Positions 1 to 64,000 of a stretch of DNA of 64,000 nt are shown here, piece by piece. Position 1 is the stretch's first letter; each line of letters starts with the position of its first letter. The DNA is from Malus domestica (lineage: Eukaryota; Streptophyta; Magnoliopsida; Rosales; Rosaceae): contig NC_091675.1 in NCBI RefSeq assembly GCF_042453785.1, positions 1,500,501 to 1,564,500 on the forward strand. Reading direction: 5' to 3'. Made by a program: the position numbers and the translations under genes. Under the pieces are notes generated by a model. That model ran no database searches, had not been told where the DNA came from, and saw only the letters and a list, made by a program, of their open reading frames with translations.

Positions 1-9
1 CACAAAAAA

Positions 10-2448
10 TCATTTGGGGACATGAGGAAGAGTGAGGCCTCTAGTCTGCATCTGCTTATACATCCATTGCCAGTTCTCGGGGGTGACTTCACCCCCGAGA
101 GATCGAATAACAGATCCGCCACTGCAAGATCCTACTTTGCAGCACTCCTCCAGAGATAATCCCTTCACCAGTCCATACAAAAACCCACTCGCAAACAAGT
201 CTCCTGCTCCTGTGGCGTCTACTGCATTGGCTTTCCCTATGGCTGGAACTCGCACAATCTGACATATCAAAACAAAAAATTCAGAAGATACATCGATGAT
301 CAAGATCAAGTAACACGGGGTTGAATCTTACTAAGGTTCCTACCTCTTTTCCGTGCTTTGCTATACATCCGTTGGAGCCTAACGTCACCACAGCCCAGCG
401 GCAGTGTTTTGCCAGAAACTCAAGTGCAACATCGGGATCAGCCTTCTGTTCACCCTCGGAACCTCTACAAGAGAATTTAACACCACATTACCAGTCTGGT
501 AGAAAAAGAAAGAAAAATCTACCGAAATGGAAGAAAAGAAGAGTCAACTTTATTTCATCAAAATTGGGGTTAACAGTTTTAACATGTTACAATTCCAACC
601 AAATGAAAGTCACCTTAGCAACTCTGTTGCTTCATCCTCATTGGCGAAGCAGAGGTCTATGTCCCCTGACTCCAGCAGCTGTAGAAGAGGCGATCTAAAG
701 TTGCGAACCATCTGAGTAATGTTTAAGACTATATAAGATAATCTATAGAGATCTGAAACTTGATATCAAAAGCCGAAATAAGAAAACAAAGATAAGAAAC
801 AGAACTATGTATTTTCACTTTGCTTGCAAATAAAAACTCAAGATTCTACACCAAAGCACTTGCAGCCTTATTAGTTTTCTTTAGTTACATGCAGAGAAAT
901 GCAGTGGGAGTTGGAAAGGGATTAGCCTTTCAGTTGAAAATTGTATGGGGGTTGCTACACTCTAATGAAATTTTTGTCACTCATTTGGAGGATGGGATTT
1001 GTCCAAATTTGCTGTCAAAGCAAGTTGATATCCTACTCATGACTTATTTATGGGGTGAGAGCGTTACGACACAAGATAATGCCGTCTCCAGAATAAAGAT
1101 CGTACCCAGTGCACAAGGCTCCCGCTTTACGCAGGGACCATAAATAAGTCATGAGTAGGATATCAACTTGCTTTGACAGCAAATTTGGACAAATCCCATC
1201 CTCCAAATGAAAGATTCTGAAGAAAAATTCTTGTACCTCAAAACTGGCCAAGTCTAAGGACACAAAAAGACCCTCTTGTTTCGCAATTGATATAGCTGCT
1301 TGAATCACTTCCAAATTGATGATACCATACCTCAACAACAGCCACTGAAAGAAAAGAGATATCAGCATTTACATCTACAAAACCCTTTCAACTATTTAAA
1401 TCATACCGTCTGCGTCTAAGTTTCACACATGGTACCGCCTAAAGCGCATTATGACACTACACTTTGTTGGAGAAAGTATAGAAGACACTTACCTTAGAGC
1501 CCTTAAAGTCTGCTCTCGTCAAGTCATCGGCCTGGATAACATAATTCTATTCTTTGTCAGCTCAATCGAAGAAGTTAGCAAAACACTGACAGCTCAAGCA
1601 CACAACACACACACATGCACACAGACACGCAGATACGTATGCATATGGGCATCTAAACAGAGGCATGCACCTGAGACTGAAGTTTCACAGCACTTGAGAG
1701 ACAAGGACGCATTGTCCGGTTGCCCAACGCATCCACCAAGCAAACACACTGCACCACACCAAATTACCAACAAAGCTTCAGCACTCAGCATCTACAAACT
1801 CAATCTGAAAACCCCCCAAAAAAAAGGAAATGAAGCTAAGTAATCACCTGAGCTGTGGGTCCCTTCTTCATCCTCAATCTAGAGAGGTTCACAGCATGAG
1901 AGCTCATGTTACTGACAAATAACTGGCCTTGCTCATCATCTCCACAGGCACCAATTATCCCACAGGAGACTCCGAAACCGGCACTCAGCCCTCTGATTGT
2001 ATTGGCCACACTGCCGCCGGCTATGGTTTTCATTGGCAAGGAATCATCAGGATATGAAATTACATGGGGTTTCACCTCACTCAATATATGCTCAAGCTCT
2101 TCAATTGCAACCTACACCAGAAAATATGTCCCAAAAGCTGAAGTCTTCAACATTCTGATTGAATTGAGCAACAATAACAAAATCCATGATTCCAAATTGC
2201 ATAAATCAATCAAAAGCACCAAAATTTACGAAACCCAAGTAGCAAAAAACAGGAAAAAGCAAGAAGAAGCTATGAAGTCAAAAGGGGTTTACAGGAATGG
2301 AGCCACCACGCTCGCCGGGGAGTTGATCGAGCAGGGACCAGTCGACGCGGGCAACATGGTCGACGAGGGCGGAAGCCTGTAGTCCCAGTACCAGAGGAGC
2401 CTCTCGCGCGGTGGAGTTGCCGGTGGCGGTCAAGGCTTCTGCACCCAT
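10..2448 (-). CDS. pfkB-family carbohydrate kinase (At1g19600-like), 8 exons
   Basis: Sugar or nucleoside kinase of the pfkB (ribokinase/adenosine kinase) fold, which moves the ATP gamma-phosphate to a sugar hydroxyl; the substrate cannot be read from sequence. Exons in transcript order: 2293-2448, 1848-2111, 1671-1748, 1493-1531, 1237-1344, 614-711, 344-464, 10-258. They sum to 1113 nt, giving 370 residues and a TGA at 10-12. The substrate-side motif GGSVANT lies near residues 84-90 and the ATP/anion-hole motif DATGAGD near 302-308, its last Asp being the expected catalytic base. No targeting peptide is obvious, so it is probably cytosolic. All junctions used are GT..AG and in phase. The very short 13-codon exon 4 and the SQ dipeptide just before it are the least certain parts. 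Intron 5 carries a perfect inverted repeat and a SINE fragment. The next gene upstream is gamma carbonic anhydrase, in the same order as I recall for Arabidopsis. Confidence 0.9.
981..1210. repeat. Perfect 73-bp inverted repeat in kinase intron 5
   Basis: Positions 981-1053 and 1138-1210 are reverse complements over all 73 bases by my reading. They are separated by 84 bases that include a piece of Au SINE (about 1098-1137). The whole structure lies between kinase exons 5 and 6, so the pre-mRNA could form a long hairpin. The absence of mismatches implies a recent origin or an assembly artefact. Confidence 0.9.
1098..1137 (-). mobile_element. Au SINE 3' fragment
   Basis: About 40 bases match the 3' end of the other Au SINE copies in this window (the 'cgtacccagtgcacaaggc' block, minus orientation). 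It is strongly 5'-truncated and directly abuts the right arm of the 73-bp inverted repeat. I see no clear target-site duplication. Confidence 0.75.
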
Positions 2449-2530
2449 TTTCCTGGCCCCTCTGGCTCTTTGGGAATTGGGACTCTGCTCCCTCTCACCG
2501 TCTGCACGCTTCGGCTTGTGGTGTGTCGTG

Positions 2531-2540
2531 TATTTATATA
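2531..2540 (-). promoter_or_regulatory. Probable TATA box of the pfkB kinase
   Basis: On the minus strand this reads TATATAAATA, about 85 nt before the kinase ATG at 2448. That is a usual spacing for a short plant 5' UTR. No other core element was recognised. Confidence 0.55.
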
Positions 2541-3843
2541 CACTGCAAAGAGAGCAGGAGGCGCAGTTGCAACTTGCAAGTTGCAGATCCTCATCAAATA
2601 ATTATGTTATAATCAACTTTATCACAAACAAAAAATATGAAGAAACAAACTGCACTTTCGATGATTAAAGGCGAAAATTAATTGGAGGAAAATAAATGGT
2701 AGGGCATGTAGAGGAGAGGTTTATAGGGTAGGGTTTGATTCTTTGAATGATTGGTGGGACTACTTTTTCTATGTTTTCCTGCTGAAAACACGGAGATTTC
2801 AGCTTTCTAAGATTCCGATTGGCCAATAATTGTTTTGGAAAAGATTCTATCGTGTTCATAAAATACTAAAAATTTTAAGATGCTAGGTTTTATATTTCAT
2901 TTTCTCCTTCTGCGCTGTAACAGTTGGATTTCACGTTTCCAAGTTTCTAAAAAGAAAATAGAAACGACTCTTTGCGTAAATCACATTTTTAATGTAGATA
3001 GTATCGTTTGTTCAAAAAAAGAATTTAAAAAAATATGCTCCTTAAATTTCTCTCAATTGTCACCGTGTCATGTTGACACCAAAGTTTATGCAAATATAAC
3101 GGCTCAAATCTCGCCCGTGCACCATTCATGCAAAAAACCATGTCATGTATTTTGTCGTAAAGCTTTCTTTTACTATGCCTGATTTAATGCATAGGCCAGT
3201 AGGCTGGGATTAGAGCTTCAGCTGCCCAGCACATGGAAAAAGTCTTTAACATATGGCCGCATACGGCGTCTCTCCCAATAAGCAGGGCGACAGATAGAAC
3301 GCAATGCAGGATCCCTGCCGGTGTATGTCAGGCCGCATCCGTGGTCCGATGGTCGGACTGTAGAATTTTCCCAGCACGGTTCGTGCTTGACGATGAAGAT
3401 CATCTAAGGTGCAAACTTGAATCCACCCCACATGGAAACATGGACGATCACCATCCCCATCGACCACAGAGCGTGATGCATACGATGTTTCCCGTCTTGT
3501 ATTTGAGTGCAATGACAAAACAAAATAGACAAGAGAGATGTGTCATGCTATACCTTGGTATGAATAGGCAGATGAATATACAAATCAACTACAAATGGAG
3601 AAATTAGGTACCTTTGGATACGAAAAAACCCTTCATCAAACATACAAACCGCCGAAGCAGAAAATGCAGTTTCTGAGAAGCCGAGAAAGAGGAGATCCGA
3701 TGGCCGGAAAAGATTCATACTTCTGCCTTAAAACAAGTCGGCTATTATTGGGAAAGGAAATGATACCTTTTCCATGTATTTGTACTTAACAAATTTCTTG
3801 GTGCCCCAAATCTCTCAAGATTTGAGTTAAACAACTAACGAAA
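2541..3843. other. Intergenic stretch with an unexplained GC-richer island
   Basis: Upstream flank of the kinase and downstream flank of gamma carbonic anhydrase. Most is AT-rich without recognisable content. The part from about 3225 to 3520 is clearly GC-richer and has overlapping open frames on both strands, but I recognise no protein family and no terminal repeats. Confidence 0.5.
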
Positions 3844-6800
3844 TCATTTTTGGTCCTTTGCTGCTTTATCTGGTAATACATTATCGGGAAGAATAAGTTC
3901 TGGGGGAATCTCACGAACGACACCTAGCATTGAGTCATACTCCTCATCCTTGTGGGCAAACTTCTTGCGGAGGGCCTTCTCAAACTCAATCTCATCAAAC
4001 GACTTCACATTCTCAGCTGCATGGACTTGTGCAAGGTTGGTGTAATTGGTGGCTGACTGGGTGATGAAGGCTATTTCTTCATCTGTGAGCTTTCTCAGAA
4101 ATTTTGCTGGGTTTCCTGCCCATACCTGTAACACAAATGTATTTTACTGCTTACTCTAAAATGAAACAAAGTTTTCAACCACAGTTGACGGTTCATGGAC
4201 TGCAGAAATGAAAGATTCACTTAGCTGGTCTAGATAAAGCTGAATCCGAAACCATAACATGCAATTCCAAGCACAATCATAATTCATAGAATTCACATTA
4301 ATATAGTTCTCTGACTTCCAGAAAGATCAAGAAGATAGAGATATAAGAAATATTTGGAATAACTGTTTTTTTTAATTATGTATTTCGTTGAATCTTGGGA
4401 GCAGCCTCTCCATAAATGGGGGTAAGGCTAGCCGACATTCACCTCTCCCAGACCCTGCGTAAAGCGGGAGCCTTGTGCACTGGGTACGACCTTTTATGTA
4501 TTTCGTTGAATACAACGTCGAATATGTTTTAGGTCAGTGATCTGGATTCTGAATCAATAGATTCAAATTCTCAGCTACTTTTTGCATGCTTGTTAAGACT
4601 TCCAATATCCTTTGCAAATACAAGGATAAAGAGGGTCAGCATGTGGGCTTTTAGACATACCTCTCCACTGGGGATTTTTGTATTCTGTCTCACCAGGGAT
4701 CCAGCAGCTACCATGGCATGTTTCTCAACGACGACGCCATCCAAAAGTGTGGCTCCCATGCCAACAAAGGCCTCATCCTCAACAGTACAGCCATGTATAA
4801 CAGCACTGTGACCTGCTCAAAGCAAATTTTTGTTGCGTAATTTGTGGGATATTAATCTGAACTACTATCAGACCGACTCCAAGTTCCAATTAAACACATC
4901 TTTGACATCACATTTACTCACCTACAGTAACATTATCTCCAATAATGGTTGGTAACACCTTCCCACTTAAATTTGACTTCGCCACATGAACAAGGGAGTT
5001 GTCCTGTATGTTAGTTCCATATCCAACAACGATGTTGTTCACATCACCTAGCACAAATACAGTTTTACAAATTATCACCAAAATCCATGATTCCATAAAC
5101 AAATACAGCTCATATTCACCTATATTGACAATAAACCAGATTTTCAACAGATAACTAATCTACTACAAGTACTCAGGCACTACTCTTATCAAGCTAAGCT
5201 CCATATACAGTGAGAAACATGACACAATGGAAAAGAAAATATGATAAGTGATAACTATTCCTAGTTTTATCTCGCAACTTCTGTGAAGATCATTTGATAT
5301 TAAAAGAAATCCATGGTTTTTGCAAAGTGCATCAGTAACAATAAAAACGAATCTGGATATATCATGGATTTTAAAATGCCTCTCGCAAAACATTTTTTTA
5401 TTCAAAAACTCTTAAAACAACTTTTTTTTTATCATTAAGGGCACCTCTTTTATTATTCAAGACATTTTTTTATTCAAAACCCTCATAGAGTGTGACTCTC
5501 TTTTTTTATGGTCCTTGTAATATAACAAATGTCCTTAATAATAAAAAAAGTTGTCCAAGTGTTTTTCGATAAAAAAAAAGTTTGAGGGACTTTATATTAG
5601 TTCTCCCTAAATCTAACAACAGATGAAGAATAAAGAGGTTCTAGATATGGAAAACATCAAGAACAAATCATCAGTTCATTAACCAACAAAAATGATAAAA
5701 AAAAAAAAGGTCGTACCCAGTGCACAAGGCTCCCGCTTTAATCAGGGTCTGGGAGAGGTGAATGTCGGCTAGCCTTACCCCCATTTATGGAGAGGCTGCT
5801 CCCAAGTCTCGAACCCGAGACCTACCGCTCATGGGCGAAGGCACTTGCCATCGCACCAAGTGCGACCTCTTAACAAAAATGATAAAAGAAAAAAAAATTA
5901 AAATAAAGCATCATAAAATGAGCGTCCTTTCTTCCAAAAGGCCCCATTGTACTTAGAAAATCATTCATACATCCGTATATTATTGTGTCTCAAAAGAAGT
6001 TCTTACCTCTTAAAACACATCCATACCATATGGAAGACCCTCTTCCCACTTGAACATCGCCAATGATGGAGGCACTTGGCGCCACAAACACATCCTTGTC
6101 AACCACAGGAGCTTTATTGAATACGTTCATCAGAGTTCTATGCTGAGACACTACAGAAAAGAACATAATCATCATCCTCATGCACAGAAAATGAAAGCAA
6201 AACCCAAAAACCGTGAATCGCCCATGTACTCAAACTAAGAATGTGCTATGCTGATTGCTGAACAATGTATTAGCTTTTCAAAATTAGGTGAACCAAACTA
6301 CCAATGGGTGGACATATATTTATTTTTCCATTCTTGTTTTCTTCATTTCCTCCCCCTCCTCAATCGTAAAATTTTGAGCTTATGGCTCGACTGACTACAA
6401 ACACGCCGAAAGGCCACCAATTTACCACCTTTACGAAGACCCAATTGCTTCCAATACTCAGAAATGCTCCAAAAATCTTCATTTCACGTAAATGATAAAT
6501 ATTAACGATTTCCAGGAACGCCCATATAACAAATTTATCAAATTAATGTTGGGTTGATAATAATCTAATAGTAGAACACACTATCTAATTCTACAATTAC
6601 CCATCAAATCAAATGAAAAGCAAAGCCCTAGACTTCATGCTAATTCAACAGCTGCGATGTCGAAATCAATAGGAAATGCGAACCAAACAGCCCCTAAATT
6701 ACCAAAATCATACAAAATAAATCAAATTCGAAATTAAGAGCTTGAGCTGAAAAGATGGGATCTAGGGTTCGAGAGAAAGGGCTTAGGCTTACGCTGCTCT

Positions 6801-6907
6801 TTGAAGTAGTAGCTGCCCTGGAGGCTGCTGCCGAGGCGATCAATGGCCTGGCCCGTCTCCCGAATCCAGAATCCGACAGTGTATATTGCTCGTCCTAAAG
6901 TCCCCAT
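3844..6907 (-). CDS. GAMMACA1: Gamma carbonic anhydrase, mitochondrial complex I subunit
   Basis: Subunit of the gamma-carbonic-anhydrase domain on the matrix arm of plant mitochondrial complex I; needed for complex I assembly and proposed to handle CO2/bicarbonate. Exons: 6793-6907, 6007-6150, 4922-5047, 4661-4812, 3844-4125. Together 819 nt encode 272 residues. The N-terminus (MGTLGRAIYTVG...) is typical of gammaCA1/2. A left-handed beta-helix of hexapeptide repeats runs from about residue 55 to 200. The three zinc-ligand histidines fall at 107 (SLVHVAK), 130 (VGHSA) and 135 (VIHGC), so this is the metal-binding type rather than a gammaCA-like subunit. Two of its introns hold Au SINEs, a truncated one between exons 4 and 5 and a full-length one between exons 2 and 3, neither touching splice sites. 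It is divergent from RER1 across about 1.2 kb. The number 1 rather than 2 is chosen from remembered synteny only. Confidence 0.95.
4394..4494 (+). mobile_element. 5'-truncated Au SINE with target-site duplication
   Basis: Plus-strand 3' part of an Au SINE, from 'cttgggagcagcctctcc' to 'gggtacgacctttt', in the last intron of gamma carbonic anhydrase. The 17-bp direct repeat tatgtatttcgttgaat flanks it at 4377-4393 and 4495-4511. The perfect duplication suggests fairly recent insertion. Confidence 0.92.
5701..5871 (-). mobile_element. Full-length Au SINE with target-site duplication
   Basis: Complete tRNA-derived Au SINE on the minus strand: a 5' end around 'gaggtcgcacttggtgcg', a B-box-like 'gggttcgagac', and a 3' end 'gggtacgacc' followed by a T-run. 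The 16-bp repeat aacaaaaatgataaaa occurs at 5685-5700 and again at 5872-5887. It sits in the second intron of gamma carbonic anhydrase, in the gene's own orientation. Confidence 0.93.
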
Positions 6908-8124
6908 CTTTTTCTCACTTTCTCCGCCGGCTACCACCAGCTCCTCCGCTCACTGCCACCCTCTCCGACTCTCTGACGTGATTTGAAGCAGGCCGGAGAA
7001 AAACGAAGGTAATGGCCCAAATGACCGGGTAGGGTAGAATATCTCATATTCCAAAGCCATGGGAGGGTATAACAGAATTTTCCCTTCCCGGCAACTGAAG
7101 TTACCAAAACATCCCCGGTTTCTATTTAATTGGAGCCAACAAACTTGATTAACTATAATTCAAATGTTTAGATTGACTTGTGTCCTAATTTAAGGTGGGC
7201 TAAAGAAATTTCTTTAGTAATGAAAATTATGTATACTCATTGTCAATAGCATTCGAGTCTCATTAATCCGATCGGAAAGACATATATCCCAATAAAAGAG
7301 ATGTACTAGAGGGAAATTCAAATTCATATTCATAAGGACAGATGAAGAAATAGTCCATTTGAAATGTGATGGGATACCTCTTGCTTCATAATAAAAAGGA
7401 TCAATCATGATTTTTTTTCTAATAGATGATATTAATTATATTAAAGAGAGATTCTACCTCATAAAATATTAGTAATAATGTAATTTAAATTCGCGTTTGA
7501 TGATAATTGAACATAAGATAATAATAATCATGTTGAAAGGCTTTAATTAACCGCTAAGCCGAAAGGCCATTTAAAGGACGCGGTTAATTTGCCAAACACG
7601 AAGCTGTGCGTTTCGATGCCTTTAATCGCGCGCACGCAATTGAGGTCTAGCGTGCGACGTTCTTCCTCATTTCGATTTTCCTGGAAAAAGGAAACAGATA
7701 AGAAACGAACAATCGCACCGACATTAACTAGTAAATAAGCTTACGAAATTCACACAGATCCGCTTAGAAATTTGGATTACAGTTAGATTCTCTCAGCGGA
7801 TCCAAAACACACTTCAATTTTCTTCAAGGTAAAGATTTGTTCCTATTTTTCTATTTTTCCTGAACTAAATTATTGGGTTTTTTTATTATATAGTATTAAA
7901 AAAATTCCTTTTTTTTTTAAAAATTTATTTTCCTTAGAAAGATGTTTGATTCCAAACTGGGTTTGTGAAACTATTAGGTTTTGATTCCCCAGAAATGTGA
8001 ATTGTTAGGACCGAATTAATAGTTCTCTAGAGGTGAATCGGCTGATTAATTTTCTCGGGAACCAAACAGAATCTAATCTTTTGATTTGGGCTATTGCTTT
8101 TGATGGATGTTCAGGAAAATATTG
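6908..8124. promoter_or_regulatory. Shared upstream region of gamma-CA and RER1
   Basis: Divergent 1.2-kb promoter region. A likely 5' UTR exon of RER1 ends near 7828 (ttcttcaag|gtaaag) and an acceptor lies at about 8112 (gttcag), which would make an intron just before the RER1 start codon. A GC-rich patch with 'cgcgcgcacgcaat' is at about 7628-7641. No transposon was recognised. Confidence 0.45.
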
Positions 8125-9387
8125 ATGGAAGGAGTTGAGGGCGGCGATGCTGGGTCGGCAGTGGCGCCGTTGGCGAAGTGGAGAGACGAATTTTCAAGGA
8201 CATTTCAGTACTACTTGGACCGGTCGACCCCGAACCCGGTTCACAGGTGGCTGGGGACTCTTGCTGTGGCGGTGGTTTACGTGCTCCGAGTTTACTATAT
8301 TCAAGGGTTCTACATTGTGTCATACGGCCTGGGAATCTATATCTTGAATCTGTTGATTGGTTTTCTGTCACCAAAGGTTGATCCAGAGCTCGAAGCGGAC
8401 GGGGCTTCCCTGCCAACCCGAGGTTCCGATGAGTTTAAGCCGTTCATTCGCCGCCTTCCCGAGTTCAAATTCTGGTAATTGAACAACTTCCTTAGTGGAA
8501 TTGTGAGAGTTGCATTGTATATGTACTTGCTATGGGTTTTTGGGTGTGCTCTAAAGTAGGTGTTGTGGCTGATTTAAATGTTTGAGTAGCACTTATATGA
8601 CTGCTACATTAGATCATACCAAAAAACCCCGGGCTTAGGAAGGCGGGGTTCTGGCTATTTGTATGTATGCTTTAAAATTTGTACACTTGTATGGATGGTA
8701 GAAGTGTGAACTTAATAAGAAGCTTGATAACTCAACAGGATCTTTTAGCATTAACATGGTTCCGCTGATGGCACCTCATCGACAATAGGAGTGAAAAATA
8801 TATGGAGGATAGTGGGGTTCTTATGAAGCAGCTCTTGATAGCACTGAATGGAAGTTAGGATTGTGTGAATGACTTCAGCAGTCGAGATTCTTCTTTCTCG
8901 ATTTGAAAATAGTCATTGACAACATGTTGTTTACCGTAACATATACGTAATTGCAATTAATGCGTGCTTGTATGTGTTCAGTAGGTTTTTATGACTGCTA
9001 ACTGAGACTCAGTAATTTATGCTCTTGTTTGTGTGGTTTTAGGTATTCCATTACAAAGGCTTTCTGTATCGCCTTTCTGATGACCTTCTTCTCCGCGTTT
9101 GACGTCCCTGTTTTCTGGCCCATTCTCCTCTGTTATTGGATCGTTCTTTTTGCTCTTACAATGAAGCGCCAGATAATGCACATGATTAAGTACAAATATG
9201 TACCATTCAGCATCGGAAAACAGGTGAGAGGTCTAGATTGTTGTTCAGCCACCATTTACCTTTTTTCCCTAAAGCAGGACCAATTGTTTATGTTGGGAGT
9301 TTCCTTAAGGTCAACATTTTGATTTGTTCCCCTTGATTATTACAGAGGTATACAGGGCAGAGACGTGCTGCAGCGAACTCAGACTGA
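8125..9387 (+). CDS. RER1: RER1 protein, Golgi-to-ER retrieval receptor
   Basis: RER1 is a multispanning Golgi membrane protein that returns escaped ER membrane proteins through COPI vesicles. CDS exons 8125-8474, 9043-9223 and 9346-9387 sum to 573 nt, 190 residues, the usual family length. The cytosolic start with QYYLD and NPVHRW is followed by hydrophobic segments around 45-90 and 125-165. The family block [19 protein letters not shown] is split by the first intron within its final Trp codon, and MIKYKY follows near residue 165. I chose the ATG at 8125 ([10 protein letters not shown]) over an in-frame ATG at 8107, because 8107 lies before a probable 5' UTR intron acceptor. All junctions are GT..AG. 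Confidence in identity is high; assignment to the A, B or C paralogue is not possible by eye. Confidence 0.95.
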
Positions 9388-10062
9388 AGCTTTGGTCGAA
9401 TCAGTGAACGAAAGAAGTGCAGTGTTCGAATGTTTTTAGTTTTTCTGAACACTTTATCATGTTAATACTTGCAAAGTTCATAGATATGTTTGAATTTTGC
9501 TCACTATTAGGATAATTTGCTTACTATTAGTACTTAATGAGCCGTGAAAACTTGCATAAATTGATAATTCTCACTTGTCACTAACCTGTTCGATATTTAC
9601 CTGTACTTTCGTTCTTCTTCCGCTTTACTTGCTGCTGAATTACTGAATGCCAAGTTTCGGGTATATATTATTGTCGTGGTATTAATTAAATCGAGTTATT
9701 AAGCAAGCGGGGTTATGATTAGCAGGTGTATTTGGGGATGCCAGGTAGATGTCCAAATCATGCACCTAATTGGTATAACAACCCTCCACCAACTGAACAA
9801 CAAAATCACGAAGTGTAGTTGTTAATAATTTGACAAACAATTCATGTCTAATTAAGTTAGTTTTTTATAATCACATAATTATTTATGCAACGGCCAGCTA
9901 ATAGTGTTCAAGGTCTCTTCTCCATCCTCTTTCTTATTTCTTCTCTCTTGTCTCTCTTTTTGTATTCCATTTCTTCTCTTAAAACCCTGGAGTCGAAGCA
10001 TAATATTCTGTCTCGCTAATTAGACCGGCTTTTCTCTCTGTTCCACCCCCGACGGGCAACAA
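9388..10062 (+). other. RER1 3' flank and promoter of the next gene
   Basis: AT-rich, no repeats recognised. The pyrimidine-rich stretch at about 9910-9965 looks like a leader of the following gene. Confidence 0.4.
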
Positions 10063-10509
10063 ATGAGCGGGAGAATCTATGTTGTGATATTCTTCTTCTG
10101 GGCTGCTCTTACTGTCATCACCCCGACGCTTGTTTTTCTTTCCGAGACTACCAAACCCTACTTGGACTCGAATGGTAAGAGAACTGAGATTGTGAACATT
10201 TTATTGTACTCTCGGATTTCTTCGTGCTTTGAAATTGTTGTAATCTATTTTGCTTCGTGTTTGGCAGGTGAGAAAGTTGAAGGAACCAAAGGTAGAAGAC
10301 TGATTGGAATCATAGGATATGAAGCACAGCGTCGACCAAGAGTTCTGCCGACTACAGAAGCCCCTGCAGCATCACCATCACCGTCACCAGCACAAGCTCC
10401 AGTTTCGGAACTAAAACCGGGTTTGGAGCGTGGAGAAACCAGTCTTGGAAAGGTCTTTTTAGAGTCATTGAGATTTCTGATCAACAATACTAAGTTCAAG
10501 TTAAATTAA
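10063..10509 (+). CDS. Small single-pass membrane protein with Pro/Ser/Ala-rich tail
   Basis: No named family recognised. Two exons, 10063-10174 and 10268-10509 (354 nt, 117 residues). The intron is GT..AG and joins AAT-G to GT-GAG in phase. Reading straight through is also open (148 residues), but the spliced form is more likely because the 93-base insert is AT-rich and has good splice signals. Residues 5-28 form one hydrophobic helix (VVIFFFWAALTVITPTLVF), which could be a signal anchor. A basic stretch and then a low-complexity segment of alternating Ala/Ser/Pro around residues 68-85 follow. The C-terminus is basic and unstructured-looking. It is co-oriented with RER1 about 680 bp upstream. 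The membrane topology and any cell-wall link are inference. Confidence 0.7.
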   Translation: MSGRIYVVIFFFWAALTVITPTLVFLSETTKPYLDSNGKRTEIVNILLYSRISSCFEIVVIYFASCLAGEKVEGTKGRRLIGIIGYEAQRRPRVLPTTEAPAASPSPSPAQAPVSELKPGLERGETSLGKVFLESLRFLINNTKFKLN

Positions 10510-11816
10510 GTCGGAGTCAGAGTCGGATTCTTATAGCAATTTAGGTTAGATTGTTCTTCATGCATGAAAGCTACTTCGGGGACAAAGCTCGCGCTTTTCG
10601 GTATGAGCCTCTCCGATCACCTTCGGAAGAAAAATTTAAGTGTGACATGTTAATACAAGGAAGAGAACTGCACTGGTTTCCTGTAAAATGTATGTTTGTT
10701 TCGTTTTCCGGAAAAAATGTATGTTAATACATGATTTTCACTGATGTTAGTTGTACCAAAAAGAAAGGAAACGCATAAGCTGAGGAAACATTATCTGTCA
10801 GCAAAGATATTGAATGATGGATGGTTTCTTGTCATCATATAAAGTTAAGAGACTTCGTGACACGGGGGTTGTCTCCTAAGCAAGCAAGACAAAGTTCAAC
10901 TAATTGCGTTGGTTTCATAATTTGCTGCAATTTGAGGGACCAATTGTAAAATTGGCTTGTAATGTAAGGATCGATAGTGCAATCATAGAAATACGACCAC
11001 CACTAGTTCTGCTCTTGTGATGATGGTTGCTTGCTCTGTGCAAGTGCTTCCTTTCGTGTGTCAAAGTCATGCGTTTTCTGTTCGTCTTCAACTTATGTTG
11101 TGCGTTTGGCCACCAAACATCATTTTCGTAACGATTATAAAGGTATAAGGGGAGGAGAGATGTTCGCTACACTGCTTGATTAGGACAGTTCTCGCACCGA
11201 GTGAGACTAGTGTGGGATCATATGAGATAAAATATTTAGGATCTCGTGTTCTTGTGATAGATGCTCCATGAACGGTGTTAATACATGGATTCTATGTTCA
11301 AAATATTTTGTAACTTAGTGACGTGTGTTTAGCTCCAAAGCATTTCATAATAGTTGCAAATTAAAAATGAGAGAAACTTCGCTAGGTCTGCTTGATTAGG
11401 TTATTGAGTGAGATCAATGTGGGGGTCATATGAGAAGATTTTGTAACTTATGAGACACACAATGCACATATGGGGGTTGTATGTTCTATATTCAAAAGAT
11501 TATGTTACTTGTGAGTTCATGACGATTAACCTAGAGATAAATTGTAAATACAGCCAAGAGTATATCATCTTATTTTTATATTTCGTATCACCATGACGTG
11601 ATATACACTAGGCAATTCTCAAAGTGTTTTGACATCTCTAAAAATCAAAACCAACCACAAATGTGCAGGAAAAACATGGAAATTACAATAAAACTCTGTA
11701 AATTTTGTTCTCGTCGCACACACTCTTCCGCTCAAACAACATTAACGACATTTAAAGTTATTTTTTCTGAGATATTTAGCACACATATTAGCAGAAGTCC
11801 TGTGATCTTAATCTCT
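10510..11816. repeat. Intergenic DNA with a local duplication
   Basis: Two related segments, about 11175-11335 and 11375-11520, share words such as 'gtgagatcaatgtggg'-like and 'catatgagaa'-like blocks, suggesting an old local duplication. Otherwise nothing recognised. Convergent 3' flanks of the small membrane protein and the reductase. Confidence 0.4.
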
Positions 11817-13504
11817 TCAAACAAATTGATCAAGGTACTCATCCACGGTGGTGTACTTCACATCAGGGTAGAGCTCATAAGCCTCAACTCCGAACGACGG
11901 CTCGATTTCGAAGTTGGTATGATCTCCCTTCACAAACACTGAGTGGTTGATTGCTAATATCACATTGATTGGAATTGGGGCCTCTGCAAAACCAACAACA
12001 TTAATTAATTAAACCATGATTAATTACTGCAGGAGGCTTATAACACGGTTGATTAAGAGCAATCGGCGGCTCATGCACTCGAGATCCGAGTTTGAATTCC
12101 TTCCCTTCCACTGTCGTTTGTGTCAAAAAATGGATGATTAATTACTGACCTGCAATATCCTTGAGAATTTTGTCCTCTGGGACGTAGACTTTTTCAAGAA
12201 CTTTGCCAATCTTCTTCTCCCACAGGGCAACAAGCTCATTGAAGGAGTAGATGTTCTGTGGAGGCTTCAGGTAGAGGATCTTGTTCAATGTTCTTGGGTC
12301 ATCAACGGCCCGGATCGTATAGGTTCCAATGTCATCTTCCTTGTTGAACACAGCTGCAACATTAACAAAAAATATAGAGCATATTTGAGATCAAATCAAT
12401 TGCATACAAATAAAAGCGATTATGAACTATTCGGTAGAAAAATTAGAGTGCTTCCGAGTAGTAAAACTATTTTTGTGTACTTTGTAGAGAGGCACCTAGC
12501 AAGTACTTCTTCATGAACAACCTCCCAAGTGCCTTTAGTAAAAGTACTTATAACATAATTGCTTATGAATATAATCACTTACGAACAGAAGTACTTTCGT
12601 TGACATTGTTACCTTTCGGGTTTCCGTCCCCTAAGATGGTGACTTTGTCTCTGGGTGGAGAAGTGGCACCTGGCTGTGCCAATGAGGGCAGAAAGTAGCC
12701 AGCAAAGCAGTTGCTGGAGACATAAGTGTAGGGGATGCCCTCGGCCTCAATAGCACGCCGGATTTGGACCTTGAGGTCGAACGTAGACTTGGCTGGTTCA
12801 ACTGCATGCACTCGATCCACATCGTTTCCGAACTCCGACGGGAAGAATCTCTGCATAAAATACAGGACAAGTTATATTTATATTAATCCCCATAGTTTTG
12901 CAAATCTTTCACCTAAAAACCCCTAAATTAGAAGGCGACAAAACTTGGATCAGACTGTCTGATAATTTTAAGTTGTCAAATGATTTTCACATGGATTATC
13001 ACTAACAAGCATATTGACACTATGACATATTAATATTAGATACTCGAATATGTCACTTGATCAGACAACCTCACCGATAGATCCTCTGGTTAATTAGAGA
13101 CACCAACCTTGATATTGCCAGCTTCTTTAATGGCAGCAATGATCTTGGTTTGGTCTGCAGTTTGCATGAAACCCACCGTCGATATCACAACATCCACCTG
13201 TTTGATCGCCTTCACCAAACTCTCATGGTCATAAAGATCTCCCTGCATATTAATCACCATAATTAACTACCATAACATAATTAACTTAAACACAAAGAGA
13301 GATTAATATGAATATGCGTACGTAGAGCAAAGTGACACCCAAGTTCTTGAACTTCTCAATGAGGTTAGCCTTGGCAGGGTCTTTGACCGTGCTCTCTCTA
13401 ACCAGAGCAAAGGTTGGATGGCCGGCCTTTGCGCTCGCTTCGACGACAAACTTTCCGATGTAGCCAGTGCCTCCGATGATCAAAATCTTACTCTTTTCCG
13501 CCAT
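11817..13504 (-). CDS. Phenylcoumaran benzylic ether reductase-like (PCBER/IFR family)
   Basis: NADPH-dependent reductase of the PCBER, isoflavone reductase and pinoresinol-lariciresinol reductase group; PCBERs open the benzylic ether of phenylcoumaran lignans such as dehydrodiconiferyl alcohol in the cytosol. Exons 13322-13504, 13108-13242, 12613-12850, 12150-12353 and 11817-11983 sum to 927 nt, 308 residues, the canonical length. The dinucleotide-binding loop GGTGYIG is at 11-17. RFFPSEFG starts near 107. Lys133 (DLKVQIRR) is the position of the family's catalytic lysine by my count. YVSSNCFAGYFLP and the C-terminal YPDVKYTTVDEYLDQFV are typical. All introns are GT..AG and in phase. Isoflavone reductase activity is unlikely outside isoflavone-making plants, so PCBER is the better label, but substrate cannot be proved here. 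Confidence 0.93.
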
Positions 13505-13697
13505 TGGAATTTCGAAAAAAGAATCTCAAATTCTTCTTCTTTTCCCTTGTTTTTTCTTTTGTGCGTGTACTTTTGAAGTTGTGAAGTGAATAAAAGTAGC
13601 AAGAGCACAATTTATGGACGAAATTATATAATATTATATCACATGCTTCTAGATAGGAAAGAAAATGGTGGGATTGACTGTTTACCTTATTTTTCTT

Positions 13698-13916
13698 GGA
13701 GGTGGATTATCTGCCCTCCAATTTCTATACTCTTCCCATTTCTTTCTGTTTATATGGTCACGGTTAAGTCACGTCAATATTTTATATTATTTTTTATAAT
13801 AATAATAAAACAAAAAGTAATAGGAATATAAAATATTGACGTGGATTAATCGTGATTACACAAAACAGGAGGGAATGAGAAGAGTATGGAAATGGAAGGG
13901 TAAACAATCCACCTCC
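13698..13916. mobile_element. MULE-type MITE with long hairpin arms
   Basis: A 219-bp element whose outer ends are inverted copies (ggaggtggatta... and ...aatccacctcc). The inversion extends with mismatches almost to the AT-rich centre, giving arms near 100 bp. It is flanked by the 9-bp direct repeat atttttctt at 13689-13697 and 13917-13925. A 9-bp duplication plus long inverted ends fits non-autonomous Mutator-like elements. It lies about 190 bp upstream of the reductase start. Confidence 0.88.
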
Positions 13917-15615
13917 ATTTTTCTTTGTTTGTTTGACTTTATGAGAATATTGTTGAGAGCTTACCTACCGTGGGACAGGAACAGCTACAAAGGTATTGGA
14001 TCAAAATTTCTTTATAATTTTGCTTAATTTAGAAGCAAAAAATACTAGGTGAAAAGTTATAACTACCCTCGTAAAGCTGTTCAAGAAAAGGGTTGGTAAG
14101 GGCAAACCGGACTATTGCACTTGTTATTCCAGATTCATACTTTACTCCTAACGTGATCAAGACGTTATTGTCGTTGTGTAACCACTAATTAAAGAATTAG
14201 TAAAAAATATAGAAAGTTCAAGGACAATATAAATACAAGTATAGTTGAAAAGAAAATACAACAAATACGTTCAAAAAGGACAATATAACTTAGATCATGG
14301 TCTGTTATTTAGTACTACGGTCTAATAGTATTCTTTTTTATTTATAGGTGAGATATCTTAAGTTCAAATTTCATGAATGACGATTTTACAACCAATTTAT
14401 TCTCCTACCCCTTAAATATAAATATATCATTTGTATAAAAGACCCATGACCTAATTCCATTTAAGAGAACTATTTTACTCATTAAAGATCATAATTAATA
14501 GCAAAAATAATTACAAGAATTTAGAAAAGGCACAATGATTTTTGAGTGAAGGCTAAGAAAGCGTGGTCACGCCATGTTTGTTTGCATTCAACTACTTACA
14601 AAAGGAATCATTTCATGGAAAGAAAAAAAAACATGAAGATGCAAGGAAGCTGCCCCAACCCATCCTCAAGTTCCACGAGTCATCTAAAATATAAAAATAA
14701 TGTGTTTATCTCTTTCTTTTTATTTTCTTTACGTTTTTTATTGAAGCCTCTTAAAGGAATGTTTGTAAGGCTTACGATTGTGAAAGAGTATCCTAAGAAC
14801 GTGGATTGTTTAAAAGTAATGTTGAACGGTTAGCCGACCAAATTATGCAACAGCTCGAAAGATTATTAAAAGCCAGTGAATAGATCTGTTATTTTTTTAA
14901 ATATCTCTTCTAATTTAAAATCGTGATGTAACATCTTAACTGTCGTAGTGGAAGACATTAGAAATAAAATGAAACTTCCTTAAATAAGACTTACTTACAT
15001 AAGTCTTAAGATCCTTAAATAGAAACACAACTATGACTGCCAAGAAACTCGATCTCCCAAGTCATAAGGTCCTTACAATTTAAAAATTAAATAAAAAAGA
15101 AAAAGAAAAGGTGACGGATCAAATTAATTTGCATAGGAGCCCATGATTGACGGGTCAAGCATATGGACCGACTTTTATGGGCCGTATTCTTGGGCCTTAA
15201 GGACAGCTCAGGGACTGATTTGATCATGGCCGTTTGATTTAGGGGCCGAGCTAGTGGATACATGAAACTGTGACGCAATAGTAGTGTTGGAATCGGCTTC
15301 TGATATTGGAGGTTAATTCAGAAATGCCCAATTGCGCACTGTCCACCTGCATATATGCATCCATAATATTATTAATTATTTATTTATGTTTTACAAATAA
15401 AAAATGAGAAGAAAATTATTATGCTAATTAACATGTTACCAGCCATTGCTGTTTATGATATTCTGAGCCCTAGGGCTTGTTTCAGACTTCAGTACCTGTG
15501 CCGTCCTTTGTTCTGGTCACCGGAAAAGAGCTGGATTTCTGTAATTTTCTTCTCGATATGAGTTGTGCTAGAAAAGTTGCTTATACGCGCAACAATAACA
15601 TCATAAAAAGAGTAT

Positions 15616-15616
15616 T

Positions 15617-15655
<39 letters not shown>
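15616..15655. repeat. (AC)n(AT)n microsatellite
   Basis: A compound dinucleotide tract: about 12 AC units run directly into about 7 AT units. Confidence 0.95.
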
Positions 15656-16302
15656 GTGCCAGGCTGATGCAATTTGACTTCTTGTGTGCTTTCCAGTAAG
15701 CTTCAATCTCCTCCTTGATGAGTGATTGATTCCTCTTGCGCACACGTAATCTCCTGAAGAATTAAAGATTATTGCGACCCACAATTAAGTGAAATATATA
15801 ATCGAACACATGGATTAATTCCAGAATAAGCTACAAATTAATACAAGTAACAGGATTAGGATTAGGATTAAATACGTGGCTTGAACTTTATTAGGACAGG
15901 TGAGTCCCGTACTGCCATGAGTGAACCCACTTCTCTTCAAATTGCTTTAACTAAACACAAATGAATAGATGATCATATATCTCTACAAATACGATCTTCA
16001 GTTCAGTTCCTCACTTTCTGTAAATTTATTGACAAGTTAATCTTATATATATATAGATACATACATATATACATGGTTGCCTTACATATATTTTCCTTCG
16101 TTCTTACCCCCCCCCCCCCCAAAAAAAAATTGCAAAAGTAATATCTTGCAAGCTAGCTAGACGCTACGTTAATAAGACTGATTTATCCACTAAGTTAACC
16201 TTTTGCGGATGAATGTTGTACGTAATACTGGCGGCAGCCCGCAGGTTTTAGATATAAGCCAGCAATACAATACTCGAGTATTTTGGACATGTATCACATG
16301 GA

Positions 16303-16515
16303 TTTGATCCTCGCCAGATCTTCTTTGTGAGGATCCGATGATCCTTTAATCCTGTCTTTTCATCGTACATCATACGGTCAAAAAATATTTAAAATTATAT
16401 TATTTAAAATTAAACACAAACAATATTTAACGAAAATTGACCGCACAATATACAATAAATAGACATAATTAAAAGATCCCCAGATCCTCACAAAAAGGAT
16501 ATGGCGAGGATCCTA
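16303..16515. mobile_element. MITE with ~45-bp inverted ends (gatcctcgcc type)
   Basis: The left end 'gatcctcgccagatcttc' and the inverted right end 'gatcctcgccatatcctt' match over about 45 bases with few differences, around an AT-rich centre. The target-site duplication could not be fixed, so the boundary is approximate. The ends resemble, at family level only, the 'ggatcctctcc' element at 23089. Confidence 0.7.
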
Positions 16516-17370
16516 GCTCATTTCTTTATAAAAAGAGAAAGAGTAAAAAAAAAAAAAGGAGAGACAAAATAGGAGGGGAGAGAATCCTAGTACAAGAAAG
16601 CCATTAGTTGTCAGAGTTATCAGCTTCATTAGCTAGCTGCTGATCAGCTGGAGGATGCAAGCCATAACCAGATTAATGGGCTTCATTTCTTTTGGAAGGT
16701 CTCAACGTAGTACGTGCATGCATCATGCATGCTGTCGTTCATTTTAATTTTTTTTTTCTTTAAAGTATTTTACATTAATTGCTATTTCTTTTCTTATGCA
16801 TTGGGTCTGATTTCAAACCAGGGCTCCAAAGATTCTCCGCATCTTGAGTTTGTCATCTTCGTCGATTGTTCAATGTTGTGGCTCATAAATTGACCAAGTT
16901 GGTTTTATTTTTTAATTTCTTTTATAGTTGATTTGAGGAGCTTTTAGATATAATCTAGAGAGCTCTCCCTATAAATTGTATTTATTTGAATAAAATCCCT
17001 ATTGTTTTGTCTCAAAATATTATTTGAAAACATTTAATTTATTTATTTCCATCTTAAATCTTAAGGGGACCCGTTCATGATACTCTTGAAATTTACGGCA
17101 TGATTATTACTTGATTAGTCTAGACGTTTTTGGAGATTAATTTGGGGCAACGAACTCGAACAATTTGTAATATATTGTACAAACATTTATATAAAAGGTG
17201 GTGATCGATTGCTTTGAAACATGGCCAGATCAAGAGAAAGAAATTGAATTGATGTATATATATTTGTACACTCAATGAAAGAATGTTTAAATTAATACAT
17301 GAGATCAACAACTTTGCAATCAAATATTTATAAAACTATACATATATTTCCACACAAGAAGATTAAAGAA

Positions 17371-18986
17371 TCAATTCTTGGGGGGAAATGCCTTCTTCTT
17401 GAAACTGGTAGGCGCTGCCCTAATCCAAGCTTTGCCGTCAATGGAGTCCTTAGTTATGAAAGGTGCAGCTTCTTCACTCGTTAGGACTCGTGACCAGTCA
17501 ACTCTTTTTGATGTCACAGCTCCAGGTCCAGAACATTTGTATTGTCCATAGTAAACAGAACTGCATATACATCAATTTAAACAAAATTAGAAATTGAGCC
17601 AACGTAAATAAAAAAATAAAATAAAAAGATTACAAAATTAAGGACAAAAAAAGAAGCCATTATTAGCAATGGAAAATAGTCATCATATAAACGGAGGAGC
17701 ACCTGGTCATAATTGTGGAATACTAATAAAATTTATCGTTAGAGTTACCTTAATTGGTCGGCTGAGTTACCCCAGTCGTTCCAACCCTGAGGGAGTATGA
17801 TATTAGGCATGTAAGTGAAGGCAAAAATGACTCTGGAATAGACACCCCATGGTCTTCCTAACACTGCCGTTTTGACGCCAGTGATCTTGCACCCAAAGAA
17901 AAAGAACCCAGTGTCCTCTGAAGGTGACATCCTCCTTTGGGCTGTTATGGCTCCTCCTCCATTCGAAATCGAATGCAAATGGCACTTCTGGAAAATTTAA
18001 TTAATTTATTCATCAATTGAAGCCCAAACATATGAATTAGCACCATACTAATTAATCCTCGAGAAATCATTGAGCTGATGGTCCTAACATCACATGCATG
18101 TTACTAGCTACTAATCCGCATATTATAATATATAGATAGATCAAGTGTATCATGAACATATTGATAACAACATGAACATATTGATAACAACACGCGTGAT
18201 AGTGTGATGGTTTAGACCGAAACAATAAAATCAATAATTTTCAAAAACCAAAACGCTAACAATATTGTTTTCTTCTATAAGTTACCTCAAAAAAAGAAGC
18301 ACCATTTCCACATATAAAATCAGTGGCTCCTTCAATATAACAGTTGTTGTAGTAGTGCCTGCCGGTATCGTCAAGTAGGGTATCTTGGTAAGACAAAATT
18401 CTGCACACATAAAATGCTGCTCTATCCCCTGAGGCCCTCAGCGCCACTGCTTTACCACCGCTTCCATAAGTGTTCTGCAATGAATTCAGCAATTAAAATT
18501 ATTAGATTCAAGCGTATATATGCATGGACATGCATGTGAAACGTACTATATACGTACACACACACACACACATATAAATATATGTACCTGAATTGTGAGG
18601 TAGCGCCCTATAAAATCCGAAGCCAACACAGAGAAAGTTGCAGATTCAAATATATCTCCGCTGTCGTTCCACGTAATTATAGTGTCAACTGCCTTTGTGC
18701 CACTTATTGTAATAAAGGGTTTGTCCGCGGGGACAGTAATTTTTTCTTTGTAGACTCCAGGCTTAACCCTAATGAACACAAGATCGACGTTATTCGACGG
18801 CACCGCGTCGATGGCATCTTGTATTTTCTCGTAATCGCCTTTCCCAGACTGATCCACGGTTATTAGAATTGCCGTGGACCCCTGAGTTGTTTCTGCTTCT
18901 GCTTGAGAAAGCGCCAGAAGAACATACAATGAAGCCATGACAAAGAAGCACTTGGTCTTCATAGAAGTACCACAAACAGCCACCAT
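17371..18986 (-). CDS. Pectinesterase (pectin methylesterase), PE11-like
   Basis: Secreted enzyme removing methyl esters from homogalacturonan in the wall, releasing methanol and making pectate. Exons 18588-18986, 18286-18474, 17749-17987 and 17371-17560 sum to 1017 nt, 338 residues, which is the type-II form lacking an N-terminal inhibitor domain. The ATG at 18986 (cgaccATGgtg) gives a hydrophobic leader around residues 10-32 ([19 protein letters not shown]). Family motifs: GVYKEK near 88, QDTL with the acid/base Asp, DFICGNG with the nucleophile Asp, and LGRPW with the active-site Arg. The usual DFIFGN is DFIC here, a conservative change beside the catalytic Asp. The C-terminus ends normally with an IDGKAWI block. 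It has a tandem partner 970 bp upstream on the same strand. Confidence 0.93.
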
Positions 18987-19957
18987 GGTCGAAATTGGAA
19001 GTTTTTGGCTCAAATACTCTTAAAAATTCAATGAATATATGCGTAAGTTGAAATGAATATTGAAGAACGTGGATTGAAATTTGAATGTTGAAGAAGATGG
19101 ATGGACGTTGATTGTTATATAGTAGTTACAGCTGGATCCCAAGGGAGGTGGGGCCGTTTTCTTGATAATAAAGAGTTTGAAGAATTATTTTACGTAAACG
19201 TGTGGAGGATAATTGTAAGGAATTTCCAGGGTAGCCGGCGGCAGGATATTTGTACCTTGAGACTGAAGAAACAAATGTTTGAAATTAAAATGAGTGATAT
19301 GAGGTGGTTAAGATCAGATTATGTTGATATGAAATGTTGTAATGGCGGCCTGATTGGATAATTGATGTTACACAAGTCTTGAAGTTGCTTAAGAAGTAGA
19401 ATTAGTATGTCATTTGTGTGATATTAGGGTTTATCACCCATTACGTTATTTGAGCAGGCAGCTCAGTTGCTTGGATTTGGAGTTTTGACATTGGCTGCTA
19501 CCGGTGTAAAATAGATCTGGAAGCCTGGAACTGGTCCAAATTATTCTCACAATGAATTAAAAAAGGCGATCGCCATAGGTCTAAGGCCATTGCACTACAT
19601 AAAATAAAATAAAATGAGCAAAAATTTGGAAGGCGTATCAATAACTAATGAAGTTATTAGCTACTAATAAAAGGCCTTTACGCACTTTATTTTGTGCATT
19701 GCGTGCAACTAATATTGATTATTGTCAGTTTTTCTCGTGGCACATGTGGAAACATAAACACTGTAAGGAGTAATTGTTTGGATTCATACATGTCCTATGC
19801 ATGCATTTAAAAAGTTACATTTGTCACTAAATTTAAGTCTCAACTATAAGAGTCTACAACTTGATTACTAAAGGAAAGTAAACTAATAGATTTACAAAGT
19901 TTTCTACTATACTCGCCCCCATCCAAGTTTTGCCCTAAAATTTTACCCCTCATAAAA
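18987..19957 (-). promoter_or_regulatory. Region between the tandem pectinesterases
   Basis: Contains the promoter of the downstream esterase and the 3' flank of the upstream one. A minus-strand TATA-like ACTATATAAC lies at about 19113-19122, some 130 nt before the ATG at 18986. No mobile element recognised. Confidence 0.45.
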
Positions 19958-21844
19958 TTATGACAAGTGGATTAAGGGAAGCAAAACAAGAGACAATCCC
20001 CAAAGGCCTGGATGGGCAGCACCTTTTTCACAACCACTCCATTGCACATCAGCCCACCCCTCGATGGAGGCTCCTCCTACATTAGGAACTCCATGTTGCC
20101 CTACTCCTGCATTGTTTCTAACTCCTCCTCCTCCACCATTGGGAATGGGTGCTGCATGTTTCCATCCTCCTCCATTGTTTCTTTCTCGTTCTCCTCCTAC
20201 AGGAGGAGGTGGTCCATGTTGCCCTCCTCCCCCAACCGGAGTAGGAGGTCCTTGTTGCCATCCTCCTGCAAATGGAGGGGGAGCTCCATATTGTCCTCCT
20301 CCCGCAACAGAAGGAGGAGGTCCATGTTGCCATCCTACTGCAAAGGGAGCGGGAGCTCCATATTGTCCTCCTTCTCTAGTTGCGGGAGGAGGAGGTCCAT
20401 GTTGCCCTCCACCTCCAATAGGAGTAGGATATCCTTGTTTCCCTCCATCTCCAATAGGAGTAGGAGGTCCTTGTTGCCGTCCTCCATTGTTTCCTTCTCC
20501 ATCTCTTCCGACACGAGGGGGAGCTCCATATTTCCAACCTCCTCCATCTGAACCTTGCCAGCTTCCAATTCCAAAGCCCCTAACCTTGTTCATGAAGGAT
20601 GTAAATTCTTTTGGCGTAACGTTGTGTTCCCACGCAACTCTTTCTGCTGTCACGGCTCCAGCTCCAATACATTTGTACTCACCATAGTAAACCTTACTAC
20701 ATACCCATCAAGTTGAAACCAAATTGAAAGAGATTAAAACAAATAAATAAATAGAGTAATGAAATTAAATAATTAACCTAAAAAAGGTCGTACCCAGTGC
20801 ACAAGGCTCCCGCTTTACGCGGGGTCTGGGAGAGGTGAATGTCGGCTAGCCTTACCCCCATTTATGGAGAGGCTGCTCCCAAAAATTAAATAATTAACCT
20901 AATTATTAAAAATTAACATGAGAAAATGTAAACCTTAAGTAGTCAGTTGATCGGCCCCAACTGTCCCAACCTTGTGGGAGAATCGCATTTGACATCTTAG
21001 TATAGGCAAAGATGACTGTCGAATAGGGACCCCATGGCCTTCCTAATACTGCCCTTCCCACGCCAGTGATTTCGCCTCCCAAGAACAAAAACCCTGCATC
21101 TTGTGATGGTGAATCCCTTTTTTGGGCTGTTATAGCTCCGTTTTGTTCCGAAAGCGAATGCATGTGACAATTCTACTAGTGTGGGTATGTTAGTTTTGCA
21201 TGTCCAAATAATTTTATCGTAAATATATATAGCTGTCACATACATACCTCAAATAAAGAAGAAGCGCTTCCAAATATAAAATCAGTGTCTCCTTCAATGT
21301 AGCAGTCTTTGTAGTATTGCTTGCCTATATCGGCAAATAAGGCATCTTGATGAGACATAATGCTGCAACCATAGAATGCTACTCTGTCTCCCGAGACTCT
21401 CAGTGCAACTGCTTTGCCACCGGTCCCATACGTATTCTGAACTGTGAAGTTGCGCCCTACGAAATCAGATGCCCATAAAGTGAAGACTGCGGTTTCATTT
21501 ATCTCGCCGGATTCCTTCCACGTTATCACGGTGTCGCTTGCATAACTTGTCGATCCACTTATTGTTATAAACGGTTTGTCTGAAGGTACATTAATCTTTT
21601 CGTAGTAGATGCCAGGTTTAACCCAAATATACACAGGCAGGGCATTGTTGGACGGTACAGCATCGATGGCGTCTTGTATTTTAGTGTAATCGTTGCTGCC
21701 AGACTGGTCGACGGTTATAAAAACCGTTGGGGGCGCCGGGGGTATGTTCACTTGAGCTGCTTGGGAGAGCGCATGCCTAAAAGTCGGAAGTAATAAGGCC
21801 ATGGAGAAGAAGCACTTGATCATACGGGTCAGAAATTTAGCCAT
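19958..21844 (-). CDS. Pectinesterase with Gly/Pro-rich repeat tail and hydrophobic C-terminus
   Basis: Pectin methylesterase paralogue of the neighbouring gene with an unusual tail. Exons 21248-21844, 20934-21172 and 19958-20696 sum to 1575 nt, 524 residues, against about 340 for its neighbour. A leader (CFFSMALLLPTF) starts it. Catalytic motifs are intact: GIYYEK, QDAL, DFIFGSA, LGRPWGPYS. The normal C-terminal block is replaced after about residue 325 by roughly nine imperfect 12-13-residue units of the form G-[GW]-x-[QYH]-G-[APY]-P-x-P. A Asn/Gly-rich linker, a Cys (WSGCEKGAAH) and a final hydrophobic LWGLSLVLLPLIHLS follow. This order of small residues, spacer and hydrophobic end resembles a GPI-anchor signal, which is inference. 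The first intron of the neighbour is absent here, while the second carries an Au SINE. The third exon is one open frame of 739 nt. Confidence 0.88.
20050..20560 (-). repeat. Tandem repeat encoding Gly/Pro/Gln units
   Basis: Coding tandem array of about 36-51-bp units inside the last exon of the second pectinesterase. On the plus strand it is visible as recurring 'ggaggaggtccatgttgcc' and 'gggagctccatattgtcc' blocks. Units vary mostly in silent and conservative positions. Because of the periodic composition, long open frames also appear on the opposite strand; they are shadows. Confidence 0.88.
20786..20882 (-). mobile_element. 5'-truncated Au SINE in pectinesterase intron
   Basis: Minus-orientation Au SINE 3' portion (gggtacgacc end, T-tail) between exons 2 and 3 of the longer pectinesterase. 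The 19-bp repeat aaattaaataattaaccta flanks it at 20762-20780 and 20883-20901. Confidence 0.93.
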
Positions 21845-21923
21845 TATGCCCGTAAATGCAGGGGCTTGGGATCCGTAGAGAGAAACAAAGAGAGATGTTC
21901 TGTGAGATATGTAGATGTTTGTA

Positions 21924-21934
21924 AATATATATAG
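21924..21934 (-). promoter_or_regulatory. Probable TATA box of the repeat-tailed pectinesterase
   Basis: Minus-strand CTATATATATT about 85 nt before the ATG at 21844. Confidence 0.5.
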
Positions 21935-23088
21935 TGGTTTGCTCCCATATACATGCTATGTAGATGTAGGAATACTGGTATATGGTAATATCTCCATGTT
22001 CAGGTAGGGGTTCAAGCAGTCGATCGGCAGCAAAAGCTCTGGAAGTTACCCGTTTCAACTCAGTTCTACTCGATTTGAATTTGATTTTAATATATAACAA
22101 TAAACGTTTTTACCGATTTAATTGGGATTCCGCCTTTGCCTTTGGACTCCTTTATTTTTGGGGAAAGATTTTTAAGTGCTGAAATTACAATCCTTTTCTG
22201 AATGCCAAATGGTTCTTCTAGTTCTTTTTGTCCTGTGGACTGTACTTCTATCTTATGCATGGCTCATAATAGTCTATTCCTCCGGTCCAGTCCACATTTC
22301 ATTCACGAAAATAAACATGTCAACAAGAGAAGTTTTCTTCTTTTACGTACAACTGAGTAGTCTATAAAATTAACAGTTAGATTTTGTATATAAAAATTTA
22401 ATAGCTTTTTGCAATAGTTAAATTTTATACAAAACCTGTATCGCTAATTGAGTGGTATGTATTATTGTAGCGTACAAGTAGATGAACGATAAAGTTGATA
22501 TGTGTTTAGTTTTGTATCACTAATTAAGTGGTACGTATTATTGTAGCCGACAAGCAAATGAACGATAAAGTTGATATGTCTTCTAGCGTTATTGATTTTG
22601 TTTTAAATAATAGATGAATGATAAGGTTGATATGTCATAGACATGTGATTTCTTGATTATTAATAATTACTAGTGTTATTATTTAAGTGAATTTAAAACT
22701 ATATAGTAGTGTGTGTAACCATCACGTTGTGACATATTATTTAATTAGTAACGTTATTTAGACACAAAAATGATATTTTGATCACAAATCTCTAATGCAA
22801 ATTAATCGATCTCATGTACGTACACTAATAAACTAGTAAATCGAAACAGGAAATCACTTCCCCTTTTTTTTTGTTTGAATAAAATCACTTCTCCTTTTTT
22901 TTCTTTTTTTTTTTAAACAAACAATAGTATCTACAGTCTTGGCTAGTAATAATATGGTTAAAATTCGTCTTTGGCGATAATTGAATCTAAAACTTCTCAC
23001 TTACGAGTGAAAGAGAATACCACTAAATTGTAGTACAAAATCACTTTTCCTTTTTGAATGACAAAGATTTCGTGTAGTTCTTTATATC
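21935..23088. other. AT-rich gene-free stretch with a short tandem repeat
   Basis: About 22438-22640 holds two to three imperfect ~85-bp units sharing 'aacgataaagttgatatg' and 'gtattattgtag'. No gene recognised. Confidence 0.45.
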
Positions 23089-23281
23089 GGATTTGGATCC
23101 TCTCCTGAGCCCAAGGAGATGATCTTGTTGACCAAGGACTCTAGGCCGTTGGATTTTTATCCAACGGCTACAAACAAGGGGGTTCCTTTAAAGTTATAAT
23201 AATTATAGCCGTTGGATCCAACGGCTCACAGTTCTTGGTTAGGAGGATCCTCTCCTTGGGCTCAAAAGAGGATCCAAATCC
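23089..23281. mobile_element. MULE-type MITE (193 bp) with 9-bp target duplication
   Basis: Ends are inverted copies (ggatttggatcctct... and ...agaggatccaaatcc) over about 40 bp. A second nested inverted pair 'gccgttggat' lies inside. The 9-bp repeat ctttatatc flanks it at 23080-23088 and 23282-23290. Confidence 0.9.
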
Positions 23282-23594
23282 CTTTATATCGTTTGGGCTC
23301 TAATTCCATCTTCTGGCTCACATTGTTGTCCATTCCTCTAGTCCAGTCCATATGTCACGCACGAAAATAAACATGTCGATACGAGACCTAAAAAGAAGAG
23401 GCAACTCCTTTGAAAAACCGGCCTAGTCCATAAAACCCCGATCTTGCATGAAATCACCAGCTTAATAAATAAATAATACAATTAGCAGAAAAATCCACAT
23501 ACCATGTTGCACAGAAACAGCTGGCATTTCTCCTGATATTTCAACTGTGGCAGTGTATTTTATAAAAAAACAAGGAGGAGGGGGCATGGCTACC

Positions 23595-23924
23595 TGTTGG
23601 GAGTATCAATTTCATATCGAGAAAAAATGAGACTTCACATGTGCTTATAAGTAATTGTGTTACTAATTATATTGTCAATTGATTTTATAGTGGAACTTCA
23701 ACTTTCTTCACGATATCAAAGCAGGTTGTCCTTCGTGTAAACGCCCCGGTGTGCTTCACGTCACTTAATTTGTGTTGTCCACGTGCTAAGCTTGAAAATT
23801 CGCCACACATAAAGAGGCGTGTTGAGAGTGTCAATCCCACGCTGGACCCTACATGTACTTATTAGTAATTGAACTATTATTTATATTGCCAATTGATTTG
23901 ATTGTGGAATCTCAACTTTCTTCA
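23595..23924 (+). mobile_element. TRIM-like miniature LTR element, about 330 bp (fossil)
   Basis: Two direct terminal repeats, 23595-23710 and 23820-23924, both starting tgttg.gagt.tcaat and ending caactttcttca. Just after the first is 'gatatcaaagcagg', which resembles the initiator-Met primer-binding site of plant LTR elements. A short non-coding interior follows. The 5-bp duplication ctacc flanks the whole at 23590-23594 and 23925-23929. It has no coding capacity, as expected of a terminal-repeat retrotransposon in miniature. The two terminal repeats differ visibly, so the insertion is old. Confidence 0.8.
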
Positions 23925-23929
23925 CTACC

Positions 23930-25305
23930 CAAACATTTTCTATGTTCAATAATAAAGTGGTTCTCTTGCGAAAGTTACCAATCAATTAAATTTGTGGGAA
24001 ACAAGCTTTGGTGTATCCTCGTTGGCAGTACCTCCAAGTCCAGCAGTAGTCATGGCTGCCACTGCTTAATAATTTTTGCTAAATGTTTTGGTCACGCCTA
24101 CTTGTTCCCACCTTGCCAGTTGGAAGGACTTATTTGTTTGTTTTTAATATGATATATGAATTATGCTTGTTATGATCTGAGTACTTGAACTAAAATAATT
24201 AAATTGGTGGTTGAGTGGACCATGGCTAATCATGTCTTCCACCAACAGAACAAGAGGTTAGATCTCATTAACATTCTATGAATATATGACTATGAGGATA
24301 AATATCTTTGTCAATACTTTAATAATATTTGTGAAATGGTACCGAGAATCACTCACACGTGGATTTGTCTATAATTATTTCATCTGCAAGTGAAATACGC
24401 ACACATGCACGATTATCCTTAACATTAGTGAGGGATTTTCACTTACATCTTTTATATGAGTTAACTGTTTTACATGCATCTTAATGAATAAAAATCTAGT
24501 CGATAATCACTTAAGTCCGAGAAATTGTTTTTGCTCATATTGTAAGATAGAAACTCGTTTACAACTAGAATGTTGAAGTGGCATAATCTTAAGTTAATCA
24601 TGCGCTCGACACGTTTTAACTCATTTTTTTTCAATTCGTGATTGACTAGAGATACAAATACAATAACATTCCGTCTCATAACAATCGTCGTCCCAAACGT
24701 AGCTCTAATATTTCCGGTGAACAATCTCATCTGAGATTGAAAGACAAGACCTGTGTTTCTACTTTCCATTTCCTCCAAAACACCCAACAAAGCTAATCCA
24801 ATCCAAACCAATCCGATCCAATGATTGCCCTGATGTTAAGTGGTCAATTAAATTATTTGCCTAACACGTACGCATCCATCTTTCAGCCCATTCACTGTAT
24901 TTAGAAAACTGGTGCATGAAAACGAAACCCTAGAATAATTAAGAACAAAAGCACGTAGATAAAGGCAATAGCACGTGCAAGTGTGGCTGCTGCTGGTGAC
25001 CTTGCTGAGACCGACTCGTCCGTCAAATAGTTTCTGGGTATCCCGCCCGGGGCTTCAACTCCAAACACTAAAACTCACTCTCGTACTAATTTACGAGAAT
25101 ATTCCCATATTTATATATTTCTCCGATACCACCATGCAAAACTTTTTGTGGGTTCGAGCTAAGAATCAATATATAATTATACTTCCCATGCATGCATTGC
25201 ATGCTTCGGAGTCTCGGACCTTGTGGATCTTTTCTGGGACGAGATATCAAGATAATATAATAAGTCGAACCGAAAAGGCTTTAAATAAGTAGATCCTTTA
25301 GGTAA
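23930..25305. other. Gene-free stretch, nothing identified
   Basis: A minus-strand open frame of about 110 codons lies at 24470-24811, but it has no recognisable domain and no splice-consistent neighbours. I do not call it a gene. Confidence 0.4.
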
Positions 25306-27270
25306 GACTTAAAAAATAAGTTCAAACTTTTTATATATAAAAAAAAAAAAACCTATACTTTGAAAGAGTGCACAATGAAAATTTATTATTTAAGATCTAA
25401 TTTATAGCTTCATATTTTTAGAAGGAATTGTTATTTGCAATCCAAAAATCTAATTTTGCGCTCTAAATTTTTTACCTCTACTAATTAATAAAACACTCAT
25501 TGTCAACCAAAATCCTATGAAATTACCAATTTAACCCTCTAAATAAAATTGAACATGAATAAGAAATATGTGGCAGAAATGTAATTTCACACAATCAAAT
25601 TTTTTTGTTTTTTTTCTTCAAAGCATCACCTATATGTAATCCTAACATATCTCTAATTTAAAACAAAAAAAATTAAAAAAATTAAAAAATCCTACTCCCA
25701 CATTCTCTATCACTCTCTTCCTCTCTCCTTCTATTTCAAAAAAAATAAAAAATAAAAATTTCTCACACACTTTGTGTGTGCCCATATGCTAGTATTTATA
25801 AAGAAAACACATTTATGAAGTGTGCACAATGAAAATTTTAAAGTGTCAATAATAATTTTCTTATTAATTAACAAGGAAGTCCCAATGGGCCATGCCTCAC
25901 CAAGTGCGAAGGATTCCTACTTGCATGTATTGAGAATTGGTGTACTTTCGGCTGCTTGTCACACGCTTCACGTGGATTGAAAATACGTAAAATAAAGTTG
26001 TTTCAATTATAGTATGACTAGTTCACGTCTCTATTTGGTTGCAGAGGCGGATGGACATTAGGACCAAGGTGGTCCAAGGACTGCTCAGAGTTCGAGAAAA
26101 CATATATGTGAAGATCTTTTCAGAACCTTGAGGTACGACTTAAAAAATAAGTTCAAACTTTTTATATATATAAAAAAAAAATAAAAAATAAACTATACTT
26201 TGAAAGAGTGCACAATGAAAATTTATTATTTAAGATCTAATTTATAGCTTCATATTTTTAGAAGAAATTGTTATTCGCAATCTAAAAATCTAATTTTGCG
26301 CTCTAAAATTTTTATCTCTACTAATTAACAAAACACTCATTGTCAACCAAAATCTTATGAAATTACCAATTTAACCCTCTAATTAAAATAGAACATGAAT
26401 AAGAAATATGGGGCAGAAATGTAATTTCACACAACCACATTTTGCTGTTTTTTTTCAAAGCATCACCTACATGTAATCCTAACATATCTCTAATTTAAAA
26501 CAAAAAAAATAAAAAAATTCCTACTCCCACATTCTCTATCACTCTCTTCCTCTCTCCTTCTATTTCAAAAACAAAAATAAAAAATTTTCTCACACACTTT
26601 GTATGTGCCCATATGCTAGTATTTATAAAGCAAACACATTTATGAAGTGTGCACAATGAAAATTTTAAAGTGTCAATAATAATTCTATTATTAGTTAACG
26701 AGGACATCCCAATGGGCCATGCCTCACTAAGTGCGAAGGATTCCTACTCGCACGTGTTGAGAATTGGTGTACTTTCGGCTGCTTGTCACACGCTTCGCAT
26801 GGATTGAAATACGTAAAATAAAGTTGTTTCAATTATACTATGACTAGTTCACGTCTCTATTTGGTTGCAATGGCGGATGGACATTAGGACCAAGATGGGC
26901 CAATGACCGCTCGGAGTTCGAGAAAACATATATGTGAAGATCTTTTCAGAACCCTCCGAATGTTTTGTACGAATCCTTTTTATGCCTACTAAGTGTTTGA
27001 TGTAATGTCTGCTAGGAATTGGTGTACTTTCGGCTGCTTGTCACACGGTTCGCATGGATTGAAAATACGTAAAATAAAGTTGTTTCAATTATGGTATGAC
27101 TAGTTCACGTCTCTATTTGGTTGCAGGGGCGGATGGACATTAGGACCAAGGTGGTCCAAGGACCGCTTGGAGTTCGAGAAAACATATATGTGAAGATCTT
27201 TTCAGAACCCTCATAATGTTTTGTACGAATCCTTTTTATGCCTACTAAGTGTTTGATGTAATATCTGCTA
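25306..27270. repeat. Tandem duplication (~830 bp) with an extra partial third copy
   Basis: The block starting 'gacttaaaaaataagttc' occurs at 25306 and 26137, 831 bp apart. The sub-block starting 'gaattggtgtactttcgg' occurs at 25934, 26761 and 27016. The first two full units are highly alike with small indels; the third is only the 255-bp tail unit. No protein is encoded. The copies probably arose by unequal exchange. The original element type is unknown. Confidence 0.88.
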
Positions 27271-27299
27271 GGAATATCTCGACGGGTTGCATCGACAAC

Positions 27300-28710
27300 T
27301 AGGGCTGGGTTCGGTTCGAAACGGTTCGGTTCAAATTTTTTTCGATTTTTTTCGGTTCGGTTTTTTTCGGTTCCGGTTTTTTTCGGTTTGGTTTCGGTCC
27401 GGTTCCGTTTTTTTCATTATTATTATTATTATTATTATTTTAGATCTGGATATTAGTAAACTAGCCCAAAAGAGGACCCTGCCATACTAGCCCAATAGTT
27501 CCAACAAACAGTAAAGGCCCAAGCCATAAAATACAACAAAAGAAAACCTAGGCTTCTACCGCAGCACCCGCCGCCGAGCATCCCTACTAGCACAAACCCT
27601 CGCCACCAACCAACCGACGCCTCGCCGATTGTAACATCCGGCCACGAGCACCTGTCTGAACACAACCAAACAAACGAGATCCAAAGGTTTAATAAAAATA
27701 AAGATCCAAAAACCAAAGATCTTTACTACATAGGGCTCCACAAAGACAAATCCAAGAATAACATCAGCCAATTTTTCTTCAAAATTTCACAAAGCATAGT
27801 CAACAAATAAATTCAAATAGCATAGTCAACAAACCAAAGAAATAAAAACTATTAATCAAAACATAAAAATAAAAAAAAAAACTACCATTTTCATTTTTTA
27901 GCACTCAAAGAATTAAACAAGAAAAAGAAAAAAAAAGAAAAAATTGAATACTTACTGTTAAAGAAATCCGGAGGAACAAAGATGGATGTCTGGTGCGACC
28001 TCCATATGAATCTAGAGTAAAAAACTATTTGGCTTGTATTTGAAAAGCAGAGATCGAAAGTTTATGGAGAAAGAAAGGAATATTAGAAAGGAGTGAAGAA
28101 GTTGTTGTTGTTATAGGTGAGAGTCCACAGAGAGAGTCTATCAGACGAGGAGTAGAGAGACAAGAGGAGTAAGATTTGGAGAGGGAAAAAATGGGGATTG
28201 TCAAATAAATTCATCACAAACCTATCCATGTTACAACCATGGACTTGGCAGGTTGGAGAGAGGAAGAGAGGAAGAGAGGAAGGAGAGTTGAAGGGAGGAA
28301 GAGAATAAGGAGGGAGAGAGAGACTGAGGAAGCGCAGCGGATGAGAGAAAGAGAGAGGAGAGATTTGAGAATGAAAATGAATGACGGCTAGGGTTTGTGA
28401 ACTTTATAAATTTTATAAAACATTAAGATTAGAATGCCTATAAATATTATACTGGTACAATTATAGCAATACAAAGCCTACAGTCAAGTTGGTTTGAAGG
28501 AAGCTATCCCCAACCTGGACGGAAGGGGGTTCGAATCTCCACTCCAGCAGGTTTTGAGTATTTATATTTTATTTTCATATTTCGGTTCGGTTCGGTTCGG
28601 TCTGGTTTTCATACCTTTCGGTTCGGTTTGGTTCAACAGATTCGGTTCGATTTTTTTTTCGGTTCGATTGTCGGTTTTTTTCGGTTTTCGGTTTTTCCAA
28701 CCTACCCCTA
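27300..28710. mobile_element. Non-autonomous hAT element, 1.41 kb
   Basis: Starts tagggctgggttcggttcg and ends ggtttttccaacctaccccta, with short inverted tips (tagggctgg and, inverted, taggggtagg). It is flanked by the 8-bp duplication tcgacaac at 27292-27299 and 28711-28718, the size typical of hAT. Both subterminal zones are dense in cggttcggtt words. The middle has an (ATT)n tract, GA-rich DNA and a tRNA-like block near 28481-28555. No transposase frame is seen, so it must have been moved in trans. Confidence 0.92.
28481..28555 (+). other. tRNA-like block inside the hAT element
   Basis: Contains a good RNA polymerase III B-box (gggttcgaatctcc) preceded by 'gtcaagttggtttgaagga'. A full cloverleaf could not be folded by eye. 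A related block is seen on the minus strand at about 46650-46712 in another TIR element. Confidence 0.4.
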
Positions 28711-28718
28711 TCGACAAC

Positions 28719-29653
28719 ACTCGACAAATTATCTATATATCCTCATCAGATTGTTTCGGCATATGTCGATATTTGTTGACATGTATACAACATGATTTGA
28801 TTGACAACAACAAACCCACCAAGTGTTCTACGAAATGCCAATAAATAAACTTAATTACCACATATTGCCTTAATTAATCTTCTGAAAAAGACTGATTTCC
28901 ATAGTGGAAAATCTTGTCATAGGGCTGTATGTTCCTCGTTTTTTGCAACTACTAGCCAACCAATGTATACTTGTAAACTGCTGTATTTTTCTATTTTTCA
29001 AGAATCCTATTGGTCACTAACCGACTCGTATGCATATGCAACACTGTGTTCTCATGAGAAAATCAGACCGACGCGACCGTAGGATGGGTACCCGGTTAAA
29101 AGAGCGGCCACAAACACATCTTCCAACAAAGCGGGGCCCATCGCAACGGAGGACGCACTGAAGCAAGCGTGAGGGCGCACACGTGGAAGTGGGGCCCCAG
29201 TAGTTTAACCGGCAAAAAATAGGTGGTGGTTGGGAAAAAGGGGCCGTGGTGCTTTATAGAGGAGGAGGATTCCAACCTCCTCTTCCAAAAGAGACAGCTT
29301 TTCGGTTGAGGGAGAGAGCGAGAGGGTCAGGTGTTAGTGGCGGCGCAGTGGTGGTGGTGGTTGTGGTGGCACTGACGCGGCGCCTGCCGCTGCAACCAAC
29401 TGTAAACAACCGAAATCTCCGCAGCAATTCAACTTAAATTAAATTTCAATTTTCATTTGGATATTTTATTCAGAAATTGAAATATCAGCTTCTTTGGCGT
29501 TGTTCGTTTTTTGCCTCGCCCATCTGGACAATTGCATAAGTATATACCCTCTCTCTCTCTCTCCTCTCTCACATTCTCTCTCTAAAGCTTTTGTATTTGT
29601 CCCCGACATTGGTGATTTCCTAGAAGCCTCCTGAAATCCCCACACGCATATGG

Positions 29654-29715
<62 letters not shown>

Positions 29716-30028
29716 CACACACTCTCTTTCTGTAGAGTATATTTTGGAGCTTCTTCAAGCGATCCAGATTTTCGGTGTTTTTGTAGGATCTCAACTTTTT
29801 GCATTTTTTGTGGCATTTTTCTTGCGATTTCAGGTTCGGAATGTGAAAGTTTTGATATTTAGTGTAAATTTTGAGTATTTAATTTGATTGTTTGTGTTCT
29901 TAGAACTTGATCGTATAGATTCTTATGGAAACTTTTCGTACAATTAGATCTGCGAAATCACGAAAAATATCATCTACGACATTTGAATTGTGATCATAGT
30001 TGTTGTGGAAATACTAGTCCAGTGAACG
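28719..30028 (+). promoter_or_regulatory. Upstream region and leader of the tubby-like gene
   Basis: GC-richer promoter zone at 29060-29260 with 'ggggcccatc' and 'acacgtggaag' (an ACGTG core). A (TC)n tract of about 27 units lies at 29659-29712, and a likely 5' UTR intron lies between it and the start codon at 30029. Confidence 0.5.
29659..29712 (+). repeat. (TC)n microsatellite in the tubby-like gene leader
   Basis: Uninterrupted CT tract of about 27 repeats. CT-rich leaders are common in plant genes. Confidence 0.95.
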
Positions 30029-31611
30029 ATGCAATTCAGAAACGTGTTTCACGAGCTATTCGAGATGAGAGATGACAAGGGGAAGAAATCAAGAAGAGGA
30101 GGGGAAGAGAGGAAGCACACGCGCCGCCGTGCGAAATCTCACATTGCCCCGGAACATACATTGTCATCACCTGCATCAGTTGAGCAAACCAAGTGGGCAA
30201 ACTTGCCCCCGGAGTTGCTTCTCGACATAATCCAACGCGTTGAAGCGAGTGAGACTTCCTGGCCTGCTCGGAGGGATGTGATTGCTTGCGCTTCGGTTTG
30301 CAAGTCGTGGAGGGAGATTACGAAAGGGATCGTCAAGACTCCAGAGCAATGTGGCTGGCTTACCTTCCCTGTCTCACTCAAGCAGGTATTTTTCGATAAA
30401 ACGAGGTTTCTTTAGGTTATTCTTACTGAATGTGACTTTCACTTGCCTGCTGAAGATTTTTACTTTCCTCATTACTTGCATATATTTACTAGCCGGGACC
30501 AAGAGATCATCCGATCCAGTGCTTTATTAAGAGGGAAAGAGAAACTTCAACATTCCTACTGTATCTTGGTCTTAGCCCTGGTAAGCATGCTTCTCCCGTT
30601 ATTATTCACGAATCATGACTTGGGTGCGTGTTAGATATCGGTGTTCAAATTCTTTTGGAGTGGATTTTTAAGCCAGTGACTAATTCTTTCTTATAAATCT
30701 ATAGCTCTGTGTGGGGACGTGAGTAAGTTATTGCTGGCAGCAAGGAAGGTCAGACGGGCAACAAGCACACATTTTGTTGTGTCCTTGGCCGCAGATGAAT
30801 TCTCTCGAGCAAGCATTACTTATGTTGGACAATTGAGGCAAGCTTTACTATGCATCTTTATCGTTGCCACGATTTTTTTCAATTTGTGCTCATTACAACC
30901 ACGATTCATTCTTTTTTGTGTGCAATTCATTGGCAAATGAACAGGTCTAATTTTCTGGGATCCAAGTTTACCGTTTATGACAGTCAGCCTCCACAGGACT
31001 CAGCAATCCAAACAAATTATCAGTCACATCGAAAAATCAATCCAAAGAAGGTATCTCCAAGGATGACTGCTGGTAGCTATAGTGTTGCTACTGTATCGTA
31101 CGAGCTCAATATCCTCCGAACAAGGGGACCAAGGAGAATGCAATGCATCATGCAATCAATCCCCATGTCAGCAGTTCAAGAAGGGGGCGTTGCTCCTACT
31201 CCAACAGAGTTAGCGACCTGCCTTCCTCCAAAATGCTGTGCATTGCAAGTTTCAAAGGGATCGAAGCAGCTTGCCAACTTTTGCTCTAGTGACCCCACAA
31301 CGGATTTGGAACAAGGCACAAAAGATCCGGTCATTTTGAAAAACAAAGCTCCTAGATGGCACGAGCAGCTGCAGTGTTGGTGTCTGAATTTTAAGGGACG
31401 CGTTACAGTGGCCTCTGTGAAGAATTTCCAGCTGGTGGCCGCTGCAGAGCCTTGCCATAATGTTCCATTGGCTGAAGAAGAGAAAGTAATACTGCAATTC
31501 GGGAAGATTGGTAAAGACATTTTCACAATGGACTATCGCTACCCTCTCTCTGCTTTCCAAGCCTTCGCAATTTGCTTGAGCAGCTTTGACACGAAACCAG
31601 CCTGCGAATGA
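30029..31611 (+). CDS. Tubby-like F-box protein
   Basis: F-box plus tubby domain protein. The F-box recruits SKP1 for SCF ubiquitin ligases, and the tubby barrel binds phosphoinositides at the plasma membrane. Exons 30029-30385, 30493-30580, 30705-30837 and 30945-31611 sum to 1245 nt, 414 residues. The F-box spans about 56-100 ([17 protein letters not shown]). The tubby domain runs from about 113 to the end, with [27 protein letters not shown], the signature [15 protein letters not shown] and the terminal [16 protein letters not shown]. The third intron begins GCAAGC instead of GT and ends in AG (30838-30944). It is required to keep the invariant LRSNFLG junction, so this is a GC-AG intron. 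The start ATG has a basic N-terminal region downstream, usual for the family. The nearest Arabidopsis type cannot be fixed by eye; TLP2 is suggested by remembered gene order. Confidence 0.94.
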
Positions 31612-32118
31612 TTACTGTCCATTCGCATCACATGGCCATCATGCTCGTCTTCCCATAGAATGAACTGTAATTGTAAATATACTTTTGAAACAGAGCACTT
31701 TAAGCTATGGCTTTTGGTCATCAGCAAGTGCCTTTGCTGAAGTTGCCGTAGTCTGTGTAATGGCAGTAACCCGTATAAAGCATGCTGTAAGTTGCCAATT
31801 TATTTATTTACGTGAACGCAGTTGTATGCAACTGGAGGATGTACGAAAATCCCTCTTTTCTTGTAAGGGTCTCTTGTATTGAATCTTGATATTCAAATGC
31901 AATATTGTACATATTTCGTATTAACTTCTGATTCTCGTATTATACAAGTATGGTTACAGTTATACACGCCGTATATTTTTCTTACATATCTGCTGGCAGA
32001 TCTTAGTAGAAAATCCCAATATCGTAACTATAGTGACAACCATGATGCCGAGGCTTATCAGGATTACCTGAGTCCGAGTCACTTGGTTCCATGAAGAGCC
32101 CTCAAAGGCACCTCCGTC
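31612..32118. terminator. Convergent 3' flanks
   Basis: 507 bp between the tubby-like gene (plus) and the disordered-protein gene (minus). AT-rich, presumably with both polyadenylation zones. No discrete signal can be assigned safely. Confidence 0.35.
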
Positions 32119-33129
32119 TCACAGTGGACTAAGCTTCTCAGGTGTTTTGGTTATTTCAGCCTTGTGTGTTTCGAGGGGCTCTGATTTACCGTTTGGCTTG
32201 ATGGATTCTGCTGGCTTTTGAGAAAAAACCGACTGAACACCTGGATTCCTTTCTGCGACAGAAGTATAGAACACGACAGAATTATTGATACCCTGTACAT
32301 TGCTGTTGACATATGCTATCCTCTGATGATCTTTACTCGTCTGGTCGAAATTTTCCCCCTCGCTGCTTTCCTCTCCATCAGTAGTAGCTTCCAGGCTGTC
32401 ATCTGGATTGGTCTTATAACTGCGGTGTATGGGCATGAATTCTTCTCCGTTTTCTGGTTCTGAGCTATTGTGCATTGTTGCTCCTCTGTTTTCACCAGAT
32501 AGGGTTACGACGCTAACTGGTTTTTCAAGCATTTGGTCCTCAGTGGCCAACTTATTCATTTCCAAAGCATCTTCCTTGATTTCTTTATGCAGGGGAGCTT
32601 GTTCCGCGGTCAATGAAACCATCTTCTGATTAGACACCCTTGAGGTGCTTCTGTCTTTTGGGGTTTTGGCATGGTGCTTTTGATCTCCGCCAACGGTATC
32701 AGGATCTGCCTTCTCGGGTGAAGCAACTGTTTCTACAGCTTCTGTGGAAGCTGCATGAGTTTGCTCTGCGGTTGGAGTATTATTCTGAGCTTTGGGAATA
32801 GTTTCGGATGTGCTGATTTCTGCATATGGCTCCCTTGGTTCTGGTTGAGTGGCAGGTGATGGAGATTCAGCAGACAAGGAAGCAAGCTGAGAGTCCTCTT
32901 GAGTGTGGGGCTGTGATGGTGGCGGAGGTTCAATCTTCAATGGAGCCTGAGCTTGGGAAGGAGAGGCTTTCACAGGGGCTTTCCCCGCAGGCCGAAATGG
33001 TGGTCGCTCAACAGGTGCTGAGGTGGTAGTCTGGGCAGGGTTTTTGGTTTTAGCCACTGGACTTGGATCGGGCTCTACTTGAGAACTACGCCTACGCCAA
33101 GGGAACCGAAAGTGCTTTTTGTTTGCCAT
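32119..33129 (-). CDS. Disordered proline-rich protein, plant-specific, unknown function
   Basis: Single-exon frame of 336 residues from the ATG at 33129 (MANKKHFRFPWRRR). Upstream in-frame codons exist, but this start follows a better context and gives the compact basic/aromatic N-terminus seen in such plant proteins. Residues 12-150 are rich in Pro, Ala, Gln, Ser and Thr, and 150-260 in Glu, Lys and Asp with no hydrophobic core. Near the C-terminus a more ordered motif occurs (INNSVVFYTSVAERNPGVQ), which may be a short binding segment. No signal peptide or membrane span. I recognise no enzyme or named family. It is convergent with the tubby-like gene. Confidence 0.7.
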   Translation of the reverse strand: MANKKHFRFPWRRRSSQVEPDPSPVAKTKNPAQTTTSAPVERPPFRPAGKAPVKASPSQAQAPLKIEPPPPSQPHTQEDSQLASLSAESPSPATQPEPREPYAEISTSETIPKAQNNTPTAEQTHAASTEAVETVASPEKADPDTVGGDQKHHAKTPKDRSTSRVSNQKMVSLTAEQAPLHKEIKEDALEMNKLATEDQMLEKPVSVVTLSGENRGATMHNSSEPENGEEFMPIHRSYKTNPDDSLEATTDGEESSEGENFDQTSKDHQRIAYVNSNVQGINNSVVFYTSVAERNPGVQSVFSQKPAESIKPNGKSEPLETHKAEITKTPEKLSPL

Positions 33130-35532
33130 GTATGGTTTGGAAACTAGAAGGATTGGCTTTGTTGAACAAGATGAAGGATGCACACCACTTAATCAAAGGT
33201 CTGGTGTATATATCGAAATTGTATCAGATACCTTGGAAACTTTCCGGGATTTCTGTCAATTTTTTTATACCTTTTCTGGGCATGGATGCTCACTTCTCTT
33301 ACAAACTTATGATTCATGAGAAATCGGCAATTTCCGAAGGCAGGTTTTCCTTCCCTAACAGCTCTGGAATCTCTCATTTGGTCTTTCGGAGGACCCCGAC
33401 AGGCATGTTGAGTACATATACTTTGCTCGGATGCCGTCTTAAGAGCACAATCACGCCTTCTTGGGAGAGAAACTTACCTACGTCTGGGATTCCACGGTGG
33501 CTTTGAAGTTTCGTCGAGATGAATTTAGGTAACGCTAACGGAGCTAGCTTTCCAAATTAATTTTCCACCCGGCCAAGTAACCTGGCAAAGAAGTAAACAA
33601 TGTAGAAGCAAGGTAAACTTTCCTTCATGTAATAAAAGAATAAGAGGAAAGCACATTGTCAAGTAAAAGATTACTTACACCAGAATCTTGCTCCTGCTGC
33701 TACAGCGAATTACCAAACATGAGGCAGCGTACACCTTCTCCGTCCTAACGGAGCTTCCAATCGAGTTCTGAGGTAGTGTTTCGAATCTGCACACCAAGGT
33801 CTGTATCAATAGTTTTCATCTGTTTCTTTTCTCTGAGTTGGTTCAACCCACAACTTGTCGGAAGCTTTCGTGATTTTTCCTTAAACAGGAACACAAATGC
33901 GAGGAATTTCGAGGGCTGTGCGATCGTGCCAGGAAACACTCACGTCCGCAATTTTACACCGTTCGCGCAGGAGAGAAATTGCCGGGTTAGAAAAGATAGT
34001 TTCACGTTTATAATGGGTTACCTTACCTCTCCACCTGCCAGGGGCAGTCTAGAGATTTTTGACACCCGGGAAGACGTAAAAAAATGTGTCCTCATTTTAT
34101 ATAAGAAAATTGTTTGTTTTCATATGTAAGACATCGATAAAATCATACTTAGAAAAACACTTCAAACGTAATAATTTAAAAATACGGAAAAACTAATTTA
34201 TTTTGTATCATGAGAAGGAAACAAAAAAACTTCGTGTTTACAAGTAGATAGATATGAGTTTTGTTTTCCATCCGAACTTTTAAAGTGTTTTTGTATAAAT
34301 CGTGAGGTATTTTTCTTATTTACTAATCTTGTCAATATGGGACTAAAAAAATAATAATGTTTTTGAGTCTTTAATTGATATGTATAAGTAATAAATGGTG
34401 TGGATGCAAATTTCCGTCTTCTTCTTCTTGGACAAAATTGCACCTACAAAACAATTAACACATTCGGGTCAAGGCCAAGAGATTCACGCTCCCACAATGA
34501 ATGGGGGGCTTTGGCTGAAGAACTTCCGATGCCAAAGTTAGAATTTCGAGAGAAAAATATTTGGAGAGTTTTTTGGAGTTTTGCAAGAGTATGGAACTTA
34601 GCTTTTTAGAAGAAATAGGGTCATATATATAGGGAATGGGGTGTGGCCGGCCTTTAAGTGTGTTTTGGGGTGTTATTTGGTTATTCAATTAGCAATTAAT
34701 ATATTAATTAGGTATAAATATATTAATTGGCTAATTATCATAATAAAAGAAATGTTTTGGGAGGTTTTGGGAGGTTATGGAATGAGGATGGATGAGACAA
34801 ATTTTTTGATGACACGTCATATGATTTGTAAATTTGGTCAACGCATTACTCTTTGTTGAAGATTAGACTTGAATTGGAACAAATGTTTAAAAATAACAAC
34901 CCACATAGTTACTAACTACAATTAAAAATAAATTAACAACCAAACAAAAATTAGTAAAAACTGAAAAGAAACATGCACTTAGTATTTCAAACTTAGGACC
35001 TCTTATTAATTTTAAACAATAAAAACCATTGATTCTAATTAAACTTCTTGATCATTTAGCCAAATTTTATATATTTATACTCTTATGAAAAGAAATTTGT
35101 AAAAATTGAAAAGTATATAAGCACACATGATGTTTCGAACCCAAAACATCCTCATTAATTTCAAACAACAAAACCAACAAAACCATCAGTTATAGTTAAA
35201 TATCTTGGTCATTGAACCAAATTTTATAAATTTATATTCTTATGAAAACATACATAGATATATTATCCTAATAATTTTGGTACTCCCAATTATTTTAAGA
35301 AAAACTAATAAAAAGGGCTTGAAAACTTTGAGTTTTAATGATAAGGACAAAATAAAGGGTAAAGTGAATAGTACCAGGATTGACTTTTTAATGTAAAAAT
35401 ATGATTTTTCGTTAAAGTGAACAGTACCATGTGGTTTTCATTAAAGTTCCCATTATTTTAAACCCCGAATGATTGTCCTGTCAGCACTGGGCCTGGGCCA
35501 GCCCTGCCACCTGCACAGGAAAACGGACTAGA
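33130..35532. other. Gene-free region with a MITE-like copy
   Basis: Upstream region of the disordered-protein gene on the left. One reverse-oriented copy of the ~150-bp 'tttttcgttaaa' repeat lies at about 35296-35452. The rest is AT-rich with nothing recognised. Confidence 0.45.
35296..35452 (-). repeat. MITE-like repeat, copy 1 of 4
   Basis: Shares blocks 'ttgagttttaatgataag', 'ggtaaagtgaatagtacc' and 'ttttcgttaaagtgaacag' with copies at about 58455-58605, 59399-59550 and 59829-59970. I recall this as a very common short dispersed repeat in Rosaceae. Confidence 0.75.
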
Positions 35533-36352
35533 GAATTGCAACTGTGGCAGATGTACTGGCGACAGAGGGTAATGAAGAAAACGGACCCTGGCCCTGGTGC
35601 AACACGAACGACGCTGTCATTGGTGCAGTAATAAAAATGTACGATCTTACCATGCATATGTAAATATGATATTCATGCTACACTCATGTTTAAGTTTCAT
35701 ATGAGCATGAAATTGCAGATGGCGAAAAACAATATGGGGTCGTTAGTGTTGCTTAAGCCAGGAGAGCAACAACATATTGCAGGAATCATCACTGAAAGAG
35801 GTAAACTATTTACAGAACTAACTGCATGAAAAAATAAAGTCCCAACAAGTTTTTCTGATTCTATTGACCGCGGCATAAACCGAGCAGACTACCTCAAGTA
35901 ATTGCACAGGAAAGATCGCCTATTTATATAAGAGTTGGAGAGATTATGACTAATGAGGTCACTTCAAGTTCACCTTCTTAGATACTAATTGACTTTGAAC
36001 ACGCGATTTTTTGTTATGAACTTAACTATTTAACAAATTAATAACAGTAACATCCGACATGAGCATTCTTCAAGCAATGCAACTTATGACAGGTATGCCG
36101 TGGCCGCGATTTCTATTCTTTAACTAGCATAGATATTGGAGTGAACAATCTTTGGTTGTTTATAAACACTCGTGGAAGCAATTACGTGATGATTTTTTTA
36201 TGTCAACAGAGTATCATATAAGGCATGTTCAAGTTATAGACGGGAAGCTAGTTGGCGTGATTTCGATCAAAGATGTAGTCCGGGCGGTAGGTGAGCGGCA
36301 AAGTGGGGAACTGAAGCGACTCAATGGGTACATTAAAGGAGAATACTGTTAG
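35533..36352 (+). pseudogene. Broken CBS-domain gene (CBSX3-like)
   Basis: Remnant of a mitochondrial CBSX3-type gene, whose products carry a pair of CBS domains. Readable pieces: about 35533-35627 (VADVLA...WPWCNTNDAV), 35719-35800 (GSLVLLKPGEQQHIAGIITER), about 35891-35960 (VIAQERSPIYIRVGEIMTNE), about 36051-36093 (TSDMSILQAMQLMT) and 36211-36352 (RHVQVIDGKLVGVISIKD...GYIKGEYC, then TAG). Splice-like boundaries separate the pieces. Between DYL and VIAQ the frame shifts by a small deletion and runs into a stop. The N-terminal exon or exons with the targeting peptide are not found. Both defects argue for a pseudogene, although the last exon is well kept. Confidence 0.75.
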
Positions 36353-38010
36353 AAGAACACGTCTCAGTTTGATGTCCATCAAATTACTGTAGATCAAATT
36401 TCAGAAATGCCTCCCAACAGAAAGCTAAGACTCATATTTTCAGACAGTTGAGAGCGGGGAGGTTACTAAAAATGTCATGCGTTCTCATAAATTAAGTGCT
36501 TGTGTGATAAGCTTTTAGTGCCTCGTACTTCTTATAGAAATAAAAGACAAGAGACTTGTAGTCCAAGTGACTATTTCGAGCTTCACTTAGCTCCACCTAT
36601 GCATAGGTGAGGGTTATCTCTTAAAAAAAAGTTCCCTCACCGTCATTTTTAGGATCAACTCTCTTCATTTAGGGACCCGTTTATTTTCACTCTCATATTA
36701 TCTCTAATCTCTGAACCCATCACGTAAACTGTAGCGTTACATTACCATAATGAAACATCACCCGAACACCCAAAATCCTAATGCTCTCGTGTAAGTGATT
36801 TCATAGTGTCGATCTCGTTGATCCATTTTTGAACACCAACCAACCATTTTCTGTAAACACAAAATGGGATAATATGGTCTTTCGACAAGAAGTCGGGCCA
36901 AGGAACAATATTCACGATCCCATTTGCATCCAATTTCGAACGCAACATATATACTCTGTCTAGAAATTGCAGATTCAATTTCAATTTCTTAGGACCTCTA
37001 AATTTGTAAGTTCTGCATACTACAAGGCATATATCTCAGCACAAATATTGCACAATTCCCATTGGCTGGCAAATGAAACTTGTTATCTTTTCGAACATTC
37101 TATCAACACAGGATTGTTCTCTCTCCTTGTAAGATTCAAAAATCAGATGCTCACGAGAGATTTTTCAATGTGATCGGTACACGAGATGGTACATCACGTG
37201 TTATTATACAAATGATGAGATATGTGTGTTATAAAGTTAATAACTTAAAAAATAAAATTTCTCACCACTCTTATTAAAACACGTGATGTACTACTTATAT
37301 TTTCGTTACAACTAAAAATTTCTCGAAGCTCACAAGATGTTATGCAAAAGTTCTCCTCTTAGAGTGGTCCTCCTCCAAAGCTTGAAGCTTTTCTGTGGCA
37401 GATGATTGGATTGGACCTTGTGTGGTGGGGAAGCTGGACTCCAATTCCTCCAAAGTCATTGGTCATTGGTTTTTGGTCAGACCAATTAGCCTATTTCTAA
37501 TCTAAAGGACATATGTCAAAAGTTTTGGGTCCTCAAAAGTCATGGACTGTGAAAGAAACATCTTATTCGTCATCTCCACGTGGTTGTCTAATCAGTCGCT
37601 TTGGATGGGGCTGAAATTCAAGAGGAGTATTAATAGGTGCGGAGTTTTGTCCCTTAGGTAAAACAACAATGTGGTCCGATCTTTCAAATATAAGAATTTC
37701 TCTCTATTGATAATAGAAGAGAAATTGATTTCTTATGATAATACGTAATTAGTTTAAAATACTGCCGTATTAATTTGAGATATCATTCTTATCGAAGAAA
37801 AGTTCATCCTAAAAGCAAAGGACTAGTCAAACAATTTGGAGGGGTGGAGAGACCTTCTAGTGGGATAACTAAGAACAGAGATTCCACAAGAATTAAAAGG
37901 GATCTATAACATTATCACAACTTTCCCACAACTGGACTTAATATATTAAAAATTCAAAGAATCAAAGACATTTAGTGGATTTTTCAAACAAAGATTTCAA
38001 GCACATTTAC
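36353..38010. other. Gene-free region with one MITE-like element
   Basis: A minus-strand open stretch at 36778-36984 is protein-like but unrecognised. A MITE-like element lies at about 37155-37335. Otherwise AT-rich. Confidence 0.4.
37155..37335. mobile_element. MITE-like element, copy A
   Basis: About 180 bp with degenerate inverted ends around 'tacatcacgtgttattat' and 'taaaacacgtgatgta'. A second copy in the same orientation is at about 39117-39305. Superfamily not determined. Confidence 0.65.
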
Positions 38011-38118
38011 CTGAATATTTATGTTATCTCCTGGCTCCTCCATTGCTGCAGCATCTCCAAAGGCGAGAATCCCAACAAGCAACTTGTCTGAACGGAACAA
38101 ACCCCATCGGTCATTCTC
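38011..38118 (-). pseudogene. Orphan exon-like segment
   Basis: A 36-codon open segment bounded by a good acceptor (gagcag) and donor (CAG|GTAAAT). It reads ENDRWGLFRSDKLLVGILAF and GDAAAMEEPGDN on the minus strand. It looks like a real exon but no start, stop or full gene could be built. It may belong with the segment at 38908-39110. Family not recognised. Confidence 0.45.
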
Positions 38119-38907
38119 CTGCTCATTAAAAACATGTTGCACAATGTAAATTATTCAAACACAAAACACATAAGCGACCACCAACGTTAGCGGAAAAAAC
38201 ATGTAAGTCCTTGGATTTGACTCTTTGCATCAAACGACTGTGTGTCTGTGCGTGCCATCAGGGTCCACCGTGTTGGTGCGGCTAAGGAAAAAAAAAAAAA
38301 AAAACACCAAAGATTACTCAAATTTATGTCGGTGGTATGTGGATCTACCTCTTCCCACAAACACAATCTTTAGGTCATGTTTTTTTACCAAAACAAAATC
38401 TTTAGGTCATGCTAAAATCAAAAGGAAGTGTAGAAAAACAACAAAATCTTTAGGTCATGCTAAAATCTTAAGAAAAATTTGAAATACTAGATTTGGTTTC
38501 TATGTAAGGGCCAAGGAGTTAGGAGAAGGTAGGTTAAAGGAGGTGAAGAAATAAAAACAAGTAATGTCAAAGGAATCACTAATTTTAACTGATTAAAATT
38601 TGAATTGCAAGACAATGTAATTAGCCAATATGGTTCAATCACTAGCAATAATACTACAACACATATCCTCGATTTGAAACCGCTTAACTGTTGAGTTTTT
38701 CGTCCATTCTGAAAATGTAAAAAAAATTCGAAAAATTTAGAATTATGGAGAACATGTATTGCATTATGACTAATACGCATCATTTAGCAAGGAAAAGTTT
38801 GTTACTTGTGACCAAGATTTCCACAATTACATGTGTTTTAGTAAGGGCAAAGTAATCTTCTCAAGCAAATACAAAAGATTGGATTCTGATCATCGACTAT
38901 TGCAGCA

Positions 38908-39110
38908 TGTAAACTGCATACCAAAACTGACACAGGACCTGAACAGCACCACTTTGTTCACTGCCCCTGCTGATTCAGCCAGCAGCAAGGCCATCCCGCA
39001 AAAGTCCATTCCGAATGTAGCTGAACCACCATTTTCAAATTTCCAAGTTCCACTATCAATTACGTACAAAACCGACTCTCCTAATCTAATAGCAGGCCCC
39101 ACTCTCTGTG
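38908..39110 (-). pseudogene. Second orphan exon-like segment
   Basis: Minus-strand open segment with GPAIRLGESVLYVIDSGTWK and FGMDFCGMALLLAESAGAV, ending at a possible donor (TTCAG|GTCCTG). Hydrophobic content suggests a membrane protein piece. It precedes the 38011-38118 segment in transcript order by about 800 bp. The MITE-like copy at 39117 abuts its upstream side and may have broken the gene. Confidence 0.4.
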
Positions 39111-39116
39111 AGGTTG

Positions 39117-39305
39117 TGGAAAGATTTTTCAGTGTGATCGACACACGAGATAGTATATTACGTGTTATTATACAAATAGTGGGATATGTGTGTTAAAAAA
39201 TTAAAAACTTAAAACTTAAAAAATAAAAATTTTCACCACTTACATGAAAACACGTAATGTACCATTCATATTCCCGTCATAACCAAAAATTTCTCAAAGT
39301 CGTGA
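39117..39305. mobile_element. MITE-like element, copy B
   Basis: Same family and orientation as 37155-37335 ('cacgagat', 'acgtgttattatacaaat', 'tttctcaaag'). Confidence 0.65.
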
Positions 39306-40506
39306 GGTACTGCCTTTTTTTTTTTTTAACTTGGTGTTTCGACTCTGACATGTTAAAAAGATGTGGAAGGGTGGATGAATGGGACAAGCAATTCACACAC
39401 GCGCACACGATTTTTGTCAATTTCCTTCATGCATGATCTGATCATTTTTCATTTGGTTTCCTCCATCATCACGATTTTTGTTGTCTCTATCTTGTGATGA
39501 AGCTTAACTATCACACTTCTCTAGATCTCATGCCTGCATGCTCTCTTACCCTCTTTATTATTACTAACCTATAAATATCACGAAAAAATATATGTTAAAA
39601 CGTGAGCATCTAACGAAAAATTAATTATTTATAAAAAATATATAAAATTAATTGAGAATAAGAGGATAATTTTAAGATTTTTGAAGTACTAACGCTAGAC
39701 GTTCTTACGTGTCATGCTTACAACAAGCCTCTACATGCAACATCTTTTTAACCTAACACATGATCAATTCTTATTGAGCAACGTGAGGATACGTGAAATT
39801 GTTAAACTATGACACGAATAACCCGATTATGATACCATGTTAAACTATGAGTGTCTATCAAAGTCAATTCACAATAAAAATAGAAATTCGAAAACTTTTT
39901 AAGCATGATAGACTCTCATTCTTCGACGAGATATACTCTCAACAAAATAGTCAAATAGTCCTTCTTAGACGTTATAATACGAGTCACAAGTTGTCCAATA
40001 AGGGTAGACCACGAATTGGGAATATCTAATCCCCACCAGGCTGTAAATTCTCAAGAAATCCCACTTGCTGATGAGATAATATAATGAGAAGACAGAGATA
40101 GACCTGATGAAATCACATAACCTCCTTTTTGCTTATTGTCCTTATTAGCGTTGTTCAACAAAGCGAATCCTATCTTCTTTGTTCTTAAAATTTTAAATAT
40201 TCTCTAATTTATCAGAAAATATATCACTATAACAGTATCTCAAACCAACAACGTGATGCTATAATTTTAGGTTCTCCCAACTTGCCACAGCCCCACGAGT
40301 CTCTCCTCCTCCTGCTTATAAGGAGCATGGCCACCTCTTGCCCATACCATCATTCCCTAGACTTCTTCATTCTTTGAGTCCCTTTTGTAAACCATCTTTT
40401 AACTTTAGCACCCTAACTCTCCTCTATCACTCCTCTTACCAGCTCGCTACAATCGCCGTACGATTCATTCCAACTTTCGTGTTCATATATTTACCTAAGA
40501 TTACTG
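39306..40506 (+). other. Gene-free stretch and promoter of the RADIALIS-like gene
   Basis: AT-rich with no recognised mobile element. The last 200 bp are pyrimidine-rich and probably form the leader; 'cttataagg' near 40316 is a weak TATA candidate. Confidence 0.4.
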
Positions 40507-40800
40507 ATGGCATCGGTTTCTTCCTCGAGGAATCACAGCTCCTCGTGGACGCCGAAGCAGAACAAGTTGTTCGAGAAGGCGCTGGCCGTGTACGACAAGG
40601 ACACGCAGGACCGCTGGCACAATGTGGCCAAGGCCGTGGACGGAAAAACTGTGGAGGAAGTGAAGAGGCACTATGAGATTCTGGTGCATGATCTCATGCA
40701 CATAGAATCCGGCCAAGTCCCTATACCGAATTATAAGGCCACCGGAAGCAGCAGCAGCAGCAACGGCAGCAACAGAGGATTGGGTGATGAGCAGAGGTAA
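40507..40800 (+). CDS. RADIALIS-like SANT/MYB transcription factor
   Basis: Small single-MYB (SANT) protein of the RADIALIS/RSM group. These nuclear proteins act in flower asymmetry and seedling light and hormone responses, often by competing for MYB partners. 97 residues if read through. The SANT domain covers about 11-62, with the three tryptophan-type positions W14, F22 ([14 protein letters not shown]) and W37 ([10 protein letters not shown]), then [12 protein letters not shown]. The tail has VPIPNYK and a Ser run. At the end GAG CAG AG|GTAAGAG is a good donor, and an acceptor lies at 40887 (cttctag). Splicing would replace the last codons by R-K-stop (exon 2 40888-40894). Both readings give nearly the same protein. 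Confidence 0.93.
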
Positions 40801-40894
40801 GAGTAGCTATGTTTTCATTTTTCATATAATCTCTTAGTTGTTTCTAAGCGTTCAAAGCTAATATCCATGTCTATATTCTTCTTCTAGAAAGTAG

Positions 40895-43276
40895 CCAGAC
40901 ATCTTACTGCACAAAGCGTGTTAGAGATTTTGTACTGTAACAATGTCAATCGTAATTCGTCTCTGATGTCATATTATAATTTGAACATCCAACTCAAAAC
41001 AAATTGATAATTATTAGGTTTTGATTCCTCAATGTGCAATTCACACTACCAACGTAAAATTGCATGAAAATAAGTTTTTCCTTTAGGAAACTAAGACATC
41101 CCAGTGGAGAAAATGTGTTAGAGCTGTAGAGGATTCTTTAGTGTCTACAGTGTCAATCGTATCCCAATTTTGATACCATCTTAGTATTTGAACATTCAAA
41201 GTAAAATTAATTGTTAATGCCTAAAGAAAAAAAAGATCATCTAAACTATTACATACAGTTTTAATTTTCCGACATGAGAGTCACATTCTCGACATGGTAT
41301 TCAAGAGCAGTATGGGTTTGTAGCTTGTTCACGTATCCCTTTCCATAATGTCATTCGCTATGTTTTCCTCTTCAGGAAGGGACAGTTCAAACCAAAGACA
41401 CTAACTTGAGTCCTCCCAAAGAAATTTTATATGTTTTGTGAAATTTTTTTTTTGTATATCCATCCATATCCCATACTATATTCAACTAAAATTCCTAAGA
41501 AAGAAAAGAAATCCCACATGAAATCTAATCCATACTTGTTTTAGATGGCATACGCACATGGTCCTATGATTAAAGTAATTGAGAAACATTGTGCGACTCC
41601 AAACACTCTTTTTAATAGAAAGAGATCTTTACCGGATCAAGTTATACGAATTTTCTCAATTTTATTTAACAACAAAGAATTATCATAATTTTTAAGAATT
41701 CAAAATAAATAGGCTGTTAAATGAAATTTGGAAGGTCTCTCTTTTTTCTTTTTAATTACTTATCAGATTCTCTCATTAATCCCAAGGATTTGCTAGTGAC
41801 AGTCACTGTTGGATCTAGCTAAACCTCTTGGCAGCTTTTCGAGTTCATGAAATGTTTATAAATATATAGCTACACCTACACAAATACACACTGCAGTAAT
41901 CGATGCATTACGTCAGCGAATATGTATTAAAAATAGGATACATCTGACTTCAAAACGAAGCTCCCAGAAAAAAGATGCTAATTATGTGTGTTAAGCTAAT
42001 TAAGTATGGGGGTGTCTGATTGGTAAGATAATGCCAGTTGGGGTGTTGGGATAATCACATTTTTTGGCTCAAAAGATGCTTAATTAATTGATTATGCAAC
42101 TTCGAGGTTTGAGATTATCTACAAAGATTTTTTATGCTTAATTGGAAGATGGAATTCTTATATGCTACCGCTAATTACTTCTAATCTATTCAGGCTAATG
42201 AAAAATCTGAAGATCTGATGGAAGGGACCAGAAGACTTAAGTGTGAATGTGTTACTTTTATCAGTGACCAATAACCCTATGTGTTTCCTCTCCTATCTTT
42301 TGTAATGATTTTCTGCTTGAAAATATATGTTATGTGTTTCTGTTTTCATGAACTAAAACCGCAATCTAACATCAACTAGTTTGTAGCAATCATATTTTAG
42401 CACACAAGATTTTGTCTTGAATCTATCTCCCTACCATTGCTTGTATATGAAATACAATTATAAAAAAAAAGATAAAAGAAAAACCAAAACGACTAAGAAA
42501 AATTAGCAGATCAATTCAACATAAAGTGCATCGATCAAACAATTCATCGATCAGACTATAGGCAAATTACAAGTGGATTAAGAAATTATATAAATTAAAG
42601 TGAAATATATCAATGAAGAAATGCATAATCGGCAACTAAAACAACAAAAATTAACAGATCGACAAACAATGTTACCGGTGAAGCAATTCATCGATCAGAT
42701 TGTAGGTGATTCAAAATCTCAAATTAACAAATGGACTGAATAACAGATCATGTAAATCATATCACTAATGAAATGCATGATCGGCAACAATATCAAAGTG
42801 TTGTCCACTAACCTCTGCTACTTTGGAGACGGAAACGCATGCGATCGAGAAATTAAATCGAATTTGTTCCGGCATGATGTAAGAAGTGACTCAGATGACC
42901 GACGATCATGATCACAGAGTTGTTTGATCCACCTCGCCGACTCGATCTTGAAATTTCAAAGATGAAATGCAATATATAGTGCAGCTTGATCCAAATTGTC
43001 GACTCGATCTTGTTTCGTTTTAAGAGAGAGACGATCAGATCGGTTCAAAAAAGGCGGGAAAATTTATCGTTTTGGTTTTGGAAATAAGAACAATTGGCGC
43101 TATCCGTACGACTAGTCTGAAAATATGCACATGCACCGTCGATTTGGTTGTTAGTTAATAGATAAAGCGATCGAGGCCGTGTATCTTTGGCTTGAAAATT
43201 TTAAATAAATGATATCGAAGAAACGACAACGTTGTTATTGTCGTATACTTTGTTTAAAAAGCTGAAAAATTGGAAA
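40895..43276. other. Gene-free AT-rich region with one local duplication
   Basis: About 42510-42790 contains two diverged units of ~150 bp sharing 'gcaattcatcgatcaga' and 'aatgcatgatcggcaac'. No gene recognised in the rest. Confidence 0.4.
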
Positions 43277-43349
43277 TGGAGATGCGGGGTATCGATCCCC
43301 GTACCTCTCGCATGCTAAGCGAGCGCTCTACCATCTGAGCTACATCCCC
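43277..43349 (-). tRNA. tRNA-Ala (anticodon AGC)
   Basis: A 73-nt cloverleaf on the minus strand. The acceptor stem GGGGATG pairs with CATCTCC (one G-U). The D-arm is GCTC...GAGC, and the anticodon stem CTCGC/GCGAG encloses the loop TTAGCAT with anticodon AGC. The T-arm is CGGGGATCGATACCCCG and the discriminator base is A. No intron. The CCA is not encoded, as usual in plants. A- and B-box sequences are good. Confidence 0.96.
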
Positions 43350-43982
43350 AGTTGATTAATAGCGACGAATTAAATATTTTTGGGAGCTAAGTGAAAAGTA
43401 GTTGGACTTATTTGAGCACATTAGTTGGGACCGAGAGGGCTAGGCCCAAAGATATATATGTTTTGTGTATGACCCACGTATCATCTTACCTGGCTATCAG
43501 CACCACACAGATAAATTTTTTAGTATATCGAGAACATGGTCTAGTACACAAATGTCATAATACAAGGGGTTGAAATTTTATTTCAAGTATCCAACGACTT
43601 ATATAATGATATTTGGTGTAGCAGATCGTATTCCTACCACAATGAAAAATCTCTCTCAGCAAACGATCTCCCTAGCTAAACCGTTTTAATAGGATTTAAA
43701 TGTAAATGCACATTTATAATTTAATGAATAAATAACATCTCGTATAAATTACTTGCAATGAATATACGGTTCGCTTTCACTCGTTTAATTCGTTCACAAA
43801 TCAAATTAACCATACCACACTCGAACTTATCGGTTTTCTTACATGCTACTCCTAATAAAGGACCTTTTCTGTTATATATAGCAACGGCAATTCAATTTTA
43901 GACTCTATATATATAGCATTCCTGATCATTTTCACCCTAAGCATTGACCAAATATAGGCCCCAGGATCCGTCACCCTTAGCC
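43350..43982. other. Intergenic, nothing recognised
   Basis: AT-rich spacer between the tRNA and the small secreted peptide gene. Confidence 0.4.
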
Positions 43983-43990
43983 TATAAATA
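43983..43990 (+). promoter_or_regulatory. Probable TATA box
   Basis: TATAAATA about 98 nt before the ATG of the small secreted peptide gene at 44088. Confidence 0.6.
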
Positions 43991-44087
43991 AAACACCATT
44001 TCAATCCTGATTTTAAGTTCTAAATAAATAAATTGTGTTTTCTTAACTATTTGCTTAGAGAAACTACAAAAAACAACAAAACAAAAA

Positions 44088-44439
44088 ATGGCAAAGATCG
44101 CGTTCGTGTTGATTCTCTCACTGGTGTTGCTTATTTCAGTCCATGCGGTGTTGGGTGATGACAATTTCATGGAAACTGCCAAGGGTGCGGCCGAGAGCAT
44201 GTCTGAATCTGCTTCGGATGCCTTGAAGGAAGCAAAGGAGACAACATCAACATGGGGTGATTGGTTTAAGGACAAATTCCAGTAAGTCATCGCTTTTTTT
44301 TTTTTGTGGTTTACTGTTTTTATTTACATTGTCAAATTTATTAGATTGAGTGTGTATTAACTCATGTTTAGTTTCTAGTGATGTGGGTTTGGGATCGGAC
44401 GACCATGATCACAGCTCAAAGACACCGGAATCAGGGTAA
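44088..44439 (+). CDS. Small secreted acidic peptide/protein, unknown function
   Basis: Exons 44088-44281 and 44379-44439 give 84 residues. Residues 1-23 are a clear signal peptide (IAFVLILSLVLLISVHAVLG). The mature part is amphipathic and helix-forming, with Ala, Ser, Glu and Lys (ETAKGAAESMSESASDALKE), then WGDWFKDKF and a His/Asp-rich end (GSDDHDHSSKTPESG). Without splicing the frame stops at 44285 after KFQ. The donor CA|GTAAGTC and acceptor ttctag are good, and the second exon stays open to a TAA with low-complexity content fitting the protein, so splicing is preferred. The helical region recalls LEA-like or small apoplastic proteins, but no family is certain. Confidence 0.75.
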
Positions 44440-44836
44440 TCTGGTTGTCATAATTTTACGGTTGTAATTACTTTGTTTTTTGTGGACCAAGATTTGCCTC
44501 GTTTAATCTTATTGATGAGGTGGAATATCCGATGGTTTGTATACGTAGAAATAAGAAATGTGGCCCATGGATATCTGATGGCTTTTGCTTGTGAAATGGT
44601 AGATTTCTGTATATTCTTTGTAAAATAAGAGATTCAATAATATGTTGTAATTAAATCATATTTATACAATTTTTGCACCCAGCTTTGTTTTTAATGTAAC
44701 AGATAATAATAATTGGCAGAATCAAATCTAATATGGGTACCACTATTAACCAATTTAGTTACAAATTTTTTTGCTATGGGGCTCGTTCCATTGAAAATTT
44801 GATTTGGAATTTCAAAGACATTGACAATTAGTTGAG
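44440..44836. other. 3' flank, nothing recognised
   Basis: AT-rich sequence between the small secreted gene and the LTR relic. Confidence 0.4.
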
Positions 44837-46463
44837 GTAATTGTGAAATCCCGCTCTTAGATTTCATTGTTATAATCTACGTATTTGTATTATTGAGATT
44901 TTATACTATTTTTTCGAGGATTTAAATTAATTTTATATTTTAATTACTTAAGTACAAAGTTGAACTTTTGAAAAATAATCATTTATAATCCGTAGACCTT
45001 CAAGGGTCACTCTTTATGTTTTTTAATTTAGCCTGACATTACGAGCGCGTAGGCGAAGGCTGTTCGTGAATCGAGACGAGGAAGGAGAAGTTACGGACGT
45101 TAGAAGTTTCTTAAATAAAATATGAATTTAAGATTATTGGGGTTCCCATTAATTTGGAAGGGGACCAATTAGAAAAGAAAGAAAGAAAGACAAAGAAAAT
45201 AAAAGAAAAAAGAAAGAAGAAGATTAGAAGCTGCCAGATGGCAACAAGAGAGATGGGAGAAAGAAGAGATGCGGGATACAAAAGGAGAGACAGGACCAAT
45301 CAGGAATGAAAGGGGAAAAGGGTGATCCAATGGGAAGAGAGTAAATGAGGGAAAGGAGGGGAGGGGAGAACCGGCCGACCCAGTTCCCTCCATTCGACCC
45401 GCAATCCGACCCGATTTTCTTTGCCTTCTCCGAGGGTTTTTCGTAGATTTTTCCTGTGAATCACGTCAAAAAACCACCTTGGAAACACTCTACGACCTTC
45501 CCTTTACCAATTTCACCCAAAAAATTGGTGAATTTGGCCTTGAATTCGTGAAAATCGCACCGGTGGGTGCGATGGTTCCATGGTGGCGATCCGTCAATCC
45601 AAAAGCTAACTCCGACAACCACCATCACCAATAGACTCACATCAACCTCAAGAACAAATCACGCACATTGGTCGGGGCGTCAAAGCTGTTTTGGAGTCGA
45701 ATCAAGAACAACCAAACTCAAGGGTTTTCGGCGGGTTTGAGTGAAATTGGGGCTTTTCCCGGCCAAATTGGCCTTGATCACATGTATGAAACTTGCTCTA
45801 ATAATTGAGATCTACAATTTTGTGAATTTTGGTAGTTTTTGGAATTAGTTGGATTTTCCAGTGAATCGAGTCGATCGGCTGCCGCATGCAGCAGCACGTG
45901 GGCCGAGACCCCACCTGACCATCCTAGGCTAATTGTGATACCCTGATTCTTTATTTGACATTTGTCTAGTGAAATTCTGATGTTTTAATATAGTTTCATA
46001 GTTAACTGCTTAGTTGGCCGCTACGGGTTGACCCCGACCGTTGATCAGCACCAAACTTAAATATGTAATATTACATAATATTTGAGGATGGTAGGAACTC
46101 ACAGATTGGGAATCCGACGTACGGATCTTCCCAAATTGGATTTTTAAGTTTGTAAAACTAATTGTTAACCGTCACTTGAATTAGTGATTGGCAGAGATTC
46201 GACCGTCTGATCGTGATGAGATTTTAGTACATTGTTCTAGGAGCTTAATGTGCATCCTAGGGAGTTACGGGTCTGAAATACGATGTGCAGATCTTTCGAA
46301 TTAAATTACTAGGGTGTGAACTCCACCGTTAACTGAGAGTTGACTTTTGGTCAATAGGTCTTGAATCATTTGAATTACTAAAATTAGTATTACTAGAGAC
46401 TCAGTAAGGCTTTGCTAACTTATCTCAGTGAGTGACTTTAATAAATGCGATATGGTTATTACC

Positions 46464-47582
46464 ATAGATTTAAAAATCGATAATATCGGCGATATTTCGC
46501 CGATATTATCGTTTTTTTCATATAAAAATATTTCGTGAGTATTTTTTTAATTATCGTTAATATATCGCGATAATATCGCGATATTATATAATATCGCGAG
46601 ATGAACCTAAAAATATTTGAAAATTTCTGAAAAGTCTCAAACATGCACATAAAGGGATGCGAACCCCTCCCATCTAACTCCTTCAGCGACTTGACCACTA
46701 TACCACTTACGTTTTTGTGAAAACATGCTAAACTATTTATATATATGGTTTTGTTTTGAATTCTTTTTGCAAGAAACAAATTTGCACATATTCCAAATTT
46801 TTTGTGGTATTATATTTTAAATTGTGTCAATTAATTACTTAGTCAATGGCATGTGGTTTTTAATTTTTCTATTTTTTATTTGGTCACTTACATGTATGGT
46901 TGGAAAAAATTCCCGAAAATCCCAAACCAAACCGAAAAAGTCCCAAACCAAAACCATCCCGAAAAATACCGAAATTTTCGATATGGGATTGGTTTCCAAA
47001 TCCCATTTGTTTGGTAATCCTGAAATCCCGAAAAATACCGAAGTATTCGGTTTCCTATTGACTTTTGGGTTTCGGTTCTTGAAAGCCATTGCCATGGTTG
47101 CTAACTACTCTTCACAATACATTTACTCTACACATAGTGATGATGAAGATAGTGAAAATTTTGAACCTCATAGGAACTCTATGTGGTACTTAGTCACTCA
47201 TGTATCTTACCATGCAATGTATAAAGTGTAAAATATTGTACTAATTCATTATATATAAATGATTATGGTGTGTTTAAACTTCTTTCATTAATTATTATAT
47301 ATTTTCTACACTCACAATGTTTGCCAGCTCGCTATATAATCAACTTAAATCAGTTAAATCCATCATGCAATGCATTTCCTTCCAATTTTTTGTGATAAAC
47401 TAATAGATAATTGACTAAATAAACATCCTGCAAAGTTTCAATAAAAATTTCCAAATTTTTCTTACAATTTCCGTGGTTTCCATGTAATTTTTATCGATAT
47501 CGATATTATCCCGATATTTCCATCGATATTTCCGTGTTTTCGGACTACCGATATTTCTGATATTACCGATATTTTCTTCCTT
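46464..47582. mobile_element. 'atatcg'-rich TIR element nested in the solo LTR
   Basis: Flanked by the direct repeat ggttattacc (46454-46463 and 47583-47592; 8 of these bases would suffice for a hAT duplication). The left end 'atagatttaaaaatcgata' and right end '...taccgatattttcttcc' are inverted relatives, and both subterminal zones are packed with gatatt/aatatc words. The interior holds a tRNA-like block (about 46650-46712, minus) and a small 'aaccaaaccgaaaaag' rich insert at about 46895-47090, which resembles the hAT at 49049. No transposase. Confidence 0.7.
46650..46712 (-). other. tRNA-like block
   Basis: On the minus strand 'gtggtatagtggtcaagtcg' looks like an A-box region and 'ggggttcgcatccc' like a B-box, in tRNA order. 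No perfect acceptor stem is seen, so it is a degenerate tRNA-derived piece. Confidence 0.5.
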
Positions 47583-47799
47583 GGTTATTACCTTGTTTTC
47601 TTATATTAGTATCATTTGTGGATATGACTTGGTTTTTTAAATGTGTTTCCCGTTAAAATATGATTTTTATAATTGGGCATCGATCTATTTTTATTAAATG
47701 TGATTTGATTCATGGATTGGAAATATTTGTGAAAAAGTGATTTGAAGTGCATATTGAAATGCTTGTTAAACTGAGGGCTAGTAGATGACCGTTACCCTA

Positions 47800-48280
47800 G
47801 TGTCACGGGGTTAGGTGACACCGAGTCTGCACCATGTAGCAGTGGTACATGGATTGTCCTACTTGGTTAATCCGCGATAGGGGACCATACTATTTATGGA
47901 TCGCGCTTGGTTAATCCGCGATGAGCGATCTTTATGGCCATGTATACTTATGAATGATCATGCTTGGTTAATTCGCGATGGGTGATCACTGCCTAACAGT
48001 TCTGTAGGTGTGACTCTGCATGGTTAATCCACAATGGGGGACCATATTATTTATGGATCGTGTTTAGTTAATTCGCGATGGGCGATCCTTATGGCCATAC
48101 ATACTTAGGGGTGATCATGCTTGGTTAATCCGTGATGGGTGATCACTACCTAACAGATTCATAGGAGTGACTCTGCTTGGTTAATATGCTATGAGGGGTC
48201 ACTACCTACATGGTTACTTAGGGGTGGCTTTGCTTGGTTAATCCACTATAGGGGGCCACTTCTTGTTTGGTTACTTATGT
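47800..48280 (+). repeat. Short-unit repeat array inside the LTR
   Basis: About nine 'ttggttaatccgc'-type motifs with following 'gatgggtgatcact'-type words, spaced about 40-60 bp in alternating order. Part of the LTR relic. Confidence 0.75.
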
Positions 48281-49048
48281 AGGCTTCGGCCGAATTACAT
48301 CCCTCTAGCCCTAGATTTTAGTGTATTTATGAACGATAGTTTTTGAGAATCTTTGTGGTTTGAATTGGAAAAGCCGTTGGATGTCTGGGTGACTCCTTTG
48401 GAGTTTTTAGAGACTTGATTATGTTTTCATAATTACAAAATTATATTTGAGGTTTATAAACTGTGATCGATGATCTTTCTTTTTATTGATTATCACATAC
48501 TTGTATTATTGTCACTCACCCGAGTTTTGCAGCTTAACCAAGTTATGATTTGACCAGTGCAGCTTTCTCATGATGTAGGCACTGATTTTACATGCGACAG
48601 ATCTGGGTAGATTACTAGAAACCGCTTGATATTTTGGTTCTGTTGAGTAGTCCAGAGCCCGATGTGGTTAGATTTCGTTGAGTGGTCCGGAATCCTTACT
48701 CTTGCATATTTCCAAAAGGTTAGTCTAGAACCCTAGATTCGAGTGAATGAGAATTATCCACAATAGACCTTGTGAATATAAATTAGATTTACCATGTTGT
48801 TACTCATAATCCAAGTAGGGAATTATATAGAGTTTTTTAATTAAATTCATGAAATGATATGTTATCGCATTGATTGATTAATGTAGTTAAATGCTAAAAT
48901 CATGCATCTTTGATTCATGAATTGATTAATTGATGGGATTGTGGATTGACGTTGGATATGATTGTTATTATTATGATTATTTTAGTTGATCAATGTGGCT
49001 TGAGAAAAATATTGTGCTTCATTGGTTATTTGATGTGTTACATATCGT

Positions 49049-51307
49049 TAGGGGTGGTTCGGTATGGGATACCGAATCAAAACACTTGTCCCGATTCCCA
49101 AACCAAAATTTTCGGGAATCCCAATTTCAATACCGATCCCAAACCAATTTTTCGGGAATCCCAATTTTCGGAAATCCCAAAATATTTTCGGGATTTTGGG
49201 ACAAATCGGGAATCCCGAAATAGTTTTGGGCTTTTGGGGTTTTGGACTAAATTTAACATATTATGCTTTTGGGCTAAAATTCAACCTTGTATATTGAAAA
49301 TTTGGGCTTTTGGGCAGGCTGCCAATCTACCCAATTTGTTGTTACACTAAAATTTGAATCTACACAAATCTGCCAATTTGAAATCTGTGCACAATAGCAT
49401 CCTTAATCTGCCTATTCAATTTCTACTACACATGCATGCAATAAAAATAAATTAAGTGACAAATCCAAAAGCAAAAAAAATTAGTTACAAGCAAAGGTCT
49501 TAAAATAAATAAAGTAACAAACCCAAAAGCAAAAAAATTAGTTATGAGACAAAGTTTCAAAATAATTAAGTTACAAACCAAAAGCCAAAAAAGCAAAGCT
49601 TAAAGTTTATGAAGATTGTTGGCCTCTTCGGCCCCTAGCTTCTTGTCTGGCTATCTCTGCCTGCAACAAAACAATGTTTGATAAGGCTAAAAAACAAAAC
49701 ATCAGTGCATCATGTCCAAAATTTAGCAAATGTAAGCACGCATTTTGCTAAAAATTAGTTATTACAGGGATGATTGCTCACGAAACAAATAGTTCTCTGC
49801 AGAATTTCCCAAGAACCAGTGTAGACTAGAAATAAACATACTACATAGAATATCACAGAGAAACCTAGTCTTCGTTTTCTAATACCCACATAGCACTGCA
49901 ATCAGTTAAACTTAAAAGTAAGAGAAGTTCCCAGATATTGTTTAAAAAACTAAAAATAAAAATTAGGCGTGTAAGAATGAAAAGAACCCAGTTAGATGTG
50001 AACTAGTAATGAAAGGAACCCAGTTAGATGTGAACTAGTAATGAAAAGAACCCAGTTAGATGTGAACTAGTAAATGTTGCAATAACAATTAAAAAAAGAA
50101 AAAAATGCAGATGATTGGGCATATTTGTGCTTTGCTTAACTAATAGGAGCAATTCAATCTAAACTTCAAGTCTGTTATTCTGCATTCCAGAAAATGAAAT
50201 TGAACCCAAGGTGTTTGACGGAAAGACTGAGCGAACAATGTTCACTTAACCATTTTTCCCTTTGGTGCTTACAACCATTGAGTTAACCTTTGATAGTTCA
50301 GAAATGTGATAACAAAATTGAAAATTTATGCACTGAAATCAATCCGTTCAGATTCACACCCACAGGGCCACACCACATACAGATTCGAACTCAAATTCGA
50401 ACTCACACATACAGATTCACACCCACATACAGTATACCCAAATGGCAATACACAATGATTCGAACTCCCAAATGCCGTAAATTCGAACTCACATACTCAA
50501 ATAATGAACTTTATCGAACAAAAACGTACCTTTTGATAAAAAGCTCACGAATTTGAGAACCCAGTTGGAAATTGAATCTTTCGCTGAATAATACAGAAAA
50601 ACTGAAGAAAAAAAATCGGGGAATAATAAACAAAATTAATTCCAAACCCTAAGTTAAATTTCAAAAGGAAGACAGAAATTAGATTTCAAAACACTAAATT
50701 AAATTAATTACCTAATTTGGGATGACAGAGATTCGAACTCAGTGCTGGATGGAGAGTTCCCCAGAGAGAGATCGTCGCGACAGAGAAAGGTGGCGTACAG
50801 GTGGCTGTGTGGTGAAGGAAGGCTGGAGAGTCAGATGTGGCGGTGGCCGGTGGCTAGCCGGAATTCTTCACAGAGAGAGAGAAAGAGAGATAAATGAGAT
50901 GAGGGCTCGCTGGCTCGGTAATGGAGAGATCAGAGATGAGATGAGGAGGGCTCGGCCGCTCGGCTATTCGATAGAAATGGAAGGGAAGTGAACTGAAGTG
51001 AAGTGGACTGTGAAAGTGAAATGGTATGCCGTATGCAGCATACTGACCTAAAAACAAACCAACGGCATAGATTAAGTCCAAAACAATCAACGGTTCAAAT
51101 AATTCTTTTATAATTAAAATATATATATATAATATTTATTTTTGGTTCGGTATGGGAATACCGAAAAAATGAAGATGCAAAACCAATTCCTGTACCGAAA
51201 ATATCGGTTTGGTTCCTTATAACATACCGAAAATTTCAGGAATTTTGGTTTGGGATCGGGATTTTTTCGGTTTGGTTTGGAATTTTTGGGATTTTTTTCC
51301 AGCCCTA
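49049..51307. mobile_element. Non-autonomous hAT element, 2.26 kb, nested in the solo LTR
   Basis: Starts taggggtggttcggtatggg and ends ttttttccagcccta. It is flanked by the 8-bp duplication catatcgt at 49041-49048 and 51308-51315. Subterminal zones are rich in 'ccgaaaatcc' and 'ggtttggtt' words, on the same plan as the element at 27300. There are three copies of 'gaacccagttagatgtgaac' at about 49985-50070 and a GA-rich zone near 50755-50960. No transposase frame. Confidence 0.92.
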
Positions 51308-51722
51308 CATATCGTGGATGGAGGTATCATGTTGAAAACATAGTGATTTATATGATGGATGGAATGAAAACCTTGAATGTCATGTGGGTTTGTTGTGTAG
51401 CCCTGAACCTAGTAATTTCATGCTTGTTAAGTTCTAATAATTGATTGAGGAAGACTATGTTTTTCGATTTGAACGTACTGTGATAAACGTCGAAGTGTAA
51501 TGAATGGTGAACTACGAATAGTTTGATCCCTATTAAGGGTACGTAGGCAATCTAACGAGGAGGTTAGATGTAGCCATAATGTATACGAAAAATCAATACG
51601 CAATTCGAGGCTTGAGTGTATTTGGTACATATCCTGGAGACGGGATATGTTAGATATACAGATACTTGGTGATGCCATGTGTCGATCCTAGATATATGTT
51701 GGGATTGGTGTGTGATAGTAAT

Positions 51723-52830
51723 AGTATTCATTCTAAGACTAAGAACATGCGGAAATTTTTTTTACTTCCAATCAATTATACTTGGTATACCTGGCTATAT
51801 TTCTCATACACTAAAATATCTCTCTCACATGTAACTCTTTTGAATGTATTTTAATGTTAATATTTTGAAGGATTACACATTTTGGGCATCAATCTCTAAA
51901 CTCATATTGGACTTGGACTTATGGAAATCGATGGAAGGCCCAATTAAGCCCAGTCAAGGTCAACATGCTAAAGTTTCAAGAAAATGTAGACTCATAGCGT
52001 ACTTATGTCTTCGAGACTTCGACCACAAAACAAAAACATGGCATGAACATACTCATGTCATGTTTTTATTTCTTCATTTTTTTGTCAGAATACTCATGTC
52101 GAGTTACACACTTCATATCCTTCCCTTCAAAGCCTCATCACGTTGAGAAAACCTTTTGGTAAAAATGGTTGGTTAAGCCAATTTTCACATTAGATGAAAT
52201 TATCATGAAATAAGTCAGATTAGATATAAAATTAGTGTGAGGCCAATCGAAGTATACAGACTCGTAGCATACTCACGTGAAGTTTTACACACTTCATTTT
52301 CCTTCCTTCAAAGTCTCAAATTTTATTATGTCATGGAGTATCTTATGCTCTAAGGTTTTTGACTCTTAGATACGGTCTTTACAGTTGATAACTCTAAAAT
52401 TTAAGATATTCCAGAACTACAAAATTTTCTTCATTTAAAGGAGAGAAACTTTTGGTAAAGTTGACCGATTAAAGCAGCTTTCACATGCATTATACAAAAC
52501 CAAAGTGAGATCAAGTCACATGAAATGAAATCAGCGTGAGGTCAAGTAGAATCAAAATACGGAGATGTTTTGAGTTCCTGGCACCCTTTATCCAACTTTA
52601 TCTCCATCACAATTCCAGGGCATGGCAAAACTAATACAAGATATTACTAAATAAGAAATTAAAGCTGAATACTAAAAGCAATAACAAAGTCCTCCCTTCA
52701 CTACTGACAAACAATCATAATCATGCAAATATCTGATCTAGCTAAAGCTAGGAGCCTAAGCCTCTCTCATGTTTATACAAATCTCACTTAATTAACTCTC
52801 ATAATCTTAATCACTACTCTTAATCTCCAC
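51723..52830. other. Gene-free stretch downstream of the ZHD gene
   Basis: Two related segments share 'cagactcatagcgtac'-like and 'cttccttcaaag'-like words (about 51900-52140 and 52240-52560), suggesting an old duplication. No gene seen. Confidence 0.4.
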
Positions 52831-53883
52831 TTAATCTTCAGCTGCTGCCGCTCCCTCCCCACCTTCTCCCTCCACATTGTCAAAAGACAGACCTGTAGCA
52901 ATGGCATTAGTAGTAGCAGTGACGTCACCCTGCTTCTTAATGGTGTTTTTGTTGTTGTGCATCCAAACCCTAAGCACCTGCCTCTTCACTCCCACCTCCG
53001 CACAAAACCTCTCCACCTCCTCCTCATCCTGCTTCTGAATTCTCCACCCAACCCTCTCCGCAAACTCCATCATTCTCTCCTTCTGCTCCACCGTAAACTT
53101 TGTTCGAAACCGCTTCTTCGACAAAGCAAACGGCGGCACCGCTCCACCCTCAAAAGCATTCAGATCCTCGCTCGAACTCTCCGTCCCTCCTCCGCCGCTA
53201 CCGAACGCCATGTTCACCGGCTGAACAATCGGAGGCATCGAGTACTTCTGATGGTGGTGATGATGATGGTGCAAAGCCGAGGAAGGCGAAGGCAGCGGCG
53301 GCGGAAGTTGAAGTGGAGTCAGCATTATGCTCGACCTTCTCGACCCGGGACTGAAAGCCGCCGTCTCCCCGTCCACCTCCTTGCGGTGGAAGTTGCGGTG
53401 GCAGTCGCACGCGGCGCATTTCAAAGCCTCCAGCGTCCCCTCTTCGCCGCTCGGCATGAACTCTCCGCAGCCGTCGAACACATTACCACCAATGTTCGCC
53501 GCGTGGTTCTTGAGGCACTCTCTGTACCTAACAACTTTTCCCAAAGACTTGGGCCCACCACCACCACCACTGCCACTGAGTCTGGCTCCGTGTGGGGCCA
53601 CCGGGGTGCCGGATAGGGCACGATCCGGATCTGGGTCGCGGATCAACGGCTGCAACGGGAGAGCAGCTGGGTTGTGGTTGTCTAGGGTTTGGTGCTGGTG
53701 ATGAGGAGCAGTGGCAGAACCGTAACTTCCAGTGCCATTGTGAATCCCAAGTCTTCTCTTTTGCTGGTGATCTGCTGCTGGTGCTGCTGCCGCTGACGAC
53801 GGCGATGACTCTTTGGCACTTAAATGAGCATAGCTTAGCGAGCCTGACGTCCTCATTTCGTTATCTTGAGCTCTAAAATCCAT
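52831..53883 (-). CDS. Zinc-finger homeodomain (ZF-HD/ZHD) transcription factor
   Basis: Intronless 350-residue plant ZF-HD protein, a nuclear DNA-binding factor that dimerises through its zinc finger. Residues 118-168 carry the Cys/His dimerisation finger: VRYRECLKNHAANIGGN, DGCGEFMPSG, and LKCAACDCHRNFHRKE. The homeodomain covers about 256-316: KRFRTKFTVEQKERMMEFAE, VGWRIQK and QVLRVWMHNNKNT. A His run and Pro-rich linker join the two, and the N-terminus has a QKRR patch. The C-terminus is acidic. Intronless structure and WMHNNK are typical of the family. The ATG at 53883 has a fitting context (aatccATGg on its strand). Three GA tracts lie 390-740 bp upstream. ZHD5/ZHD6-like is a guess from gene order. 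Confidence 0.96.
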   Translation of the reverse strand: MDFRAQDNEMRTSGSLSYAHLSAKESSPSSAAAAPAADHQQKRRLGIHNGTGSYGSATAPHHQHQTLDNHNPAALPLQPLIRDPDPDRALSGTPVAPHGARLSGSGGGGGPKSLGKVVRYRECLKNHAANIGGNVFDGCGEFMPSGEEGTLEALKCAACDCHRNFHRKEVDGETAAFSPGSRRSSIMLTPLQLPPPLPSPSSALHHHHHHHQKYSMPPIVQPVNMAFGSGGGGTESSSEDLNAFEGGAVPPFALSKKRFRTKFTVEQKERMMEFAERVGWRIQKQDEEEVERFCAEVGVKRQVLRVWMHNNKNTIKKQGDVTATTNAIATGLSFDNVEGEGGEGAAAAED

Positions 53884-54265
53884 GGATTTTTTGATATTCT
53901 GTCACAAAAGCACACAATCTTCAATTATTTAATACCAAAAGCTGTCACAAAAGCATCATCGTCTCGTTGATCTCAAACCAGTATTTGTGTACTTTCTTGG
54001 GGTTCCAAGTCCTTCTGTTAATTAATCTCTGCTGTTCGAAAATAAACAAAAACAAAAACACAAAAAGGAAGAAAAATGTTTCAAATATATGACAAAATTA
54101 GAAGCTATATATATAGCTATGTAGCTGAAACTCTAAATGTATATCCATCGTGTTCCTAGAATGTATATTTCTCGTCTCCAACTTAGACTAAATATTAGGG
54201 TGCTAATCCCACCAAAACCTGGCCATGTCGTAATTTTCAACAGTTCTTGCCAAAAACACAGCTTT

Positions 54266-54269
<4 letters not shown>

Positions 54270-54311
<42 letters not shown>
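54270..54311. repeat. (AG)n microsatellite 1
   Basis: About 21 dinucleotide units without interruption. Confidence 0.95.
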
Positions 54312-54314
<3 letters not shown>

Positions 54315-54404
54315 AACGCTCACAGTTTGTAAGAAAAAGAGAGATAGAAACAAACAGCTGCAACAGCATCTTCAGCATGACTGCTTGAACATCTCTATGG
54401 TTTT

Positions 54405-54430
54405 AGAGAGAGAGAGAGAGAGAGAGAGAG
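54405..54430. repeat. (AG)n microsatellite 2
   Basis: About 13 dinucleotide units. Confidence 0.95.
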
Positions 54431-54579
54431 CTGGGAATATGCTGGGTTTGAGCTGGGTCCGTTGAGATGTTGGTGCTTTTGTGCTTCTGTGCTTCCAACA
54501 AGAGACAGGTTGGTTGCTTGTGGTGAGGCCAGCGGGAAGGATAAGAGTACAACCAAAGCAACTAGTATAGCAAGTAAAA

Positions 54580-54581
<2 letters not shown>

Positions 54582-54619
<38 letters not shown>
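54582..54619. repeat. (AG)n microsatellite 3
   Basis: About 19 dinucleotide units, followed by a GAG-rich stretch. Confidence 0.95.
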
Positions 54620-54622
<3 letters not shown>

Positions 54623-55149
54623 GAGGGAGGAGGTGTGCGTAGTGTACTACACTGCTCACACTGGCTCTCTCTCTTTGCAAGTTTGCAGATTACAAAACAA
54701 CCGACAACGTCATGTTCAGACCTCCCCACGCCCTGCCACAGTGGGGCCTAACCCTTACACCACAACCCCTTCCCCCCTCTTCCATTATTGCCCCTTTTTT
54801 TCCATTTCTTATCTCAACACACTTCACCTCTTAAATGACCCAAAATTGCCCATTTCCAGCTACCCCTTGAAGGGACGTAAACTTGGCTTTGATATTCGTC
54901 ACTTTTTGCTTATTGTTTCCTTAATAAAACACATACTAAGAAGACTAATTAACTTTTACTTAATTAGGTTCAACACCATTGGTAGGCCACAAGGATTAGG
55001 ATACTACTAATTCATTAGTCAAATCATGATTTGAGACTTTTGAGTTGTTGAATGCATGGTTTGAGCAAAGTTATACTTTGTAGTCTATGTAGTTTTCGTG
55101 AGATTGACAATGCGAGGGTAAATTGGAATTTTGGGATGTTTAAATGTTA

Positions 55150-56100
55150 GCACTTTTCAATTGAATAGATTATAATACAAACAAATGATTTATCTGAAAC
55201 AATTACTGTGATCGATAAAGCAGCTCAAACACGAATAGATCTTCACGTTTAAGCAATGAGACAAAAAATAGGTTTGAAAACATACAAATAACTCAAATGA
55301 TGAAAACACCAGGGATGTGCACTTCACGTGCTACATTTGTTGAAATTGTAAAGAAATTAAATCATTATTTCTTGAATTGAAACAATTAAAGCTTGTAGTT
55401 TACTAATCGTTCGAATTTAAGGATAAAGACTTAGTCTTGACCATTTTTTCCAGGACATAATTAACGTGCAAGTAACAATGTGAGGATAAATTAGACATTA
55501 GCTACATATATTATAGTGCAGACAATTAACTTACATGAAACAATTGCAAATATCGAATGTGAATTAAGTTTCATACAAATGTTATAATACGAACATTTAA
55601 CTTACCTCAACAAACCACAGTGATCAAAAAAGGCAAAGCAAACGCCAATAAATCCTCCTATGTCTGTTTCAATACAGACATCTGATTTAATTAAAACAAA
55701 CACAGTAATTGAAAAGATTGCTCAAATGTGAATAAATCTTCATTCTCCTGTTATAATACAAACAACTGACTTACTTAAAGCAATTACGGTGATCGAAAAA
55801 GATAGTTAACACACGTATAAATCTTTATTTGCATGTTGTACAAACAAATAACTTACCTAAAGCAATCACAATGATCGAGAGAAGGTAGCTCAAATGCGAA
55901 TAAATCTTCATACTCTCGTTACAATACAAACAGTATAATTGACTAGTTACCTCAAGCAAACATGGTAATTGAAAAGGGCAGCTTAGAAGCGAATAAATCT
56001 TCATACGCTCATTTATAAAGCAGACAATTAACTTACCTAAAATAATTACAATGATCGAAAAGACAGTTCAAACGCGAATAAATTTTCACATTCAATAGTA
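55150..56100. repeat. Degenerate ~90-bp tandem array
   Basis: At least seven imperfect units share 'aatacaaacaattaactt', 'acctaaaacaatta', 'gtgatcgaaaa' and 'cgcgaataaatcttcat' in that order. Known unit starts are near 55170, 55515, 55590, 55745, 55835, 55920 and 56005; the gaps between the first copies hold diverged remnants. It is non-coding. Confidence 0.8.
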
Positions 56101-56129
56101 AATTAGATCATTATTACATAAGTTAGGAC

Positions 56130-56412
56130 TGGTTTGGTATTGATGTGCTTTGAAAAAAAAACTACTTCTGCTGTGCTGTGAGAATAAACTCATTTTTTTG
56201 TCAATTCACGATTTCAGTTTTTTTTCACAAAAAACTATGAAAATAAGTTGTTTTTAAGTGTTTACCAAACACGTTTTTGAGCTCAATTTTTTTTATACCC
56301 AAACATTTTTTTAAGCTCAGCTTTTTTTTATACCAAAATACTTTTTTGAGCTCAGTTTTTTTTTATACCTATTTTTTTTTATAAAAACATCTCACTACCA
56401 AACCAGTAGTTA
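56130..56412. mobile_element. MITE with 'actggtttggta' inverted ends
   Basis: The left end 'gactggtttggtattgatg' and right end 'ctcactaccaaaccagtag' are inverted copies. The interior is T-rich with 'tttttgagctcag' repeated three times. Target-site duplication not fixed. This resembles a common hAT-type MITE by general style. Confidence 0.65.
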
Positions 56413-58454
56413 AATTTAAATTGCAACCATACTCCATGTCTAACTAATTGTGTTATAGGATTCCATGCAAGAATAACTAAACAGAGAGTGGGTGAAAGTG
56501 AAAAGTACTGTTAAAATGGTCCACAGTAGTGGTCTTGTCGTTTTCCCCCCTCTCTCTCTCTCTCTCTCTCTTAATTTCAGACTGTCTCTCACTAGCTCTG
56601 TGAGTCTGATTCATATTCATAAGCATCAAGGAGCTGAGGAATTAAAAGAGCTAACGTGCGGGCTTCTGCAACGCTCTGATCTGATACAACAACGCTTGCC
56701 CCAACCAAAGCAAATAGCATTGCCTTTCCTTTCTCGGATGCAATCCACTGATTAGAAACAAGCGGGAGACCAAAATTTTAAATTAAATAATGTATTATCG
56801 ATGAAAAAATAAGTACGTTAATCAATACTTAATAGATACATGCTTTTACTGATCATCAGTTTTTTGTTTTGTTTTTTTAATCCAGCTTCCCACCAATTAT
56901 ATTCAAGTTTTTTTTTCCCTTTCAAAAATTAATTTCAACCTTGAATTTAATGCACTTATATGTTTTAAGGAACTGAAATAATGGAGAAAATGTACACGGA
57001 ATCTGTTCCTTCTACTTTTTCTGCTCATTGATATGTTCCTTTCTTAATCAAACTAAACAGTGAAAACAGTAACTTTACTATTATACAGTAAATTAAGCCA
57101 CCATGAATGTACCTCCACAAATCTTATGTTTTTATAAGTATAAAGTCTTGAGCTCGAGTTTGATACCAAATAATAACTAACTCATTGTGCGGTTTAATTG
57201 AAATCTTACATGTCTTAATGTAATTTATTTTTCCTTTTGGAAACAATACCCTTCGGGTTTGAGATAATTTTTTTTTAATAAATTACCGACTCACATGTTA
57301 ATACATGTGTTTGACATAATTAATATGTAATAAATTTAAAATTTACGTGTTATAATATAAATGTATATAATACCATGTCTAATCGTGACTATTGTACTAG
57401 GAGATTTTTGGGATTCTGCATTTTGGATGACACATCTACTTCACTACCTGAGGATACCTAACCTCCATGGCTCACAAATTTAATGGGACGTTACTCAATT
57501 ATGTTAGGCATGTCAGGAGTGTGATTATTTAAATACGAACTGACAAAAGAAGATCCAATGAAAGCATACTGCAAGCAAGCATGACTCCATAAATTATAAC
57601 TCCACATCAATTTATCTGCAAGGTATTATACAGAATTTTAGGTTATAAATAACAGATTGTGAAAAACCAGATATGACATTTTAAAACTTAGTTCTTCATT
57701 CGCTTGAAGTTTAAAGAAGTTTAGCGACGGCCCACACCGAATATGGACCAAACCGTCTCATGGCATTTTTAATCTATGTCACGTAATGTTCTAATATGCT
57801 AACAACATAATATTTGGAAGTTACTACAATCTCAGGTGGCAAAGAGGCGACACCAAGGTGCCAAACCTTCTCGTAGATGTCAGCTTCATTAATTGACGGG
57901 TGATTATTTGGTATGGAAGTCGAATCTAACATCTACTGTTCTACATACTAAGAGGTAGAAATACCACCTGAAAGTGAGGGTAAGTGATGATAATCCAAGC
58001 TCAGGGAAGTACATAAGAGATCAACGACGCCGTTTCGTGTTTCTCGACACTGAATCACTGATCAAACAGGGAAGTGCATGAGAGTTCAACGACGTCGTTT
58101 CATGTTTCTCCACTGAATCACTGATCGATAGGTAAGAGGGTCTTGTGCCTACAAAAAAAGGGGCAACAGGTCCTACAATTGTGGGCCCGAAAGATTCAAA
58201 AAGATATGGAAAGCGCAAAAGCCCAACTCGTCCAGTCAAACGAAAGCTGTAACATCTAGTTTTTCAACGGTTCAATTGGGTCTACGACCCACTATTTTTA
58301 ATAATATTGTATTGTTGATATAACCACCAATCACTATCAACCTGGGAGATTGATAGGCCCAATTACAGATATTGTCCCTCTTGGGGTCCATGCAATTGAT
58401 AATGAGATGTATTTTTCTAAAAGGGCATTTGGGTCATAAAGTATTAACCATTGA
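56413..58454. other. Gene-free region with a CT tract and a 64-bp tandem pair
   Basis: A (CT)n tract at 56547-56571. Two adjacent units at about 58003-58130 share 'cagggaagt.cat.agag', 'caacgacg.cgttt' and 'actgaatcactgatc'. No gene recognised. Confidence 0.45.
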
Positions 58455-58605
58455 TCTCAGAAAAACTAACGAAAAATTTAAAAATTTTCTTTTTTAACGA
58501 AAAGTTATTTTTAAATGTATAATTAATAGTGACAGTTAAAGATAAAAATGTGATTTTTCGTTAAAAGTGAAGAGTACCGGAATGTTTTGTTAAAACTCTC
58601 TATTT
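58455..58605 (-). repeat. MITE-like repeat, copy 2 of 4
   Basis: Diverged reverse-oriented copy of the repeat at 35296 ('gatttttcgttaaaagtga'). Confidence 0.6.
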
Positions 58606-59398
58606 TATTTGTGGTAATAACCTATCTATTTTGTAATCACTTAACACTACAGTTTTAATAATTTATCTTTCATCTGTAGGTAGAAGGTTTTAAATTCAAT
58701 TGTATCCTAGTAAATGTCGTTTTCCGTCACTACGCCTATGCATTCCGGTGAGCGCAATCCTCATCGACTCTCCATCCTCTAATAAGAAAAGCTCCAGCCG
58801 CCACCTCTTCCCTTTGAGCCTGGTTGGTAGGTGGCGGTCCTTCCCGTTTCCTCCTCTACCTCTCTCTTCGTCTCTCTCTTTCCCACATCCCCTTAAGTAT
58901 TGTTTTGCGCGCCATCTCTCCCACGATGGTAGCTTGCCCCAACTCTCCAAAGATGAAGGCATGCCCCATCTCTCCAAAGATAGTGGTTTGCCACAATCCC
59001 TGATTGTCGGTATATGTAGGTATGAGTAACGTTTCAATTTGCCACAACCCCTATTTCTTGTTATTGTGCACCAAATTTCCCTTAGCTCCAATTGAACCAC
59101 AAATCCCTAACCCATACTACAAATCTAGTCCTCAAGACTTTCTTTTTGCAGTCAAAATGCCCGAACAGCCGAACCGAGCTCTTATGTTTGCTACCCACCT
59201 CGAGAGCAGATCATCGCTTATTAGTATGAAGGTGTGCGAAACCAAGACCTTGGTTTCCCCACAGAGCGTTGTCCCGCCTCTTTCTCTGGTTATGAATTCA
59301 TGTCTTATTTTTCAGCGTCAGGACTGTGTTCTTGATGGTCCCTGGGCGATGGATGTAATTGTGAGGGTTGGCTGCTCCAATTGAATGGTAGTTCTTTT
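58606..59398. other. Gene-free stretch with a short internal repeat
   Basis: Near 58910-59050 the word 'catctctccaaagat' and variants with 'gttgccacaatccc' repeat about three to four times. Open frames here lack any recognisable domain. Confidence 0.4.
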
Positions 59399-59550
59399 TA
59401 TAAGTAACTTTAACGAAAAGAAGCCAGTACTGTTTATTTTAACGAAAAATCATATTTTTACATTAAAAAATCATAGTACTATTCATTTTACCCTTTATTT
59501 TGTTCTTATTATTAAAACTCAAAGTTTTCAAACCTTTTTTATTAGTTTTT
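59399..59550 (+). repeat. MITE-like repeat, copy 3 of 4
   Basis: Plus-oriented: 'taactttaacgaaaag', 'catatttttacattaaaa' and 'ctattcattttaccc', through to 'tattagttttt'. Confidence 0.75.
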
Positions 59551-59828
59551 TTATTTTATTTTATAATATTGTATGTTTGTGGTTTAACTTTTTTTTATTA
59601 TTTGCGGCTTTTAAAGTCTGTATATGGTTAAATCTAGGGGTAAACAATTGTTATTTTAGTGTGCGAAATTAGATGTGTGGGATGTTGGTCGCCTCTGGTT
59701 TATAGGCAGTTGTGACTTGTCACCATCGCCTACACTTCTACGGTTTTTTCTACTAGCCACTATTGAGCTTCTATTGGGTGGACCGCTTCTATTGGGTGGA
59801 CCACTGTTGAGGTTTATTATTTTGAAAA

Positions 59829-59970
59829 TTTTAACGAAAAGTTCTTAATACTGTTTACTTTAACGAAAAATTATATTTTTACACTAAAAAGTCAATACTG
59901 ATACTATTCACTTTACCCTTTTTTTTGTCTTTATCATTAAAACTCAAAATTTTAAAACATTTTTCATTAG
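59829..59970 (+). repeat. MITE-like repeat, copy 4 of 4
   Basis: Plus-oriented near copy of the 59399 repeat, about 430 bp downstream of it. Confidence 0.75.
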
Positions 59971-60686
59971 TTTTCCTTTTTATTTTTTGGTTGAAGCCCT
60001 TTTATGTGTTTCCTTTATGTATTATTTTTGTAAATTCTGCAAATAAGAACCATTACTCATGCTTTGATGGAGATTTTTTTTTCTTTCTATTTGTCATACT
60101 TTTCTAGGAATATGTAAAATGTAATTTGTCTATTTGGACTTTGTTTAATGAAGTTCTGTCCCGTTGAACAAAAAAATAAATATAGTGGTATCCTAAAATT
60201 TTATTATATAAAAAAATTGGACCTGAAGTTTGGACTTCTTTCATCACATAACACTAAAATTGTTTTTTGAGTTTTCTTTATTACACTCAATGTCATATAT
60301 TTATTTACATGGCTATGGTAGGATTCCCAAAATGTAATTGTCGAACGGTAGAAATAGGGGCATATATAAGTATAATAAATATATATTATACTATAATATA
60401 TATGTTATGCGATCTATATTGAATTGATGATATAGAAATGATATCATTTCTTCGTAAATACGGTAATAGTTGTATCTTGATTAGTTGAAATTTTATAATA
60501 AAAAGGTATGTGTTGTGTTATTATTAAACTATGCCGTATAGTAAATTTATCGTATTCTAATACGTCGAGACCAAAATATAATATGTGTGACTATTTCATT
60601 AAAACTATGAAGTAATTATTATTAGAAAACTCATCAACCTTATTCCAATCACATATAATTATTGGTTTAATTTATAGGATATGCTC
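59971..60686. other. 3' flank of the acyl-AMP ligase gene, nothing recognised
   Basis: Very AT-rich sequence with tatata runs. Confidence 0.4.
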
Positions 60687-62630
60687 TCACAGAAAAGATT
60701 GCAACGGGGGACGAATTGAAGCATTTGATGAGAACGAAAGAAAGATCTCTTCTCTCTCTTCACCCACCACTACTTTTCCCCACCCTTCCCCTCCTCCTCT
60801 CTCGCCACCTCTCCCCTCACTCTCACCAACTTCAGCCCCCAAACTTGAGACAGAGCCACCGTAATCCCCAAACCTCACCTCCATCAAAACTCCCATTTTC
60901 CCGCCAACCAGCTTATCTTTAGCTGCCCATCTCTGTATTTTACCCGACGTCGTTTTAGGCACACACCCACTTCTCACCAGAACCACCGTCCCAACTTCCA
61001 CTCCCTCTTCCATAACCACACCGTTTCTCACTCCGTCACATATTTTCCTCAAAACTCCAATGTTTTTCTCCATCCTCTGCGTCTCCGCAACCACCACAAC
61101 GGTGTTCGAAACCTCAAACGCCGCCAAACACCCACCTCTCAGAAATCCCGGGTTGCTGTTATACGCCACCGTCTCTACGTAATGAGGGTGGATTTCCATC
61201 CCCACGTCGTCGTTTGGGAGTCTGATCACGTCTACGCATCGGCCCATCACGAAAAGATACCGATCTTCTCCTTTCACGACACCCCTATCGCCAGTTCGAA
61301 GAAATGGCCGACTCAACTTGTTCTTAAGTCTTCCGTAATAAACTTCACGAGTTAAATTTGGGTGGGCTAAGTAACCAGACGCATTGCTCGGAGACGAAAC
61401 CCAAATCTCTCCTTCGATCCCATCCTCGACTGCCTCGTGTGTCTCTTCGTTTACTACCACAATGTTCATGTCCTCCAACTGGTCGTCATTTTCGTTGAGC
61501 CTTGCGCTCGGCAGGAGCTTGTTGTGGGATGGCAATGGCGTGTCTGATCGCCACGCAGTTGAAACAAACGTGCAATTCTCTGCCAAGCCATATGATGGAG
61601 AAATTGATGACGGGTTTAATCCATAAGGCTTAAACACATCGACAAATTGCTCGACCGCGTCGCGGTAAATAGGCTCGTTGATAATGATAAGATTTTTCAT
61701 ACTCCATAGATTTATAGGTGAAGTTCCTTTGTCAACCCCTCCGCGTTTGACAACGAGCGGCAATGTGAACGACGGAACTGGAGTGCAAGTGGCGTTGAAG
61801 TTCGAAATAAGCTCGAGCCAAAGCCGTGGCCTGTTAACAAATGCGCCGGGCGATGTCAAGACACATGTGGCTCCGGACACAATTGTTAGCAACAGAAACA
61901 TTAGGCCGCAATCGTGGTACTGCGGCAGCCAGGACACGATCACGCTGTTCGGGTGAAGATCATAGGCCTTTCTCGCTGTCCTAACGTTATGTGCAGCTGA
62001 TCCTGCCGTGACAAGCACCGGCTTTGGGATCCCAGTTGCACCTGAAGTGTATTGAACCAAATACAAGTCCTCTGCTCTGCAGCCATTGTATGGTGAATGT
62101 TGTAACGTTGTATCTTTAGTTTTGATGTCGTCTATGGCGATCCATCGAAGATTTTTCAATCTTTGGACAAGATCTTTATCGGAGGATGGCAAAGATATGT
62201 AATGCTGAATTCTTGTGATGTAAGTAGAATGAGCTAGGGCAGCTTTAGGCTTTGTTTGGGAGAGGGCTCTTATAAGGTGGTGGAAGTTCTGGTTAGTGAA
62301 AGAAGGGTCGGGCGGGGAAACAGGCACGCTCAAAAGGCCGGCTCGTTGGCACCCGAAAATGGTCTCAACGAGCTCGAGGCCTGGCGAGCATAGGATGACA
62401 ACGGCGTCACCTCTTTGGAGTGGGATGAGCAGTTGAGAAGCAATGCATTGCACTGAGTCATTCATCTGGCCATATGTTAGGGTTGAAGTGGCCTCATTGG
62501 CTGAGCCATCTTCAACCCAAACGAAGGCCGGCTTGGACCGGAAGGCAGGGAGGCTAGCCCATACCGGAAAGTAGAGATCCACCACAGGCTGGTCAGGATA
62601 GGAAGGGTCATAATTCTCATAGTTCATCAT
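60687..62630 (-). CDS. Fatty acyl-AMP ligase-like adenylate-forming enzyme
   Basis: Adenylate-forming (ANL) enzyme of the fatty acyl-AMP ligase (FAAL) type, which activates a carboxylic acid as an acyl adenylate, often for transfer to a carrier protein. One exon, 647 residues, ATG at 62630. The A3 loop LYLVQYTSGATGIPKP spans 189-204, where the usual PKG is PKP. A4 is WLPQYHDCGLMF, typical of FAALs. A5 is SPSYGLAENCTFV, A7/A8 is FLRTGDRG with YLFVMGRCVDVI, and A10 is PKTTSGKIQRW with the catalytic Lys near 564. The last ~50 residues are a Gly/Glu-rich low-complexity tail ending RPPLQSFL, not a carrier domain. Plants have larger proteins that begin with such a domain and continue with carrier and other modules (from memory). 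This gene could be a stand-alone member or a shortened copy. Confidence 0.85.
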   Translation of the reverse strand: MMNYENYDPSYPDQPVVDLYFPVWASLPAFRSKPAFVWVEDGSANEATSTLTYGQMNDSVQCIASQLLIPLQRGDAVVILCSPGLELVETIFGCQRAGLLSVPVSPPDPSFTNQNFHHLIRALSQTKPKAALAHSTYITRIQHYISLPSSDKDLVQRLKNLRWIAIDDIKTKDTTLQHSPYNGCRAEDLYLVQYTSGATGIPKPVLVTAGSAAHNVRTARKAYDLHPNSVIVSWLPQYHDCGLMFLLLTIVSGATCVLTSPGAFVNRPRLWLELISNFNATCTPVPSFTLPLVVKRGGVDKGTSPINLWSMKNLIIINEPIYRDAVEQFVDVFKPYGLNPSSISPSYGLAENCTFVSTAWRSDTPLPSHNKLLPSARLNENDDQLEDMNIVVVNEETHEAVEDGIEGEIWVSSPSNASGYLAHPNLTREVYYGRLKNKLSRPFLRTGDRGVVKGEDRYLFVMGRCVDVIRLPNDDVGMEIHPHYVETVAYNSNPGFLRGGCLAAFEVSNTVVVVAETQRMEKNIGVLRKICDGVRNGVVMEEGVEVGTVVLVRSGCVPKTTSGKIQRWAAKDKLVGGKMGVLMEVRFGDYGGSVSSLGAEVGESEGRGGERGGGEGWGKVVVGEEREEIFLSFSSNASIRPPLQSFL

Positions 62631-64000
62631 GGTGGTGTGTGCTTGTTTTGTGTTTTTTTTTTTTCAAGTGGCTTATACAATCACTTGAGTGCATTTTATA
62701 GTTTCAAAATAGGCTAAATTGCATTAATAGTCCTCACAATTTAAATGGATTTTCACTTTTAACCATTAATATTTTTGTTGTATTTTCAATTCTGAAGTCT
62801 CATGATATAGCGTGAGAGGTGTCCTACATCTGAGTGAGATGATGTACACAAACACAAACATAAAGAACATTGGACCAAAGTGAAAGTAGAATAAAACTAC
62901 CACAACGAAAACGTAAGAAAAAAAACCACATAAACAAAAGTGAAATTTCGGATTAAATACACGAACGATTAGCTGAACTCTCCCTCCAAAATTGGCATAG
63001 AGATGTAGAGAAAAAGACATATGGCGTTGTCCATAGTGTATGAAACCAGAAAAAGAAAGGAGAGAATAAGAGATATTCGAGGAGAATATCCCACTCACTA
63101 ATCTAACAACTGGAAAAAGAAAGCGTCGCAGATCACCATTGTTGTGTTGATGTCGAAGTTTCATGTTTTCTAGCTGCTGTCTGTGAAGTGTGTGCGCGGT
63201 ATATTTTGCCGTCCTAAATTTTTTGATTGTACGTGGAGAGAATATACGTATATTTGTATGAAACTACCTTTTTGATTTCTTGCGTGACAGGTAAATCCCC
63301 AAAGGATTAGATTTGGAGTGTGGGAGACATAATTAAAAAGCATGGGGAATGGTGAAACATAATGTTTGTTTATTTAAGGTTTGCCGATTACTACAATGAG
63401 GAGGTCTGTTTTATTTTGATCCTATGTTACTTTGTACGTGGAAGGAATGATGTGTCCACTTAGAGCAAGTTCATCCATTTTGGGAGGGTGAGGGTAATGG
63501 TAAAATACTTGAATTGTCCTTATTATTCACTATGAGCAGTAATTATCTTTGTGCAGTTCTATCCGTCTGAATATGGCAAAAATGATTACTATTCACAAAA
63601 ATATTTTTTAGAAATAAATGTGAACTTTGTAGGTTTTTTTTTTTTTTTTGGGGAAAATAAAATGATTGTCTAATTCCAATAAATGATTTCAAATACAAGG
63701 CAAAAACATACCATTACAACAAGCATTATTAATTAAACTTAGGGGATAAAATCAGTGTGGCTCAGTCTGTTTTCCCTTGGAGTGTATGGATCTTCCGTGG
63801 AATGAAAAAGATGGTTGGGTAATTATAAATTTTTTAAAAATGTTTTTGGATTTTTGATCGCTGGATTAGTCCTAGCCATTGATTTCTAAATTTTTTTAAA
63901 TTAGATGAGCCAAATTGTACCACGTGGCACAACAGAAAAATTTTCATTATTTTACCGTTGGCCCACTACCAGCGGGCTCAAGGCCCCGCTATTACGGACC
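62631..64000. other. Upstream flank of the acyl-AMP ligase gene to window end
   Basis: AT-rich DNA. A minus-strand 132-codon open frame at 62766-63164 is hydrophobic and low-complexity and not supported as a gene. No mobile element with defined ends was found. Confidence 0.4.

Follow-up and report, generated by a model that had tools for sequence, protein, structure and literature searches.

A pectinesterase gene of apple with a Gly/Pro repeat tail and a GPI-like C-terminal end

Pectin enzymes with predicted anchors or added regions

The site of pectin de-esterification, at the membrane or far inside the wall, matters for whether walls stiffen or loosen. GPI-anchored pectin methylesterases (PMEs) have been predicted, and according to the available parts of two reviews only the inhibitor PMEI1 has been confirmed as anchored (PMC9412048, PMC10756762), while PME3 (AT3g14310) appears in a list of Arabidopsis GPI proteins (PMC6726743, also available in part). 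Chimeric arabinogalactan proteins (AGPs) with pectate lyase, PMEI or pectin esterase domains have been reported as well (PMC5266747, in the portion accessible to us). The gene analysed here, from apple (Malus domestica), resembles the predicted GPI-anchored Arabidopsis PMEs and PMEIs in that a pectin-modifying protein carries a proposed GPI anchor; it differs from them in having a repeat tail, a feature that goes unmentioned in the accessible portions of the papers concerned (PMC6726743, PMC9412048, PMC10756762). With the chimeric AGPs, as far as the available part of that source describes them (PMC5266747), it shares the joining of a pectin enzyme to a Pro-containing region.

A preliminary description of the locus knew of no described case with this layout. 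Among the papers listed by literature searches, which cover few subscription papers, none combines a PME with such a Gly/Pro repeat tail; the anchoring component of the layout, by contrast, has precedents, since GPI-anchored PMEs were already predicted in print, and it is the repeat layout that is new here. In the available main text of a strawberry PME family paper (PMC6950920) the terms GPI, C-terminal, signal peptide and transmembrane are absent, and PME and pectinesterase are absent from that of a cold-acclimation GPI proteome (PMC5014161), probably the 2016 publication to which a review refers for PMEs. A survey of HRGPs in Populus (PMC5073881) contains neither pectin, nor PME, nor esterase.

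Gene structure and catalytic domain

The gene lies on the minus strand of what we call the window, the whole 64,000-nucleotide stretch of DNA under analysis (C15:1500501-1564500, in a searched genome of 651 Mb and 19 contigs), and consists of three exons separated by GT-AG introns with matching phases. Exon 1 (21248..21844) runs from an ATG at 21844 to a GT donor and encodes a signal-peptide-like start and the first part of the pectinesterase domain; exon 2 (20934..21172), bounded by an AG acceptor and a GT donor, encodes the middle of the domain; and exon 3 (19958..20696, 739 nt), preceded by AG and in phase, encodes the domain end, the repeat tail, the GPI-like end and the stop. The spliced CDS of 1575 nt translates into 524 amino acids plus stop, uninterrupted by stop or frameshift. 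Judged by eye in the translation, the protein has a hydrophobic start, and this N-terminus would direct secretion of the pectinesterase. The earlier claim that the esterase continues in phase into the tail through a 739-nt last exon is thus borne out by the AG/GT sites and the spliced CDS, which agree on fusion, phase and coordinates. Transcripts might exclude the tail through alternative splicing or early polyadenylation, for which the 32 GT and 67 AG dinucleotides of exon 3 provide raw material; against this, a crude scan with few strings, one of them unable to match, met no donor-like string in the exon, and we hold such an exclusion to be very improbable.

The sole Pfam domain in the protein is PF01095 (Pectinesterase, residues 43-303, E 1.4e-61), which scores 208.3 bits and is thus above its gathering score of 27, and the best matches among solved structures are the pectin methylesterases of carrot (1gq8) and tomato (1xg2). 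Aligned to 1gq8, the protein keeps four of the five positions that we take to be catalytic in carrot PME (Gln113, Gln135, Asp136, Asp157 and Arg225): the last four correspond to Gln166, Asp167, Asp188 and Arg244, and Gln113 is replaced by Lys144. Because of this Lys, pectinesterase activity cannot be regarded as assured from the sequence. The position is occupied by Lys or Arg in all four relatives aligned, both tailed and tail-less, and the substitution therefore goes with the paralogue group and not with the tail. While alike in the catalytic domain, the protein departs from plant PMEs not only at this residue but also at its end, where a SWQ block occupies the position of the usual FIDGxxW, no FIDGxxW-type end is present, and a further 198 residues follow the SWQ, all encoded by the last exon. 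That pectinesterases normally stop soon after FIDGxxW, as the preliminary description stated, fits the other PME ends examined, a subset of those that the genome contains.

Repeat tail and C-terminal end

Residues 327-491 constitute the Gly/Pro/Gln repeat tail (20060..20554, minus strand, coordinates derived from the spliced CDS), in which TRF detects a tandem array of 36-nt period with 8.1 copies and 72% matches (20191..20485, minus strand). About nine units of 12-13 residues had been proposed; the array is real, and ten units can be listed in the protein, of which eight have 12 residues and the other two 13 and 14, for which the unit listing suggests a consensus of roughly GG[GW]Q[HYQ]G[PA]P[PTA]Pxx. 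One 12-residue unit, GGWKHAAPIPNG, is diverged and set apart from the others. Searches at the protein and DNA level, which may skip simple repeats, found no relatives of the tail elsewhere in the genome.

Chimeric AGPs are characterised by about 50% or more of Pro+Ala+Ser+Thr, and glycine-rich proteins by Gly-rich repeats with 20-70% Gly. The 165 residues of the repeat part contain 31.5% Gly, 17.6% Pro and 6.7% Gln, with Pro+Ala+Ser+Thr amounting to 29.1%, below the AGP threshold of about 50%. Since this sum is low and Gly dominates, the tail is not AGP-like in composition, in which it differs from the chimeric AGPs, and its Gly content and 12-residue period place it among the glycine-rich proteins by composition, not by homology.

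That this GGA/CCT-rich repeat reads open counts for little on its own: across the array two antisense frames, of 243 and 191 codons, are open too; the two other sense frames have five stops each in the tail part. The longer antisense frame (19956-20687, plus strand) lies over the repeats and is probably a by-product of composition. A comparison of eight of the ten repeat units, from which the 13- and 14-residue units were left out, gave no evidence of selection on the repeat peptide, with a pS of 0.35 and a pN of 0.24 in the coding frame versus 0.37 and 0.24 in one antisense frame, so that the coding frame does not stand out; another antisense frame yielded 0.21 and 0.29, and stops made the remaining frames incomputable.

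After the repeats the protein continues with GWADVQWSGCEKGAAHP and closes with a 16-residue hydrophobic end, GLWGLSLVLLPLIHLS, before which stands a single Cys. This part can be compared with a paralogue, L015 (C15:909842-911254), which lies on the same contig about 0.6 Mb away. L015 is 60.7% identical to the window gene in the domain (305 positions) and encodes 404 amino acids. Only 80 of these follow its own SWQ, ending in GVGWDPVEWSGAEGMSISPAEDMSSCESPRSPGIFLFLLFGLFV, and there is no repeat array; it does have, like the window protein, a GW..V.WSG.E motif and a hydrophobic end. In the window protein the motif reads GWADVQWSGCE (residues 492-502; 20027..20059, minus strand), and its alignment score against L015 was reached by 1-2 of 2000 shuffles in three sub-regions, the common stretch being 11 residues only. 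The whole tails align weakly, their score being reached by 47 of 2000 shuffles. Between the first halves of the two tails the similarity is not significant (its score is reached by 165 of 2000 shuffles when SWQ is included and by 200 of 2000 when it is left out), and we make no claim of homology there.

We applied an omega rule of our own (a small omega triplet, a short spacer and an uncharged hydrophobic end) to the window protein and L015 only, without controls. Together with hydropathy, it delineates a GPI-like signal at 19961..20023 (minus strand) that consists of a candidate omega site, Gly504-Ala-Ala, a spacer of 5 and a 15-residue hydrophobic end free of charges, reaching residue 524; in L015 it returns three candidate omega sites. 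Taken alone, the hydrophobic end of the window gene could be chance: of the 723 ORFs in the window with 40 codons or more, 38 have an equally strong end, the cut-off being a mean hydropathy of 2.0 or higher over 14 residues. Since L015 ends similarly, a chance origin is less likely. The same cut-off is reached by three of 34 distinct motif-picked ends, namely those of L015, of the window gene and of an 18-residue frame in L001 that we judge to be a chance motif hit; the 34 derive from the window and 51 loci, which cover part of the 138 domain matches in the genome, and also include a few hits that are due to chance or to a pseudogene, L050.

We favour, with moderate confidence, a reading of the sequence in which the gene encodes a secreted, probably GPI-anchored pectin methylesterase from a small paralogue group, with an older anchor-like end and a repeat spacer added here. 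A GPI anchor would replace the hydrophobic end close to Gly504 (or Ser499), and the tail of about 165 residues would serve as a flexible spacer through which an enzyme held at the plasma membrane extends into the neighbouring wall and de-esterifies pectin at the cell surface. The surface-held enzyme proposed in the preliminary description gains some support from a related protein with the motif, the hydrophobic end and candidate omega sites, although the anchoring itself is something that we infer from such features. One could also suppose that the tail is translated and the hydrophobic end is no GPI signal, in which case the protein would be soluble and secreted, and held in the wall by its Gly/Pro/Gln/Tyr tail as glycine-rich proteins are. 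The glycine-rich composition and the frequency of equally strong hydrophobic ends among arbitrary ORFs are in keeping with such a protein; the retention of motif and hydrophobic end in L015, where the array is lacking, speaks against it, and we find it rather unlikely.

Paralogues and history of the tail

Searching the genome with the catalytic part returned 127 exon-level matches. Domain identity to the window gene is 62.3% (302 positions) for a tandem neighbour at 17371..18986 (minus strand), taken for comparison, 59.8% (306) for the neighbour's copy on C8 and 59.1% (301) for an intronless copy on C13, and L015 and the tandem neighbour are 64.3% identical to each other (300 positions). All three of these genes other than L015 have normal ends soon after the usual block, the neighbour being without a tail. 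The intronless paralogue (L014/L033, C13:4069761-4070681) has an open frame of 399 codons and may be a retrocopy. By reading, an intron after the TVQ block is kept in L015 and the tandem neighbour and absent in the window gene, and L015 lacks the other two introns, so that the two tailed genes differ in the intron kept.

In a FastTree phylogeny, whose rows are query-anchored and some of whose outgroups are partial, L015 and the window gene group together with a local support of 0.868, adjoining the pair of the neighbour and its C8 copy at 0.999. The tailed end was thus likely gained only once; this is not established, because the plain identities give no preference to grouping the window gene with L015. 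As L015 has a similar end without a long tail, the C-terminal end may predate the repeats: the anchor-like end would have arisen in the common ancestor of the two genes, and the 36-nt unit would have multiplied later, in the window gene. On C8 there is a decayed copy of L015 (L050:1863-2330; C8:1174362-1174829) with one TGA and two TAA inside the match, and its DNA can be aligned over much of the L015 tail, though not over most of the hydrophobic stretch. The tail of L015 is therefore older than its C8 duplication, tail DNA being recognisable in the copy. The window gene itself has a further copy on C8, of which only an exon-1 remnant survives (L034:4618-4517), with 62% identity over 34 residues.

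These C8 copies, a remnant and a pseudogene, raise the question of whether the window gene is itself decaying or unexpressed, having lost its FIDGxxW end and run on in frame into a GGA/CCT-rich repeat that gave it a functionless tail. The missing FIDGxxW, the Lys in place of Gln113, the lack of further matches to the tail in the genome searches and the lack of clear selection on the repeat units would all fit such a gene. Its 524 codons, however, are free of stops and frameshifts and its splice sites are intact, and a resemblance of its end to that of a paralogue with only 60.7% identity is unexpected from random read-through, which leads us to consider decay distinctly unlikely. Returning to the GPI-anchored form, we would add a tentative and rather doubtful extension: the number of 12-residue units might determine how far the held pectinesterase reaches into the wall; these units would have multiplied on an anchored form that already existed, and their count may differ among the relatives of apple. 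The two tailed paralogues, with and without the spacer, and the tail-less neighbour would make up a natural set for the roles of anchor and spacer.

The window contains other open reading frames with Pfam matches: a Tubby-family ORF at 30799-31611 on the plus strand (PF01167, E 4.7e-73) and, on the minus strand, a ZF-HD transcription factor ORF at 52831-53901 (PF04770, E 3.3e-31) and an AMP-binding enzyme ORF of 658 amino acids at 60687-62663 (PF00501, E 1.6e-54).
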